Shown piece by piece: positions 1 through 64,000 of a stretch of DNA of 64,000 nucleotides. Below the pieces are notes generated by a model, which was not told where the DNA came from, ran no database searches, and worked only from the letters and a program-made list of their open reading frames with translations. The first letter of the stretch is position 1. Each line of letters opens with the position of its first letter. The translations under genes and the position numbers were made by a program. The stretch comes from Maricaulis parjimensis (GTDB taxonomy: Bacteria > Pseudomonadota > Alphaproteobacteria > Caulobacterales > Maricaulaceae), in NCBI RefSeq assembly GCF_016817355.1, contig NZ_JADOTT010000001.1:1-64000 (forward strand), in the 5' to 3' direction.

Positions 1-174
1 GGCATTGCAGACGATCCGGCGGGGTGTCTGGATTTGAAGAAAGTCGAGATGTCCCGCAGGACCGTCTGCAACCCGGTGAAGCGGATTAAGCGACGGTCCG
101 GCCGGACCCGCCTCAGCGCCACCCTGTTCCGGTCCGGTGAGCTCGCCGGGGCCGGGACAGTGGGGAGAGTCTAG
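1..174 (+). other. Open frame entering from the left edge, then an intergenic stretch to 313
   Basis: Frame 1 is open from base 1 to a TAG at 172-174 and could be the last 57 codons of a gene cut by the window edge. The translation is rich in Arg, Gly and Ser and matches no family I recognise. Codon use is only moderately GC3-rich, with several rare Arg codons (AGG, AGA, CGA). It may equally be non-coding. Nothing else is seen up to the rpsU terminator near 246. Confidence 0.2.
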
Positions 175-245
175 GCGCGGTCTGAAGGGGTGAGGATAAG
201 GCGGCGGTTATCCCTCGCCCATCAAGGGCGAAAACCCACCCCCAA

Positions 246-280
246 ACAAACAAAAACGCCGCGCCCTTTCGGGCACGGCG
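246..280 (-). terminator. Rho-independent terminator of rpsU
   Basis: On the minus strand a GC-rich stem (CGCCGTGCCC / GGGCGCGGCG, one G-U pair, GAAA loop) at 257-280 is followed by TTTTTGTTTGT. It lies about 35 bases past the rpsU stop, the expected position and polarity. Confidence 0.85.
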
Positions 281-313
281 CTTTTGCGAAATTCATCGTG
301 AGTCTGGCGACCC

Positions 314-577
314 TTAGCGACGACCGCCACGCTTGGCGATAAGGCCTTCGCGCTGTGCCCGCTTGCGGGCCAGCTTGCGCGCACGGCGAATGGCTTCAGC
401 CTTTTGGCGAGCCTTCTTCTCCGACGGCTTTTCATAATGATTGCGGCGCTTCATCTCGCGGAAAGTACCTTCCCGCTGCATCTTCTTTTTCAGCGCGCGG
501 AGCGCTTGCTCCACATTATTATCGCGCACAACGATCTGTACGATGGCTCTCTCTCCATTATCTGGACGCGAGAACAA
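314..577 (-). CDS. rpsU: 30S ribosomal protein S21
   Basis: Small basic ribosomal protein that binds the 30S platform and helps mRNA selection. The conserved core [20 protein letters not shown] is followed by the usual [22 protein letters not shown] segment and a Lys/Arg-rich tail. The only ordinary in-frame start is a TTG at 577, which adds eleven residues ([11 protein letters not shown]) not usual for S21 and has its AGGA directly abutting the codon. Homologues begin at the residue before VQIVV, and here that codon is ATC (542-544), with GGAGAG placed about 7 bases upstream on the minus strand. An ATC start would give 76 aa, a normal S21 length. The coordinates use the TTG; the start is unresolved. 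It is divergent from COQ9. Confidence 0.93.
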
Positions 578-695
578 TCCTCACGTCGCTAGTTCGCCAG
601 AGGCGGGGCTACTACCAGAGCTGCGACGTCGTGTCCACACTGCCAACACATACAGGTGTGGTGACGATGCACGCGGCGTGGTCTAGAAACAGGTC

Positions 696-1373
696 ATGAC
701 CGAGACAGCTACGAATTCCCGCTCGCACAAGTATACCACACGCGAGGCCCTTCTCCAGCCCATGCTGGCGCATGCGGCCTTTGATGGCTGGAGCGCGGCA
801 AGTTTCGAAGCGGCGCGCCGGGACGCCGGTGTCAGCGCTGGCGAAGCCGAGCTCGCCTGCCCGCGTAAAGAACTGGATTTGCTGGCACATTGGTCACGCA
901 AACTGGACGAGGCCGTGCTCGATGCGGTCAAGTCGGCCGACCTGTCGACGATGAAGATCCGCGAGCGGGTCCGCTTCGGCGTGATGGCCCGTCTGGAAGC
1001 CATCGGTGAACATGAGGAGGCCGCAAGGCGCGCCCGTGCCCGCCTTCTCCTGCCTGATGCCGCCGTGGAAGCGCCCCAACTGCTTTGGGCGACGGCTGAC
1101 ACGATCTGGCGGGCCATTGGCGACACATCGACCGATGTGAACTTCTATTCCAAACGGACGATTCTCTCCGGCGTATACGGCTCCACCCTGGCCACCTGGC
1201 TGGGCGAGGCCGATGCGGAAAAGCCGGAGGCCCAGGCCTTTCTCGATCGCCGCATCCAGAATGTGATGAATTTCGAGAAGACGAAGGCCCAGCTTCAGAA
1301 AATGACGGCGGATTTGCCGGACATGGCCGGCCTGCTCGGCAAGCTGCGCTACGGGCCCGGCCCGCGGACCTAG
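696..1373 (+). CDS. COQ9-family ubiquinone biosynthesis protein
   Basis: A 225-residue protein of the COQ9 family, a lipid-binding accessory factor that in mitochondria presents ubiquinone intermediates to the hydroxylase COQ7. The N-terminal third looks like the TetR-type helix-turn-helix fold this family shares. The C-terminal half has the conserved TADTIWRAIGDTSTDVNFYSKRTIL region, with Trp-Arg and Asp-x-Asn-Tyr/Phe-Tyr, followed by a helical tail. The pairing of rpsU with COQ9 in divergent orientation is a recurring alphaproteobacterial arrangement. ubiX, another ubiquinone-pathway gene, lies 4 kb away but in a separate unit. ATG 696 is used; the family call is strong, while the exact role in bacteria is inferred from the eukaryotic member. 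Confidence 0.88.
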   Translation: MTETATNSRSHKYTTREALLQPMLAHAAFDGWSAASFEAARRDAGVSAGEAELACPRKELDLLAHWSRKLDEAVLDAVKSADLSTMKIRERVRFGVMARLEAIGEHEEAARRARARLLLPDAAVEAPQLLWATADTIWRAIGDTSTDVNFYSKRTILSGVYGSTLATWLGEADAEKPEAQAFLDRRIQNVMNFEKTKAQLQKMTADLPDMAGLLGKLRYGPGPRT

Positions 1374-1383
1374 ACCGCTCCCA

Positions 1384-2196
1384 CTAGCCGTCCGGACCGT
1401 TGGTCGGCCAGCGCGGCGAGTTGAACCATTCCTTGTGGGCCGGCACCTGGAAGAGCTTGCGCTCGGGCCAGGTCAGGGCGGTGAGATGCCCGCCGAAACA
1501 GCAGCCCGTATCAATACACAGGACATTATTGCGCTCACGCACATCGGGCTCGGCGACATGGCCGTGCACCACGGTGGCGGGACCGGAATAATTGCGCGCC
1601 CAGTCGAGCCGGATCGGCAGGCCGTGCTCATCGCGCTCCCCGGTTGTCTCGCCGAACATGGCAAAGCTGCGAACGCGCTTGCCCGTCTCGCCATGCATGT
1701 GGGCGTGCAGACCGGCATGGGCGACCACCAGCTGTCCCCGGTCCAGCACGAGATGGTCGGGCAGGGTGTGCAGGAAATCGGTCACCGCATCGCGGAACTG
1801 CCGCGTCTCGCGGGAAAACTGCTCGATCGTGCGCTCGATCCCGTGGGACAGAACAACGGAATTGCCGACCAGCCAGCGCCGGAATTTGTCATCATGATTG
1901 CCGACGACGGCATGTCCGCGCCCGGTCTCGACCAGATGCATGGCCAAGCGCAGCACATCCGGCGTCCGGGGCCCCCGGTCCACCAGATCGCCCAGCAGGA
2001 CCGGCTTGCGGCCTTCCGGGTGCGTCACCTCATAGGCGCGCTGACCTTCCGGGCCGTCGAATTCCAGCTGGTAGCCCAGCATGTCGAGCAGGATTTCCAA
2101 CTCGCCGGCACAGCCATGCACATCCCCGATCAGGTCGAACGGGCCCACATCGTCAAAATGCGTATCCGGCGGAAGGGGTGACAGGTCTGAAGGCAT
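1384..2196 (-). CDS. Metallophosphoesterase, ApaH/PrpE-like protein phosphatase or diadenosine tetraphosphatase
   Basis: A 270-residue calcineurin-like phosphoesterase with the full PPP-family signature: GDVHGC (about residues 23-28), GDLVDRGP, GNHDDK, then HAGL and VHGH near the C-terminus. These residues bind the two catalytic metals. Length and motif spacing resemble PrpE/ApaH-type enzymes that cleave Ap4A or remove Ser/Thr phosphates; the sequence alone cannot say which. A late Cys pair (CIDTGCCFGG) is the usual conserved tail motif of this group. It is the last gene of a minus-strand run after purE-purK, 38 bases beyond the purK stop, so it may be cotranscribed. Confidence 0.85.
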   Translation of the reverse strand: MPSDLSPLPPDTHFDDVGPFDLIGDVHGCAGELEILLDMLGYQLEFDGPEGQRAYEVTHPEGRKPVLLGDLVDRGPRTPDVLRLAMHLVETGRGHAVVGNHDDKFRRWLVGNSVVLSHGIERTIEQFSRETRQFRDAVTDFLHTLPDHLVLDRGQLVVAHAGLHAHMHGETGKRVRSFAMFGETTGERDEHGLPIRLDWARNYSGPATVVHGHVAEPDVRERNNVLCIDTGCCFGGHLTALTWPERKLFQVPAHKEWFNSPRWPTNGPDG

Positions 2197-2234
2197 GCCC
2201 CGAGTTTGGACGCAGCCGGTCCGAGATCAAAGCC

Positions 2235-3314
2235 CTAAAGCGGCGATAACCGGTTCACATGACCCATTTTCCGGCCGGAGCGGACTTCGCGCTTGCCGTA
2301 GAGGTGGAGCCGCGCAGCCGGGTCGGCGGACAGGGCTTCCCAGGCCAGTGCATCCTCGCCGATCAGATTGGTCATCACACAGGCGGAATGCGGCGCCGGG
2401 TCACCCAACGGCCAGCCGGCGACGGCCCGCATATGCTGTTCGAACTGGCCGCAGCCGCAGGCATCCATGGTCCAGTGACCGGTATTGTGGACGCGCGGCG
2501 CGATCTCATTGACCACCAGACCCGCCTCGCCGAGGTCGAACAGCTCAACCGCGAACACGCCGACATGCTCCAGCCCATTGCCGATCGCTGTGGCGATTTC
2601 CAGGGCGCGGGCCTGGATGGCGGCATCGACGCCGGACGCCGGCGCGGTCGAAGTCTTCAGGATGCCGTCGCCATGGACATTCTCGGCAAGCGGATAGGCG
2701 CTCACATGGCCATCCACCGAGCGCGCAGCGACAACAGAGAGCTCACGCGTGAAGGCGGCGGCGCCCTCCAGGATGGCCGGCTGCTCGCCAATGGCTTCCC
2801 AGGCGGCGCGGGCATCGCTGCCATCGCGGATCCAGGCCTGGCCCTTGCCGTCATAGCCGAAGCGGCGGGTTTTCAGCACGGCCGGCACGCCCAGCGACTC
2901 GATCGCCGCTTCCAGCGAGTCGATATCATCGACCTGCGCGAAGGGGACGGTGGCGACGCCGGCGCCATTGATGAAGGTTTTCTCGATCAGACGGTCCTGG
3001 GTGAGTTCCAGGGATTTGCTGCCCGGGCGCAGCACGGAAACACGGGCCGCGGCCGCCACGGTCTCGACCGGGACATTCTCGAATTCATAGGTGATGGCGT
3101 CGCAGCGGCGAGCGAAAGCCTCGACCGCGCCGAGATCATCCCAAGGCGCACAATAGGACCGCGCGGCAACCCGGCTGGCCGGACAATCCGGCTCAGGCTC
3201 ATAGACATGCACGTCGAAGCCCAGGGCGGCGCCGGCCGTGGCCAGCATGCGGCCCAGCTGGCCGCCGCCGAGAATGCCGATGGTGGAACCGGGGGCGAGC
3301 GGGCCGTTGGTCAT
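2235..3314 (-). CDS. purK: N5-carboxyaminoimidazole ribonucleotide synthase
   Basis: ATP-grasp enzyme of de novo purine synthesis. It carboxylates AIR with bicarbonate and ATP to N5-CAIR, the substrate of the adjacent purE product. The N-terminus has the typical IGILGGGQLGRMLA nucleotide-fold start. Later come FENVP (EFENVPVE), the LKTRRFGYDGKGQ ATP-grasp loop, and the ELSVVAARS and NEIAPRVHNTGHWT motifs with the metal-binding Glu and Asn. The 359 aa length is standard. Its start is 5 bases after the purE stop, so purE-purK form one operon in that order. Confidence 0.97.
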   Translation of the reverse strand: MTNGPLAPGSTIGILGGGQLGRMLATAGAALGFDVHVYEPEPDCPASRVAARSYCAPWDDLGAVEAFARRCDAITYEFENVPVETVAAAARVSVLRPGSKSLELTQDRLIEKTFINGAGVATVPFAQVDDIDSLEAAIESLGVPAVLKTRRFGYDGKGQAWIRDGSDARAAWEAIGEQPAILEGAAAFTRELSVVAARSVDGHVSAYPLAENVHGDGILKTSTAPASGVDAAIQARALEIATAIGNGLEHVGVFAVELFDLGEAGLVVNEIAPRVHNTGHWTMDACGCGQFEQHMRAVAGWPLGDPAPHSACVMTNLIGEDALAWEALSADPAARLHLYGKREVRSGRKMGHVNRLSPL

Positions 3315-3319
3315 GTCGT

Positions 3320-3832
3320 CTAGTCCTCGACCGTCACCGGGACACTGTCCGTCTGGGCCTGGCGCCAGGCGTCCAGGCGCTCCGCCAGCGCCGGATCCAT
3401 CAGGGAGAGGATCGAGGCCGCAAGCAGGCCGGCATTTTTGGCCCCGGCATCGCCGATGGCCAGCGTGCCGACCGGCACGCCGCCGGGCATCTGGACGATG
3501 GAGAGGAGACTGTCCTGACCATTGAGGGCCTTGGACTTAACCGGCACACCCAGAACCGGGAGCGAGGTCATCGAGGCGACCATGCCCGGCAAGTGCGCGG
3601 CACCGCCGGCCCCGGCGATGACAACCTTGAAACCCTGCTCGCGCGCGGATTTGGAAAACGCCACCAGGCGATCCGGCGTGCGGTGGGCCGAAACGACTTG
3701 GGCCTGATAGGCAATGCCCAGCTCGTCGAGCATGGCGGCCGCCTTCTTCATGGTCGGCCAATCCGAACGCGATCCCATGACAATGGCCACGTCGGCCGTC
3801 TGCTGGGTAGATGTCGGCGAAAACTCGCTCAT
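3320..3832 (-). CDS. purE: N5-carboxyaminoimidazole ribonucleotide mutase
   Basis: Converts N5-CAIR to CAIR in purine biosynthesis. Class I PurE signatures are clear: [12 protein letters not shown] near the N-terminus, [10 protein letters not shown] (the substrate-binding SAHR motif), [12 protein letters not shown] and [20 protein letters not shown]. It has 170 aa, with a dozen extra N-terminal residues ahead of the conserved core. It is the first gene of the minus-strand purEK operon. The 158-base region between it and the divergent diguanylate cyclase gene should hold both promoters, but no clear -35/-10 pair could be assigned. Confidence 0.97.
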
Positions 3833-3990
3833 GACGCTTCCTGGTCAGAAAAGGAAGCGCGGGACCTTACCGTCAGGGCTGTGGAGGTCAAGACAGGCCT
3901 GTCAGACAAGGCGTTTTCTTTTCCGGCTTGAAGGTTTCTTAACCACACGTCTGCAGCTTGGAATCGAATAGATTCGAACTGGAACGAGCC

Positions 3991-4737
3991 ATGCGCATCG
4001 GACCCTTGAACTCAGGCGGGAATGTTTCGCGGACCGGGAAATCGGAGTCCGGAAAATCGTCTGCGCGTTCGGGCGGTGCCAGCTCGGCCTCTGCGCCCCA
4101 GGATGCCGCCTCGATCATGGGCGTCCCGGAAGCGGAACTGACCCCCAATGTCCAGCGCGCCCTCCTCTCCCTGATGGGCGAGGTCGACCAGCTGCGCAAG
4201 GAAACCGAGCGCCTGCGCGGCCGCGTGCGCGAACTGGAATCCCTGGCCGATCATGACGTGCTTCTGCCGGTCCTGAACCGCCGCGCCTTCCTGCGCGAAG
4301 TCTCCAAGGCCCTGGCCCTGGCCGAGCGCCATAATGCACCGTCGGCCCTGGTCTATATGGATCTCAACGGGTTCAAGGCGATCAATGATGCGCATGGCCA
4401 TGCGGCCGGCGATCAGGCCTTGCACCATGTGGCCCAATTGCTCACCGCCCATGTCCGCGAGACCGATGCGGTCGGTCGCCTGGGCGGTGATGAATTCGGT
4501 ATCGTCCTGACCCTGACCGGACAGGACGGCGCTGAGGCAAAAGCCGCTGAGCTTGCTGAAATCATTGAAAAAACACCCTTCAACTACAAGGGTGAGGCGC
4601 TCCATGTCGGCGCGGCCTGGGGCTGCCGCCCGCTGCAGGCGGGTGGCCAGGCCGAACAGGCGATGGCCGAGGCGGATGCCGCCATGTATGCCCGCAAACA
4701 GGCCCAGAAGGCCGAAGCGGATCGCCGCCGCGCCTGA
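3991..4737 (+). CDS. Diguanylate cyclase (GGDEF domain protein)
   Basis: A soluble protein of about 248 aa predicted to make cyclic-di-GMP from two GTP. Residues 1-50 are low-complexity Ser/Gly-rich, residues 60-90 form a short Leu/Glu/Arg coiled coil, and the remainder is a GGDEF domain. This has a DxLLPVLNRRAF entry motif, YMDLNGFKAINDAHGHAAGD substrate-binding segments and an intact RLGGDEFGIVL active loop. No inhibitory RxxD was recognised before the active site. No transmembrane or sensor domain is visible, so input probably comes through the coiled coil or a partner. ATG 3991 follows GGAACGAG; a TTG at 3958 is also in frame but lacks a ribosome-binding site. Confidence 0.9.
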   Translation: MRIGPLNSGGNVSRTGKSESGKSSARSGGASSASAPQDAASIMGVPEAELTPNVQRALLSLMGEVDQLRKETERLRGRVRELESLADHDVLLPVLNRRAFLREVSKALALAERHNAPSALVYMDLNGFKAINDAHGHAAGDQALHHVAQLLTAHVRETDAVGRLGGDEFGIVLTLTGQDGAEAKAAELAEIIEKTPFNYKGEALHVGAAWGCRPLQAGGQAEQAMAEADAAMYARKQAQKAEADRRRA

Positions 4738-4743
4738 TCCGGA

Positions 4744-4956
4744 TCAGGCGATGATGTCAGGGGTGAGCTGGTCCTCGACCTCGGCAATCTGGTCTTTCAG
4801 ACGCAGTTTTTCCTTCTTGAGACGCGCGAATTTGAGCTGGTCAACGACGCCATTCTCGGCGAGCGCATCGACTTCGCGATTGAGCGCCTCATGCTCGGCG
4901 CGCAATTCGGCCAGACGTTCAACAAGCGCCTCTTGATCGGGCGAAACTCCGTCCAT
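4744..4956 (-). CDS. YdcH/DUF465 family small coiled-coil protein
   Basis: A 70-residue acidic/basic helical protein with the DUF465 signature: AELRAEHEALNREVDALAEN, then DQLKFARLKKEKLRLKDQI. The whole protein should be one helical hairpin. The function of this family is unknown. The start is placed at ATG 4956 because homology begins there; the open frame upstream encodes low-complexity, unrelated sequence. It is convergent with the diguanylate cyclase, whose stop is six bases away. A second member of the same family lies at 5809 on the other side of ubiX. Confidence 0.82.
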   Translation of the reverse strand: MDGVSPDQEALVERLAELRAEHEALNREVDALAENGVVDQLKFARLKKEKLRLKDQIAEVEDQLTPDIIA

Positions 4957-5122
4957 TCCTGGGCCGTCTCTTTGCTGTTTCGGACAATAAAACCGGTCTG
5001 CCGAGCCCCGGGACCGGCGAGCCAGTCGCGGATGCCCGGTAAGCGGGGCGCGCACAATAGCGGCATTCGTTTCGCGAATAAATGCCTTGCGAGCGCTGCA
5101 TGTGCGAAGGGTAAATTTCCCG

Positions 5123-5722
5123 CTAGCGGCGTCCGCCTTCGAGGTCCTCGCCCCAGCGCCGCGTGCCATCCCAGTCCAGATCGAACAGGTCGAGCGCGCG
5201 TCCGACAGACTGGTTGACCAGATCGTCGATCGTCTTGGGCATGGCGTAGAAGGCCGGCAGGGGCGGACAGATCACCGCCCCCATCTCCGTCAATGTCTCC
5301 ATCGTGCGCAGGTGACCCAGATGGAAGGGCGTCTCCCGGACCATCAACACCAGGCGCCGCCGTTCCTTGAGGACGACATCAGCGGCCCGGGTCAAAAGGC
5401 TGGAGGTCACGCCGGTGGCAATCTCGGACATGGTCCGCACCGAACAGGGCGCGATCAGCATGCCCCGTGTCCGGAAGGACCCCGAAGCGATCGGCGCACC
5501 GACATCGGGCATTTTGTAGACATGGTCGGCGAGGCTGCGAAAGTCGCGGATCGACAGGTCCGTCTCATAGCCCAGCGTCATTTCGGCCGCCTTGGACGCG
5601 ACCATATGGCTTTCGATCCCGAGCTCCCGCAGGGCTTCGAGCGCACGAATGCCATAGATCAGCCCGGACGCACCGGACACACCCAGTATCAGCCGCTCTG
5701 GCGACGGGTCCGCCTTCACCAT
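5123..5722 (-). CDS. ubiX: Flavin prenyltransferase UbiX
   Basis: Makes prenylated FMN, the cofactor of the UbiD decarboxylase in ubiquinone biosynthesis. Of its 199 aa, the N-terminal LILGVSGASGLIYGIRALE is the UbiX/Pad1 flavin-binding start. The APCSVRTMSEIATG segment and the KERRRLVLMVRETPFHLGHLRTM segment are family hallmarks that bind dimethylallyl phosphate and FMN. The C-terminal tail (PPLPAFYAMPKTIDDLVNQSVGR) is typical. No ubiD is seen in the window, so the partner must be elsewhere. It sits between two DUF465 genes. Confidence 0.96.
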   Translation of the reverse strand: MVKADPSPERLILGVSGASGLIYGIRALEALRELGIESHMVASKAAEMTLGYETDLSIRDFRSLADHVYKMPDVGAPIASGSFRTRGMLIAPCSVRTMSEIATGVTSSLLTRAADVVLKERRRLVLMVRETPFHLGHLRTMETLTEMGAVICPPLPAFYAMPKTIDDLVNQSVGRALDLFDLDWDGTRRWGEDLEGGRR

Positions 5723-5808
5723 CTTCTAACCCCGAAACGTTTCGTGAGTAGACATAGTGCGGAAAACTGCTTCAATCGAGGGTCCCATACCAGTAGAGGA
5801 GACGTTCC

Positions 5809-5997
5809 ATGTCCATCGAAGCCCGCATCCGTGAGCTCGACGCTCGTCACACGCGCCTGGATTCCGAGATCGATGATCTCAAGAAGCATGCGTCCGCGGA
5901 CTCTCTGGAGGTGGCCCGACTTAAGAAGGAAAAGCTCCGAATTAAGGAGCAGATCGAGTCCATGCGAATGTCGGTCGAGGCCGAACCAGCCGAATAG
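5809..5997 (+). CDS. YdcH/DUF465 family small coiled-coil protein, second copy
   Basis: A 62-residue protein with the DUF465 pattern: RIRELDARHTRLDSEIDDL, then SLEVARLKKEKLRIKEQIE. The strong core LKKEKLR-K-QI is shared with the 4744-4956 protein, so the two are paralogues from the same family. The start is preceded by AGAGGAGACGTTCC, a good ribosome-binding site 7 bases from the ATG. A clear terminator follows at 6023, so it is probably a single-gene unit. The function is unknown. Confidence 0.85.
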   Translation: MSIEARIRELDARHTRLDSEIDDLKKHASADSLEVARLKKEKLRIKEQIESMRMSVEAEPAE

Positions 5998-6022
5998 GCG
6001 ACACGATCTGCAATGCAATTCA

Positions 6023-6047
6023 GGGCGGCCTTCTGGCCGCCCTTTTC
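6023..6047 (+). terminator. Rho-independent terminator after the DUF465 gene
   Basis: GGGCGGCC / GGCCGCCC stem with a TTCT loop, followed by TTTTCG, 26 bases after the stop codon on the plus strand. Confidence 0.85.
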
Positions 6048-6086
6048 GTAGGTTAGACTGGTTCAGAGTGGAATGGAGACAGGCCC

Positions 6087-6944
6087 ATGCGGCAGCTTGC
6101 AGCCCTGATTGTGATGGCAGGCCTCGCGGTGTCCGGCGCACACGCGCAGAAGAACGGCGATGTGTCAGCGTGCATGCTTGGCCAGCTGGCCCTGTCTGAC
6201 GCGGAAACAGAAACCGCTATCGAGCAATTCGAGCTCTGCCTGGAAACCGAAGACCTGACGCCCGATCAGGAAGTCGGTGTCTATGCGGCCATGGGTGCTG
6301 CCCTGCTCAATGAGGCGCGCTATCGCGAAGCCCTGAGCGCCTATAATTTCGCCTTCGCCATTATCGACACCCAATTGGCCGAAGTGGCCGAGCCGACGCT
6401 TTGGCGCAATCGCGGCATTGCCCGCCTGCAGCTGGGCCAGACCGAGGCGGCCCTTGCCGACCTGCAGCGCGCAGCGAACGAAATTCCCGATGATGTGATG
6501 ACCCAGCTCAATCTGGGGATTCTCTACCAGGATCTGGGCCGGTCCGCTGACGCCGTAGTGGCCTATGACCGGGTGGTCCGTCTGGAACCGGACTGGATGG
6601 GTGCCTGGATCAATCGCTCCAGCGCCCTGCTGGACGCCGGCATGACGGGCGCTGCCGTGGAAGATGCGCGTCGCGCCGTCGAGCTGGAGCCGGACAATGG
6701 CACCACGCTGAACATGTTGTGCTGGACCCTGATCCAGGATGGCCGCGCCCAGACCGCCCTGCCCCTGTGCGAACAGGCCGTGGCCCTTGAGCCGGAGAGC
6801 GGCGCCATTGTGCACTCCCACGCCACCGCGCTGGAGGCCCTCGGCCGGCTGGATGAAGCCCTGCCGCTTTACCGCCGCGCCTGGCAGCTTTCTCCGGAAG
6901 ACCCGGAAATCACCGAAGATTACCAACGCACGCACAATCCGTAA
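6087..6944 (+). CDS. Exported tetratricopeptide-repeat protein
   Basis: A 285-residue protein with a cleavable-looking signal peptide (hydrophobic residues 4-20 ending ...SGAHAQ) followed by roughly six TPR units. Recognisable repeat cores include GAALLNEARYREALSAYNFAF, NLGILYQDLGRSADAVVAYDRVV and SLL-type helices ending in LEP, with the Ala/Gly/Pro positions of the TPR consensus. It is likely periplasmic and a protein-protein interaction scaffold. No enzymatic domain is seen. The downstream SDR gene starts 87 bases later and the relation is unclear. The specific function cannot be assigned. Confidence 0.8.
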   Translation: MRQLAALIVMAGLAVSGAHAQKNGDVSACMLGQLALSDAETETAIEQFELCLETEDLTPDQEVGVYAAMGAALLNEARYREALSAYNFAFAIIDTQLAEVAEPTLWRNRGIARLQLGQTEAALADLQRAANEIPDDVMTQLNLGILYQDLGRSADAVVAYDRVVRLEPDWMGAWINRSSALLDAGMTGAAVEDARRAVELEPDNGTTLNMLCWTLIQDGRAQTALPLCEQAVALEPESGAIVHSHATALEALGRLDEALPLYRRAWQLSPEDPEITEDYQRTHNP

Positions 6945-7031
6945 TCCGGGCGACGGGCTCCGGCCATTGCCACACGCCCGGACCCGTGCAAGGTCTCTCC
7001 CCGGACGAATGATCAGGAAGAGGATCGGATC

Positions 7032-7829
7032 ATGGGTGACAGGGTCGCCATTGTGACAGGCGGAGCCAACGGGATCGGCAAGGCCTGCGCCCGCCGCTTG
7101 TCGGAAGACGGTTTCCTGGTCGTGATCGCCGATGTCGACCGCGAAGCCGGCACTGCCCTGGCAGACGAGCTGGGCGCGGAACGCGAAAAGGCCCTCTTCG
7201 TCTCCTGCGATGTGTCCGACCGGCTCTCGGTGAACAATCTCCTGTCGGAAACCCGCTCCGCCTTCGATCGGCTGGACGTTCTGGTCAACAATGCCGGCAT
7301 TGTCGCCAAGGGCGACATTCTGGACCTTTCGGAAGCGGATTTCGACAAGGTGATCGGCGTCAATCTGCGGGGCTCCTTCCTGGTCGCCCGCGAGGCAGCG
7401 CGCCAGATGGTCGAGCAGATCGAAGAAGCTGGTGAGCGCACGGAAGATGTGCGCCGGCGCTATGCCATCATCAACATGTCGTCGGTCAATGGCGTCATGG
7501 CGATCCCGGACCAGCTGGCCTATTGCGTCTCCAAGGGCGCGATCAACCAGATGACGAAATCCATGTCGCTGGCGCTGGCCAAGTATGGCATCCGGGTCAA
7601 TGCGATCGGCCCGGGCAGTATCAATACGGATGTGCTGAAATCGGTGAACGACAATCCTGCCGCCATGGCCAAGATCATGTCGCGGACGCCGCTGCAACGG
7701 ATCGGTGATCCGGACGAGGTGGCTTCGGTCGCCTCTTTCCTGGCCTCCAAGGATGCCAGCTATATCACCGGCACCACCATTTATGCCGATGGTGGGCGAC
7801 TGGCGATGAACTATACAGTCAGCCCCTAA
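7032..7829 (+). CDS. SDR family NAD(P)-dependent oxidoreductase
   Basis: A 265-residue classical short-chain dehydrogenase/reductase. It has TGGANGIGKACARRL (TGxxxGxG nucleotide binding), the acidic IADVD that suggests NAD(H) preference, NNAG, the catalytic Ser in INMSSVNG and the YCVSK Tyr/Lys pair. A GTTIYADGG-like C-terminus (TGTTIYADGGRLAMNYTV) is also seen. A short insertion (VEQIEEAGERTEDVRRR) precedes the catalytic Ser. It resembles 3-oxoacyl-ACP reductase/glucose dehydrogenase-like SDRs, but substrate cannot be inferred. The terminator downstream has its poly-U on the opposite strand, serving the convergent ppa gene. Confidence 0.85.
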   Translation: MGDRVAIVTGGANGIGKACARRLSEDGFLVVIADVDREAGTALADELGAEREKALFVSCDVSDRLSVNNLLSETRSAFDRLDVLVNNAGIVAKGDILDLSEADFDKVIGVNLRGSFLVAREAARQMVEQIEEAGERTEDVRRRYAIINMSSVNGVMAIPDQLAYCVSKGAINQMTKSMSLALAKYGIRVNAIGPGSINTDVLKSVNDNPAAMAKIMSRTPLQRIGDPDEVASVASFLASKDASYITGTTIYADGGRLAMNYTVSP

Positions 7830-7830
7830 G

Positions 7831-7856
7831 AAAAAGGCCCCGCCAAAGCGGGGCCT
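7831..7856 (-). terminator. Rho-independent terminator of ppa
   Basis: Perfect 8-bp stem GGCCCCGC / GCGGGGCC (7836-7855) with a short loop. Reading on the minus strand it is followed by TTTTTC, so it terminates ppa; the same stem could also stop the convergent SDR transcript weakly. Confidence 0.85.
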
Positions 7857-7880
7857 GATCCGATTTCACAAGGTCGGGGC

Positions 7881-8414
7881 CTAAGCCTTGGCTTTGGCGC
7901 GCTCGATCGACTCGCTGACCAGCTGACGGGCCTTGGCGGCATCGCCCCAGCCGATCACCTTCACCCATTTATTGGGTTCCAGATCCTTGTAGTGCTCGAA
8001 GAAGTGCTTGATCCGCATCAATTGCGGCGGCGGCACATCGCCATACTCTTTCACCTCGTCATAGAGCGGCGAAAGCTTGTGGTGCGGCACGCAGAGGATT
8101 TTCTCATCCATGCCGCTCTCGTCTTCCATCATCAGCACGCCGATCGGGCGGGCGCGCACAACGCAGCCCGGCACCAGCGTCGTGTGGCCGATGATCATGA
8201 CGTCGATCGGATCGCCGTCTTCAGACAGGGTGTGCGGCATGAAGCCGTAATTGCACGGGTAGGACATCGGCGTGTGCAGGAAACGGTCGACGAACAGCGT
8301 CCCGGCATCCTTGTCCATTTCATACTTCACCGGCTGACCGCCGACCGGGACTTCAATAATGACGTTGATGTCCTCGGGGGCGTTTTCACCCAGAGAAATT
8401 TTGTCGATCCGCAT
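7881..8414 (-). CDS. ppa: Inorganic pyrophosphatase, family I
   Basis: A cytoplasmic, Mg-dependent enzyme that hydrolyses pyrophosphate and drives biosynthetic reactions. It has the standard bacterial length of 177 aa. Conserved segments seen are [32 protein letters not shown], the metal-binding DGDPIDVMI loop, then [15 protein letters not shown] and [19 protein letters not shown] lies six bases before the ATG. It is downstream of gltB on the same strand with an 89-base gap, and is closed by a strong terminator. Confidence 0.97.
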
Positions 8415-8503
8415 GGGACGCTCCTTGCAGCAATTCGTGCGCTCTCATACGCCGGAAGCGTTTGAGAACCAATGCCCTTGTTGCACTGCAATAGGGTTTT
8501 TCG

Positions 8504-13029
<4,526 letters not shown>

Positions 13030-13033
<4 letters not shown>

Positions 13034-14451
13034 TCGGCTGCTCCCAGAACCTGCAGTCGATTATCAAGGTAGGAGGTGATGGACCGGGCGGCATCCATGC
13101 CGTCGCGGATCGCCCACACCACCAGCGAAGCGCCCCGATGCAGGTCGCCCGCAACGAAAACTCCGTCCAGACTGGTCATCTTGGTCGCGGTGTCGCCTTC
13201 CACACGCCCGTCGCGATGGACGGAGAGGTCGGGTGCAGAAAAGGCTTCCGGAATGTCTTCCGGCGAGAAGCCCAGGGCAGAGACCACCATGTCGGCGGCC
13301 ACGTCGAAGGTACGGCCCGGCTCCGGCTCGGGCGCGCGGCGGCCGGAGGCATCCGGTGCGCCCAGGCGCATGCCCTGGACCCGGACAGCCTGGATGGCTT
13401 CACCCTTGGTGAGCACAGCCAGCGGCGAGGCCAGCCATTCAAACACGACCCCCTCTTCCTCGGCATGTTTCACTTCGCGGGCAGACCCCGGCATGTTCTC
13501 GCGGTCGCGGCGATAGAGGCAGGTCACGGATTTCGCGCCCTGGCGGATCGCGGTGCGGACGCAGTCCATCGCGGTGTCACCGCCACCGATCACGACGACA
13601 TTCTTGCCCTCGGCATTCAGCGTCGGATCATTGTCGCGGACATCGCCCAGATCATCCCGGTTGGAGCGGGTGAGATAATCCAGCGCAGCGATCACGCCAT
13701 CACCGGATCCCGGGCAGGTCAGTTGCCGCGCAGCATAAACGCCGGTCGCGAGCAGGACGGCATGATGCTTTTCACGCAATTCCGGCAGGCTGGCATCGCG
13801 TCCCACTTCGAAATTGAGTTTGAATTCGACCCCGCCCTCGGTGAGCCGGTCGAGACGGCGCTGGACGACAGACTTGTCGAGCTTGAAGCCCGGAATGCCA
13901 TACATGAGCAGACCACCGGCGCGATCGGACCGCTCATAAACGGTCACCTCAAACCCGGCTTCACGCAGGCGCTCAGCCGCGGCCAGGCCGGCCGGTCCGG
14001 AGCCGACAATCCCGACACTCGCGCCGCGCGCCGGGCCCACCTTGATCGGCTCGACCCAGCCTTCACTCCAGGCCGTATCGGTAATGTACTGCTCCACGGA
14101 GCCGATGGTCACGGCGCCGTGTTTGGATTGTTCAATAACGCACGAACCTTCGCACAGACGGTCCTGCGGGCAGATACGGCCGCAGATTTCCGGCATGGTC
14201 GAGGTCGCGGCGGAAGTCTCATACGCCTCGCGCAGACGGCCTTCGCCGGCCAGCATCAGCCAGTCGGGAATATTGTTCTGCAGCGGGCAACCCGACTGGC
14301 AGAAGGGAATGCCGCATTGCGAACACCGAGACGCCTGGCCGGCGGCTTTCTGAGGGTCGAACGGGCGATAGATTTCCTTGAAATCCTTGCGCCGTTCCGT
14401 CTCAGAACGCTTCTCCGGGTAGGCTTGGTCGATATCCACAAATCTAAGCAA
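13030..14451 (-). CDS. gltD: Glutamate synthase (NADPH) small subunit
   Basis: The beta subunit of GOGAT passes electrons from NADPH through FAD to the large subunit. It has N-terminal Cys motifs for 4Fe-4S centres (CSQCGIPFCQSGCPLQN and CGRICPQDRLCEGSC), an FAD-binding GIVGSGPAGLAAAERL, and an NADPH fold VVIGGGDTAMDCVRTA. The start chosen is a TTG at 14451 (MLRFVDIDQAYPEK), because AGGAGGAG lies 6-7 bases upstream and GltD homologues begin near there. Longer in-frame starts are possible. This gives 473 aa, the usual length. It is the first gene of gltD-gltB, with a 432-base divergent region towards moaA. Confidence 0.97.
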
Positions 14452-14545
14452 TCCGCTCTCCTCCTGGTTCGCGAGCGCGACAATCCAGCACAGTCTTCGC
14501 GTCTGCACAAGACGGAGCACTGCGGTGATATTGGTACATTTTGCC

Positions 14546-14562
14546 GCAATAGTGTGTATTGC
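14546..14562. promoter_or_regulatory. Inverted repeat in the gltD-moaA divergent intergenic region
   Basis: The 432 bases between gltD and moaA contain no convincing gene. They hold a perfect inverted repeat GCAATA-N5-TATTGC in a locally AT-rich stretch, 95 bases ahead of the gltD start. It includes a T-N11-A-type spacing, as LysR regulators favour, but no regulator gene is nearby. Operator identity is inference. A local ACCTC-CGT-GAGGT hairpin near 14785 is the only other structure noticed. Confidence 0.35.
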
Positions 14563-14882
14563 AGAATCTATTTGCGCGAAATTAGCTGAAATATCGAGCG
14601 GACAGCACGAATTACTCTTTCAATCCCACCCGTTCCACCGCGATGCAACACAACGAATCCGTGCCCGCAAAAGAACTGACCGGACATCGTCCCGCATATC
14701 CGCAAACGGCACGTGGATGCTGCCAGACACGGTCTGGCCACCGGAGGATCGTTTCGCCTGCCACGATCACCCCTGCGCAAACCTCCGTGAGGTGGCATCG
14801 ATTTCAGACCCCGGCCCGTCTAGATTTGTCGAAAGGCGGAACCGAAACCGGTCCCGTGCATCACCTGCGAGGAGCTGACGGC

Positions 14883-15899
14883 TTGGACGGAAGCCTGACA
14901 TCAACCCAGACACGCCCACTGATCGACCGGTTCGGGCGGGAAATCCGCTATCTGCGCCTGTCGGTGACGGACCGGTGCGACCTGCGCTGTGTCTATTGCA
15001 TGGCCGAGCGGCCGGACTTCCTGCCCAAGGCGCAATTGCTGACGCTTGAGGAACTCAGCGCGATCGCGGAACACTTCGTGGCACGCGGCGTCCGCAAGAT
15101 CCGGATCACGGGCGGCGAACCCCTGGTGCGCCGCGACGTGGTGCAACTGATCGAACATCTGGGCCGGCATGTCGGCTCGGATCTGGACGAGCTGACCCTG
15201 ACCACCAATGCCACGCAATTGACCGGGCTGGCCGAGCGGATTGCCCGGGCCGGGGTCAAGCGGATCAATGTTTCCCTCGATACGCTGGACGCCGACCGCT
15301 ATGCCCGGCTGACGCGCGGCGGACGCTTGCAGACCTGTCTGGACGGGATTGCGGCCGCCAAAGCCGCCGGCCTCGCCGTGAAGATCAATGCGGTCGCGCT
15401 CAAGGGCGAGAATGAGGACGAGCTGGCAGACCTCATCGCCTGGGCGCATGGCGAAGGCTTCGATGCCACCTTGATCGAAGTCATGCCGCTGGGTGATGTG
15501 AGAACGGACCGGGCCGATCAATTCCTGCCCCTGACCGCCGTGCGCGACAAACTGTCGGAACGCTGGACGCTGACCGATCTGCCGGACCGGACGGGCGGCC
15601 CGTCGCGCTATGTCCGCATTGCGGAGACGGGCGGCCGGCTGGGCTTCATCACCCCGCTCACCTCGAATTTCTGTGCCGGCTGCAACCGGGTCCGCCTGAC
15701 CTGTACCGGCGAGCTCTACACCTGCCTGGGCCATGAAGGCGCGATCGACCTCAAATCGGCCTATCGCAAGGACGGGCTGGCCGGACTGGAATCCTGTCTG
15801 GACCAGGCCATGGCGACCAAGCCGGAACGCCATGAATTCGATGTCCGGCGTGGTGCGGCCCCTGCAGTTTCGCGCAATATGGCCCGCACGGGAGGCTGA
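14883..15899 (+). CDS. moaA: GTP 3',8-cyclase MoaA
   Basis: A radical-SAM enzyme that with MoaC converts GTP to cyclic pyranopterin monophosphate, the first step of molybdenum cofactor synthesis. It has the SAM cluster CDLRCVYC, the [11 protein letters not shown] motif and the C-terminal second cluster [18 protein letters not shown]. The protein ends in the Gly-Gly that is needed for MoaA activity. The start is a TTG at 14883 with GAGGAG nine bases upstream; homology begins at [13 protein letters not shown] shortly after. A GTG at 14856 is an alternative. It is the first gene of the moa-moe operon. Confidence 0.96.
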
Positions 15900-15903
15900 A
15901 GGA

Positions 15904-16155
15904 ATGAAGATCACGATCCGCTATATGGCCGCCCTGCGCGACCGGATGGGGCAGAGCGAATGCGTTCTGGACCTGCCGGACACGATCACGGACAGCGCAG
16001 CCCTCACCGCCCATTTGCGCGCCGCCGACCCGGCCGCCGAAGCGCTGGAACACCCCTCCATCCGCCTGATCCGCAATGACGAGATCGTGGCGAAACCGGT
16101 GGCACTGGAAACGGGCGATACGCTGGCCTTCTGCCCGCCCTTCACCGGGGGCTGA
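15904..16155 (+). CDS. moaD: Molybdopterin synthase sulfur-carrier subunit MoaD
   Basis: An 83-residue ubiquitin-like protein whose C-terminal Gly-Gly (FCPPFTGG) is thiocarboxylated to donate sulfur to precursor Z. The beta-grasp pattern starts MKITIRYMAALRDRMG. The ATG at 15904 follows GAAGGA and is 4 bases beyond the moaA stop; moaE starts 1 base after its stop. The size is typical of MoaD. No MoeB/ThiF-type adenylating enzyme is seen in this window, so activation must be encoded elsewhere. Confidence 0.93.
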   Translation: MKITIRYMAALRDRMGQSECVLDLPDTITDSAALTAHLRAADPAAEALEHPSIRLIRNDEIVAKPVALETGDTLAFCPPFTGG

Positions 16156-16156
16156 G

Positions 16157-16630
16157 ATGGCGCGCATCACGGTGACAGTATCTTCCTTCCCGATTGCCTG
16201 TGGCGACTTGCTGGACAGGCTGGCCGGTGATGATGCCGATTGCGGCGGCGTGGCGAGCTTCACCGGACAGGTCCGGGCCGAACCGGGCCTGGTCGCGCTG
16301 GAACTGGAGCATTATCCTGGCGTCACCGAGGACGCCCTCACCCGGATCGCCCGGAGCGCCGCGGACCAATGGTCCCTGCACCAGGCCATCATCCATCACC
16401 GGGTCGGCCGTATGGAACTGGGCGAGGTCATCGTTTTCGTGGCCGCTTCGGCCCCCCATCGCCGCGCGGCACTGGACGCCACAGCCTATATGATCGACAT
16501 GCTGAAAACCGACGCCCCCTTCTGGAAACGCGTGCACACTCAAGCTGGCTCCCACTGGGTGGAAGCGCGCGACACGGATCGCGAGGCCGCCGCCTTCTGG
16601 ACCGACACACTGGCAAGCGAGGACGCTTGA
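16157..16630 (+). CDS. moaE: Molybdopterin synthase catalytic subunit MoaE
   Basis: The large subunit of molybdopterin synthase, which inserts two dithiolene sulfurs from MoaD. Of its 157 aa, the conserved FTGQVR segment, LELEHYPGV, the HHRVGRMELGEVIVFVAASAPHRRAAL block and the KTDAPFWKRV motif with the catalytic Lys are all present. The ATG at 16157 is inferred from homology. The stop overlaps the moaB start by one base (TGATG), so the two are translationally coupled. Confidence 0.95.
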   Translation: MARITVTVSSFPIACGDLLDRLAGDDADCGGVASFTGQVRAEPGLVALELEHYPGVTEDALTRIARSAADQWSLHQAIIHHRVGRMELGEVIVFVAASAPHRRAALDATAYMIDMLKTDAPFWKRVHTQAGSHWVEARDTDREAAAFWTDTLASEDA

Positions 16631-17142
16631 TGACTGATGCACTCGGCTTTGCCGTCCTGACCATTTCCGATACGCGGGATGAGACCACCGACCGGACCGG
16701 TCCCTGGCTGCGCGAGCAGATCAGCGCGGCCGGACACGCTGTGAAGGCGCATGCCATCATTGCCGATGATGCGGCCAATATCCGCAAGGCCTGTAAAGAC
16801 CTGATCGCTGATCCGGACATCCACTGCATCATCACAACCGGCGGCACCGGCCTGACCGGACGCGATGTGACGCCTGAAGCCATCCGCCCCCTGCTGGACA
16901 AGGAAATCGACGGGTTCAGCGTGGTCTTCCACATGATCAGCTATCAATCGGTCGGTGTTTCCACCCTGCAGTCACGCGCCCTCGCCGGCATTGCCGGCGG
17001 CACCTATCTCTTCGCCATTCCCGGGTCGATGGGCGCGGTGAAAGATGCGTGGAACGGCGTCCTGAAAGCCGAGTTCGATCCGGCGCACAAACCCTGCAAT
17101 CTGGTGGAAATCCTCCCCCGGCTGACGGAGCATCTGGCATGA
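16630..17142 (+). CDS. moaB: Molybdenum cofactor biosynthesis protein MoaB (MogA-like fold)
   Basis: A 170-residue protein of the MoaB/Mog family that adenylylates molybdopterin in organisms where MoaB is functional. It has [19 protein letters not shown] at the N-terminus, [17 protein letters not shown] (the molybdopterin-binding TGGTG loop) and the [12 protein letters not shown] motif near the C-terminus. No separate mogA is seen, so this protein probably does the adenylylation step before MoeA. Its stop overlaps the moaC start by ATGA. Confidence 0.93.
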
Positions 17143-17618
17143 GCGGACTGACCCATCAGGACGAAGAGGGCCGCGTGCGCATGGTGGATGTGGCGGACAA
17201 GCCTGTCACTCAGCGCCGGGCGGTCGCGACGGCCCGCATCTCGATGAGCGCTGACGCCTTTGAGGCCGTCCTCAACGGCAATGGCCCCAAGGGCGATGCC
17301 CGCCATACGGCCGAGCTGGCGGGGATCATGGCGGCGAAACAGACGTCCAGCCTGATCCCGCTTTGCCACCCCTTGCCGCTGACCAAGGTGCACGTCTCTG
17401 TCGAACCGGGCGAAACCGGCGTGTTCGAGATTCGCGCCGAGGTTCGCACAGACGGCAAGACCGGCGTGGAAATGGAAGCCCTGACAGCCGCCTCGGTGGC
17501 CGCGCTGACCCTCTATGACATGGCAAAGGCCCTGGACAAATCCATGCAGATCGACGCGGTCCGGCTGGAAGAAAAACAGGGCGGCAAGTCCGGCGATTAC
17601 CATCGGGACGCTTCATGA
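17139..17618 (+). CDS. moaC: Cyclic pyranopterin monophosphate synthase MoaC
   Basis: Acts with MoaA to form cyclic pyranopterin monophosphate. Of its 159 aa, the diagnostic segments are [32 protein letters not shown] (the active-site His loop), [21 protein letters not shown] and KALDKSMQI with the catalytic Asp-Lys. The start is ATG 17139, overlapping the moaB stop by 4 bases. The stop in turn overlaps the moeA ATG by 4 bases. Confidence 0.96.
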
Positions 17619-18802
17619 TCACCCTGGATCAGGCGCACGCCATCCTGCAGCAAACCCTCGCGCCCTTGCCGATGATCGCCTGCCCCTTGGGCGATGCGAA
17701 CGGGCAGGTGCTCGCCGAACCGGTTCGGGCCCGGCTGACCCAGCCGCCTTTCCCGGCCTCGGCGATGGATGGCTATGCGGTGCGCTCGGCCGACCTCAAC
17801 AGCCATACGGTCAGCCTGTTTGTGGTCGGCGAATCGGCAGCTGGCCATGCGTTTGAGGGCCGACTGGGCGAGGGTCAAGCGGTGCGCATTTCCACCGGGG
17901 CCGTCCTGCCCGAAGGCGCGGATCAGATTATCATCCAGGAGAACACGCGTCGCGATGGCGAGCGTGTGATCACGGCCCAACCTGCTGGGGCCGGGGCGCA
18001 TATTCGCGAGGCCGGACAAGACTTTGAGACCGGACAGCTCCTGCTTGAGCGCGGCCATCGACTGACACCGGATGCGCTCTCCCTGATCGCCGCGTCGGGC
18101 CATGACACCGTGCCGGTCGTCCGCCGCCCGAAGATCGGCATCCTGGCCAGTGGTGACGAGCTGGTGGAGCCGGGCCGGACACCTTCTGCCGGCCAGATCA
18201 TCAATTCCATCACCAGCGGATTGTCGGCCCTGATCGCCCAATGGGGGGCGGAACCCGTCTATCTGGGGATTGCCGGTGACACGGAGAAATCCATTGCAGA
18301 CAAGCTGGATACGGCGCCGGAACTGGACTTGATCGTGCCGGTCGGCGGGGCTTCGGTGGGCGAGCATGACCATATGCGCCGGGTGATCGAAGCCCGGGGT
18401 GGCGTGTTGAAATTCGAGAAGATCGCGGTCCGTCCGGGCAAGCCGACCTGGTTCGCGATGATGCCGGACGGCACGGCGATGATCGGCCTGCCGGGCAATC
18501 CGGTTTCAGCCCTGGTCATGGCGCGCCTGGTCCTGCGCAATGCGGTCCGGATCCTGCGTGGGGAAACGCCGCACACACCGCGCATTTTAATGAAACTCAC
18601 GGCCACAATGCCGGCCAATGGCGATCGCGAGACCTATGTTCGCGGCGTCCGCAATGATGACGAGAATTGCGTCACCCCGCTGCCCAGACAGGACTCCGCC
18701 ATTCTCACCACGCTCGTCACCGCCAATGCGCTTATCCGCCGGACGATCGGTGCGCAGGCGGCGGACAAGGGCGAGGTCATCGAGGTCATTGCGCTGGACT
18801 GA
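17615..18802 (+). CDS. moeA: Molybdopterin molybdenumtransferase MoeA
   Basis: Inserts molybdate into adenylylated molybdopterin, the last general step of Moco synthesis. Of its 395 aa, MoeA signatures are [62 protein letters not shown] and [16 protein letters not shown]. It is the last gene of a six-gene operon with start/stop overlaps throughout. A Mo-enzyme client and a molybdate ABC transporter are not present in the window. Confidence 0.96.
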
Positions 18803-18878
18803 TCGCACCGCGATTGCGTGACACCGGGAGGGCCAGACGATAGCCTGCGAGCCTGTCTTGGGGTCAGGAGTCTTGTCC

Positions 18879-21368
18879 ATGAAAACCGGTTTGATCTGGC
18901 GCGCAGCGGCGTGTGCGCTGTCGCTTTCATTCGTCCCGTCGGCACTGGCCGAGGACTGGGCCACGGAAACGGCGGAGCTGGAGCGTCGCGACGGTTTCCT
19001 GCCGCTGCAGATCGATGAGGCGGATGGCCGGGTCCTGGTGGAACTCGCCGCGCAGGAAGACGGTTCGCTGGGCCGGATGATCTATACGGCCCGCCTGACC
19101 TCCGGCCTGGGCTCCAACCCGGTCGGGCTGGACCGGGGCCTGGGCACGAACTCCCAGATCCTGCGTTTCTTCCGCGTGAATGATGAAGTCTTCGCGGAGT
19201 TCGAGAATACCGGCTATCGCGCCATCGGTGCCGAAGCGGACGAAGCCAATGCCACCCGCCAGTCCTTTGCCCGTTCGGTGATCTGGAGCACGGATATCGT
19301 CGCCGAAGCGGATGGCCGCGTGCTGATCGACCTGTCCGGCTTCCTGACGCGTGACCCGGTCGGAACGGCCAGTCAGCTCTCGCGTTCGGACCAGGGCAGT
19401 TTCTCCGTCGACCAGGGCCGCAGTGCGCCGCTGACGGATGCCGCCCTCTCCTTCCCCGAGAATACCGAGATCGATGCCCTTCTCACCCTGCAATCGAGCA
19501 ATCCGGGTTCCGAAGTCCGCGCTGTCACGCCGGATCCGCAATCGGTGACGCTGACCGTGCACCACTCCTTTATCGCCCTGCCCGAACCCGGCTTTGAAAT
19601 CCGCGAGGCGGATGCGCGCGCCGGCAGTTTCGGTGTCGACTTCTATGACATGGCAACACCGCTGACCGACCCGGTACGCCGCACCTATGCCCTGCGTCAC
19701 CGGCTGGAGCGTGTCGATCCGTCGGCCGAAAGCGGACCGGTGGTCGAACCGATCGTCTATTATCTGGACCGCGGCACACCGCCGCTGATCCGCGATGCGC
19801 TGATCGAGGGTGGAAACTGGTGGGCCCAGGCCTTTGAGGCCGCCGGCTATGAAGACGCTTTCCGCGTGGAACTTCTGCCGGAGGGCGCCCATCCGCTGGA
19901 CGTGCGCTACAACATCATCCAATGGGTGCACCGTCAGACCCGCGGCTGGTCCTATGGGGCTTCAGTCTATGACCCGCGCACCGGCGAGATCATCAAGGGC
20001 CATGTCATCCTGGGCAGCCAGCGCGTGCGTCAGGACCGGATGATTTTCGAGGGCCTGCTGGGCGTTGCCGAGACAGGCAGTGGTTCGGCTGATGATCCGC
20101 TGCAAATCGCGCTGGCCCGTATCCGCCAGCTCTCCGCTCACGAGATCGGCCACACGCTGGGCCTGGCCCATAATTTCGCGGCCAGCGTCACCGACCGCGC
20201 CTCCGTGATGGATTACCCGGCCCCGCTGGTCTCGATGGATGCCAGCGGCGCGTTCGACCTGTCGCAGGCCTATGACACGGATATCGGCGAGTGGGATTCC
20301 GTCGCGATCCGCTGGCTCTACGGCGAGTTCGGCGAGGGCGAAACCGAAGCTGCCGCCCTGGAAGCCATCCTGGCGGACGCCCGCGCCCAAGGCCTGCACT
20401 ACATCACCGACCGCCATGCCCGAGGCAATAATTCCGGTCACGTCCTGGGCAATCTCTGGGACAATGGGCCCGACCCGACGGCCATGCTGACCGAGACGAT
20501 GGCCATCCGCGCCGCGGCGCTGGACCGGTTCGGCCCGCAGGTTCTCGCTGAGGGTCAGCCGACCAGCTCCCTGCGCGATGTCTTCTCGCCGCTCTATCTC
20601 TATCACCGCTACCAGGTGGAAGCGGCGGCCAGCGCCCTGGGCGGTGCCGACTTCGCCTATGAGCGCAATGGCGACATCAATGCCGGGATCACGCCGACCG
20701 ATGCCGCCACGCAGCGGGCCGCCCTGACGGCCCTGCTCGCCACACTGACACCCGAAGCGCTGGACATTTCCGACTCCACCCTGGCGCTGATGGCCCCCTC
20801 GCCCTTCGCTGATTATGACGCGGCGGCCACGCGGGAATTGTTCGATTCGCCGGCCTATCCGGCTTTCTCACGCCCCGTCGCCGCAGCGGCCGCCGCCCGC
20901 ATCTCCTTCGAGGCCATGCTGTCACCGGGCCGCATGGCGCGGATGGCCGACCAGGCTGCACGCGATGCGGAACAGCTGTCAGCCAGCGAAGTGCTGGATG
21001 CGATCGAGGCACAGATTTTCTCGGCACCGCGCAATGAAGCGGAACGCCTGCAGCCGGTCCGCGCGGCGATCCAGACGGAATATGCCGATCAATTGCTCGA
21101 CCTCGCAGCGCAAGGCGCGCCGGAAGTCGCCGCCCTGGCCCGTCAGCGTCTGGAAGTGATCGCCAGCCGGGAACCGGGCCGCCGCAGCCGGGGCGCGGCA
21201 GCGGCGCACCAACTATGGCTGGCCCGCTCCGTGGAGGCTGGCCTGGCCCTGATTGATGACGGCGAAACCGGGGATATTTCCGACACGTCGATTCCGCCGG
21301 GCAGCCCGATCGGGGCGGATTCCTGCTGGCATTGCGACAGCAGCGCCCTTTTGGGACTGGACCGTTGA
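18879..21368 (+). CDS. Exported zinc-dependent metalloprotease, DUF5117/DUF4953 type
   Basis: An 829-residue protein with a signal peptide (MKTGLIWRAAACALSLSFVP, cleavage after ALA). The zinc-binding motif HEIGHTLGLAH (His421, Glu422, His425, His431) is the extended HExxHxxGxxH of metzincin-type peptidases, followed by SVMDYPAP as a Met-turn-like element. The length and the FLPLQIDEADGRVL / QSVTLTVHHSFIALPEPGFEIREAD blocks fit the bacterial family carrying DUF5117, DUF5118 and DUF4953 domains. These are large secreted peptidases of unknown substrate. ATG 18879 has AGGAG nine bases upstream. The next gene starts on a TTG overlapping its stop. Confidence 0.85.
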   Translation: MKTGLIWRAAACALSLSFVPSALAEDWATETAELERRDGFLPLQIDEADGRVLVELAAQEDGSLGRMIYTARLTSGLGSNPVGLDRGLGTNSQILRFFRVNDEVFAEFENTGYRAIGAEADEANATRQSFARSVIWSTDIVAEADGRVLIDLSGFLTRDPVGTASQLSRSDQGSFSVDQGRSAPLTDAALSFPENTEIDALLTLQSSNPGSEVRAVTPDPQSVTLTVHHSFIALPEPGFEIREADARAGSFGVDFYDMATPLTDPVRRTYALRHRLERVDPSAESGPVVEPIVYYLDRGTPPLIRDALIEGGNWWAQAFEAAGYEDAFRVELLPEGAHPLDVRYNIIQWVHRQTRGWSYGASVYDPRTGEIIKGHVILGSQRVRQDRMIFEGLLGVAETGSGSADDPLQIALARIRQLSAHEIGHTLGLAHNFAASVTDRASVMDYPAPLVSMDASGAFDLSQAYDTDIGEWDSVAIRWLYGEFGEGETEAAALEAILADARAQGLHYITDRHARGNNSGHVLGNLWDNGPDPTAMLTETMAIRAAALDRFGPQVLAEGQPTSSLRDVFSPLYLYHRYQVEAAASALGGADFAYERNGDINAGITPTDAATQRAALTALLATLTPEALDISDSTLALMAPSPFADYDAAATRELFDSPAYPAFSRPVAAAAAARISFEAMLSPGRMARMADQAARDAEQLSASEVLDAIEAQIFSAPRNEAERLQPVRAAIQTEYADQLLDLAAQGAPEVAALARQRLEVIASREPGRRSRGAAAAHQLWLARSVEAGLALIDDGETGDISDTSIPPGSPIGADSCWHCDSSALLGLDR

Positions 21369-22411
21369 GCCTGCGCGCCGCCCTTCTGGGCGCCAGCCTC
21401 ATGGCCGGCCTGACCGCCTGCAGCCAACCCGCCGATCCGCTGGCCGGCGTGACACTGGACGTGCAGCAAAGTGGTGTGACCTCCAGTCTGCGCGGCCTGT
21501 CCGTGGTGAGCGACAGTGTGGTGTGGATCGGCGCGCCGGACGGCCAGGTCCTGCGCACGATTGATGGCGGAGACACTTGGTCGGTCTTCACGATCGCCGC
21601 GGCCGAGGGCGCAGACCTGCGCTCGGTCCACGGCTTCTCGGCAGACCGCGCCCTCTTCTTCACGGCCGGTCAGCCCGCCCGCCTGTTCGAGACCCGCGAT
21701 GGCGGCCAGAGTTTCCAGCCGGTCTGGGAGGACCCGACCGGCAATGCCTTTTTCGACAGCCTGGCCTTCTGGAGCCCGGATATCGGCCTGGCCTTCTCCG
21801 ACCCGATACCCGGCGGCTTCCTGATCTTGAGAAGCGTGGATGGTGGCGCCAGCTGGACCCGGGTTCCCGGCACACCGGAACCCCTGGAGGGCGAAGCCGG
21901 TTTTGCCGCCTCGAACGCCTCCATTGCCGTGGGGCCGGATGGCTGCGCCTGGATCGGAACCGGCGGCGGCGAGATCGCCCGGGTCCTGCGGACCTGCGAG
22001 TTTGGTGCGGAATGGGATGTGGTGGACACGCCCATGGCGGCGGGATCGCCGGGCGCCGGCATTTTCGCCCTGACCTATACCGGAGAGAAACTCATTGCCG
22101 CCGGCGGCGATTATCAGAACCCGGACGCGACCGACGGCAATCTGGCCTGGTCGGATGATGGCGGAAACAGCTGGGAAACACCGCTGGCACCGCCCGGCGG
22201 CTACCGCTCTTCCGTGACCAATTTCCCGCTGGCCGAGCCGGCCCTGATCGCGACCGGCCCCAATGGCACGGACATTTCCCGCAATGGCGGCGAGATCTGG
22301 ACCCCCTGGCCGGATCTTCCCGGCCACCACGCCATCGCATTTGCACCGTCAGGCCGGACCGGATGGGCAATCGGGTCGGATGGCCGGATCACCCGGATCA
22401 ATCTGCAATAG
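21365..22411 (+). CDS. Lipoprotein with BNR/Asp-box (YCF48/sialidase-like) beta-propeller repeats
   Basis: A 348-residue protein with a lipoprotein signal (LLGASLMAGLTAC, lipobox LTAC). The body has repeated Asp-box elements of the S-x-D-G-G-x-T-W type: TIDGGDTWSVF, TRDGGQSFQPV, SVDGGASWTRV, SDDGGNSWETP and RNGGEIWTPW. This indicates a five- to six-bladed propeller, as in YCF48-like or exo-sialidase-like folds. No sialidase active site was recognised, so binding or scaffold roles are equally likely. TTG 21365 overlaps the protease stop (TTGA); coupling and shared export suggest the two work together. An upstream in-frame ATG at 21332 would remove the lipoprotein topology. Confidence 0.78.
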   Translation: MSLRAALLGASLMAGLTACSQPADPLAGVTLDVQQSGVTSSLRGLSVVSDSVVWIGAPDGQVLRTIDGGDTWSVFTIAAAEGADLRSVHGFSADRALFFTAGQPARLFETRDGGQSFQPVWEDPTGNAFFDSLAFWSPDIGLAFSDPIPGGFLILRSVDGGASWTRVPGTPEPLEGEAGFAASNASIAVGPDGCAWIGTGGGEIARVLRTCEFGAEWDVVDTPMAAGSPGAGIFALTYTGEKLIAAGGDYQNPDATDGNLAWSDDGGNSWETPLAPPGGYRSSVTNFPLAEPALIATGPNGTDISRNGGEIWTPWPDLPGHHAIAFAPSGRTGWAIGSDGRITRINLQ

Positions 22412-22421
22412 GCCAAACGAA

Positions 22422-22448
22422 ATCGGGCCCGGCTTGGCCGGGCCCGAT
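22422..22448. terminator. Perfect hairpin between convergent genes, weak terminator
   Basis: A perfect 12-bp stem ATCGGGCCCGGC / GCCGGGCCCGAT with a TTG loop lies between the convergent lipoprotein and porin genes. No T-run follows on either strand, so termination efficiency is doubtful; it could stabilise mRNA 3' ends instead. Confidence 0.5.
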
Positions 22449-22491
22449 AACACGCGAGACACACTCACTCGGAGCTTGTCAGGTGGCTGAA

Positions 22492-23154
22492 TCAGCCACC
22501 AAAGGATTGCGAGAAGGTGACGAAGAAACCGTCATCGCCGCCATCAGAGGCTTTGAAGTAGCGCAGGTCCCAACCAACATTCTCGAACACCGTGCCGGAA
22601 ACACCGATCTGGTAGTCTTCGTAATCGGCGGCCGGCAGGTCGTCGAAACGGCTGGCGCCGACGCGAGCGTCCAGGGAGACCGGGCCGAGTTCGATGGCCG
22701 CACCGGTGGAGACATAGAGGCCTTCACCGATCTCACCGTAGAATTCCGGCGAGTAGGCAATGTCGATATCCCAGGCGACCGGGCCGAAGGAGCGGCTCAG
22801 ATCACCGTAGATTTCGACGAAGTTCTGACCGTCCGGGCTGTCCGGATAGGCGTAGTAGATGACGCCCGTGTCAAAGCCGAAGCCACCGGCTTCCCAGCCA
22901 TAACCGGCGTAGAAGTCCATTTCCAGCGTGGTGTCGTCGGAGAAGTCGACGCTGGAGGCCCAGACGCCGCCATACAGGCCGGACTCGGTGGCGACATCGA
23001 AGCCGCCGGACACGGCCGGACCGTCACCGGTCTGGGAAATGCCGCGGAAGACATAGTTGGAACCGATGGCGATATTGCCTTCGATCTGGGCGAAAGCCGG
23101 AGCGGACATTGCTGCCGCCGCGGCCAGGGCAAGTGTAAGGATTTTGGCTTTCAT
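22492..23154 (-). CDS. TorF-family putative porin (TIGR02001 type outer-membrane protein)
   Basis: A 220-residue outer-membrane protein with a signal peptide (MKAKILTLALAAAAAMSAPAFA) and the family hallmark GSNYVFRGISQTGDGPAVSGGFD directly after it. The remainder alternates hydrophobic and polar residues as in a beta-barrel, and the protein ends in FSQSFGG. This family is commonly encoded beside amtB/glnK in proteobacteria and is presumed to let small nitrogen compounds or other solutes through. Here it is 264 bases downstream of amtB on the same strand. GAGGAG is seven bases upstream of the ATG. Confidence 0.83.
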   Translation of the reverse strand: MKAKILTLALAAAAAMSAPAFAQIEGNIAIGSNYVFRGISQTGDGPAVSGGFDVATESGLYGGVWASSVDFSDDTTLEMDFYAGYGWEAGGFGFDTGVIYYAYPDSPDGQNFVEIYGDLSRSFGPVAWDIDIAYSPEFYGEIGEGLYVSTGAAIELGPVSLDARVGASRFDDLPAADYEDYQIGVSGTVFENVGWDLRYFKASDGGDDGFFVTFSQSFGG

Positions 23155-23418
23155 AACTTTACTCCTCGTTGGATCTGGGCGCCCTTGAGAGGCGCTTGCC
23201 GGTCGGTCTGGACCTGAGTTGTCCCGTGGCCTTCAAACTGACCGGCGCTGATTTCAATCCCTGGCTTGGGCTGGGTTTGGATATTCGAGTCCTGCCAGGT
23301 TTCAATTCCGTTGACTTGACTTGGGGTTCGTCTGGACCGGCCCCGGGTTGGCCGGCCGGTGCGGCGGGAGGCTTCGCCTCCGCTACACCAGCCGTCATCC
23401 CCGTTGTTTGGCCGGGGC

Positions 23419-24756
23419 CTACGCCTTTCCCTCAGCAGGAGAGGCGAAGATGGAACCAGCCGGAGCACCGAGTTCGGAGAGGTCACCACCGACCACTTCC
23501 GCATCCGGCGACAGACGCACACCCAGGGTGATCTTCAGGACCAGCCACACCACGAAAGAGGTGATGAAGACGAAGGCACCGATCGCTCCGACACCAACAG
23601 CCTGACCGAAGAAGGTCGCGTCGGAATTGGTGAGCGGAACCGCCATCGTGCCCCAGATACCGGCGAACAGGTGGACCGGGATGGCACCGACGACATCGTC
23701 GATCCGCACGGCTTCCAGCAGTTTCGCACCGAAGGTGGCGATCACGGCACCGACAGCGCCGATGGCAATGGCTTCCAGGATGGTCGGCGTCAGCGGCTCG
23801 GCGGTGATGGACACCAGACCGGCCAGGGCACCGTTCAGGCAGTAAGCCAGATTGGCCTTGCCGCCGCCCAGGACGAGCGAGAGCAGGTAAGCCGTCACGA
23901 CACCGGCCGCAGCGGCCATATTCGTGTTGGCGAAGATCTGCGAGATGGCCACGGCGTCAGCAGCCGAGCCCATGGCGAGCTGGGAGGCACCGTTGAAGCC
24001 GAACCAGCCGAACCACAGGATGAAGGTACCCAGTGTGGCGAGCGGCAGGGAGGACGGAACCATCGGCGTGGCGTTCGGACCGAAGCGGCCGGAACGGGCA
24101 CCGATCAGGATGGCACCGGCCAGAGCGGCCCAGCCACCCGTGGAGTGCACCAGCGTGGAACCAGCAAAGTCGGAGAAGCCGAACTGGGCATCGAGCCAGC
24201 CACCACCCCATTCCCAGGAACCCTGGACCGGGTAGATCACGGCGGTCAGGACGACCACAAAGAGGAAGAAGGAGCCCAGCTTGACGCGCTCGGCGACCGT
24301 ACCGGACACGATCGAGGCCGCCGTGGCGACGAACACCATCTGGAAGAACCAGTCAGACGCAGCCGCGTAGCCGGTCTCCAGCGAAATCACTTCGTCGCTG
24401 GCGAGCTCGGACGGGCCCCAGATCGCCGGCATGCCGAAGTAAGGCGTCTCGCCGCCATACATGATCTGGTAGCCGACCAGGTAGAACATCAGACCGGCGA
24501 TGGAGTAGAGCGCGATATTCTTCAGACAGATGGCTGCGGCGTGCTTGGTGCGCACGAAGCCGACTTCCAGCATCGCGAAACCGGCGGCCATCAGCATCAC
24601 AAGGAAGCCACCGATCAGGAAAAGAAGTGTGTTGAACACGAAGGCGGTCTCTTCCGAAACCTCGGCGCTGGCCGAGCCGGAAACAAGGGCCCCCGTGGCA
24701 AGCGCGATCAGCGCGCCCCCCAAAAGTTTTTGTCGCATATTCGTCTTGCCAATCAT
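23419..24756 (-). CDS. amtB: Ammonium transporter
   Basis: An Amt/MEP channel of 445 aa. After a signal peptide (MRQKLLGGALIALATGALVSGSASA region) come eleven predicted membrane helices. The pore twin-histidine pair is visible as TLVHSTGGWAALAG and GAIPVHLFAGIWGT, and the Amt signature FGWFGFNGAS is present. The start at 24756 has GGGAG upstream; an internal Met at 24738 is possible. No glnK is next to it; the 264 bases downstream carry no PII-like frame. Upstream bases 24757-25315 are a long leader/promoter region with an NtrC-like palindrome. Confidence 0.96.
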   Translation of the reverse strand: MIGKTNMRQKLLGGALIALATGALVSGSASAEVSEETAFVFNTLLFLIGGFLVMLMAAGFAMLEVGFVRTKHAAAICLKNIALYSIAGLMFYLVGYQIMYGGETPYFGMPAIWGPSELASDEVISLETGYAAASDWFFQMVFVATAASIVSGTVAERVKLGSFFLFVVVLTAVIYPVQGSWEWGGGWLDAQFGFSDFAGSTLVHSTGGWAALAGAILIGARSGRFGPNATPMVPSSLPLATLGTFILWFGWFGFNGASQLAMGSAADAVAISQIFANTNMAAAAGVVTAYLLSLVLGGGKANLAYCLNGALAGLVSITAEPLTPTILEAIAIGAVGAVIATFGAKLLEAVRIDDVVGAIPVHLFAGIWGTMAVPLTNSDATFFGQAVGVGAIGAFVFITSFVVWLVLKITLGVRLSPDAEVVGGDLSELGAPAGSIFASPAEGKA

Positions 24757-24872
24757 TGGGATCTCCCGCTCTGGCAACTCGTCCCTAGGACCCGCGAAGC
24801 ACGCACGCGCACCGCAGGCGGAGCCCCCCAGCCGGGTTGCCCACTTGAAGTTCAAAAAGGGGATCGGATGAC

Positions 24873-24889
24873 TGCGCACGAAATGTGCA
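24873..24889. promoter_or_regulatory. NtrC-like palindrome upstream of amtB
   Basis: TGCGCA-N5-TGTGCA, close to the NtrC consensus TGCACY-N5-RGTGCA, sits 117-133 bases ahead of the amtB ATG. This position suits an enhancer for a nitrogen-controlled promoter. The rest of the 24757-25315 gap is AT-richer and lacks genes. A properly spaced sigma-54 -24/-12 element was not found, which weakens the case. Confidence 0.35.
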
Positions 24890-25116
24890 CGAATACGCCA
24901 GAATTCGTCCTGGCAAACACCACCTGACCCGCATCACCCGAAGGCGATGACGGACCCAATCAGCACGCTCTGTGGATGGCCGCATGGCTGCGGCTCTTGG
25001 TTTGACGACTTTATGACGGCCCGTGTTGCGCTGCAACAAATTTCTCAGACGCCATTAAATCGGGAAGCAAACACCACATTCACCGAATTTTCACCCGCTT
25101 TATGCAACAAACTTCC

Positions 25117-25154
25117 AACTTCGGAGAAAAGAGCTGGCGGCCGCAGCCGCCAGC
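25117..25154 (-). terminator. Probable terminator downstream of the DUF454 gene
   Basis: Perfect 9-bp stem GCTGGCGGC / GCCGCCAGC (25133-25154). Read on the minus strand it is followed by TCTTTTCTCC. It lies about 160 bases past the DUF454 stop, so it could end that transcript before the amtB promoter. Confidence 0.5.
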
Positions 25155-25315
25155 AGTTCAATCCACAGAGTCGCGACATGATCGGATGCCGCGGGGAAAT
25201 CTCCGGACGCTGGCCGCGGATGGGTCAACCGGATTCCTGCATATTTTTACCGCGCCAATTGGCTTGCTCGATATTGAGACAAATTGCTCGAAATGAGAGC
25301 AAGCTGAACCGCGGC

Positions 25316-25696
25316 TCAGCTTTTGTCCCGCGCCGGACCGTTCGGACGGGTCAGAATGAAGGTCGCTGCAGCAGCCATGCAGAGCAGCTGGATCAGGATC
25401 AATTGCAGGCGCAGGCCTATCAGCACACTGAGCAATAGCGCCGCCACCATGACCAGGATGGCACTGATCTTCGCCCGCGGACGAATCGCGCCGTAGAGCT
25501 GCCAGTCCCGGATCAGCGGTCCGAAACGCGGATGATGGACGAGCCAGTCATGCAGGCGCTTCGAACTGCGCGCGAAACAGAAACAGGCCAGAAGGAGAAA
25601 GGGTGTGGTCGGAACGAGCGGAAGGAGAATTCCGATCACCGCAAGTGCGAGAAAGACCCCACCGCCGAACAGCCAGAGGACGCGGATCAGCCCCAT
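25316..25696 (-). CDS. DUF454 (YbaN-like) inner-membrane protein
   Basis: A 126-residue protein with three to four hydrophobic segments: residues 5-25, 28-44, 78-95 and 97-113. The DUF454 signature LGIILPLLPTTPFLLLAA is seen here as IGILLPLVPTTPFLLLACFCFARSS. It is followed by the conserved W..HHPRFGPLIRDW.. loop. The family is an inner-membrane protein of unknown function. It is divergent from the ilv leader region 200 bases away. Confidence 0.88.
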   Translation of the reverse strand: MGLIRVLWLFGGGVFLALAVIGILLPLVPTTPFLLLACFCFARSSKRLHDWLVHHPRFGPLIRDWQLYGAIRPRAKISAILVMVAALLLSVLIGLRLQLILIQLLCMAAAATFILTRPNGPARDKS

Positions 25697-25897
25697 TCGG
25701 AAATCCTTTTGTAGGCCGGATCAACCGGCACCGAAATCCTGACTGGAATAAGCGTGCTCACAACATCGTCCCGCGGTATTTTTTTGCCACGATATTCACT
25801 TTCCGCATCCGCGCTGCAGTAATTTTCCAAAACGGGGGTTGCAATCTTTACCATCTCCAGTCACGTTGCAGCGCAATAGGAACACGGACACACCGTC

Positions 25898-26029
25898 ATG
25901 CCGACCAACGCGATCACCCTGCTGGCCACGCCGGCCGCCGCCCCGAAGGGCGTGCGGGTGCTCGAGCTCGGCCTCCTCCTTCTCGTACTTGTACTCCTTA
26001 TTACCAGCTCCATAACGGGAGTGGCGTAA
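25898..26029 (+). CDS. ilv-leu operon leader peptide (attenuator peptide)
   Basis: A 43-codon open frame ending 99 bases before ilvD. Nineteen of 43 residues are Leu, Val or Ile. Codons 26-35 are ten in a row (LLLLVLVLLI, bases 25973-26002), spelled mostly with CTC, CTT, GTA and ATT. ATA follows at codon 39. These codons are sparse in the neighbouring genes, where CTG, GTC and ATC dominate. This is the layout of a translated leader whose stalling reports charged tRNA levels in amino acid operon attenuation. The ribosome-binding site is weak (AGGAAC about 14 bases upstream of the ATG). It is too short and compositionally too odd to be an ordinary protein. Confidence 0.85.
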   Translation: MPTNAITLLATPAAAPKGVRVLELGLLLLVLVLLITSSITGVA

Positions 26030-26111
26030 GCGCCTGCCAAAAAGGGACCGACAGTCCAGGCAGACACGAAAAAGCCCCGCTCCCGATCACGGAGCGGGGT
26101 TTTTCGTTTTG
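26017..26111 (+). promoter_or_regulatory. Transcription attenuator: antiterminator and terminator hairpins ahead of ilvD
   Basis: The terminator is a 9-bp stem CCCCGCTCC / GGAGCGGGG (26075-26099) followed by TTTTTCGTTTT. A competing pairing is visible: GGGAGTGG at 26017-26024 can pair with CCGCTCCC at 26077-26084 (one G-U), which would dismantle the terminator. GGAGT within the first arm can also pair with ACTCC at 25993-25997, inside the Leu/Val control codons. Stalling there would free 26017-26024 to form the antiterminator. A CTGCC / GGCAG hairpin (about 26035-26065) lies between. Base pairings were read by eye; energies were not computed. Confidence 0.8.
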
Positions 26112-26128
26112 CCTTCACGGAAATCTTG

Positions 26129-27862
26129 ATGACCGACACACCGAAGAAAATCTCTGACGCCATTACCCAGGGGCCGGCCCGCGCCGCCGCCCGGGCCATG
26201 TTGCGTGCCACCGGCATGGAAGACGCAGACTTCGACAAGCCGATGATCGGCGTGATCAATACCTGGACCACGGTGACGCCGTGCAACATGCACCTGGCCG
26301 ACCTGGCCGAGCCCGTGCGCGAAGCCGTGCGCGAAGCCGGTGGTCATCCGGTCGACTTCAACACGGTCGTGGTGTCCGACGGCATCTCCATGGGATCGGA
26401 AGGCATGCGCGCCTCGCTGATCTCCCGCGAAGTGATCGCCGACTCCATCGAACTGGCCACGCGCGGCCATTGCCTGGACGGCGTTGTCATCCTGGTCGGT
26501 TGCGACAAGACCATCCCGGCCGCAGCCATGGCGCTGGCCCGCATGGATGTGCCGGGCTGCATCCTGTACGGCGGCACGATCATGCCGGGCCGTCTGGGCG
26601 ACAAGGATTTGTCGATCCAGGACGTGTTCGAGGCCGTCGGTGCCCATGCTGCCGGCACGCTGGACGATGAAGGCCTGAAGGATGTCGAGAAGGCCGCCTG
26701 CCCCGGTGCCGGCGCCTGTGGCGGCCAGTTCACCGCCAATACGATGGCCACCATCCTGTCCGTGATGGGCTTCTCGCCGATGGGTGTGAACGACATCCCG
26801 GCCCCGCACCCGGACAAGCCCGCCGCCGCCGCGCGCTGTGGCAAGCTGGCCGTGGAACTGGCCAAGTCGGGCACACGTCCGCGCCAGTATGTGAGCCAGG
26901 CCTCGCTGCGCAATGCCGCGATCGCGGCCTCGGCCTCGGGCGGTTCGACCAATGCCATCCTGCACCTGGCGGCCATCGCGGCGGAGGCAGGCGAGCCCTT
27001 CTCCATCGACATTTTCGACGAAGTGTCCGCAATCGCGCCGGTGATCACCGATCTGAAGCCGGGCGGCCGCTTCCTGGCGCACCACATGTTCCTGGCCGGC
27101 GGCACGCGCCTGTTCTTCCAGCGCCTGGTCGAAGCCGGCCTGCTGACCGACACGCCGACCGTCACCGGCCGTTCCCTGTTCGAGGAAGCCGCCGAAGCGG
27201 TCGAGTCCAAGAACCAGCGCGTGATCTATTCGGTCGACAATCCGGTCAAGCCGGATGGCGGCTTCCGCATCCTGTACGGCGATCTGGCACCGGAGGGCGC
27301 GGCCCTGAAACTGTCCGGCCATTCGCGCACGGAATTTTCCGGCCCGGCCCGTGTCTTCGAGAGCGAGGAAGCGGCCTTTGCCGAGATCGAGGCCAACAGG
27401 ATCAAGGCCGGCGATGTCGTCATCATCCGCAATGAGGGCCCCAAGGGCGGTCCCGGCATGCGTGAAATGCTGGGCGTCACGGCAGCCCTGGTCGGCCAGG
27501 GCCTGTCCGAGGATGTCGCCCTGATCACCGATGGCCGCTTCTCCGGCGCCTCCAAGGGTTTCGTGATCGGCCATGTCAGCCCGGAAGCGGCTGCCGGAGG
27601 CCCGATCGGCCTGATCGAGGAAGGCGACATGATCCGCATCGACGTGGCCGGACGCCGCATCGATGTCGAGGCCGACCTGGCCGCGCGCCGCGCCAGCTGG
27701 GTGCGCCCGGAACCGAAATCCATTGGCGGCGTGTTCGCCAAATATGCCGCGCTGGTCTCTTCGGCCTCGCGCGGTGCCGTCACCATTCCGACCGGTGCGT
27801 CTGCGCCGGCCGGCCCTTCTTCATCCGATACACAAGCATCCAAGCAGGAGATCAACGCATGA
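26129..27862 (+). CDS. ilvD: Dihydroxy-acid dehydratase
   Basis: Catalyses the dehydration of dihydroxy acids to 2-keto acids in Ile and Val synthesis. Its 577 aa carry three cluster-ligand Cys motifs: [17 protein letters not shown] and [17 protein letters not shown], a set that matches the Fe-S DHAD family. The C-terminal [22 protein letters not shown] is conserved. ATG 26129 is preferred over the adjoining TTG at 26126. It is the first structural gene after the attenuator and ends in an ATGA overlap with ilvC. Confidence 0.98.
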
Positions 27863-28884
27863 CCGCGTCTGCATCCACCCCGGCCCCCAAGCGCGCTGCC
27901 TTTGAGGTCGACACCACCGCTTTCAAGTCCAAACCGATTGCGGTGATCGGCTATGGCAGCCAGGGCCGCGCCCACGCCATGAACATGAAGGATAGCGGCT
28001 GCGACGTGATCGTCGGCGTGCGTCCGGGCGGAGCGGGTGAGAAGAAAGCCCAGGCTGACGGCCTGAAAACGGCGACCCCGGAAGAGGCCACCAAGGCGGC
28101 CCATCTGATCGCCATCCTGACGCCGGACATGTCCCATGAGGAAGTCTATCGCGAGATGGTCGCTCCCAATCTGGACGCCGGTGACACGGTGTTGTTCGCC
28201 CACGGCTTCTCCGTGCATTTCGGCCGCGTGAACCCGGCTGACAATATCAATGTCATCCTGGTCGCACCGAAAGGTCCGGGTGATCTGGTCCGCCGCGAAT
28301 ACGAGATCGGCCGCGGCGTGCCCTGCCTGTTCGCCATCCACCAGGATGCCAATGGCAAGGCCCGCGAAATGGCGCTGAGCTACACGGCCTGCATCGGCGG
28401 TGCGACGGCCGGCGTGATCGAGACGAATTTCGCCGAGGAAACCGAGACCGATCTGTTCGGCGAGCAGGCCGTGCTGTGCGGCGGCGCCACCGAGCTGGTC
28501 CAGGCCGGTTTCGAAACGCTGGTGGAAGCCGGCTACCAGCCGGAAGTCGCCTATTTCGAATGCCTGCACGAGCTCAAGCTGATCGTCGACCTGCTCTATG
28601 AGGGCGGCATGGCGAAGATGCATGAATTCATCTCCGAGACCGCCATTTACGGCGATCTGCGCTCCGGTCCCCGCGTCATCAATGAAGAGACCAAGGAACG
28701 CATGCGCGAAGTTCTGAAGGACATCCAGGACGGCACGTTTGCCCGCGACTGGATCACCGAGAACCAGGCCGGCAAGCCGCAATACCAGGCCCTGCTGCGC
28801 AAGGATCTGGAACATCCGATCGAGAAAACCGGTGCCGCCCTGCGCGCCGACATGCCGTGGCTGCAGCCCGGCGCCAATCAGTAA
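27859..28884 (+). CDS. ilvC: Ketol-acid reductoisomerase (class I)
   Basis: An NADPH-dependent enzyme that isomerises and reduces acetolactate or acetohydroxybutyrate. Of its 341 aa, the Rossmann motif is [20 protein letters not shown] with a downstream R (VRPGG) that favours NADPH. The KPKGPG-equivalent is [15 protein letters not shown], and the metal site is [12 protein letters not shown] and [17 protein letters not shown]. The short length is class I (single C-terminal knot domain). Its start overlaps ilvD by 4 bases. Confidence 0.98.
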
Positions 28885-28899
28885 AGACCCGAGCGTATC

Positions 28900-30612
28900 A
28901 TGACCGCCCTGCCCGCAACCGATCCCCATACCGACACGCCGTCGGCCGCAGCCCAGCCCAAGCAGACCGGGGCGCATGCTGTCGTGCGCACCCTGGAAGC
29001 CCTGGGTGTGGAGCGGGTATTCGGCTATCCGGGCGGGGCGATCATGCCCGTTTATGACGCGCTGACCGGCTCGTCGCTGAAACACATCCTGGTCCGTCAT
29101 GAGCAGGCGGCGGCCTTTGCTGCCGATGCCCAGGCGCGCCTGACCGGCAAGGCCGGCGTGTGCATGGCGACCTCGGGTCCGGGCGCCACCAATCTGCTGA
29201 CCGGCATCGCCAATGCCTATATGGACAGTGTTCCCATGGTCATCCTGACCGGCCAGGTCCCGTCGGGCCTGATGGGCACGGATGCCTTCCAGGAAGTGGA
29301 CGTGTTCGGCATGTCCATGCCGGTCGTGAAACACTCGATCATCATCCGCGATGCCGAACGCATCCCGGAACTGATCGCCGAAGCCTTCGACATTGCCGAA
29401 TCGGGCCGCCCCGGCCCGGTGCTGATCGACATGCCGAAGGATATCCTTCAAGCCGAGGCGTACCCCACCTTACCCCCAGTGTCTCGGCCCACAGCAGGGC
29501 CGTCCCGCGCCGATCAAGCTGATGTCGATGCGGCGACAGCCCTGCTGTCCCAATCCAAGCGCCCCGTCCTGTATATTGGCGGCGGTGTCGCCCTGGGCGG
29601 TGCCGTTGATGCCGTCCGCGCCTTCATGGACCGGACCGGCATCCCCGCCGTTGCCACGCTGAAAGGCCTGGGCTGTCCGCATCCGGACGCGCCGGACTAT
29701 CTGGGCATGCTGGGCATGCATGGCGGCCGCGCCGCCAATGTCGCCGTGGACGAGTGCGATCTGCTGATCTGCTGCGGCGCCCGCTTTGATGACCGGGCCA
29801 CGGGTCGACTGGACAGTTTTGCCCAAGGCGCCCGCATCATCCACATGGACCTGGACAGCGCCGAGATCGGCAAGCTGCGCGCCGCCGATGTCGCCATGGC
29901 CGGCGATATCGCCGACGCGCTGGACCGGATGGATCCGGGCTATCTGGACATCACCGAATGGCGTGAAGAATGCCGCGACCGCAAGGCGCGCCATGAATTC
30001 CGCTATGACGCGCCGGGCAATGGCGTCTATGCGCCAGCCATGCTGAAACAGCTGTCCGAAGCGGCCGGAGATGATTTCGTCGCCGCCTGCGATGTCGGCC
30101 AGCACCAGATGTGGGTGGCCCAGCATTGCCGCTTTGCCCGCCCGGAAGCGCATCTGACCTCTGCCGGTCTGGGCGCGATGGGCTATGGCCTGCCCGCCGG
30201 GATCGGTGCGGCCATGGAACGCCCGGATTCAAAAGTCGTCACGATCACCGGTGATGGCTCGATCATGATGAATATCCAGGAGCTGGCGACCGCCCGCCGC
30301 TATGGCGTGCCGATCCGGATCCTGTTGCTGGACAATGCCTCCCTGGGCCTGGTGCGCCAGTGGCAGGAATATTTCTTCGACCAGAATTTTTCCGAGATTG
30401 ACCTCTACGACAATCCCGACTTCGCCGAAGTGGCGCACGCGTTCGGCATCGAGGCCTTCACCGTTCACAGCCGTGAAGAAGTGCCCGGTGCCATCGAGCG
30501 CCTGCTCAATTCGCGGGGCCCGATCCTGGCCCATGTGCTGATCGACCCGCGTGAAAACGTCTGGCCGCTGGTGCCGCCGGGCGCATCCAATGCCGACATG
30601 ATGGAGGACTGA
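28900..30612 (+). CDS. ilvB: Acetolactate synthase large subunit
   Basis: A TPP-dependent enzyme forming acetolactate and acetohydroxybutyrate. Its 570 aa hold the catalytic Glu in RHEQAAAFAADA, the GPGATNLLTGIANAYMDSVP segment, and the TPP/Mg motif GDGSIMMNIQELATARRYGVPIRILLLDN. The N-terminal 25 residues are poorly conserved and Pro/Ala-rich. It is paired with a small ACT-domain regulatory subunit three bases downstream. The same fold family includes IlvG and IlvI, so the letter of the isozyme is not certain. Confidence 0.96.
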   Translation: MTALPATDPHTDTPSAAAQPKQTGAHAVVRTLEALGVERVFGYPGGAIMPVYDALTGSSLKHILVRHEQAAAFAADAQARLTGKAGVCMATSGPGATNLLTGIANAYMDSVPMVILTGQVPSGLMGTDAFQEVDVFGMSMPVVKHSIIIRDAERIPELIAEAFDIAESGRPGPVLIDMPKDILQAEAYPTLPPVSRPTAGPSRADQADVDAATALLSQSKRPVLYIGGGVALGGAVDAVRAFMDRTGIPAVATLKGLGCPHPDAPDYLGMLGMHGGRAANVAVDECDLLICCGARFDDRATGRLDSFAQGARIIHMDLDSAEIGKLRAADVAMAGDIADALDRMDPGYLDITEWREECRDRKARHEFRYDAPGNGVYAPAMLKQLSEAAGDDFVAACDVGQHQMWVAQHCRFARPEAHLTSAGLGAMGYGLPAGIGAAMERPDSKVVTITGDGSIMMNIQELATARRYGVPIRILLLDNASLGLVRQWQEYFFDQNFSEIDLYDNPDFAEVAHAFGIEAFTVHSREEVPGAIERLLNSRGPILAHVLIDPRENVWPLVPPGASNADMMED

Positions 30613-30615
30613 GAC

Positions 30616-30899
30616 ATGTTCGATACGCTGTGCGTTGAACTCGCCGAAACCGAAGGCGCCCTGATGCGTCTTATCGGCCTTGTCGAGCGTCGCGGTTTCA
30701 CCATCGCCACGTTCGAGAAAAGCGAAGCCCGTGACGGGTTCGCCACCGTGACCATGCGCCTGACGGCGCGCGATGGCGTGCGCAATCCGGACATCCTGTC
30801 CCGCCAGATCGGCCGGCTGGTCGATGTCCGCGCCATCTTCACCCCGGAAATTGCCGCGGCCAGCCAGGCCGCGCATGCCCCCCATCAATGGAGCCAGGC

Positions 30900-30918
<19 letters not shown>
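30616..30918 (+). CDS. ilvM: Acetolactate synthase small subunit (ACT domain, IlvM-like)
   Basis: A 100-residue protein that is a single ACT domain (FDTLCVELAETEGALMRLIGLVERRGFTIATF, then a VTMRL strand), the regulatory subunit of acetolactate synthase. It is as short as E. coli IlvM and lacks the second C-terminal domain of IlvH/IlvN. It presumably mediates valine feedback, but the short form may be less sensitive. Its last 19 bases overlap the leuA start. The gene symbol is by size similarity only. Confidence 0.8.
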
Positions 30919-32489
<1,571 letters not shown>

Positions 32490-32503
32490 CCAGGACACCT
32501 ATC

Positions 32504-33460
32504 ATGGCTATTCAAGAAACCGATTTCATCTGGCGCAATGGCGAACTGATCGACTGGCATGAGGCCCAAACCCATGTCCTGAGCCACGCCCTGCATTACG
32601 GCACGTCCGTCTTTGAAGGCATTCGCTGCTACAACACGCCCAATGGTCCGGCGATCTTCCGCCTGTCCGACCATATCCGGCGCCTGTTCGACAGTGCCAA
32701 AGTCTACCACATGCCCATCCCCTACACCCAGGAAGAGGTGGAAGCGGCCTGCCGCATGGTGATCCGCTCGAACCACCTCAAGGATGCCTATATCCGCCCC
32801 ATCGCCTTCTTCGGCTATGGCGGGATCGGCGTTCTGCCGGGCAAGGATTCCAAGGTCGACGTCAATATCGCCGCCTTCCCCTGGGGTGCCTATCTGGGCG
32901 AGGACGCCCTGTCCAAGGGCGTGAATTGCTGCATTTCCAGCTGGAACCGTGCGGCCCCGAACACGATCCCGACCGGCGCCAAGGCTGGCGGCAATTATCT
33001 GTCCTCCGTTCTGATCAGCCATGAAGCGCATTCGCGCGGCTTTGACGAAGGCATCGGCCTGGACGTGAACGGCCTGGTCTCCGAAGGCGCTGGCGAGAAC
33101 ATTTTCGTCGTCTCCGACGGTGTCATCCGCACGCCCCCGACCTCGGCCTCCATCCTGTCCGGTCTGACCCGCGACTCGGTGATCAAGCTGGCCGAAGCGG
33201 AAGGCTATGATGTGCGCGAACAGACCCTGTCGCGCGAGAGCCTCTATGTCGCCGAAGAGATCTTCTTCACCGGCACGGCTGCGGAAATCACTCCGGTCCG
33301 CTCGGTTGACGGTCATGTCGTGCGCTGTGGCGGCCGCGGCCCGATTGCGGAGAAAATGCAGGAACGCTTCTTCGGCCTGTTCACCGGCGAAACGCCGGAC
33401 CGCTGGAACTGGCTGCAGCCGGTCGCAGACGGATCGATGGAGGTCCAGCATGTCGCCTGA
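32504..33460 (+). CDS. ilvE: Branched-chain amino acid aminotransferase
   Basis: A class IV PLP aminotransferase performing the last step for Leu, Ile and Val. Its 318 aa include the [18 protein letters not shown] substrate-side segment, the PLP-lysine region [27 protein letters not shown], and [14 protein letters not shown]. The gene sits between leuA and leuC, so the transaminase is co-regulated with its keto acid suppliers. Its stop overlaps leuC by 11 bases. Confidence 0.97.
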
Positions 33461-34883
33461 GGATGCAGCTTCGGCGCCGCGTTCCCTGTTTGAAAAACTG
33501 TGGGACGCACACCTGGTGAGAGCCGAGACGCCGGACACGCCGGCCATGCTCTATATCGATCTTCACCTGGTACACGAGGTCACCTCGCCGCAGGCCTTTT
33601 CCGTACTGGCCGAGCGCGGTCTGAAAGTGCGCCGTCCAGACCGGACACTGGCGACGATCGACCATGCCACGCCGACGCTGGACTTTGCGCCGGGCGAAAC
33701 TCCGCCCTATGCGACCGAAGCGGCCCGCAATCAGGTGGAAACCCTGCAGGCCAATACCCAGGCCCAGGGCATCACCCTGCATGGCTGGGACAGCCCGCAT
33801 CGCGGTGTGGTCCATGTGATCGGTCCGGAACTGGGCGCGACCCAGCCCGGCATGACGATTGTCTGCGGCGACAGCCATACCGCCACGCATGGCGCTTTCG
33901 GGGCGCTGGCCTTCGGCATCGGCACGACCGAGGTCGGCCATGTCCTGGCGACGCAGTGCCTTTTGCAGCGCAAGCCGAAATCCATGCGCATCAATGTCGA
34001 GGGTGAAACCGCTCCCGGCGTCAGTGCCAAGGACATCATTCTCGCCATCATCGCCGAGATCGGCGTCGATGGCGGCACGGGCTGTGTGATCGAATATGCC
34101 GGCTCGGCCATCGAGGCGCTGGACATGGATGGCCGGATGACGGTCTGCAACATGTCGATCGAGGCCGGTGCCCGCGCCGGCATGATCGCTGCGGACGAGA
34201 CCACTTTCGCCTGGCTGAAAGGCCGCGAGCGCGTGCCCTCCGGTGCGGATTGGGACAAGGCGGTCGAGGCCTGGTCGGACTATCGCAGCGATCCGGGTGC
34301 GCATTTTGACAAGGAAGTCATGATCGACGCCGCCAAGATCCGGCCCATGGTCACCTGGGGCACAGCCCCGGATACCGGGATCGCGATCGATGCACCGGTA
34401 CCGGACGCGCGTTCGGCTTCCCACGCCAAGGCGCTCAACTACATGAAGTTCGAGGCCGGCATGCCGGTCTCGGGCGCCAAGGTGGACCAGGTCTTCATCG
34501 GTTCCTGCACGAATTCGCGGATTTCCGATCTGCGCGCGGCCGCTGTGATCATGTCCGGCCGGAAAGTCGCCGCGGGCGTTCGCGCCCTGGTCGTCCCCGG
34601 TTCGGTGGCTGTGCGGGCCCAGGCCGAAGAGGAAGGTCTCGACCAGATCTTCATCGCGGCGGGGGCCGAATGGCGCCAGCCGGGCTGTTCCATGTGTATC
34701 GCCATGAATGGCGACAAGGGTGAGCCGGGTCAGCTGATCGTGTCGACCTCGAACCGCAATTTCGAAGGCCGTCAGGGCCCCGGTGCCCGCACCGTGCTGG
34801 CCTCTCCGGCGACCGCGGCGGCTTCGGCCATTGCGGGCCATGTTATCGACCCCGCCACATTGACGGAGCCGGCCCATGCCTGA
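33450..34883 (+). CDS. leuC: 3-isopropylmalate dehydratase large subunit
   Basis: An aconitase-family 4Fe-4S enzyme that isomerises 2- to 3-isopropylmalate with LeuD. Its 477 aa carry the cluster Cys residues in FIGSCTNSR and GCSMCIAMN, and [32 protein letters not shown]. The ATG at 33450 follows GGAGG and lies inside the end of ilvE. Residues 1-15 before LFEKLWDAH are non-conserved. Confidence 0.97.
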
Positions 34884-35454
34884 GCAATTCAACACCCTGA
34901 CGTCGCGCACTTTCGTGATCGATCAGGAAGACATTGATACCGACCAGATCATCCCGGCCCGTTTCCTGACAACCACCACGCGTGAGGGTCTGGGCAAGCT
35001 GGCCTTCCATGACTGGCGCTATGACAGTGACGGCAAGCCGCTGGACAATGTCTCGCTCAATTCGCTCGATACCGGCACGCACAAGGTTCTGGTGGCCGGG
35101 CGCAATTTCGGCTGTGGCTCCTCGCGCGAGCATGCCCCCTGGGCGCTCTATGATTTCGGCTTCCGCGCCGTGATCGCCTCGGAGATCGCCGATATTTTCC
35201 GCTCGAACTCGGCCAAGAACGGCCTCGTGCCCATCGTGGCACCGCCGGAAGCCCATGACTGGCTGATGGCGCATCCCGATGTCGAGATCGAGATCGACCT
35301 GGCCAATCAGAGCGTGAAACTGGGCAATGGTCCCAGCTTCCTGTTCGAGATCGAACCCTTTGCCAAGCATTGCCTGATGGAAGGCACGGACCCGCTCGGC
35401 TTCCTGACAGCGCAGTCCGACGCCATCGACGCCTACGAGAAACAACACGCATGA
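34876..35454 (+). CDS. leuD: 3-isopropylmalate dehydratase small subunit
   Basis: The swivel-domain subunit of isopropylmalate isomerase. Its 192 aa include [15 protein letters not shown] and the conserved [17 protein letters not shown] loop. The start overlaps the leuC stop by 8 bases, and the stop overlaps leuB by 4 bases. Length and motifs are standard for the bacterial type 1 enzyme. Confidence 0.97.
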
Positions 35455-36509
35455 CTTACAAGATTACGCTTCTGCCCGGTGACGGGATCGGTCCAGAAAT
35501 CACCCAGGTGGCCCGCGCCGTCCTGGACCATGTCGCTTCCCTGTCGGGCTTCTCCATCAAATTCACCGAATGCGCCTTCGGCGGTGCCTCGATCGACCAG
35601 TATGGCGAACCGCTGACCGAGAAGACGCTGAAAGCCTGCCAGTCCGCCGATGCGGTCTTTCTGGGCGCGGTGGGCGGTCCGAAATGGGATCACGCGCCGG
35701 AGCGTCCGGAGATGGGGCTTCTGGCCCTGCGCAAGGCGCTGGGTGTCTATGCCAATCTGCGCCCGGCGGCCGTGCATCCGGCCCTGGCCGACAAATCCCC
35801 GCTACGGCCCGATCTGGTCGCCGGCACGGATGTGCTGATCGTGCGGGAGCTGACCGGCGGCATCTATTTCGGCGAGCGCGAGCGGACCGAAGACAAGGCG
35901 TCCGACAAATGCACCTACACGCGCGCCGAGATCGAACGCATCGCCCGGGTCGCCTTTGAACAGGCCCGCCTGCGCCGCGGCAAGCTGACTTCGGTGGACA
36001 AGGCCAATGTGCTGGAAACCTCCAAACTGTGGCGGGCCGTGGTGACCGAGATGGGCCAGCGCGACTTCCCGGATATCGAGCTGGACCACATGTATGTCGA
36101 CGCGGCGGCCATGCACATGCTGCGGCATCCGGCGAGCTTCGACGTGATGGTCACGGAGAACATGTTCGGCGACATCCTGTCCGATGAAGCCTCCATGCTG
36201 CCCGGCTCGATCGGCCTGTTGGGCTCGGCCTCGCTGGGCGATCAGCGTCCCGGCCTGTTCGAACCCATCCATGGCTCTGCGCCGGACATTGCCGGCCAGG
36301 ACAAGGCCAATCCGTTCGGCGCCATCGAGGCGGCGGCGCAATTGCTGGAGAGCCTGGACGAGATCGAGGCGGCCAAACGCGTCCGCGCAGCGGTGAATGC
36401 CATGCACGAAGCCGGCGAGTGGACGGGGGATCTGGGCGGCAGCCTGACCTGTTCCCAGGCCGGTGTGAAACTGGTCGAGCGGCTGGAAAGCCAGGCGGTG
36501 GCGGCCTAG
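35451..36509 (+). CDS. leuB: 3-isopropylmalate dehydrogenase
   Basis: An NAD-dependent oxidative decarboxylase giving 2-ketoisocaproate. Its 352 aa contain LLPGDGIGPEIT at the start, LTGGIYFGERER, the active-site DKANVLETSKLWR, and the metal/NAD segments MLRHPASFDVMVTENMFGDILSDEAS and EPIHGSAPDIAGQDKANP. It is the last gene of the BCAA operon. Its stop overlaps that of the convergent esterase by 4 bases, and no terminator was seen there. Confidence 0.97.
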   Translation: MTYKITLLPGDGIGPEITQVARAVLDHVASLSGFSIKFTECAFGGASIDQYGEPLTEKTLKACQSADAVFLGAVGGPKWDHAPERPEMGLLALRKALGVYANLRPAAVHPALADKSPLRPDLVAGTDVLIVRELTGGIYFGERERTEDKASDKCTYTRAEIERIARVAFEQARLRRGKLTSVDKANVLETSKLWRAVVTEMGQRDFPDIELDHMYVDAAAMHMLRHPASFDVMVTENMFGDILSDEASMLPGSIGLLGSASLGDQRPGLFEPIHGSAPDIAGQDKANPFGAIEAAAQLLESLDEIEAAKRVRAAVNAMHEAGEWTGDLGGSLTCSQAGVKLVERLESQAVAA

Positions 36510-37486
36510 TCGGCCGCCGCCTCCTCACCCATCAGCCCGTGCCGCCCCATCCAGGCGGCCACCAGATCCGGCCAGACCGCGACCGGCAGACCCGTCGTGT
36601 AGCGAATGCCGAAGCCGTGCCCGCCCGTGTCGAAAACATGGAGTTCCGTCGGCACACCCAGCGGCTGGAAGGCGGTGAACACGTCCATCGCATTGGGCAG
36701 GGGGACGGATGTGTCATCGATCGCGTGCAGGATGAAGAGCGGCGGCGCATCGGCGCGGGCCGCTTGCGCGATGTCATAAACCGCCAGCACATCCGCGGAG
36801 GGTTCCGGCCCCACCAGCCGGTCGCGCGAGCCTTCATGCACGGCCGGCCCGGACAGGCGCGTCACCGCATACATCAGCATGGACGCGTGCGGTTTGGCGG
36901 ACAGGGCATCTGCCGCATCGCGCGGCGCATAGACCGCGGCGTCAAACCGCGTGGTCAGAGAACCGGCGACATGCCCGCCCGCGGAAAAGCCGATCACGCC
37001 GACGCGGCCGGGATCCACGTCATACTCGACCGCCTGTGACCGGATCAGCCGCATCGCCCTCTGGGCATCCTGCAGCGGGACATCTCGGCCATTCTCATGA
37101 CCTTCATGGGGCAGGCGATAGATCAGGATGAAAACCGTCACGCCGTGTTCGTTCAGGGCCTCGGCGCTTTCATAGCCTTCCTTGTCCAGCACGACGCGCT
37201 GATAGCCGCCGCCCGGGATCATCAACAGGGCAGAACCATTGGGATTGTCCGGCCGGAAGACCTGAAGGCGCGGCTGGGTGATCTGCGCGACATAGCGGTC
37301 GCGGATCACATCCGGCTCCTCACTGCGCTCGACGATGATCTCGTCCAACTGCCCGGCCAGAGCCTCGCTGCCGGGTGCCGGAGCATTGGGCCAGAGCGCG
37401 ATTTCCCCGTCCGGCTCGCGATGCTGGGCCAGGGCCGCAGCGGGCAGGCAGAACAGGATGAAAACAAGTCCCAGGGCGTAGCGCAT
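36506..37486 (-). CDS. Exported alpha/beta hydrolase (acetylxylan esterase/feruloyl esterase-like)
   Basis: A 326-residue protein with a signal peptide (MRYALGLVFILFCLPAAALA). The nucleophile elbow is GFSAGG, the oxyanion HGGG-equivalent is MIPGGGYQ, and later HAIDDTSVP and GGHGFG supply the Asp and His of the triad. This is the BD-FAE/acetyl-xylan-esterase-like type of carbohydrate esterase; the exact substrate is not decidable. It is downstream of a TonB-dependent receptor gene of the carbohydrate type but separated by a strong terminator, so co-function is possible and cotranscription unlikely. Confidence 0.83.
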   Translation of the reverse strand: MRYALGLVFILFCLPAAALAQHREPDGEIALWPNAPAPGSEALAGQLDEIIVERSEEPDVIRDRYVAQITQPRLQVFRPDNPNGSALLMIPGGGYQRVVLDKEGYESAEALNEHGVTVFILIYRLPHEGHENGRDVPLQDAQRAMRLIRSQAVEYDVDPGRVGVIGFSAGGHVAGSLTTRFDAAVYAPRDAADALSAKPHASMLMYAVTRLSGPAVHEGSRDRLVGPEPSADVLAVYDIAQAARADAPPLFILHAIDDTSVPLPNAMDVFTAFQPLGVPTELHVFDTGGHGFGIRYTTGLPVAVWPDLVAAWMGRHGLMGEEAAAD

Positions 37487-37525
37487 GGCGTGTCTCCTCA
37501 GTCAGGTTCCGGTCCGGAAAGCGGA

Positions 37526-37563
37526 TAAAAAAGGGGCCTGGCAGACCATGCCTGCCAGGCCCC
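37526..37563 (-). terminator. Strong terminator after the first TonB-dependent receptor gene
   Basis: Perfect 12-bp stem GGGGCCTGGCAG / CTGCCAGGCCCC (37533-37563), followed on the minus strand by TTTTTTATC. It lies 25 bases beyond the receptor stop. Confidence 0.9.
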
Positions 37564-37587
37564 ATCGCTCGGAGGAAGTCAGTCCGA

Positions 37588-40344
37588 TCAGAAGCTGGCG
37601 CGAATACCGAACAGGTATTCCGTACCGGTGTGGTGATAGACATTCGGCAGATTGCCGGTGTCATAGATCTGGTGCTCGAACTCGTCCGTCAGATTGATCG
37701 CCTCGAAGGTGAGATCGATCATGTCGTTGAGGACATAGGACGAGGCGAAGTCGAGATTGAAGCTCGAGTCCACGCCACGCTCATTGCGGCCGTTCGAGCT
37801 GGCATTCCGCGTCACATAGGCATCGCGGTAAGCCGCCGAGATGCGCGCCGACAGACGGTCATCCTCATAATAGAGGGTGGCGTTGTAGGCGTTCGGCGAG
37901 AAGCCGATGATCTCGTCACTGTCGACATAGGTGTAATTGCCCTGGAAGCCGAAATTGTCGAACGGTCCCGGCAGGAAGGTGAAGGGCTGCTGGTAGGCGA
38001 CTTCGAAGCCCTGAATGGAGGCGCTGCCACCATTCGACACCTGGCTGATCTCGACGAGCGGGTCACCGCCAGCCTGGATCAGATTATAGAGCGGGCTGGA
38101 GGCCGGCGGCAGATTGGCCGGGAGGCCGGACGTGCTGTAGGGCACTTCCACCGACTGGGAGCTCGTGAAGAAGCTGTCGACATCCTTGTAGAAGATGGAG
38201 ACGGCGAACAGGGCTTCTTCCGCGAAATACCATTCGAACGACGCGTCATAGGTGGTCGCACGATAGGGATCGAGACCCGGATTGCCGGCATTATAGCGGA
38301 AGGGCGGGCCGTTGAAGCTGTCCAGCGAACCACCCGGCGTCAGATTGCCCAGGGACGGACGCGCCATCACCTTGGCCGCCCCGAAGCGGACCACGATCTC
38401 GTCGGTGAAATCAAAGGCCAGGTTCAAGGAGGGCAGCGTGTCTTCATAGCTGCGCTCGACGGTCACTTCGGTCCCGCTGACCAGGCCGGTCGCCGTGGTC
38501 GTGGTTTCCACATAACGCACACCGATATCACCGCGCACCGGGATATCACCCAGCATGGCGGAGAAGTCGGCCTGGATGAAACCACCCAGATCCTCTTCGC
38601 TCACCGCGCGCTGATTGCCGGCCCGAACCGTACCCGGGATCGAGTAGATGCCGACGGCGGCTGCCGCAGCCGGGATGTTGGGAACCAGCCAGGCCGTGTC
38701 ATTGCCGTTCGGCATGCCCAGGCCCGAACCGAAACCGGTCAGGACAGAGTAGAGGCCCGACGTGATCGGCAGACCCGAAGCGCCAACCGGGCAGGACACG
38801 CCCGGCAGGTTACAGACGATGGAACCATTCGTGCTCTCACGGCGGGCTTCCTGGGTTTCAAAGTCGAACTGCTTGAAGCTCAGCCCACCGGACAGGGTCC
38901 AGCTGTCATTGAGATCGTATTCCAGGCTGCCGGCGAAAGTGTCGAAGCCATTGGTCACGGACTGCGGACGATCCCGGATTTCGGTAAAGGCGAACTGGCT
39001 CGGATCCGTCACATCCAGCGAACCGAAATCAATCGACGGCGTCTGGAGGTTATTGCGGAAGTCGTAGGCATAGCCCGTCACCACACCGACGGCGTCGAAC
39101 AGGATCGTCGTCTGGATCGGATTGTCGAATTCGGACTCAACCGTACCGGCGAGAAAATTACCGCGCAGGCGATCGGAGAAGTCGTGATCGATGTTCAGCG
39201 TGAACTGGGTGAACTCGGTGGAGAGTTCGTCATAACGTCCTTCCGAACGGATCGGATGCGTGCCGTTAGAGTTCGGGCTGACATCGAAATTACCGCTATC
39301 GATGATGTTCAGACCGCTGTTCACGGTGAAGCTGTTAACGTCGAACCGGCCCTGCTGGGAGCGCATGAAGACTTCCAGGAAGTTTTCCGTGCGCGTCGCG
39401 TCAAAGCTGGAATAGAGGGCATCCAGAGAGACGGTCGTGTTGTCACTCGGGCGGAATTGCAGACCCCCGGTGATACCCAGGCGCTCCTGCTCATTGGTCA
39501 GGCGGCCATAGCGCGGAATGCGCGGGTGATAGACCAGGGAGCTGGAATTGATGCCGGCGCAATCGGGACCGGCCGGGCAGGCCGCGCCATTGACGGAGTT
39601 GAAATTGCCGTCATCCCAGCGAACCGTGGAGAAGCCTTCCTCGATGATGGTGCGGTCGGTGTAGGCGATGGACAAATTGGCGCCGAAGGTCTGGTCATCA
39701 TTGGACCAGGACACCAGGCCGGCAATACGCGGGCTGGTCTCTTCGGACAGGCTGTTATAGCCGATCTGGCCGGAGAAGGCCGCGGTCAGGCCCGGATCGT
39801 AATCGAAAGCACGGGCCGTGAAGAGATCGACCGTCGCCCCCAGCGATCCCTCATCCATGGAAGCCGACGTGGTCTTCGTGACGCGGATCTCGTTGAAGAG
39901 ATCGGACGCGAACGTGTTGAAGTCGAAACCCCGGCCGCGGTTGGAACCGCCGGATGCGTCCGAACCACCCGTGGTGGACAGCGCTTCCATGCCGTTGATG
40001 CGCACGCGGGTGAAGTCGGCGCCCAGACCACGAACCGTGATCTGGCGGCCTTCACCGGCCACGCGATTGATCGAGATGCCCGGAATGCGCTGGATGGATT
40101 CAGCCAGGTTCAGGTCCGGGAATGCCGCGATGTCTTCCGCAACCACGGCGTCGACCACGCCGTTGGAGTCACGTTTCACATCGAGGGCAGCGGCCAGCGA
40201 CTGGCGAAAGCCGGTCACGGTCACGACGTCGTCGGTTTCCTGCGCCTGAGCGGCACTGCCCAGGGCGGTCCCCATGACCAGGCTGGCCATGGCGCAGCCC
40301 GTCAAAAGGCGCAATTTGCCTGTCGGCGTCTTGGTAGTTTTCAT
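37588..40344 (-). CDS. TonB-dependent receptor (TIGR01782/Caulobacter-Xanthomonas type)
   Basis: A 918-residue outer-membrane receptor. The ATG at 40344 follows GGGGAGGA. A signal peptide (ending AAQAQ) precedes a TonB-box-like DDVVTVTGF and the plug domain (AVVAEDIAAFPDLNLAESIQ, GLGADFTRVRINGMEALS). A beta-barrel follows, ending in a terminal Phe (GIRASF). The plug pattern belongs to the family often tied to carbohydrate or glycan uptake in Caulobacterales and Xanthomonadales. The gene is preceded by two LacI-type operator-like sites, and the downstream esterase also points to glycan-derived substrates. The specific ligand is unknown. Confidence 0.92.
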   Translation of the reverse strand: MKTTKTPTGKLRLLTGCAMASLVMGTALGSAAQAQETDDVVTVTGFRQSLAAALDVKRDSNGVVDAVVAEDIAAFPDLNLAESIQRIPGISINRVAGEGRQITVRGLGADFTRVRINGMEALSTTGGSDASGGSNRGRGFDFNTFASDLFNEIRVTKTTSASMDEGSLGATVDLFTARAFDYDPGLTAAFSGQIGYNSLSEETSPRIAGLVSWSNDDQTFGANLSIAYTDRTIIEEGFSTVRWDDGNFNSVNGAACPAGPDCAGINSSSLVYHPRIPRYGRLTNEQERLGITGGLQFRPSDNTTVSLDALYSSFDATRTENFLEVFMRSQQGRFDVNSFTVNSGLNIIDSGNFDVSPNSNGTHPIRSEGRYDELSTEFTQFTLNIDHDFSDRLRGNFLAGTVESEFDNPIQTTILFDAVGVVTGYAYDFRNNLQTPSIDFGSLDVTDPSQFAFTEIRDRPQSVTNGFDTFAGSLEYDLNDSWTLSGGLSFKQFDFETQEARRESTNGSIVCNLPGVSCPVGASGLPITSGLYSVLTGFGSGLGMPNGNDTAWLVPNIPAAAAAVGIYSIPGTVRAGNQRAVSEEDLGGFIQADFSAMLGDIPVRGDIGVRYVETTTTATGLVSGTEVTVERSYEDTLPSLNLAFDFTDEIVVRFGAAKVMARPSLGNLTPGGSLDSFNGPPFRYNAGNPGLDPYRATTYDASFEWYFAEEALFAVSIFYKDVDSFFTSSQSVEVPYSTSGLPANLPPASSPLYNLIQAGGDPLVEISQVSNGGSASIQGFEVAYQQPFTFLPGPFDNFGFQGNYTYVDSDEIIGFSPNAYNATLYYEDDRLSARISAAYRDAYVTRNASSNGRNERGVDSSFNLDFASSYVLNDMIDLTFEAINLTDEFEHQIYDTGNLPNVYHHTGTEYLFGIRASF

Positions 40345-40422
40345 AATGTCCTCCCCGCATGCGGCCGGTTTCCGGTCCGCTGGTCTGTTCCGATCCTGAG
40401 CCACCGGAACCGATGTCGCTTA

Positions 40423-40436
40423 TGACACCGGTAGCA
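40423..40436. promoter_or_regulatory. LacI-type operator-like site 1 upstream of the TonB-dependent receptor
   Basis: TGACACCGGTAGCA, an imperfect palindrome with the ACCGGT core and central CG typical of LacI/GalR operators, 79-92 bases ahead of the receptor ATG. A second copy is at 40525. No LacI-family gene is found in the window. Confidence 0.5.
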
Positions 40437-40524
40437 TTTTCGGTCCCGGGCATCCACTCCCAAATGGAGTAACAAACACAGAGACGATGCCGGCAGCTTG
40501 GATGAGCCGCAGACTGCACAACAA

Positions 40525-40538
40525 TGACACCGGTGGCA
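40525..40538. promoter_or_regulatory. LacI-type operator-like site 2 upstream of the TonB-dependent receptor
   Basis: TGACACCGGTGGCA, with a single mismatch to a perfect palindrome, shares 13 of 14 bases with the site at 40423. The centre-to-centre distance is 102 bases, close to ten helical turns, which would suit repressor looping. Confidence 0.55.
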
Positions 40539-40620
40539 ATTGCTTTTTCAATTTTTGCTTGCTGCAGCGCAACATACGCTTGCGAGTCCTGCTATACTTG
40601 AAGGATAGCTCTCAGAAAGC

Positions 40621-41751
40621 TCAGCTCAGAGCGTTGGTCCGGTAGAGCCGGATTTTCAAACCGCCATGATCCACCGGACGCCCGGGCGGCAAAAACGGCA
40701 GGCGAGTCGCGCGGGCCAGGGCCGCATCACTGGTCACCAGACCCACGCGCCAGCCGGAGAAGGACTTCTTCAAACCGACGCCCAGCGCATTATAGAGTCC
40801 CATCAGCGCTTTCCGGTTACCGATCCGGGCCCCATAGGGCGGATTGATGATCACCAGACCCGGCTCCAAGTCCGGGCGGACCAGTGCGCGAGCATCCCCG
40901 GTCTGGAAATGCGTACAGGCCGCCAATCCGGCCCGTTCGGCATTCGCTTCACTCATGCGGATGGCACCGGCATCCCGGTCCTGGCCCCAAAAGACCGGGT
41001 CGGGCAAGCGGACCGGCATGGCGGCTTTCATTCCTGCCCATTGCGTCGCATCGAATGTCCGCAAATGCTCAAAGGCGAAATGCCGCTCCCGGCCGGGCAA
41101 GAGGCCCGCCGCCATCTCTGCGGCCTCGATGACAAATGTGCCGGAGCCGCACATCGGATCGAAAACGGATTCCTGCCCGTCATAACCACAAGCGCGCAGG
41201 AAGAGTGCGGCCAAATTCTCGCGCATCGGGGCCTTGTTGACCTCCGCCTTGAAACCGCGCCTGTGCAGGAGCTCACCGGACGTATCCAGGCTGATCGTGC
41301 AGACATTATTGTCGATGCGCACGCGCACGGTGACCAGCGCGTCCTCCTGAATGGGGGCGCCCAGGCCTTCCCGGATCGCGGTTTCCACGCGCTGGGCCGC
41401 CGCCCCCGCATGATAGATTTTCGAGCCGCGACAGCTGGCCTCCACCCGCACCGGCTGGTCGGCCCGCAGCACCGATGCCCAGTCGACCTTGCGGGACCGC
41501 TTGTCCAGCTGGGCCAGGTGAACGACGCGGAAACTGTCGATACGGGCCAGGATGCGGCTCGCCCCGCGCAAGGACAGATTGGCCCGCCACACATCCGGCC
41601 AGCCGCCGCGGAACACGACGCCGCCGGGCACGCTCTGCGGAGACGCAAATCCGCAAGCCGCCACTTCACCGGCCAGTTCCGCCTCCAGGCCCGGCGGGCC
41701 CGCGCAGAAAATCTCGAAATCCATATCGGACTGGGTCAACTCATCCGCCAA
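40621..41751 (-). CDS. THUMP-domain class I SAM-dependent RNA methyltransferase (RlmL N-terminal type)
   Basis: A 376-residue protein with an N-terminal ferredoxin-like/THUMP region (about 10-160) and a C-terminal UPF0020 methyltransferase domain. Motif I is FDPMCGSGTFVIEAAEMA, and the catalytic motif IV is NPPYGARIG, both typical of guanine-N2 methyltransferases. It matches the first half of E. coli RlmL, which makes m2G2445 in 23S rRNA; the RlmK half is absent, as in many bacteria. A downstream Met (residue 10) is an alternative start. It is divergent from the heptapeptide-repeat subtilase gene. Confidence 0.88.
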   Translation of the reverse strand: MADELTQSDMDFEIFCAGPPGLEAELAGEVAACGFASPQSVPGGVVFRGGWPDVWRANLSLRGASRILARIDSFRVVHLAQLDKRSRKVDWASVLRADQPVRVEASCRGSKIYHAGAAAQRVETAIREGLGAPIQEDALVTVRVRIDNNVCTISLDTSGELLHRRGFKAEVNKAPMRENLAALFLRACGYDGQESVFDPMCGSGTFVIEAAEMAAGLLPGRERHFAFEHLRTFDATQWAGMKAAMPVRLPDPVFWGQDRDAGAIRMSEANAERAGLAACTHFQTGDARALVRPDLEPGLVIINPPYGARIGNRKALMGLYNALGVGLKKSFSGWRVGLVTSDAALARATRLPFLPPGRPVDHGGLKIRLYRTNALS

Positions 41752-41933
41752 TTCTGCCCGTCATTTCCCCGGTCACGCCGGACCGGACATTAAGCCCCGA
41801 GAAACCATTGGGGAAGTTAAGGGTTTGGAAACTAAGAAAATTTGCAACTGCTTATCTCAAATGCCCCAGATTGTCCCGGTACGCCCAAGAAAGGGCTTTG
41901 TCGGGACGAAGCCCGAATTAGGGAGTTGGGGAC

Positions 41934-44873
41934 ATGACGAAGAAGCAGAACCTTCGCCAAACGAGCGCCGCACTGGCACTGACAGCCGCACTGCTGCCGG
42001 TGACAGGCTTGAGCGCCGCGCAGGCTCAGGAGTCAGAGGACACGGACAATAGTTCCGGCGTCTTCATTCTGCCCTTCCATGGTGACATCAATCCCTTCTT
42101 CCATGGTGATATCGATCCGTTCCACGGCGACATCTCGCCCTTCCATGGCGACATCAATCCGTTCCACGGCGACATCAATCCTTTCTACGGCGATATCAGC
42201 CCGTTCTGGGGTGACATCAATCCCTTCTGGGGCGACATCAACCCGTTCCACGGCGATATCAGCCCCTTCCATGGCGACATCAATCCCTTCTGGGGGGATA
42301 TCGAAGCCTTCCACGGCGATATCGAAGCCTTCCATGGCGACATTAATCCCTTCTGGGGCGATATCGCGCCCTTCTGGGGTGATATCGGTCCGTTCTGGGG
42401 TGATATCAGCGCCTTCTGGGGCGATATCGACGCCTTCAGCGAAAGCTCGGCTGGCGATTACGGCTCGCTGGCGGACCAGCTCAATTCCATGTTTGCCCAG
42501 GCCGAGGCCGTGTTCGGGTCCGCCATCGAGGCGCAGACCGGCTCCAGCTTCCGCGATGCCTTCCTGGCTGACCTGCTGGCCAAATACGGTTTCGACCCGT
42601 CGGATCCGGAAAGCCTGGACGGTGTCAGCGCCGAAGACCGCTCGCGCTTCTTCCTGGACTTCTATGACGGCCTGATGGGCTATACCGGGATCGACCATGT
42701 CGACCACTGGATGCCTGCCATCAATTGGAGCCCGGCCCTGTCGCAATCCGTCGGCGGTGGCGATGGCACGGTTGTCGGCCTGCTCGACTTCTCCTTCGAC
42801 GCATCCGAACTGCTCACCGTGCGCACCCAGCGCGGCGATACCAGCTGGATGAATTTCAATCACGGTGCCGCCGTGGCCAGCCTGATCGCCGCGCCGATGG
42901 ACGGCCAGGGCGTGATGGGCCTGGCGCCGGAGAGCACGCTGATCAGCTATAATCCGTTTGATGAAACGCTGACCTCGAACTGGAATGATGTCCGCGAAGG
43001 CGTCCTGGCCCTGGTTCACCAGAATGCCAGCGTCATCAACATGTCCCTGGGTGTGCCCGGCTGGACCTTCCACCAGGATTGGGCTGACATCCTGTCCGAT
43101 CGCAGCATCCGCCGCCAGGCGGGTGACACACTCTTCGTTTTTGCCGCCGGCAATGATGGCGTCACGCAGACGCGAAACGTCGATTGGAGCAGTGTCTGGA
43201 ATGCCTCCAACCTGCTGATCGTCGGCTCCGTCGATCCGAACGGCCGCATCTCGCGCTTCTCCAACACACCGGGCACGGCCTGCCTGACGATCTACGGGCA
43301 ATGCTATCGCGGCAATCGCCTGATGGACCGCTTCCTGGTGGCACCGGGTGAGCTGATCCTGGTCTCTGATGGTGAGGGCGGCGTGACACGCCTGTCCGGC
43401 ACGTCCTTTGCCGCGCCTCTGGTGACCGGGGCTGCCGCCCTGGTGCAGGGACGCTGGGAATGGCTGAAAGCCCATAATGTGGCCGATGTCCTGTTGCGCT
43501 CGGCCACGGACCTGGGGGCCGAAGGCGTCGACGAAGTCTATGGCTGGGGTCTGCTGAACGTCGATGCGGCCCTGCGCCCGCTGGATGGCAGCAATCTCTA
43601 TGTCGTCGATTCCCGTGGCCGCCTGCGCAATATCAATCGTCTCGGCGTTTCCGCCGGTCGTCTGCAAGTGCACGCCCAGGACGCCACCATCACCCTGTAC
43701 GAGCCACTGGGCTGGACCTATCGCGACTTCCAGGTCTCCTATAATGAGCTGATGGCCAGCTCGGATCTGAGCGAGAGCCAGAAAGCAGCGATCACGGAGA
43801 TCTATCTGGCCGAGCGCGCCCGCTCCGGCGAAGCCGGATTCGCCGATACGGTGGAAACCGGCCGCCTGGTCGACCGTTCGGGCAATCTGACGGTCACGGC
43901 CTTCGCTTCGGCGGCTGACCCGTATCAGCGCCTGTCCAATCAGGACCTGCCCTTCCAGGCCGGTCTGGAGATTGCCGACACGGCCTCCGGTCGCAGCCTG
44001 CGCCTGGGCATGGGTGAAGGCGCGCTGGCGCTGAACCGCCAGTCCGGCTTCCAGCTCTTCTCCGATCACCGCCCGGAAACCGGCGGCGTCAATCCGGTCC
44101 TCGGCTTTGCCTCGGGCGGTGCCTACATGCTGTCCAGCTGGCATGTGGCCGGCGCGACCCGGATGACGGTCGGCTTCAGCTCGACCGACGAGGCCCATGA
44201 TTTCGTCAACCCGTTCACGGGTGAGGAACAGGCCATCCAGGGCGGACTGCCGTCCTACCAGGCCGCCGCCATGGTCGCGGATCTGAACCACACCCTGTCC
44301 GACAGCCTGTCGGTCAACATCACCTATACCCATCTGGAAGAGCAGACCGGCTTCCTGGGCGCCCAGGCGCCGGGCGCCATCGGCTTCGAGGGCGGCGCGA
44401 ATACGGATGCCGTCAGCGTCGGTGCTGAAGCGGATCTGTCCGGATATGTCCAGCTGTCGGCCTCGGCCACGCTGGCCCGCACGGCCTCAACCGAGTTCAG
44501 CGACAGCGTCCTGAGCCTGAGCGAGGACGCTCTGTCCACCGCCTTCCAGGTCACGGCCCTGCGCCGCGGCGTGTTTGCCGAAGGCGATGCGGTTCGCCTG
44601 TCCGTGGTGCAGCCCCTGCACCTGGAAGACGGCACGCTGACCTATATGGCCGGCGAGATCAGCGACCGCAGCACGGGTGCCATCTCGACGCAGACCCAGG
44701 AATGGGCGCTGGGTGGAGAACGGGCCGTCTATACCGAGCTTCTCTACGCCTTGCCGCTGTTCAGCGAACGGGCCGACCTGTCCGTCTTTGGTCGCGCCAG
44801 CCTGAACGGCAATACCGGCCCCGAAAGCGAAACCTCAATGGCGAGCGGTCTGCGCTTCGACCTTCGCTTCTAA
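41934..44873 (+). CDS. S8 (subtilisin-like) serine protease with heptapeptide-repeat N-terminus and outer-membrane barrel
   Basis: A 979-residue secreted protein. A signal peptide (residues 1-31, ending AQAQE) is followed at residues 47-166 by 17 tandem heptads of the form P/A-F-H/W/Y-G-D-I-x. After a linker comes a subtilase domain with catalytic Asp285 (VVGLLDFSFD), His310 (NFNHGAAVAS), oxyanion Asn407 (FAAGNDG) and Ser491 (SGTSFAAPLVTGAAAL). Residues from about 580 on look like an autotransporter-type barrel ending in LRFDLRF. The protease thus appears cell-surface or self-releasing. The repeat array is discussed as a finding. ATG 41934 follows AGGGAGTTGGGGAC. A terminator follows at 44898. 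Confidence 0.9.
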   Translation: MTKKQNLRQTSAALALTAALLPVTGLSAAQAQESEDTDNSSGVFILPFHGDINPFFHGDIDPFHGDISPFHGDINPFHGDINPFYGDISPFWGDINPFWGDINPFHGDISPFHGDINPFWGDIEAFHGDIEAFHGDINPFWGDIAPFWGDIGPFWGDISAFWGDIDAFSESSAGDYGSLADQLNSMFAQAEAVFGSAIEAQTGSSFRDAFLADLLAKYGFDPSDPESLDGVSAEDRSRFFLDFYDGLMGYTGIDHVDHWMPAINWSPALSQSVGGGDGTVVGLLDFSFDASELLTVRTQRGDTSWMNFNHGAAVASLIAAPMDGQGVMGLAPESTLISYNPFDETLTSNWNDVREGVLALVHQNASVINMSLGVPGWTFHQDWADILSDRSIRRQAGDTLFVFAAGNDGVTQTRNVDWSSVWNASNLLIVGSVDPNGRISRFSNTPGTACLTIYGQCYRGNRLMDRFLVAPGELILVSDGEGGVTRLSGTSFAAPLVTGAAALVQGRWEWLKAHNVADVLLRSATDLGAEGVDEVYGWGLLNVDAALRPLDGSNLYVVDSRGRLRNINRLGVSAGRLQVHAQDATITLYEPLGWTYRDFQVSYNELMASSDLSESQKAAITEIYLAERARSGEAGFADTVETGRLVDRSGNLTVTAFASAADPYQRLSNQDLPFQAGLEIADTASGRSLRLGMGEGALALNRQSGFQLFSDHRPETGGVNPVLGFASGGAYMLSSWHVAGATRMTVGFSSTDEAHDFVNPFTGEEQAIQGGLPSYQAAAMVADLNHTLSDSLSVNITYTHLEEQTGFLGAQAPGAIGFEGGANTDAVSVGAEADLSGYVQLSASATLARTASTEFSDSVLSLSEDALSTAFQVTALRRGVFAEGDAVRLSVVQPLHLEDGTLTYMAGEISDRSTGAISTQTQEWALGGERAVYTELLYALPLFSERADLSVFGRASLNGNTGPESETSMASGLRFDLRF
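42072..42431 (+). repeat. Tandem 21-bp repeat encoding 17 aromatic heptapeptides
   Basis: 360 bases encode residues 47-166 as 17 units. Position 1 is P or A, position 2 always F, position 3 H, W or Y, and positions 4-6 always GDI. Position 7 varies (N, S, D, E, A or G). Unit 2 has one extra F, so the array is 17 x 7 + 1 residues. Third codon positions vary between units while GDI is invariant, which indicates selection on the protein rather than recent DNA slippage alone. Confidence 0.95.
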
Positions 44874-44897
44874 CCCGCTTCATCCGAAGAGCGAGAG

Positions 44898-44935
44898 CCG
44901 TCCTGACCTTGGCGTCAGGGCGGTTTTTGTTTTCT
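44898..44935 (+). terminator. Terminator of the S8 protease gene
   Basis: Stem CCGTCCTGAC / GTCAGGGCGG (one G-U pair, 44898-44923) followed by TTTTTGTTTTCTC, 25 bases past the stop codon. Confidence 0.85.
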
Positions 44936-45045
44936 CAACTAACCAACCCCCTAATAAAAGCTTGAGAATTCGCCGAGAATTTCTGCCGAAGATTGGGCTG
45001 ACTTTAACGAAATCCGACTAGGCTGCATTCTGGTTTTCAAGTCGG

Positions 45046-47643
45046 GTGGCCCCTTCTGTGTTCTGGCGTGTCGTATTTCTGGGCGTGAGCTTGGCGCTGT
45101 CTCCGGTTGCTGTAACAGCAGCTGCGAGCGCGCAATCGGCTACCGAAACGCCGGACACATTCTACAGCCTGATCGAAACCGCCCGGTCCTCCATGATGCG
45201 GGCGCCGCAGGACGCGCTGGATCTGGCCGATGCCGCCGAGCAGCAGCTGGAAACGGATGTTTCGCCGGCGGATCACCCCCAGGCACGCGCCACGCTGAAC
45301 TGGCTGCGGTCGGAAGCCCTGACCCGGCTGGGACGTCCCGTTGAAGCCGAGCCCTACGCTCAACAGGCCCTGCGTGACCTCGGCGACAATCCGGAAGCGA
45401 CCCAACTCTATGCCGACATTCTGGTCGCGATGGCCCGGGTCGAGCGGATCACCGGCCGCTACGGCCTCGCGCTGGAGCATTTCCAGGCGGCCTATACGGT
45501 CTATCGCCAGATCGACGCGCCGCGCAGCGAAGCCATCGTCCTGCTGTCGATCGCCTCCATCTATCGTGACGCCCACCAGTATGAGCGCGCGGTCGACTAT
45601 TTCCTCGATGCCTCCAACCGCTATGACGCGGACCCGTCGCTGGAACTGGCGGCCCACAATAATCTGGGCAATGCCTATCGCGAGATGGGTGATTTCGAGG
45701 CCGCGCTGGACCATTTCACGCAGGCCCGGAACATCGCCATCGAGCTGGACAGCGCCATGCTGGAAGCGCGGATCCTGTCCAATCTGGCGGCGCTGTATGT
45801 CGACATGGGTGATTTCACAGCCGCCGACGAGGCGCTGGATACCTCCTTCGAACAGATCGGACCGGACGGGGCCGACTGGGCCCGCTTCCTCTGGGGCGTC
45901 CGCGCGCAAGCCGCCTTTGGCCGCGGCGAGGTCTCTGCCGCGCAAGCGATGATCGGCCGCACCTTCGACGACCAGAATCTGGAAGAAACCACCCAGTCCT
46001 TCCGCGAGTTCCACGAAGCCGCCGCCGACATTTACGAAGCGGCCGGACAGACCGCTGCCGCCCTTCCCCATTTGCGGGCCTTCAAACGCCTGGATGACGA
46101 GGCACGCGCCGTCGCCGCCTCTGCCAACAATGCGCTGCTGGGCGCCCAGTTCGACTTTGCCGAACAGGAATTGCAGATCGAGCAATTGCGCTCCGAAAGC
46201 CTGCAGCAGGAACTGACCCTGGCCGACACACGCGCCCGCCAGCAGCTCTACATCGTGTTCGGCCTGTTGGGCCTGGCGGCCATCTGCCTGGTGTCGGGCG
46301 GGCTCTATTACCGTGTTCTGCGCCAGCGCAATGCCGTGCTGCGCGATGCGCTCTATCGCGACATGGAAACCGGACTGCCCACCCGTTTCGCCGCTGAAAG
46401 CCGCGTTGAAGCCCTGGATTTGACCGGCATGGATCCGGTCGTGATGGCGCTGGGCATTGACCGTTACCAGCATCTGGAAAGCGTGCTGGGCTTTGACCGC
46501 ATGGCCGAGCTGACCCGCGTCGTTGCCGACCGGCTGAAGCAGGATGAGGATGTCGACATGGCCGTCGTCCTGTCCCGCGGCGCGCTGGGCATTGTGCTGA
46601 CGCGTCCGGCGATGCGCTCGCTGGAAGAGGTCGCCCAGGAACTCCAGTCCCTGTTGGCCGAGCCGCTGCATGTGGATGATGTCACGCTGGACGTCGCCGT
46701 CACGCTGGGCGTGGCCAGTGATGAGAGCCGCAATGCCTGTACCCGGGAAGCCATGCTGGCCGTTGAACAGGCCCGCGAGGCGAACCAGTCCTTCTGCATG
46801 TTCGATGCGGGCAAACAGCAGGATCACAGCGATAATCTCACCCTGATGAGCCGCATGCTGGCCGCCACGTCGAGCGGTCACATGCAGATGCATTATCAGC
46901 CCAAACTCCACCTGAAGTCCGGGGAGTTCCGCGCCGCCGAAGCGCTCGTGCGCTGGAATGATCCCGAGCGGGGTTTCATCCCGCCGGATGCCTTCATCGG
47001 ACTGGCCGAGGAAACCGGGCGGATCCGCGAATTCACTGAATGGTCGCTGGACCGCGTCGTGACGGACCAGAAGAGTCTGATGGCCCGGGGTCAGGACATC
47101 CAGATCTCGATCAATATTTCCGGCGCCCTGATTTCCGATCCGGACTTTGGCCGCATCGCCCTGGACCGGGTGGCAGCGGCGCGCGGCCGGATCTCGTTCG
47201 AGATCACCGAGACGGCTGCCATGGGCAATCCGGAACGAGCCCTGCAAACACTGCGCATGTGGCGCGATGCCGGCATCAAACTGTCGATCGATGATTACGG
47301 CACCGGCCTGTCATCCCTGGCCTATCTGCGCTCGCTGCCGGCCGAGGAATTGAAGCTGGACCGCGCCTTCGTCAGCAATATCGCCTCCTCGCAGCGTGAC
47401 CGCATGCTGGTGAAGTCCACCACAGATCTGGCCCATGCGCTGGGTCTGGAAATGACGGCGGAAGGCGTGGAAGACGAAGCCGGACTGGCCCTGCTGAAAA
47501 TGCTCGGCTGCGACTGGGCCCAAGGCTATCTGATGTCCCGCGCGCTGCCGCTGGACGCGCTGCGCCACTTCCTGGCATCGCATACGGAAGGCTGGGTCGT
47601 GACCTCGGGCAGCCAGAAGGGCCGTTTCAACTCGGTAACCTGA
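45046..47643 (+). CDS. TPR-containing GGDEF-EAL protein with degenerate GGDEF, probable c-di-GMP phosphodiesterase
   Basis: An 865-residue inner-membrane protein. A signal peptide and a periplasmic region of tetratricopeptide helices (about residues 60-330, e.g. NNLGNAYREMGDFEAALDHF) precede a coiled coil and one transmembrane helix at about 401-425. Next is a GGDEF-like domain in which the active-site motif reads SRGAL (510-514), so cyclase activity is lost. The EAL domain keeps E632-A-L, NISG, EITET, DDYGTG, KLDRAF and AEGVE. It should therefore cleave c-di-GMP, with the periplasmic TPR as sensor. The GTG start at 45046 lacks a clear ribosome-binding site; a GTG at 45058 is possible. Confidence 0.87.
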   Translation: MAPSVFWRVVFLGVSLALSPVAVTAAASAQSATETPDTFYSLIETARSSMMRAPQDALDLADAAEQQLETDVSPADHPQARATLNWLRSEALTRLGRPVEAEPYAQQALRDLGDNPEATQLYADILVAMARVERITGRYGLALEHFQAAYTVYRQIDAPRSEAIVLLSIASIYRDAHQYERAVDYFLDASNRYDADPSLELAAHNNLGNAYREMGDFEAALDHFTQARNIAIELDSAMLEARILSNLAALYVDMGDFTAADEALDTSFEQIGPDGADWARFLWGVRAQAAFGRGEVSAAQAMIGRTFDDQNLEETTQSFREFHEAAADIYEAAGQTAAALPHLRAFKRLDDEARAVAASANNALLGAQFDFAEQELQIEQLRSESLQQELTLADTRARQQLYIVFGLLGLAAICLVSGGLYYRVLRQRNAVLRDALYRDMETGLPTRFAAESRVEALDLTGMDPVVMALGIDRYQHLESVLGFDRMAELTRVVADRLKQDEDVDMAVVLSRGALGIVLTRPAMRSLEEVAQELQSLLAEPLHVDDVTLDVAVTLGVASDESRNACTREAMLAVEQAREANQSFCMFDAGKQQDHSDNLTLMSRMLAATSSGHMQMHYQPKLHLKSGEFRAAEALVRWNDPERGFIPPDAFIGLAEETGRIREFTEWSLDRVVTDQKSLMARGQDIQISINISGALISDPDFGRIALDRVAAARGRISFEITETAAMGNPERALQTLRMWRDAGIKLSIDDYGTGLSSLAYLRSLPAEELKLDRAFVSNIASSQRDRMLVKSTTDLAHALGLEMTAEGVEDEAGLALLKMLGCDWAQGYLMSRALPLDALRHFLASHTEGWVVTSGSQKGRFNSVT

Positions 47644-47647
47644 CGGG

Positions 47648-47875
47648 TCAGTCGCGTCCCCAGAAATGCCACCAGGCCGGTTCGGTCTCCGGGCTGAGCC
47701 CCAGCCAGTCGCGCACCTGGCGTTCCGCCGGTTCCAGCATCTCCCAGGCCGGCAGCCAATCCTCGATCATTTCGTCCGCCTTGGGTGACACGACCGAAGC
47801 GATGAAGGCCAGGCCGATCACCGTGACCAGGATGGTCAGCAGCGGTTTGAAGATATCCGACAGGAATTTGAACAT
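47648..47875 (-). CDS. Small membrane-anchored protein of unknown function
   Basis: A 75-residue protein with one hydrophobic helix (residues 10-30, FKPLLTILVTVIGLAFIASVV). It is followed by an acidic, Trp-rich tail (DEMIEDWLPAWEML, AWWHFWGRD). The ATG at 47875 has GGGGGAG six bases upstream, which supports translation. It is convergent with the EAL protein, stops four bases apart. I do not recognise a family. Confidence 0.6.
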   Translation of the reverse strand: MFKFLSDIFKPLLTILVTVIGLAFIASVVSPKADEMIEDWLPAWEMLEPAERQVRDWLGLSPETEPAWWHFWGRD

Positions 47876-48101
47876 GTTGATCTCCCCCAGAAGCGGGAGA
47901 CTAGCACAGCACCGAAGACCGGCCAGAGAATTCAAACCCGGCGCATACCGGCCCCTGTCCGCGCATAAGCCATTCGCCCAGCCGATACTGCGTGCATGAA
48001 TTTCCCTGGCATTTGCGCGAAAGCGGCGCGAAACGGGCAGGCAATCCGCGCACAGCGGCGCTAGTCTGGGACGAAACATCCCAGACACGCCGGATACGAT
48101 C

Positions 48102-49595
48102 ATGCTCATTTCCGCCCTGCCCCGACTGTTCCGCCCGCTTGGCCTGGCCATTGTGCTGGGCGCTTGCACCCTGTCCGACAGTGCGGCCCTGCAGCCGGAA
48201 ATCCTCAACGCGAACACCCGCCATGACGGCGTGTTCGGTGGCGAGCCGGTATCATTCGACGCCCTGGTGGAACGCACATCCCTGCCGGCGAACGAACTGG
48301 CCCCAGCCGTGGACATGGTCAGCTTCGCCTATCTGCGCGTCGATGCTGCCGAACCCGCCGAACGTCCCGTCATCTTCCTGTTCAATGGCGGGCCGGGCGC
48401 CGCCTCCTCCTGGCTGCATATGGGGGCGATGGGACCGGTGCGGATCAATGCACCCCAGGACCCGGCCGCGCCGGTAGCGGATGGCCAGGCACCGCTCGCC
48501 AATATCCATTCCCTGATCGACATCGCGGACCTGGTCTTCATCGATCCGCCTGAAACCGGTTTCAGCCGCATTGCCGGTGAGGCCGATCCGGGCCGTCTCT
48601 ACACCGTGCAGGGCGATGCGGATGTCTTCGTCCGTTTCATGCAGACCTGGCTGGCCGATCACGACCGGACCGGCGCGCCCGTCTACGTGCTGGGCGAGAG
48701 CTATGGCACGATCCGCGCGGCCGCGATTGCCGGCCGCTTGGCCGATAGCGATCCGCTGGACGGCGTGATCCTGATGGGCCAGGCGGTCAACATGATCGAG
48801 ACCTCCCAGCGCCAGGGCAATGTCCTGTCCTATGCGACCAATCTGCCGACCCTGGCGGCGGTGGCGGCGTGGCATGGCCGGGCCGAGACACAGGGCCAAT
48901 CCATCCCGGACTTTGTGGATACGGTCTACGACTGGGCGATGACGGATTACCTGTCCGCCCTGATCCGCGGCAATCAGCTGAGCGAGGCAGAGCGCAATGC
49001 TGTGGCACAGCGGCTGGAGGCCTATACCGGCCTGTCGGCCGAGACCTATATGGCCAATGGGCTGATCTTCCCGAAAATGCGGTTCCTGACCGCGCTGCTG
49101 GCCGATGAAGGTCAAATGGTCGGGCTCTATGATGCGCGCTATGCGGGACCGGCACCGGGTCCGGGGCGTCCCTATCAGGACCCGTACGGACCGGTCTCTG
49201 CCCTGATCCCGGCCGCGCTGGAAGACCATCTGAGCGACACGCTGGGCGTCAGCCTGGCCTTTGACGACTATATCCCGCTGAGCCGCGCCGTTTCCGGAAA
49301 CTGGGTCTATGAACCGACCGGCGGAATGGGCGGCCCCTTCGACGATTATGACTATACCGGCATGCTGGAAGTCGCCTTTGCCGCCAATCCGGATTTCCGC
49401 CTCATGATCGGCACCGGCCGCTACGACCTGACCACAACACTGGGCCCGGCCCGCTATCTCGCGGACCAGATCCAGACCGGCGGCGGCCATGTGGAAACGC
49501 ATGAATATGAAGGGGGACACATGGCCTATACCAATCCGGACGCCCTCGAGGCCTTCTCGGACGATCTGCGCGCCTTCATCGCCGCCCCGGAGTGA
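48102..49595 (+). CDS. S10 family serine carboxypeptidase-like lipoprotein
   Basis: A 497-residue exported protein with a lipoprotein signal (LAIVLGAC, Cys22). S10 signatures are FLFNGGPGAASSWLHMGAMGP, the nucleophile GESYGT with Ser200, Asp442 (GTGRYDLTT) and His473 (EGGHMAY). Residues between 230 and 400 are the lid region. In S10 enzymes the Glu before Ser (Glu199 here) helps bind the substrate C-terminal carboxylate, so true carboxypeptidase activity is plausible. It opens the plus-strand part of the peptide island (Lrp, amidohydrolase, cyclodeaminase family). Confidence 0.88.
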   Translation: MLISALPRLFRPLGLAIVLGACTLSDSAALQPEILNANTRHDGVFGGEPVSFDALVERTSLPANELAPAVDMVSFAYLRVDAAEPAERPVIFLFNGGPGAASSWLHMGAMGPVRINAPQDPAAPVADGQAPLANIHSLIDIADLVFIDPPETGFSRIAGEADPGRLYTVQGDADVFVRFMQTWLADHDRTGAPVYVLGESYGTIRAAAIAGRLADSDPLDGVILMGQAVNMIETSQRQGNVLSYATNLPTLAAVAAWHGRAETQGQSIPDFVDTVYDWAMTDYLSALIRGNQLSEAERNAVAQRLEAYTGLSAETYMANGLIFPKMRFLTALLADEGQMVGLYDARYAGPAPGPGRPYQDPYGPVSALIPAALEDHLSDTLGVSLAFDDYIPLSRAVSGNWVYEPTGGMGGPFDDYDYTGMLEVAFAANPDFRLMIGTGRYDLTTTLGPARYLADQIQTGGGHVETHEYEGGHMAYTNPDALEAFSDDLRAFIAAPE

Positions 49596-49713
49596 ACGCC
49601 GTTCAACTCACGCATTGATTATCCACCGCCGAGCTGTAATTGTGCCCGCCGAGTTCCCCGGAGCGCAGTGGATGTAAATCCAATGCTCTCCCAGTCGGTA
49701 TGAAGGTATTACA

Positions 49714-50193
49714 ATGCAACAGCCCCTCGATGCGATCGATGTCCGTATTCTCGAGCATCTCCAGAAGGACTGTTCCATCTCAACGGCCGATCTGGCCGAA
49801 AAAGTCGGCCTCTCCCAATCCCCCTGCTGGCGCCGCATCCAGCGCCTGCGCGAGGAAGGCTATATCCGCGCCCAGGTCGCCTTGCTGGACCCGGAAAAGC
49901 TCGGCGTGAAACTGCATGTCTTCGCCCAGCTGAAAATCTCCTATCTGGACGATACCGACCGGCAGAAATTCATGCGGGCCGTGCTGGCCATACCGGAAGT
50001 CGTGGAATGCTATTCCATCCTGGGCGAGCGCGATGCGCTCATCAAGGTCGTGGCCCCGGATATCAAATGGTATCAAGAGTTCATCTTCGACACGATCCTC
50101 AAACTCCCGGGCGTCGAGGATGTCAGCTCCATCGTGGCGCTGTCACAGATGAAAAACACGACCGCCCTGCCGGTGAAGATGCAATACACCTGA
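49714..50193 (+). CDS. Lrp/AsnC family transcriptional regulator
   Basis: A 159-residue feast/famine regulator. The N-terminal helix-turn-helix (ILEHLQKDCSISTADLAEKVGLSQSPCWRRIQRL) is followed by a C-terminal RAM domain. Conserved VVECYSILGERDALIKVVAPDI and SIVALSQMKNTTALP match AsnC/Lrp. Such proteins sense amino acids. The position between the S10 lipoprotein and the amidohydrolase makes local control of the peptide island likely, though the operator is not established. The start is ATG 49714. Confidence 0.93.
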   Translation: MQQPLDAIDVRILEHLQKDCSISTADLAEKVGLSQSPCWRRIQRLREEGYIRAQVALLDPEKLGVKLHVFAQLKISYLDDTDRQKFMRAVLAIPEVVECYSILGERDALIKVVAPDIKWYQEFIFDTILKLPGVEDVSSIVALSQMKNTTALPVKMQYT

Positions 50194-50240
50194 GCCTCGC
50201 CGGAGGACGCATAAATTCGCCTCGGGGCTAACACCTGAAA

Positions 50241-50257
50241 CATAGGTTTGCCCTATG
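50241..50257. promoter_or_regulatory. Inverted repeat upstream of the amidohydrolase gene
   Basis: Perfect CATAGG-N5-CCTATG repeat lies 95-111 bases ahead of the amidohydrolase ATG and 48 bases past the lrp stop. It may be an operator for the adjacent Lrp-type regulator, but no related copy was recognised in the window, so this is a candidate only. Confidence 0.3.
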
Positions 50258-50351
50258 CCGGCAAAGACGCGCGCCATAAGGCAGTTTTCTCCGGCCGACC
50301 TTGCATAAACTGCGCACCTGTTATCCTGCGAACCCGATTGCGGAGTCCGTC

Positions 50352-52400
50352 ATGCGCCTTTCCCTGTCTTCCCTGCCCCTTGCCATCACTGCGCTGAGCC
50401 TGTGCCTGGGTCTGGGCAGCCCTGCACTGGCACAGACCACTGACACTTATGTGGTCATCCAGGCGGGCGAGACAGTTGGCACGCTGACTGCCACGACCGA
50501 TGGCTCCCATATCGCCCTGGAATACGGCGTGCGCTCCAACGGGCGCGGCGCCCGCAATACCCAGGAGATCGAGCTTAATGCCGATGGCATTCCGGTATCC
50601 TGGCATGTCACGGGCAATTCCCTGTTTGGCGACCCGGTCGAGGAGCGCATGACCCAGACGGGCGGTGTGCTGAGCTGGGAGAGCCAGTCGGAGCATGGAA
50701 GTATCGAGGTCGACGCCCCGCAGCTCTATATCGTCAATGATGGCAGCCCCTGGAGTGATGGCCTCTACGTCCGTGCCGTGCTGGCGTCCGGCGGCGCCAG
50801 TCTGCCGGTGGCTCCGGCGGGCACGCTTTCGGTCGAGGAGATCGAGACCGGTCTGGAATTTGACGGTGTGGACGGCGCCCGCGTCTTCCGCCTGACCGGC
50901 CTGGGCCTGGGGTCCGGCTATGTCCTGCTGGATGGCGAGGACCGGCTGGTTGCGAATTTCTCCGGCGGCATGACGATCCTGGAAGAGCATCAGGACCTGG
51001 CCGCCACCCTGTCCGGCCTGCGTGCCGAGATGGAAAACGCCCATCTGGAAGCCCTGCAGGATCAACTCGCCCACACATTCGACCAGCCGGTCGTGATCCG
51101 GAATGTGCGCATATTCCAGCCCGATGCGGGCGTCCTCTCAGAACCCTCTGCCGTAACCGTTTTCGGCAACAGCATCACCGCGATCCAGCCGGACGAGACC
51201 GCCTGGATCGGCGAGGATCATCTGGTGATCGATGGTGAGGGTGGCACGCTGGTTCCGGGCCTGCATGACATGCACGCCCATCTCGGGGCCGACCGGGCCC
51301 TGCGCTATATCTCGGCCGGGGTGACCAGTGTTCGCGACATGGGCAACAGTCCCGACGGCGTCCTGCGTCTGGTAGACCGGATCGAGAGCGGCGAGATTGC
51401 CGGCCCGCGGGCCATGCTGTCCGGCATGATCGAAGGACGGAGCGATTACTCCGTCCATACCGGCATCATTGCCGCCTCCCTGGACGAGGCGCTGGAAGCG
51501 GTACGCTGGTATGCCAGCCATGGCTATTGGCAGATCAAGATCTACAACTCCGTGCCGGGCGAATGGATCGCCCCCATGGTCGAGGAAGCCCATGAATGGG
51601 GCCTGTCGATCACCGGTCATGTCCCGGCTTTCGTGACGCCGGACTATGCCATCGAGACCGGCTATGCCGACATCGCCCATATCAACCAGCTCATGCTGGG
51701 CTGGATGCTGGAAGAGGGTGAGGACACGCGCACGCCAATCCGCCTGACCGGCATGCGCCGCGGGGGCGATCTCGACCTCAATTCAGAGCCGGTCCAGCGC
51801 ACGATCCGCCTGATGCAGGAACATGGCACTGCGCTGGACACGACAGCCGTGACCCTGGAACTCCTCATGATGTCGCGCTCCGGCGAGTTCTCCCCCTCCT
51901 CGCGCGGCCATGTCGAGCACATGCCGGTCGGCGTGCAGCGCAGCCGCCGCCGCGCCTTCGTGACCATCAATGACGAGGAGGATGACCGTGAATACACGGA
52001 GGGCTTCCAGGCCCTGCTGGACACGCTCAACCTGCTCGACCAGTCCGGCATCCGCCTCCTGCCGGGCACGGATAATGGTTATGGCTTCACCGTGCATCGC
52101 GAGCTGGAACTCTATGTCCGGGCCGGCATTTCCCCGGCCCGCACCCTGGCCTATGCGACCCTGGAAGCGGAACGTCATATGGGGCGCGACGCCTGGCTGG
52201 GCTCGATCGAAGTGGGCAAGCGCGCCGACTTCATCCTGGTGCCGGGCAATCCGCTGGAAGACATTTCCGAGATCCGCCGCATCCGCCTGGTGATGAAGAA
52301 CGGTGTCGCCTATCTGCCCGCCGAGATGCACCGCGCCATGGGGATTGATCCCTTTGTTGAACCGGTCGCACTGCCGGCAGCGCAGGAGGACGACGAATAA
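50352..52400 (+). CDS. Exported amidohydrolase (prolidase/Xaa-dipeptidase-like, COG1228 type)
   Basis: A 682-residue protein with a signal peptide (MRLSLSSLPLAITALSLCLG, ending ALAQ). An N-terminal beta domain (about 25-240) is followed by an amidohydrolase barrel. The metal ligands are GLHDMHAHLG (His-x-His), the Lys in QIKIYNS, His in ITGHVPA and DIAHINQ, and Asp in LLPGTDNGY. The type includes periplasmic dipeptidases from Caulobacter, so peptide hydrolysis is more likely than imidazolone hydrolysis. GGAG lies seven bases before ATG 50352. The stop overlaps the next gene by one base. Confidence 0.86.
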   Translation: MRLSLSSLPLAITALSLCLGLGSPALAQTTDTYVVIQAGETVGTLTATTDGSHIALEYGVRSNGRGARNTQEIELNADGIPVSWHVTGNSLFGDPVEERMTQTGGVLSWESQSEHGSIEVDAPQLYIVNDGSPWSDGLYVRAVLASGGASLPVAPAGTLSVEEIETGLEFDGVDGARVFRLTGLGLGSGYVLLDGEDRLVANFSGGMTILEEHQDLAATLSGLRAEMENAHLEALQDQLAHTFDQPVVIRNVRIFQPDAGVLSEPSAVTVFGNSITAIQPDETAWIGEDHLVIDGEGGTLVPGLHDMHAHLGADRALRYISAGVTSVRDMGNSPDGVLRLVDRIESGEIAGPRAMLSGMIEGRSDYSVHTGIIAASLDEALEAVRWYASHGYWQIKIYNSVPGEWIAPMVEEAHEWGLSITGHVPAFVTPDYAIETGYADIAHINQLMLGWMLEEGEDTRTPIRLTGMRRGGDLDLNSEPVQRTIRLMQEHGTALDTTAVTLELLMMSRSGEFSPSSRGHVEHMPVGVQRSRRRAFVTINDEEDDREYTEGFQALLDTLNLLDQSGIRLLPGTDNGYGFTVHRELELYVRAGISPARTLAYATLEAERHMGRDAWLGSIEVGKRADFILVPGNPLEDISEIRRIRLVMKNGVAYLPAEMHRAMGIDPFVEPVALPAAQEDDE

Positions 52401-53371
52401 TGCGGGTCATCAGCCAGTCATTCGTTCGCGAACACCTCACCTATCCGGCCGCCATCCGCTTGGTGCGCGCCGGCATGATGGCGCTCTCGAACGGGCAGAG
52501 CATTCAGCCACTGCGCTCCATCGTGCACATGGCCGAGGGGCGCATGTTCGGCGTGATGCCCGGCGCGCTGGGCGAGTGGCAGGATTTCGGTGCCAAGCTG
52601 GTGAGTGTGTTTCCGGGCAATTTCGCCGCCGGTATCCAATCCCACCAGGGCGGCATCCTGATGTTTGAGCCAAAGACCGGCAGCCCGACCGCCCTGATCC
52701 ATGCCGGCGAAGTGACCGGCATCCGCACCGGCGCCGCCAGCGCCGCCGCGACCGACGCCATGGCGCGTCCGGATGCAGAGATACTGACCCTGGTCGGTTA
52801 TGGCGAACAGGCCGTCTCGCATCTTCACGCCATCGCTGAAATCCGCACACTGAAAACCGTCTGGGTTACCGGGCGCTCGGCGGACAAGGCGGAGGCGTTC
52901 GCCCGGACCCAATCCCGGCTGACCGGGCTGGATGTCCGCGCCGAACCGGATATCGACCGCGCGGTGTCCCGGGCCGATATCCTCTGCACGGTGACGGCTG
53001 CCACCGAACCGGTCGTGACCAGTGACCATGTCAAACCGGGCACGCATATCAATGCGGTCGGATCGAGCTATGCCGGACCGGTGGAAATCGACAATGCCCT
53101 GGTGGCCCGGTCCCGCTTCATTGCGGATCACCGTGCCGGCGTGCTGGAACAAGGTGGTGAATTCCGCTCCGCCAAGGCCGCCGGCCTGGTGGACGACGAC
53201 CATGTCGTCGGAGAGATCGGACAGGTCTATCTCGGCCAGCTGGATGGCCGGACCTCAGCCGAAGAAATCACGGTCTACAAATCCCTCGGGCATATCGTGC
53301 AGGATCTGGTCTGCGGCCAATTCCTGCACGCCAAGGCCGCAGAACTGGGCCTGCCCGAACTCGATTTCTGA
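52400..53371 (+). CDS. Ornithine cyclodeaminase/mu-crystallin family protein, copy 1
   Basis: A 323-residue cytoplasmic protein with a Rossmann fold. It has the TGIRTGAASAAATDAMARPDAEILTLVGYGEQAVSHL segment (NAD(P)-binding), ITVYKSLGHIVQDL at the C-terminus and HINAVGSSYAGPVEID. The family includes ornithine cyclodeaminase, alanine dehydrogenase, ketimine reductases and ectoine-type enzymes; the substrate cannot be told from sequence. It starts in an overlap with the amidohydrolase stop (TAATG). It is convergent with the second S10 gene with no gap (palindromic TGATCA at the stops). Confidence 0.88.
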   Translation: MRVISQSFVREHLTYPAAIRLVRAGMMALSNGQSIQPLRSIVHMAEGRMFGVMPGALGEWQDFGAKLVSVFPGNFAAGIQSHQGGILMFEPKTGSPTALIHAGEVTGIRTGAASAAATDAMARPDAEILTLVGYGEQAVSHLHAIAEIRTLKTVWVTGRSADKAEAFARTQSRLTGLDVRAEPDIDRAVSRADILCTVTAATEPVVTSDHVKPGTHINAVGSSYAGPVEIDNALVARSRFIADHRAGVLEQGGEFRSAKAAGLVDDDHVVGEIGQVYLGQLDGRTSAEEITVYKSLGHIVQDLVCGQFLHAKAAELGLPELDF

Positions 53372-54865
53372 TCAGTCCCCGTCCAGAACGAGGAATTCCC
53401 GCACGGCCTCGCCCAGAAGGGCCCGATTGGCCTCGCCCACGAAGACGGAATGCCCGGCCGGGAAATAGGCCGCTGTCAAACGATCCGCCGGAACACCCGC
53501 CTGCACCAGGCCATGACGCCCCGCATAGGCCGGCGTGGACAGGTCGTAATAGCCGGCCGCCCAGAACAGGCGCAGATCCGGGTCCGCGTCCATCGCCTCG
53601 GCATAAAACGCGTTCGTCCCGCCAAAGCCGGTGAACCCGTCCGGACCCCAATCCCAGGCGCGATTGACGTCCAGATTGAGGGCGCGATAGGGCGTGGCCG
53701 GCTCAAAACCCAGCCAGTCCTGGAAATAGGCTTCCACGATGGAGGCATGGACCGCCGGATCAAATCCGTGGGCACTTTCCAGGCCGGACGTGTCGACACT
53801 GTCGGGATGATAGGACAGGCCCGGATCATCATAGGGCGGGCGTTGTTCCGGCGCGTCGAGCGAGCGCGTGGCCCGCGTGTCCAGCTGTCCGGTCCGCACG
53901 CCTTCATCCTCCAGCAGATGCAGCATGAAATCGCGATTGCTCAGCCGCAGATCGAGGCTGGCGATACAATCCGCCGGCAGGCCGATCCAGGCCGACATCT
54001 CCTCTGCCAGGGCCTGAATGTCGGCGTCTGACAGGGCCTCCCCCTCATTCAGGGCCGGCCAGTAGCGCGTTTCGACAAACTCGACCGCGCCTTCGAATAC
54101 GTCTTCCGCGGTACGGCCGGTCTGATCGATACGGCCATGATACCAGGCCGTCGCCGCCATGGTGGGGAAGCGCACCGCATAGGAGAGATCGCCTTCGCGC
54201 ATGTCGGCAACCAAGGCAAAGAGAAGGATGCCGTCAAAATGCAGGTCCGGCGCGACCCGCGTGATCTCGCCAGCCCGGACCGTGCCATAGGACTGACCCA
54301 GCAGATAACGAGGCGAGGCCTCGCGGTCATGGCGTTTCAACCAGGACTCGATCACCGCCGCAACAGAGACAGCATCCCCGTTCGGGCTCCAGAATTGCGC
54401 GCCATCGGCCTCGCTCTCGGGCACGGAATAGCCGGTGCCGACCGGATCGATGAACACCAGGTCGGCCACATCCAGCAGACTGTCCGGATTGGGCGCCAGG
54501 ACAGCCTCATCGCCCTCGCCAAACCGGCGCTGCGGGCCGAAGGCGCCGAAATGCAGCGGCGTGGTCGAGGCTCCCGGACCGCCATTGAACAGGAAGAGGA
54601 CCGGCCGGGTCTCCGGATGATCGCCATCCGCCAGATAGGTCGTGGTCACCATGCGACCGGCAATCTCGCCATCCGCGCCAGGCAGGAGGGTGGTTTCCAC
54701 CAGCGCCGAGTAGCTCACCGGAACGCCATTGAAGACGCCGTCATGCTCGCTGAGCGCGCTGGCCCCGGTGGGCAGGCCTGTATCGCGGGGCGTGGCCGGC
54801 TGGGCACAGGCCGCCAGGGCCAGGCAGGCGGTGGCGGCGAGAAAGCGGGTCGGGATCAATTTCAT
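53372..54865 (-). CDS. S10 family serine carboxypeptidase-like lipoprotein, copy 2
   Basis: A 497-residue exported lipoprotein (lipobox LALAAC). It has the S10 fold: LFLFNGGPGASTTPLHFGAFGP, the nucleophile LLGQSYGTVRAGE, and probable Asp/His in AAGYYDLSTP and YFPAGHSVFVGE. It is the same length as the protein at 48102. It differs in having Gln in place of the Glu that precedes the catalytic Ser, which may alter binding of the substrate C-terminus. It overlaps the upstream APC permease gene by 4 bases (ATGA). Confidence 0.88.
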   Translation of the reverse strand: MKLIPTRFLAATACLALAACAQPATPRDTGLPTGASALSEHDGVFNGVPVSYSALVETTLLPGADGEIAGRMVTTTYLADGDHPETRPVLFLFNGGPGASTTPLHFGAFGPQRRFGEGDEAVLAPNPDSLLDVADLVFIDPVGTGYSVPESEADGAQFWSPNGDAVSVAAVIESWLKRHDREASPRYLLGQSYGTVRAGEITRVAPDLHFDGILLFALVADMREGDLSYAVRFPTMAATAWYHGRIDQTGRTAEDVFEGAVEFVETRYWPALNEGEALSDADIQALAEEMSAWIGLPADCIASLDLRLSNRDFMLHLLEDEGVRTGQLDTRATRSLDAPEQRPPYDDPGLSYHPDSVDTSGLESAHGFDPAVHASIVEAYFQDWLGFEPATPYRALNLDVNRAWDWGPDGFTGFGGTNAFYAEAMDADPDLRLFWAAGYYDLSTPAYAGRHGLVQAGVPADRLTAAYFPAGHSVFVGEANRALLGEAVREFLVLDGD

Positions 54866-56184
54866 GCATCGGGCTCCTGTCCGGCCGCCGCTTTGGTCCG
54901 GTGGCGGATGATGTAGACGATCGCGCCGACCAGGCCCCAGCCGGCAAGAATGAGATAGGGCCGCCAGTCCGTGGAAATCCCCAACAGGGTCACGCTGATG
55001 GCCATGACGATACCCAGCACGGCCCAGACCTCGACCGCCTTGGCAGACAGTTTGAAGGCGGACTGTTCATGCAGATCCGGGCGCGTCCGCACGATGCGGA
55101 TCGCGGACAGGCAGGTGGTGCAGTATTTCAGCAGAACCGGAATGTTCACGGCCAGGAAGAGCGCGGCCAGATTCACCGGGAAGAGCAGGCCGACCATGCA
55201 GGCCATGAAGGCCGCAGCCAGCGCGAAATGCGGTGTGCCGAATTTGGGGTGCACGCGGCCGAAAAATTCCGGCAGCGCCCCGGCCCGTCCCATGGCGTAG
55301 AAGGAGCGGCTGAACGTCATGCACAGCGCGTTGAGCGAAGTGCCGATGGCGGCGATGGCGGCCAGGGCGACAATCGGACGGGCGCGTTCTTCACCCACCA
55401 GCACAGCCACGGCATCGAGGATCGGGGTCTCGCTGGCGCCCAGGGCCTGCGGTCCCAGCAGGCCCAGACAGACCCCGGCGACCAGTGTGTAGACGACCAC
55501 TGAGGTGATGATGGCCGCCGCAATCCCCAGCGGAATATTGCGGCGTCCATTGCGCACTTCGCCGCCGACTTCCGTGGCGGCCTCGATCCCGAAGAAGAGG
55601 CCCACCAGGAGCGGGATGGTGGCGAGAACCCCGCCCCAGCCTTCCGGCATGAAGGGCGCGAAGGCGGCCGGCTCGACCGATGGCGCGCCGGCCACGGCAA
55701 AAATGCAGAAGAAGACCACGAGCGCGGCCATGAGCACGGTCTGGATCGACGCCGCCAGGGCCACGCCGAACAGGTTGAGCCCGAACACGATCACGAAGAG
55801 GCCCGCCATCGCTGCCTTGGTTGGAACTGGGATGAGAAAGGAGAGATACCGCACCAGGACAAGCGCCAGGATGAACATCGCGCCGACATTGCCGGCAATG
55901 CGCAGCCAGACGATGGCGAAGGCCAGCTTTTCCGACACGAAACGGCGGGGCCATTCATAGGACGCCCCGGAGGTCGGCAGGGTGGAGCCCATGAAGGCAT
56001 AGGTCACCGCAATCACGAACATCGGGATGGCGGCGAGCGGGACGGCCAGCAGCATGGCCGGACCGGCCAGTTGGGTGGCCGGCGCGATCACGGAGAAGAT
56101 CGACACGCCGATCGCCGTGCCCAGGCCCAGGGCGATGACAGGCAGGAGGCCGACGCCCTGTTTCAACTGACGCAACTCACTCAT
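54862..56184 (-). CDS. APC family amino acid permease
   Basis: A 440-residue inner-membrane transporter with twelve predicted helices. The amino acid/polyamine permease pattern is ALGLGTAIGVSIFSVIAPATQLAGPAMLLAVPLAAIP (the helix 1 substrate-binding GxGxxxG region). Internal AFMGSTLPTSGASYEWPRRF and GIEAATEVGGEVRNGRRNIPLGI follow. It would import the free amino acids released by periplasmic peptidases of this island. It is coupled by ATGA overlaps to the OCD-family gene upstream and the S10 gene downstream. Confidence 0.91.
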   Translation of the reverse strand: MSELRQLKQGVGLLPVIALGLGTAIGVSIFSVIAPATQLAGPAMLLAVPLAAIPMFVIAVTYAFMGSTLPTSGASYEWPRRFVSEKLAFAIVWLRIAGNVGAMFILALVLVRYLSFLIPVPTKAAMAGLFVIVFGLNLFGVALAASIQTVLMAALVVFFCIFAVAGAPSVEPAAFAPFMPEGWGGVLATIPLLVGLFFGIEAATEVGGEVRNGRRNIPLGIAAAIITSVVVYTLVAGVCLGLLGPQALGASETPILDAVAVLVGEERARPIVALAAIAAIGTSLNALCMTFSRSFYAMGRAGALPEFFGRVHPKFGTPHFALAAAFMACMVGLLFPVNLAALFLAVNIPVLLKYCTTCLSAIRIVRTRPDLHEQSAFKLSAKAVEVWAVLGIVMAISVTLLGISTDWRPYLILAGWGLVGAIVYIIRHRTKAAAGQEPDA

Positions 56185-57134
56185 TGGGGTCTCCGCAGGG
56201 ATTGGTAGAGCCAGGCCACGGCAGACAGGTCCTGCACGGCGTGACCAAGGGATTTGAAGACGGTGATGTCGGTTGCGGACTGGCGGCCCGGTGCCTCACC
56301 GGCCATGACGGCGCCGATCTCGGCCTCCAGCCGGTCCGCGCTGTAGCGCCCGCTTTCGATGGCCCGCAGGAGCTCGCCGCCATGCGCTTCGACATGCGGA
56401 CGATGATCGGGAAAGACGCGGGCCTTCACCAGAAGATCGGTATCGGTTTCCGCCGCCATCGGGCCGGAGGATCCGACCAGGTTCACATGCGTGCCGGGAC
56501 GCACCCACGCACCGGGCAGGACCGGCTCACGCGACGCCGTCACCGTGCAGATGATGTCGGCCGCCTCGACCGCGTCCCGGACTGAGGCGCACGCCCGGAC
56601 CGGATAACCCGCCTCGCGCAGATCGGCGGCCAGGCCGTCTGTCTTGGCCGGATCGCGGCCCCAGACGGTGACAGCGTCCAGCGTCCGGACACGGGCCAGC
56701 GCATCGATATGGGCGCGGGCCTGCAGGCCGGTCCCGATCAGCGCCAGACGCGAGGCATCCTTGCGGGCCAACACATCCGTCGCAGCAGCGCTCATCGCGG
56801 CGGTCCGGATCCGCGTGATCTCGGACGCATCCGCCACGCAGACGGGCTTGCCGCTGACCCGGTCGAACAGGATCACGAGGCCCTCATGCGCCTTGTGGTC
56901 GGCATGGGCATAGACACTGACCAGTTTGGCACCGAAGCCCTGCTCGCCGGTCAGCGCGCCTGGCATGAGCGCAAAGGTCTGCCCCTCGCCCAGCGCGATG
57001 AAGGAGCGCAACAGCTCGCCCTCCTCTGCCGAGGACAGGCCGGGCATGACCTCGCGCATCAGGCGGATGCACGTCTCCATGTCCAGCGATTGCCGGACTG
57101 TGCGGGCATCGAGAAAGAGCGGGCTGTCCGTCAA
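56181..57134 (-). CDS. Ornithine cyclodeaminase/mu-crystallin family protein, copy 2
   Basis: A 317-residue paralogue-like relative of the protein at 52400. It has the GIRTAAMSAAATDVLARKDASRLALIGTGLQARAHIDAL Rossmann segment, HVNLVGSSGPMAAETD, and TDITVFKSLGHAVQDLSAV at the C-terminus. It is likely an NAD(P)H-dependent cyclodeaminase, imine reductase or amino acid dehydrogenase. It overlaps the permease gene by 4 bases and the class V aminotransferase gene by 4 bases, so these form one operon and the substrate probably comes from that enzyme or the permease. Confidence 0.88.
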   Translation of the reverse strand: MTDSPLFLDARTVRQSLDMETCIRLMREVMPGLSSAEEGELLRSFIALGEGQTFALMPGALTGEQGFGAKLVSVYAHADHKAHEGLVILFDRVSGKPVCVADASEITRIRTAAMSAAATDVLARKDASRLALIGTGLQARAHIDALARVRTLDAVTVWGRDPAKTDGLAADLREAGYPVRACASVRDAVEAADIICTVTASREPVLPGAWVRPGTHVNLVGSSGPMAAETDTDLLVKARVFPDHRPHVEAHGGELLRAIESGRYSADRLEAEIGAVMAGEAPGRQSATDITVFKSLGHAVQDLSAVAWLYQSLRRPQ

Positions 57135-58396
57135 GAAAGCGCCTCGAGCACGCGGTCGATATCCGCTTCCGAATTGAACACGGACGGGGAAATGCGCAGG
57201 CGATGGCGCGACAGGGAGACATGCACGCCGGCCGCGTTGAGACGCTCATAAAGGTCTGCCCGGGCATTCTCGCGGGCCCAGGCGATGAGCGGGCCGGTAC
57301 TGTCTTCCGGCGTCAGCGGTTCAAAGCCCAGGCGCGGCATTTCCCGGCGGGCCTTCTCGATCAGGGGCTGGCGCCAGGCCTGGATGTTCGCGATGCCCCG
57401 GCCGGCCAGATAGTCCAGCGACCAGTCCAGATGCGCGACCCCGGTATTGGAATAGGTGCCCATGGCAAACAGGCCGGTCGCATCATCGCGCGCGCCCGTC
57501 TCGAAAGGCTCATCACCCGGCGGATCATAGGGGTAGGCATGGCTGGCGAAGCTGGCGAGCTGCTGATAGCCGGCCTGCGGACGCTCCAGCTGCCCGATCA
57601 GATCGCCGCGGACATACATGAAGCCCAGCCCCATATCGCCCATCATCCATTTGAAGCTGGAATTGGCCATGAAATCGATGCCGGACGCCTTCACATCGAC
57701 GGGCACGGACCCGACCGCGTGGACCGCGTCGACATAGACATGGGCCCCATGGGCGTGCGCCATTTCGGCGACGGCCGCCAGATCGTGCTGGAAACCGTTG
57801 ATGGTGGAAATCGCGGAGATCGAGACCAGGCGCGTATCCGGCGTCATCGCCGCGGCCATGTCTTCCAGATAGATCCGGTTGTCGCGCATCGGGATGATGA
57901 CGACCTCCATCCCGGCCGCTTCCAGCTCGTTGTACAGATGGAAGGAGCCGAAGAAGTGGAGCACATCGGTGACGATCCGCCCGCCCCGGCGCGGCAGGCC
58001 GAGACAATTCACGGCCATCTGCTCGCCCGCCGAAGTGGAGGTGATATAGGCCACCTCTGACGCTTCGGCATTGATGAGATCGGCATAGCGCTGCAGGACC
58101 GAACCGCGCAGCCGGCCGATGGAATAATCCCCGCCTTCGCCATTCATGCCGCGCGAGGCCAGATAGGTCTCGACCGCACGCCGCGCGCCCTGGCTGACCG
58201 GGTGGACAGAGCCGGAATTGAGATAGCTGCCCTCAATTCCGGGAAACTCGGTGAGGTCGGGAAAGGCCGACGGCAGGCCTGGTGCCGGGTCGGACGGCTG
58301 GGCAGAGGCCCGGGCGGCACCGCTGGCGAGCGGCAATGCGGCGGCTCCCGCGAGATAGGCCCGGCGCGTCAGTCCGTCTTTCGCTCTCTGCGTCAT
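57131..58396 (-). CDS. Tat-exported class V aminotransferase-fold PLP enzyme
   Basis: A 421-residue enzyme of the class V fold (isopenicillin N epimerase/cysteine desulfurase-like). A twin-arginine leader LTRRAYLAGAAALPLASGAA at residues 9-28 implies export in the folded, cofactor-loaded state. Class V motifs are TSTSAGEQMAVNCL, the PLP-binding YVDAVHAVGSVPVDV with Asp, and SSFKWMMGDMGLGFMYV with the Schiff-base Lys. ATG 58396 follows AGGAGA. A substrate is not evident: epimerisation, desulfuration or deamination of an amino acid or peptide end are options. It is the promoter-proximal gene of a four-gene operon. Confidence 0.84.
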   Translation of the reverse strand: MTQRAKDGLTRRAYLAGAAALPLASGAARASAQPSDPAPGLPSAFPDLTEFPGIEGSYLNSGSVHPVSQGARRAVETYLASRGMNGEGGDYSIGRLRGSVLQRYADLINAEASEVAYITSTSAGEQMAVNCLGLPRRGGRIVTDVLHFFGSFHLYNELEAAGMEVVIIPMRDNRIYLEDMAAAMTPDTRLVSISAISTINGFQHDLAAVAEMAHAHGAHVYVDAVHAVGSVPVDVKASGIDFMANSSFKWMMGDMGLGFMYVRGDLIGQLERPQAGYQQLASFASHAYPYDPPGDEPFETGARDDATGLFAMGTYSNTGVAHLDWSLDYLAGRGIANIQAWRQPLIEKARREMPRLGFEPLTPEDSTGPLIAWARENARADLYERLNAAGVHVSLSRHRLRISPSVFNSEADIDRVLEALS

Positions 58397-58487
58397 CACT
58401 GTCTCCTGCAAACGCCTGCTAGCCGGTCTACAGAATAAAAGCCCGGCCAGCCCGGTTTCATTCCTTATCACGCCCGCAAACCGGCCA

Positions 58488-58508
58488 TGGCGCATTCGTT
58501 ATGCGCCA
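58488..58508. promoter_or_regulatory. Perfect inverted repeat in the divergent promoter region
   Basis: TGGCGCAT-N5-ATGCGCCA, a perfect 8-bp inverted repeat, lies in the 320-base region between the class V enzyme gene (minus) and the M61 peptidase gene (plus). It is 92 bases ahead of the former. Its size and symmetry fit a dimeric regulator site. A hairpin role is possible but no T-run follows. Nothing else of note was found in the gap. Confidence 0.4.
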
Positions 58509-58716
58509 GGCCACCCCCTGGAGAACTGTCTTGCCGCCAAATCGGCCTTGCACGACGTTACGTATCGGTAATATCGCGCCAGACAGCTAAGTGATGCGAC
58601 AAGACCGGAACCAGAGCCGATCCGCGAATAAACTTGCCGCGCCCCTGCGGAGAATTGGCAAAACCTTTCCGGCCCGGCTCGGCTAATCTGACACCCAGGC
58701 TTCAGGGAGAGTGTCC

Positions 58717-60525
58717 ATGCTGATCGGTCAAAACAAGCCAGCACGACAGGGCGGGCTGCAACTGGGCGCGATGATCGCCAGCCTGGTCCTGGCGACCGCC
58801 TGCACGCCGGAAACGGCCAGCACCGAGACAGCGGCTCCGGCCGCCCCGGCGGCACCGGGTCTGCCGCAATTGCACGTCACCCTGGCCCCGGGCGGGCTGG
58901 ATACGGCCGGCGAGACCGATCAGGCCTGGATCGATGTCACCCTGCAAATCTCCGGTCTGGACATCACGGCCCATACGCCCTTCCTGACCTCACCGGCCAT
59001 TTTCGCCGGGGTCGAGGCTGTCGCCTATGGCGAGGACGGGATCGGCGATGTCATTGTGACCGACGAGGCGGGGCCGGTCGGACTGGTCCGCGCCGATGAT
59101 GATCCCGACCCGACCAATTTCCTCTACTGGCGCCACTGGCAGGCCGAGCGTGACCTGGAAGGTCTTGTCACCGTCACCTATCGTGCGCCCATTGACCTGG
59201 TCATCCCGCAATTGGGCGCCGGCCCGCCCTTCGATCTGCGTCTGAATGGCGAGATTGTCTCCGGTGCGGGCAATACCTTCCTCGTCGTGCCCGCCACACC
59301 CCGCCCCTTCATGGTCAATCTGGACTGGGATTTGTCCGCCATGCCGGACGGATCGATCGGCGCCTCCAGCTTTGGCGAGGGTCAGGTCCTGACGCCGGGA
59401 CCGGCCAGCCGCCTGGTGACGGCCTATTACATGGCCGGGCCGATGGGGCATTATCCGGCCGAGGCTGGCGACCACGCCTATCGCGCCTATTGGACCGACA
59501 ATCCGCCTTTCGACCCGGACACGGTCATGCCCTGGGCAGAAGAGGTCTATGACGCCCAGCTCGACTTCTTCGGGATCGAAAACCCCGAGCCCTACACCTT
59601 CTTTGCCCGTGCCAATCCCTATCCGGGCGGTGGCGGGGCCGGCCTGATCAATTCCTTCATGCTGTCCTATCGGCACGACACCGAAGAGCTGGACGGGATC
59701 AACATCACCATCATCCACGAGATGAGCCATAAATGGGTGGGCGGCGTGTCCGGCCAGCCGGGGGGCAATGCCTGGTTCACCGAAGGCGCGAATGTCTTTT
59801 TCACCCGCCGCGTGCCGCTGTCAGCCGGTTTGATGACCGAAGAACAATATTTGGCCGATGTGAACCAACACGCCGCCCGCTACTACACCAATGCCGTCAA
59901 TGATCTGCCGAATGACCAGATCCCCGGCCTGTTCTGGTCCGATACGCGGGTCCGCACCCTGCCCTATGACCGCGGCTCGCTCTACTTCGCGACCGTTGAT
60001 GCGCAGGTGCGTGCCGCCAGTGCCGGCGAGCGCAGCATGAATGACCTGTTCTTCCAGCTCGACGCCCTGCGCCAGGCCGGCGAAACCGTCACGGCTGAGA
60101 CCTGGGCGGATATCGTGGCCGGCGAACTGGGCGAACCGGCGCGGGCGGATTTCTGGGCGATGATGGACGGCGCGCTGCAAATCCCGCCCGCTGACGCCTA
60201 CGGCCCCTGTTTCGACCGCGTCTCGACCGACAGCCGTGTCTTTGAACTCGGCTTCGATGCGGCATCCCTGGTGTCGGAACCTCGCCTGGTTTCCGGCCTG
60301 ATCGCGGGGTCCAATGCCGAACAGGCCGGCCTGCGAGACGGCGATGAAATCCTGCAATCCGTGGCGCTGGAAGGCGTCCAGTCCGACGACACCCGCACGC
60401 TGTCCCTCCGCGTGCGCCGGGACGGTCGCGACTTCACCGTGGACTATCTGCCGCGGGGCGAAGCCGTGACCGTCTACACCTGGGAGCTTGTCCCGGGCCC
60501 GGATGACCGCAGCTGCGCCCTGTAG
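58717..60525 (+). CDS. M61 family metallopeptidase lipoprotein with PDZ domain
   Basis: A 602-residue exported lipoprotein (IASLVLATAC). It has the M61 (glycyl aminopeptidase-like) signature: zinc ligands HEMSH (His334, Glu335, His338) and Glu356 in WFTEGANVFF. The N-terminal beta domain (about 50-200) is typical of the family, and a C-terminal PDZ domain follows (about 510-590, VSGLIAGSNAEQAGLRDGDEILQ). ATG 58717 has GGGAGA six bases upstream; a GTG at 58711 abuts it. It is likely an aminopeptidase in the periplasm that supplies the permease. A strong terminator follows. Confidence 0.9.
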   Translation: MLIGQNKPARQGGLQLGAMIASLVLATACTPETASTETAAPAAPAAPGLPQLHVTLAPGGLDTAGETDQAWIDVTLQISGLDITAHTPFLTSPAIFAGVEAVAYGEDGIGDVIVTDEAGPVGLVRADDDPDPTNFLYWRHWQAERDLEGLVTVTYRAPIDLVIPQLGAGPPFDLRLNGEIVSGAGNTFLVVPATPRPFMVNLDWDLSAMPDGSIGASSFGEGQVLTPGPASRLVTAYYMAGPMGHYPAEAGDHAYRAYWTDNPPFDPDTVMPWAEEVYDAQLDFFGIENPEPYTFFARANPYPGGGGAGLINSFMLSYRHDTEELDGINITIIHEMSHKWVGGVSGQPGGNAWFTEGANVFFTRRVPLSAGLMTEEQYLADVNQHAARYYTNAVNDLPNDQIPGLFWSDTRVRTLPYDRGSLYFATVDAQVRAASAGERSMNDLFFQLDALRQAGETVTAETWADIVAGELGEPARADFWAMMDGALQIPPADAYGPCFDRVSTDSRVFELGFDAASLVSEPRLVSGLIAGSNAEQAGLRDGDEILQSVALEGVQSDDTRTLSLRVRRDGRDFTVDYLPRGEAVTVYTWELVPGPDDRSCAL

Positions 60526-60556
60526 CGCGCAGGATTGCCCACCCGATCTGACAGGA

Positions 60557-60585
60557 AAGCCCCGGGCCGACGCCCGGGGCTTTTC
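60557..60585 (+). terminator. Terminator after the M61 peptidase gene
   Basis: Perfect 11-bp stem AAGCCCCGGGC / GCCCGGGGCTT with a CGAC loop (60557-60582) running into TTTTC. It isolates the peptidase from the receptor gene downstream. Confidence 0.9.
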
Positions 60586-60793
60586 TAATTCACGCTTCTT
60601 CGGGTAGCGAGAATAATTATGCGCGCCATCGTCGCAATTGTGGACAATGGCAGGCATGACAATCCCCCATTACCCGCCAAAACGCCTAAATTTTCCCCAC
60701 AGCCTGCCTAAAATCTGGAATGCGGGCGGGACAGGCATACCCGACAGAGGACAACAGCCAGCGCGCCTTACTTGCTTGGAAGGGATTAGTAGT

Positions 60794-63790
60794 ATGCAAA
60801 ACTTCAAATCAAAGCGGCTGTACACGACGACGGCGATTGCCTCCCTCGTGCTGTTTGCCGCCACCCCGGCCGTGATGGCCCAGACCGACGATGCCAGCGC
60901 TCAGGGCAGCGATGACGCCGAAACCATTGTGGTGACCGGCTCGCGCATCCGCCGCTCGGCCTCCTCCACGGCCGCCCCCGTCGCCTATGTCGGCGAAGAG
61001 GTCATCGAGGATCGTGGCTTCATTTCCGCCGCGGACATCATCAACAATACGCCGTCCATGGCGCCGCAGCTCAACCAGGCTGATGGCAGCGGCAATTCCA
61101 GTGGCGACGGCCAGCAATATCCGGCCCTGTTCGGCCTTGGCGCCGGCCGCACGCTGACCCTGGTCAATGGCCGCCGCTATGTCACGACATCGTCGGGCAT
61201 GGGCGAAGCCCGGGTCGACAGCAATATCATTCCGACCGGCCTGATCGAACGCGTCGAAATCGTCCAGGGCGGCGGTGCCTCCGTCTATGGTTCCGATGCG
61301 ATTGCCGGCGTCGTGAACTACATCCTGAAGGATGATTTCGAGGGCATGGAACTGGACGTCCAGTTCGGCGACTCCTGGGAATACAATGATTATGACCAGC
61401 CGTCCGTGCGCCTGACCGGCGGCCATAATTTCGATAGCGGTCGCGGCAATATCGCGTTCAATGCCGAGTATTCCTCCTCGCCGATGCTGCAATTCTCGGA
61501 TCGCCCGCGTTCCAACCTGTCCCGCATCACGCAGGGCAATGCGCTGGATACCGGCCCGAATGACGGCATCCCGGCCGTCGCCGAGGTGATCCCGGCCTAT
61601 TTCTGGAATTTCAACACGTCCGGCATCGTCTATTCGATCCCGGCACCACTGCCGATGTTCCTCACCTCCGTCAATGGTGCCCCGGCGCAATTTGCCGAAG
61701 ACGGCTCCGTCATCGCCTATGATCCGGGCAATATTCTCGGCATCCCGTTTGCCGAAGGCGGCCAGGGCTTCCGCTATAGCGAGCTGGCCGGTCTGCGCAC
61801 CGGTGTGGAACGCCAATCCTTCAACCTGATCGGCCATTATGATCTCACGCCTGAGGTCCGCCTGAATGCCGAGCTTCTCTACGCCGCCACCGATTCAGAA
61901 GAGCGGGCCCAGGGCCATTCCCGCACGGTGCTGAACGGCAATGGCGCCCCCTTTGGGGCGATCATGTTCAACGCCTTCAACCCGTTCCTGACGCCGGAAG
62001 CGATTGCCTCGCTCAGCTCGGCCAATCCGGGTTTTGCGTTTGGCGCGCCGATGTGGCTGTCCAAGCATTTCGACGGCCAGCTGGCCCCGACGGACACGAC
62101 CACGCACGAGACCGACACGCTGCGGGCCATGGTGGGCCTGGAAGGTGAATTCTCCGCCGGCGACAGCGATTTCTACTGGACGGTATCCGGCAGTTTCGGC
62201 CGCGTGGAAGGCGAGAGCTTCTCTTGGGGCGTGCTGCTGAACGAGTTCGAAAATGCGCTTGCCGCCGTCAGCGATGGCGCCGGCGGGGCGGTCTGCTCGA
62301 TCAATGTCGATGCCGACCCGACCAATGACGATCCGAATTGTGCACCGCTCAACCCGTTCGGCTTCGGCAATATCTCCGACGCGGCCCGCGCCTATGTGAC
62401 GACGCCGAGCGGCGAGTATTTCGTCAATGAACAGGTCGACTTCCTGGCCACGCTAGGCAGCTCGCTGTTCGATCTTCCGGCGGGCCCGGTCGACTATGTC
62501 CTGGCCTATGAGCACCGCTCCGAAACGGCTGACTTCACGCCGTTCCAAGCCAACCAGCTGGGTCTGGTGGGCACGGGTGCGACCACGCTCGCCACGTCCG
62601 GCGACTACAATACGAATGAAGTCTCGGCCGAAGTTCTCGTCCCGATCGTGGGCGGTGATTTCACCCTGCCCTTCATGCAGGAACTGGAATTCTCCGGCTC
62701 CTATCGTCTGGTCGATAATTCGATCGCCGGCGAGGAAAGCGTCTGGGGTGCCGGTCTGCGCTGGCGTGTCACGGACAGCCTGATGCTCCGCGCCTCCCAA
62801 AGCCGGAACTTCCGCGCACCGACCCTGACGCAGCTGTTCGCGCCGACCAATACGGCCATCTCGAATGCCGGCATCGACCCGTGTGACGCCGACCGCATCG
62901 ATACGGGCCCGAACCCGGCTGTCCGCCGTGCCAATTGTGAAGCGGAATGGGCGGCCAACCCGGCCTATGGCGATCTCGCCACCTTCCAGGACCCGGCCGA
63001 GAACTTCTCCGTCACCACGGTGACCACGGGCGGCAATCGCGATCTGGAAAACGAGATCTCCGACACGACGACTTTCGGCTTCGTCTTCGAACCGAGCTTC
63101 GTGCCGGGCCTGACCCTGTCGGTCGACCGGATGGAGATTGAACTGACCGATGGCCTGGTCGCCTTCACGACGGCCGATTTCATGGCAGCCTGCTATGACA
63201 ATGTCGTCCAGCCGGTCGACATGTGCTCCGCCTTCACCCGCCTGGCAGCCTCCGACGGCACGAGCCCGGCTGGCACGGTGGTCCAAGGCCGCACGACGAC
63301 GGTCAATGCCGGTCTCATCACCTTCAAGGGTGAAGTGATCTCGGCGCAATATGCCGTGCCGCTGGATGCCGTCTTCTCCAGCTTCGACCCGGGTCAGCTG
63401 ACCCTGGGCCTGGAAGCCACGCACACCGCGTCCCTGACGACCGCAGTGGTCGGTTCCACCGAAGACCGCACGGACAATACAGCCGCCAATCCGGACTGGA
63501 CTGCCCGTTTCGACGCGATCTGGACCCGTGGCCCGGTCCGCCTGACCTACCAGCTCTCCTATCTGGATGAGGTTCTGGCTTCGGCGAATGCCACGATCGA
63601 AAGCACGCCGAACCCGGTGCTCGATGCCAACTACACGCACTCGATCTCCGGCTCCTACGAGATCACTGACGATCTCACCCTGCGGGCGGGCATCACCAAC
63701 CTGACCAATGAAGAGCCGTCCTACCCGTCGCTGAGCTATGGCGACATCTTGGGCCGCCGTTACTTCGTCGGCGCGAATTTCAGGTTCTAG
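60794..63790 (+). CDS. TonB-dependent receptor, large plug/barrel type
   Basis: A 998-residue outer-membrane receptor. A signal peptide (ends PAVMAQ) and a TonB-box-like ETIVVTGSRIRR lead to a plug with DIINNTPSMAPQLNQADGSG, GAGRTLTLVNGRRYVT and EIVQGGGASVYGSDAIAGVVNYILKDD. The barrel ends in a terminal Phe (YFVGANFRF). This group is common in marine Alphaproteobacteria and is often encoded beside S10, M61 and amidohydrolase genes, as here, suggesting a peptide ligand. It has its own promoter region after a terminator; an ATTGT-GG-ACAAT repeat at 60637-60648 lies in that region. ATG 60794 is the homology-based start. Confidence 0.92.
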   Translation: MQNFKSKRLYTTTAIASLVLFAATPAVMAQTDDASAQGSDDAETIVVTGSRIRRSASSTAAPVAYVGEEVIEDRGFISAADIINNTPSMAPQLNQADGSGNSSGDGQQYPALFGLGAGRTLTLVNGRRYVTTSSGMGEARVDSNIIPTGLIERVEIVQGGGASVYGSDAIAGVVNYILKDDFEGMELDVQFGDSWEYNDYDQPSVRLTGGHNFDSGRGNIAFNAEYSSSPMLQFSDRPRSNLSRITQGNALDTGPNDGIPAVAEVIPAYFWNFNTSGIVYSIPAPLPMFLTSVNGAPAQFAEDGSVIAYDPGNILGIPFAEGGQGFRYSELAGLRTGVERQSFNLIGHYDLTPEVRLNAELLYAATDSEERAQGHSRTVLNGNGAPFGAIMFNAFNPFLTPEAIASLSSANPGFAFGAPMWLSKHFDGQLAPTDTTTHETDTLRAMVGLEGEFSAGDSDFYWTVSGSFGRVEGESFSWGVLLNEFENALAAVSDGAGGAVCSINVDADPTNDDPNCAPLNPFGFGNISDAARAYVTTPSGEYFVNEQVDFLATLGSSLFDLPAGPVDYVLAYEHRSETADFTPFQANQLGLVGTGATTLATSGDYNTNEVSAEVLVPIVGGDFTLPFMQELEFSGSYRLVDNSIAGEESVWGAGLRWRVTDSLMLRASQSRNFRAPTLTQLFAPTNTAISNAGIDPCDADRIDTGPNPAVRRANCEAEWAANPAYGDLATFQDPAENFSVTTVTTGGNRDLENEISDTTTFGFVFEPSFVPGLTLSVDRMEIELTDGLVAFTTADFMAACYDNVVQPVDMCSAFTRLAASDGTSPAGTVVQGRTTTVNAGLITFKGEVISAQYAVPLDAVFSSFDPGQLTLGLEATHTASLTTAVVGSTEDRTDNTAANPDWTARFDAIWTRGPVRLTYQLSYLDEVLASANATIESTPNPVLDANYTHSISGSYEITDDLTLRAGITNLTNEEPSYPSLSYGDILGRRYFVGANFRF

Positions 63791-63804
63791 GGGACCTGAA
63801 TTGG

Positions 63805-63846
63805 GGGCGGGCCGTTCCCAGGCCCGGACCGGTCCGCCCCCGCTTT
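63805..63846 (+). terminator. Possible terminator after the second TonB-dependent receptor gene
   Basis: A GC-rich arm GGGGGCGG and its partner CCGCCCCC bracket a long loop 15 bases after the stop, followed by GCTTTTCC. The loop is large and the T-run short, so it is a weak candidate. Confidence 0.45.
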
Positions 63847-63917
63847 TCCGCGTCGCCCGATAGCGTGACGCCGCACCCTCCCCTTCGCCCCCGGCACCAG
63901 GAAAGACTGCCCGCCTC

Positions 63918-64000
63918 ATGAGCTATGCGCACTGGATCCGCCAAATCATCGGCCGGCTTCGCGACGAACCCCGCGAAGCCTGGTCGCTGTTCGACAGCTC
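63918..64000 (+). CDS. Start of a gene cut by the right edge, unknown product
   Basis: An ATG at 63918 opens a frame that stays open to the window end (27 codons: MSYAHWIRQI then basic and acidic residues). AGGAAAG is 13 bases upstream, rather far. High GC3 suggests coding. Too short to identify a family. Confidence 0.4.
   Translation, partial: MSYAHWIRQIIGRLRDEPREAWSLFDS

Follow-up and report, generated by a model that had tools for sequence, protein, structure and literature searches.

The subtilase described here, which opens with an array of heptapeptide repeats, and the TPR sensor encoded downstream of it form a conserved, co-inherited and near-obligate pair, and no part of the protease evolves more slowly than the array, which is under the strongest purifying selection. 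Both genes lie in a 64,000-nucleotide stretch of Maricaulis parjimensis DNA, the whole of which we call the window. The array belongs to an unnamed family, with members that run from a signal peptide through the array and a helical region to an S8 protease and a predicted barrel.

The heptad array and its protease

The gene is laid out as follows (with the source of each assignment in brackets):

41934..44873, + strand: subtilase with N-terminal heptad array, 979 aa (ORF, Pfam scan, 15-row alignment)
41934..42026, + strand: signal peptide, residues 1-31 (sequence read by eye; modelled N-terminal helix 5-19)
42072..42431, + strand: heptad array of 17 units, residues 47-166 (TRF, translation, unit count)
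42186..42239, + strand: ordered core YGDISPFWGDINPFWGDI, residues 85-102 (motif counts across family arrays)
42444..42758, + strand: conserved region, mostly helical, that leads up to the protease and contains DHVDHWM, residues 254-260 (alignment, model)
42759..43577, + strand: S8 protease (Pfam match; D285, H310, N407 and S491 invariant in 15 rows)
44121..44870, + strand: C-terminal region with twelve modelled strands of at least 10 residues, a putative barrel (AlphaFold2)

In every unit of the window array two linking residues accompany F[HWY]GDI, and F, G, D and I are the same in 17 of 17 units, which bears out the first-pass annotation, where 17 units with invariant F and GDI had been placed at residues 47-166. 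The heptads had also been called contiguous; the period of seven stands, but the second unit, NPFFHGDI, is 8 residues long with one F more than the others, giving 120 (17x7+1) residues in all. H and W units are grouped in blocks and do not alternate as had been thought. TRF recovered periods of 21 (score 222) and 63 (score 329). Because the GDI codons are mixed (GGC 11, GGT 5, GGG 1 for Gly; GAT 9, GAC 8 for Asp) while the amino acids stay constant, the array is not a fresh DNA duplication; a recent duplication or neutral repeat was rejected, as synonymous sites have diverged with amino acids unchanged. A 766-residue open frame runs antisense to array and protease (window 42033-44333, minus strand); its repeats mirror the array through the 21-bp period, and it is probably a by-product of composition. 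The earlier statement that the array matches no named domain holds for Pfam, where the best match is DUF7891 (E 0.047, 14.3 bits versus a cut-off of 27), and for NCBIfam, where the array matched no model above cut-off.

Of the earlier description as a surface subtilase, the S8 domain is borne out by Pfam (PF00082, E 4.5e-37, 128.4 bits versus a cut-off of 21.8), and the structure model predicts a putative C-terminal barrel. By motif, we take D285, H310 and S491 to be the catalytic triad and N407 the oxyanion Asn. AlphaFold2, run on the 15-row alignment (mean pLDDT 56, pTM 0.39 for the whole protein), places the twelve strands of at least 10 residues at 730-978; no Pfam barrel model matched this region at E up to 1, and NCBIfam autotransporter models matched the protein below cut-off only. 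The array does sit between signal peptide and protease, as a prodomain would, but a conserved, mostly helical region of ∼105 residues (170-275) intervenes before S8. Residues 1-142 form a single segment with pLDDT below 50 and almost no secondary structure (array residues 41-140 at pLDDT 23-34), and the last units (144-167) form a weak helix (pLDDT 52-67). The model, built on a shallow alignment of 15 rows, thus indicated a disordered array; the beta-solenoid or stacked aromatic array first imagined did not appear in it, confidence being very low.

Variation, constraint and an ordered core

One scan of genome contigs returned 16 loci, from Maricaulis, Marinicaulis, Erythrobacter, Qipengyuania, Phenylobacterium and unplaced Alphaproteobacteria. 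The alignment comprised the window protein and 14 loci, with L021 (broken frame) and L022 (contig end) excluded; among the first 16 loci, L013 is cut by a contig end. The aligned relatives share a signal-like N-terminus, the array, a helical region that closes with DHWM, the S8 domain and a strand-rich C-terminal region, and Erythrobacter members carry an extra ∼100 residues or more ahead of the array.

In a set of 58 distinct arrays the heptad mostly follows x-G-x-[IL]-x-[PATS]-[FLW]. Relatives use WGNLDTF, WGNLDSF, YGSLDPF, YGNLDAF, YGDIGPF and WGDIQPF, and also WGRINPF, YGKIAPF, YGNINAW and GGDINPF, and the number of units reaches about 55 in a single protein. A screen by lag-7 self-match alone, in the coding frame, picked out arrays that fit x-x-x-[ILV]-x-[PATSQ]-[FLWM], except L044 and L074, which have register breaks; the less regular arrays of L042, L056, L075 and L079 fall below that screen. 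Positions 4-7, [IL]-x-[PATS]-[FLW], are best kept around position 5, the most variable of all: across 779 units, relative entropy runs from 3.80 bits (position 7) through 3.60 (4), 3.06 (6), 2.85 (2), 2.44 (1) and 2.16 (3) down to 1.39 (5), a contrast partly built in by the unit-picking regex, which fixes residue classes at positions 2, 4, 6 and 7. Second subtilase copies in three genomes (L074:2589-6437, L076:2080-6135, L078:1740-5435) carry long DLHIDPL, EMHLDPL or SLHIDPL arrays, each copy adjoined by its own TPR partner. In L042 (G190), WGEIYAF heptads alternate with a looser second heptad in a 14-residue period; its S8 part lies in another frame, that is, the frame is broken in the assembly, and its TPR partner is ∼600 kb away.

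Conservation of F and GDI in homologues has to be split: F and I are kept, and Asp drifts, being the consensus at its position in 38 of 58 arrays. GKI, GRI, GNL, GSL, GEI, GHI and GQI also occur in relatives, where His is mostly missing, and this pattern does not support the suggested role of His and Asp in binding metal or glycan. A folded solenoid or a metal- or glycan-binding stalk would account for the strict period of seven in all lineages, but hardly for a model in which most of the array has very low pLDDT and strands are nearly absent, for the lack of conservation of Asp and His, or for the 8-residue unit of the window and the irregular inserts present in relatives' arrays; we consider it very improbable.

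Constraint on the array is strong. Its dN/dS (Nei-Gojobori counting script) is 0.04 and 0.07 between the window protein and the orthologues L007 and L008, and 0.02 between these two, compared with 0.14-0.40 for signal plus linker, helical region, S8, linker and barrel in the same pairs. All three proteins keep their H, Y and W units in the same order. A core of ordered units, YGxISPFWGxIxPFWGxI, occurs in 29 of the 58 distinct arrays (once in 27, twice in 2), preceded by 3 to 12 units. It is present in families f1, f5 and f17, and also in two f9 proteins that lack the barrel, L099 and L100. Shuffling units within arrays gives an expectation of 5.99 arrays out of 58. As the window array alone yields the core in 42% of shuffles, only the family-wide pattern is informative. 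The 58 arrays derive from 73 ORFs, with L033 and L051 (one protein) counted once and the contig-end splits L085+L086 and L060+L087 merged, and still include close orthologues such as the window protein, L007 and L008; excluded from the count were 28 loci (own-genome fragments, FecR-like proteins, array-less S8, chance matches and partner-only loci).

Distribution and the TPR partner

The partner gene comprises the following features:

45046..47643, + strand: partner gene, 865 aa, with TPR region, TM stretch (by eye), weak GGDEF and EAL (ORF, domain scan)
45130..46140, + strand: TPR region, query of the co-occurrence search (model pLDDT 91.6 for 45130-46245)
46861..47541, + strand: EAL domain (domain scan)

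The two-gene module is found in 16 of 54 genera sampled of one order, and in some genomes beyond it. A search of 299 genomes of the order matched the barrel region in 42 genomes (50 copies) and the partner's TPR region in 45 (51 copies): both in 42, barrel only in 0, TPR only in 3 and neither in 254. The sensor is thus present in 42 of 42 subtilase genomes and in 3 of 257 others (Fisher p 4e-48, which is no true probability because the genomes are related). In 47 of 50 copies the sensor gene follows the subtilase on the same strand, no more than 3 kb downstream; the exceptions are G128 (a second copy), G174 (a contig end) and G190, with the genes ∼600 kb apart. The TPR-only genomes are G034 (array ends at contig ends), G099 (weak match) and G136, where no subtilase was found within the 15 kb examined around the TPR gene; this gene (L094, G136:C28) encodes a TPR kinase of the partner family. 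G088 and G188, from the same genus as the window, have neither barrel nor TPR region. Array-less S8 autotransporters (L069-L073) showed no TPR match, several of these loci covering only ∼1 to 2 kb downstream.

The search with the array matched 46 of the 299 genomes, and 43 of these are the 42 barrel genomes plus G034. The matches in G025 and G030 (L053, L052) were rejected as FecR-like GDNN-repeat proteins and that in G214 (L084) for having no array ORF; G114 has a true array copy and one FecR-like match (L058). L052, L053 and L058 are exported proteins with long GDNN-type repeat regions, presumably FecR-like, and false matches of the array search. Beyond the order, the array profile matched 6 of 372 genomes of the class and 4 of 324 of the phylum: those in G000, G012, G442 and G615 are S8 proteins of the array family, and those in G421, G479 and G753 have no array ORF and look like chance. 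The array was not found as a module of many protein types within the genomes sampled, nor was the barrel region matched on plasmids.

All 18 partners scanned contain TPRs, followed by an EAL end in 7 (GGDEF matched in 5 of them, barely in the window) or a HisKA-HATPase end in 11 (with a receiver domain in 5, one below cut-off). The GGDEF part of the window partner (46357-46776) scores 24.3 bits against a cut-off of 23.8 and the motif is not visible by eye; given its strong EAL domain, this partner looks like a phosphodiesterase. A signal-like N-terminal stretch and a later TM stretch, both seen by eye, suggest that the TPR domain is periplasmic. Among solved bacterial folds, peptide-pheromone receptors are closest to the sensor, and human LGN outscores Rap. 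After the partner gene the window holds a carboxypeptidase-like ORF (48102-49595), which we take to be an S10 carboxypeptidase; it was matched only in L008 among the loci compared.

G615 encodes two proteins with array and S8 that lack the barrel and have a basic tail (L099:2978-4882 and L100:2683-4641, 635 and 653 residues); a TPR kinase lies upstream of the first, and none was found within the stretch examined around the second. These members bear on the idea that the array is a surface-displayed, adhesive tail, flexible or self-associating, with the TPR sensor controlling attachment. An aromatic-rich, exported array, anchored by a predicted barrel in most members, would suit such a role, and an EAL output is typical of attachment control. 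Still, the G615 proteins have no barrel, charge differs by lineage (GDI, GRI, GKI), and the very low dN/dS and the ordered core exceed what a sticky tail needs, so that we regard adhesion as improbable.

Possible roles of the pair

The array-protease and its neighbouring sensor suggest an undescribed signalling pair rather than a mere stalk. The conserved heptad letters fit what we take to be the P4-P1 preference of subtilisin, with P4 = I/L, P3 free, P2 = P/A/S/T and P1 = F/L/W; the portion of PMC10531186 consulted makes no direct statement on subtilisin S4 specificity. The array may be a series of substrate sites, unfolded and in tandem, for the S8 protease of the same chain, which would bind or cut it after export. 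Array composition follows S8 (partial r 0.33, p 0.0005, 37 pairs), and covariation of array and TPR beyond S8 was not found (partial r 0.07, p 0.21, 37 pairs), in a test on 37 of 38 chosen loci that share ancestry and with per-position composition as a crude measure of the array. This favours the array-protease link and speaks against ligand-receptor coevolution.

The same results would suit a self-inhibiting fuse, in which substrate-like strands of the array fill the active-site cleft and hold the protease inactive until units are digested, while the sensor responds to another feature of that process. The array precedes the protease, its letters fit the P4-P1 site and its composition tracks S8 and not TPR; but the tight pairing with TPR and the long arrays of some members are left unexplained, and the helical region already stands between array and S8. 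We rate the fuse as rather unlikely.

We tentatively prefer to see the two genes as one envelope circuit, where the array is both substrate of its own protease and ligand of the sensor. The array or its heptapeptides (e.g., HGDINPF, WGDINPF) would bind the periplasmic TPR domain, and the bound domain would switch the c-di-GMP (EAL) or histidine-kinase output, so that the cell would sense protease export or activity, or the build-up of peptide around cells. The idea of a recognition tag for a sorting system survives here in part: a recognition role is near what the TPR sensor suggests, and nothing points to sorting. Against the circuit, TPR folds are common, and any peptide set free outside the cell would need a way back into the periplasm. 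Since the array-sensor link rests on co-occurrence and fold, we place the circuit somewhat short of an even chance, and deem unlikely its extension to a Gram-negative polyprotein pheromone, that is, a heptapeptide store cut by its own protease and sensed by a periplasmic TPR receptor leading to c-di-GMP or a phosphorelay, with lineage heptads (GDINPF, GNLDTF, KIAPF, LHIDPL and others) as private dialects. As GGDEF-EAL and kinase outputs differ by lineage, the circuit does not imply one common downstream effect.

Taken singly, the components are of known kinds. S8 autotransporter subtilases share with the window protein the signal peptide, the S8 domain and a strand-rich C-terminal region ending in F, but lack the N-terminal heptad array, helical region and TPR partner, and the window protein has no Pfam barrel match. 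In yeast alpha-factor, near-identical units are repeated in one exported precursor, and Kex2 cleaves it in trans, at spacer sites; the window system likewise repeats near-identical units in one exported chain, but unit and protease share that chain and most arrays have no spacer. The RRNPP systems (Rap-Phr, NprR-NprX, PlcR-PapR) have TPR domains similar in fold to the window partner and short peptides from exported precursors, and subtilisin, Epr and Vpr are named as CSF-producing enzymes in the title of Lanigan-Gerdes 2007 (referenced in PMC3601965). Their receptors are cytoplasmic and take imported peptide, whereas the window TPR domain is predicted to be periplasmic and is fused to EAL or, in relatives, a kinase, and the putative peptide is repeated in tandem within the protease itself. 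TPR-domain diguanylate cyclases, phosphodiesterases and histidine kinases have TPRs followed by GGDEF-EAL or HisKA-HATPase as in the partner, which differs in being tied by co-occurrence to one protease family.

No library or literature searched (with few subscription journals covered) contains the heptad family, its ordered core or the pairing. That search found neither the strings PFWGDI and GDINPF, nor reports of subtilase autotransporters with heptapeptide repeats, of subtilisin-like autotransporters in Maricaulis, of a TPR, diguanylate cyclase and autotransporter subtilase pairing, or of a Gram-negative peptide pheromone with a periplasmic TPR histidine kinase. What emerges is an unnamed heptad-repeat family whose letters drift by lineage while the period and an I-x-P-F-like core persist. 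If the array is the ligand of the sensor, this would be a peptide-signalling logic new for Gram-negative bacteria, as we know of none in which it has been described.
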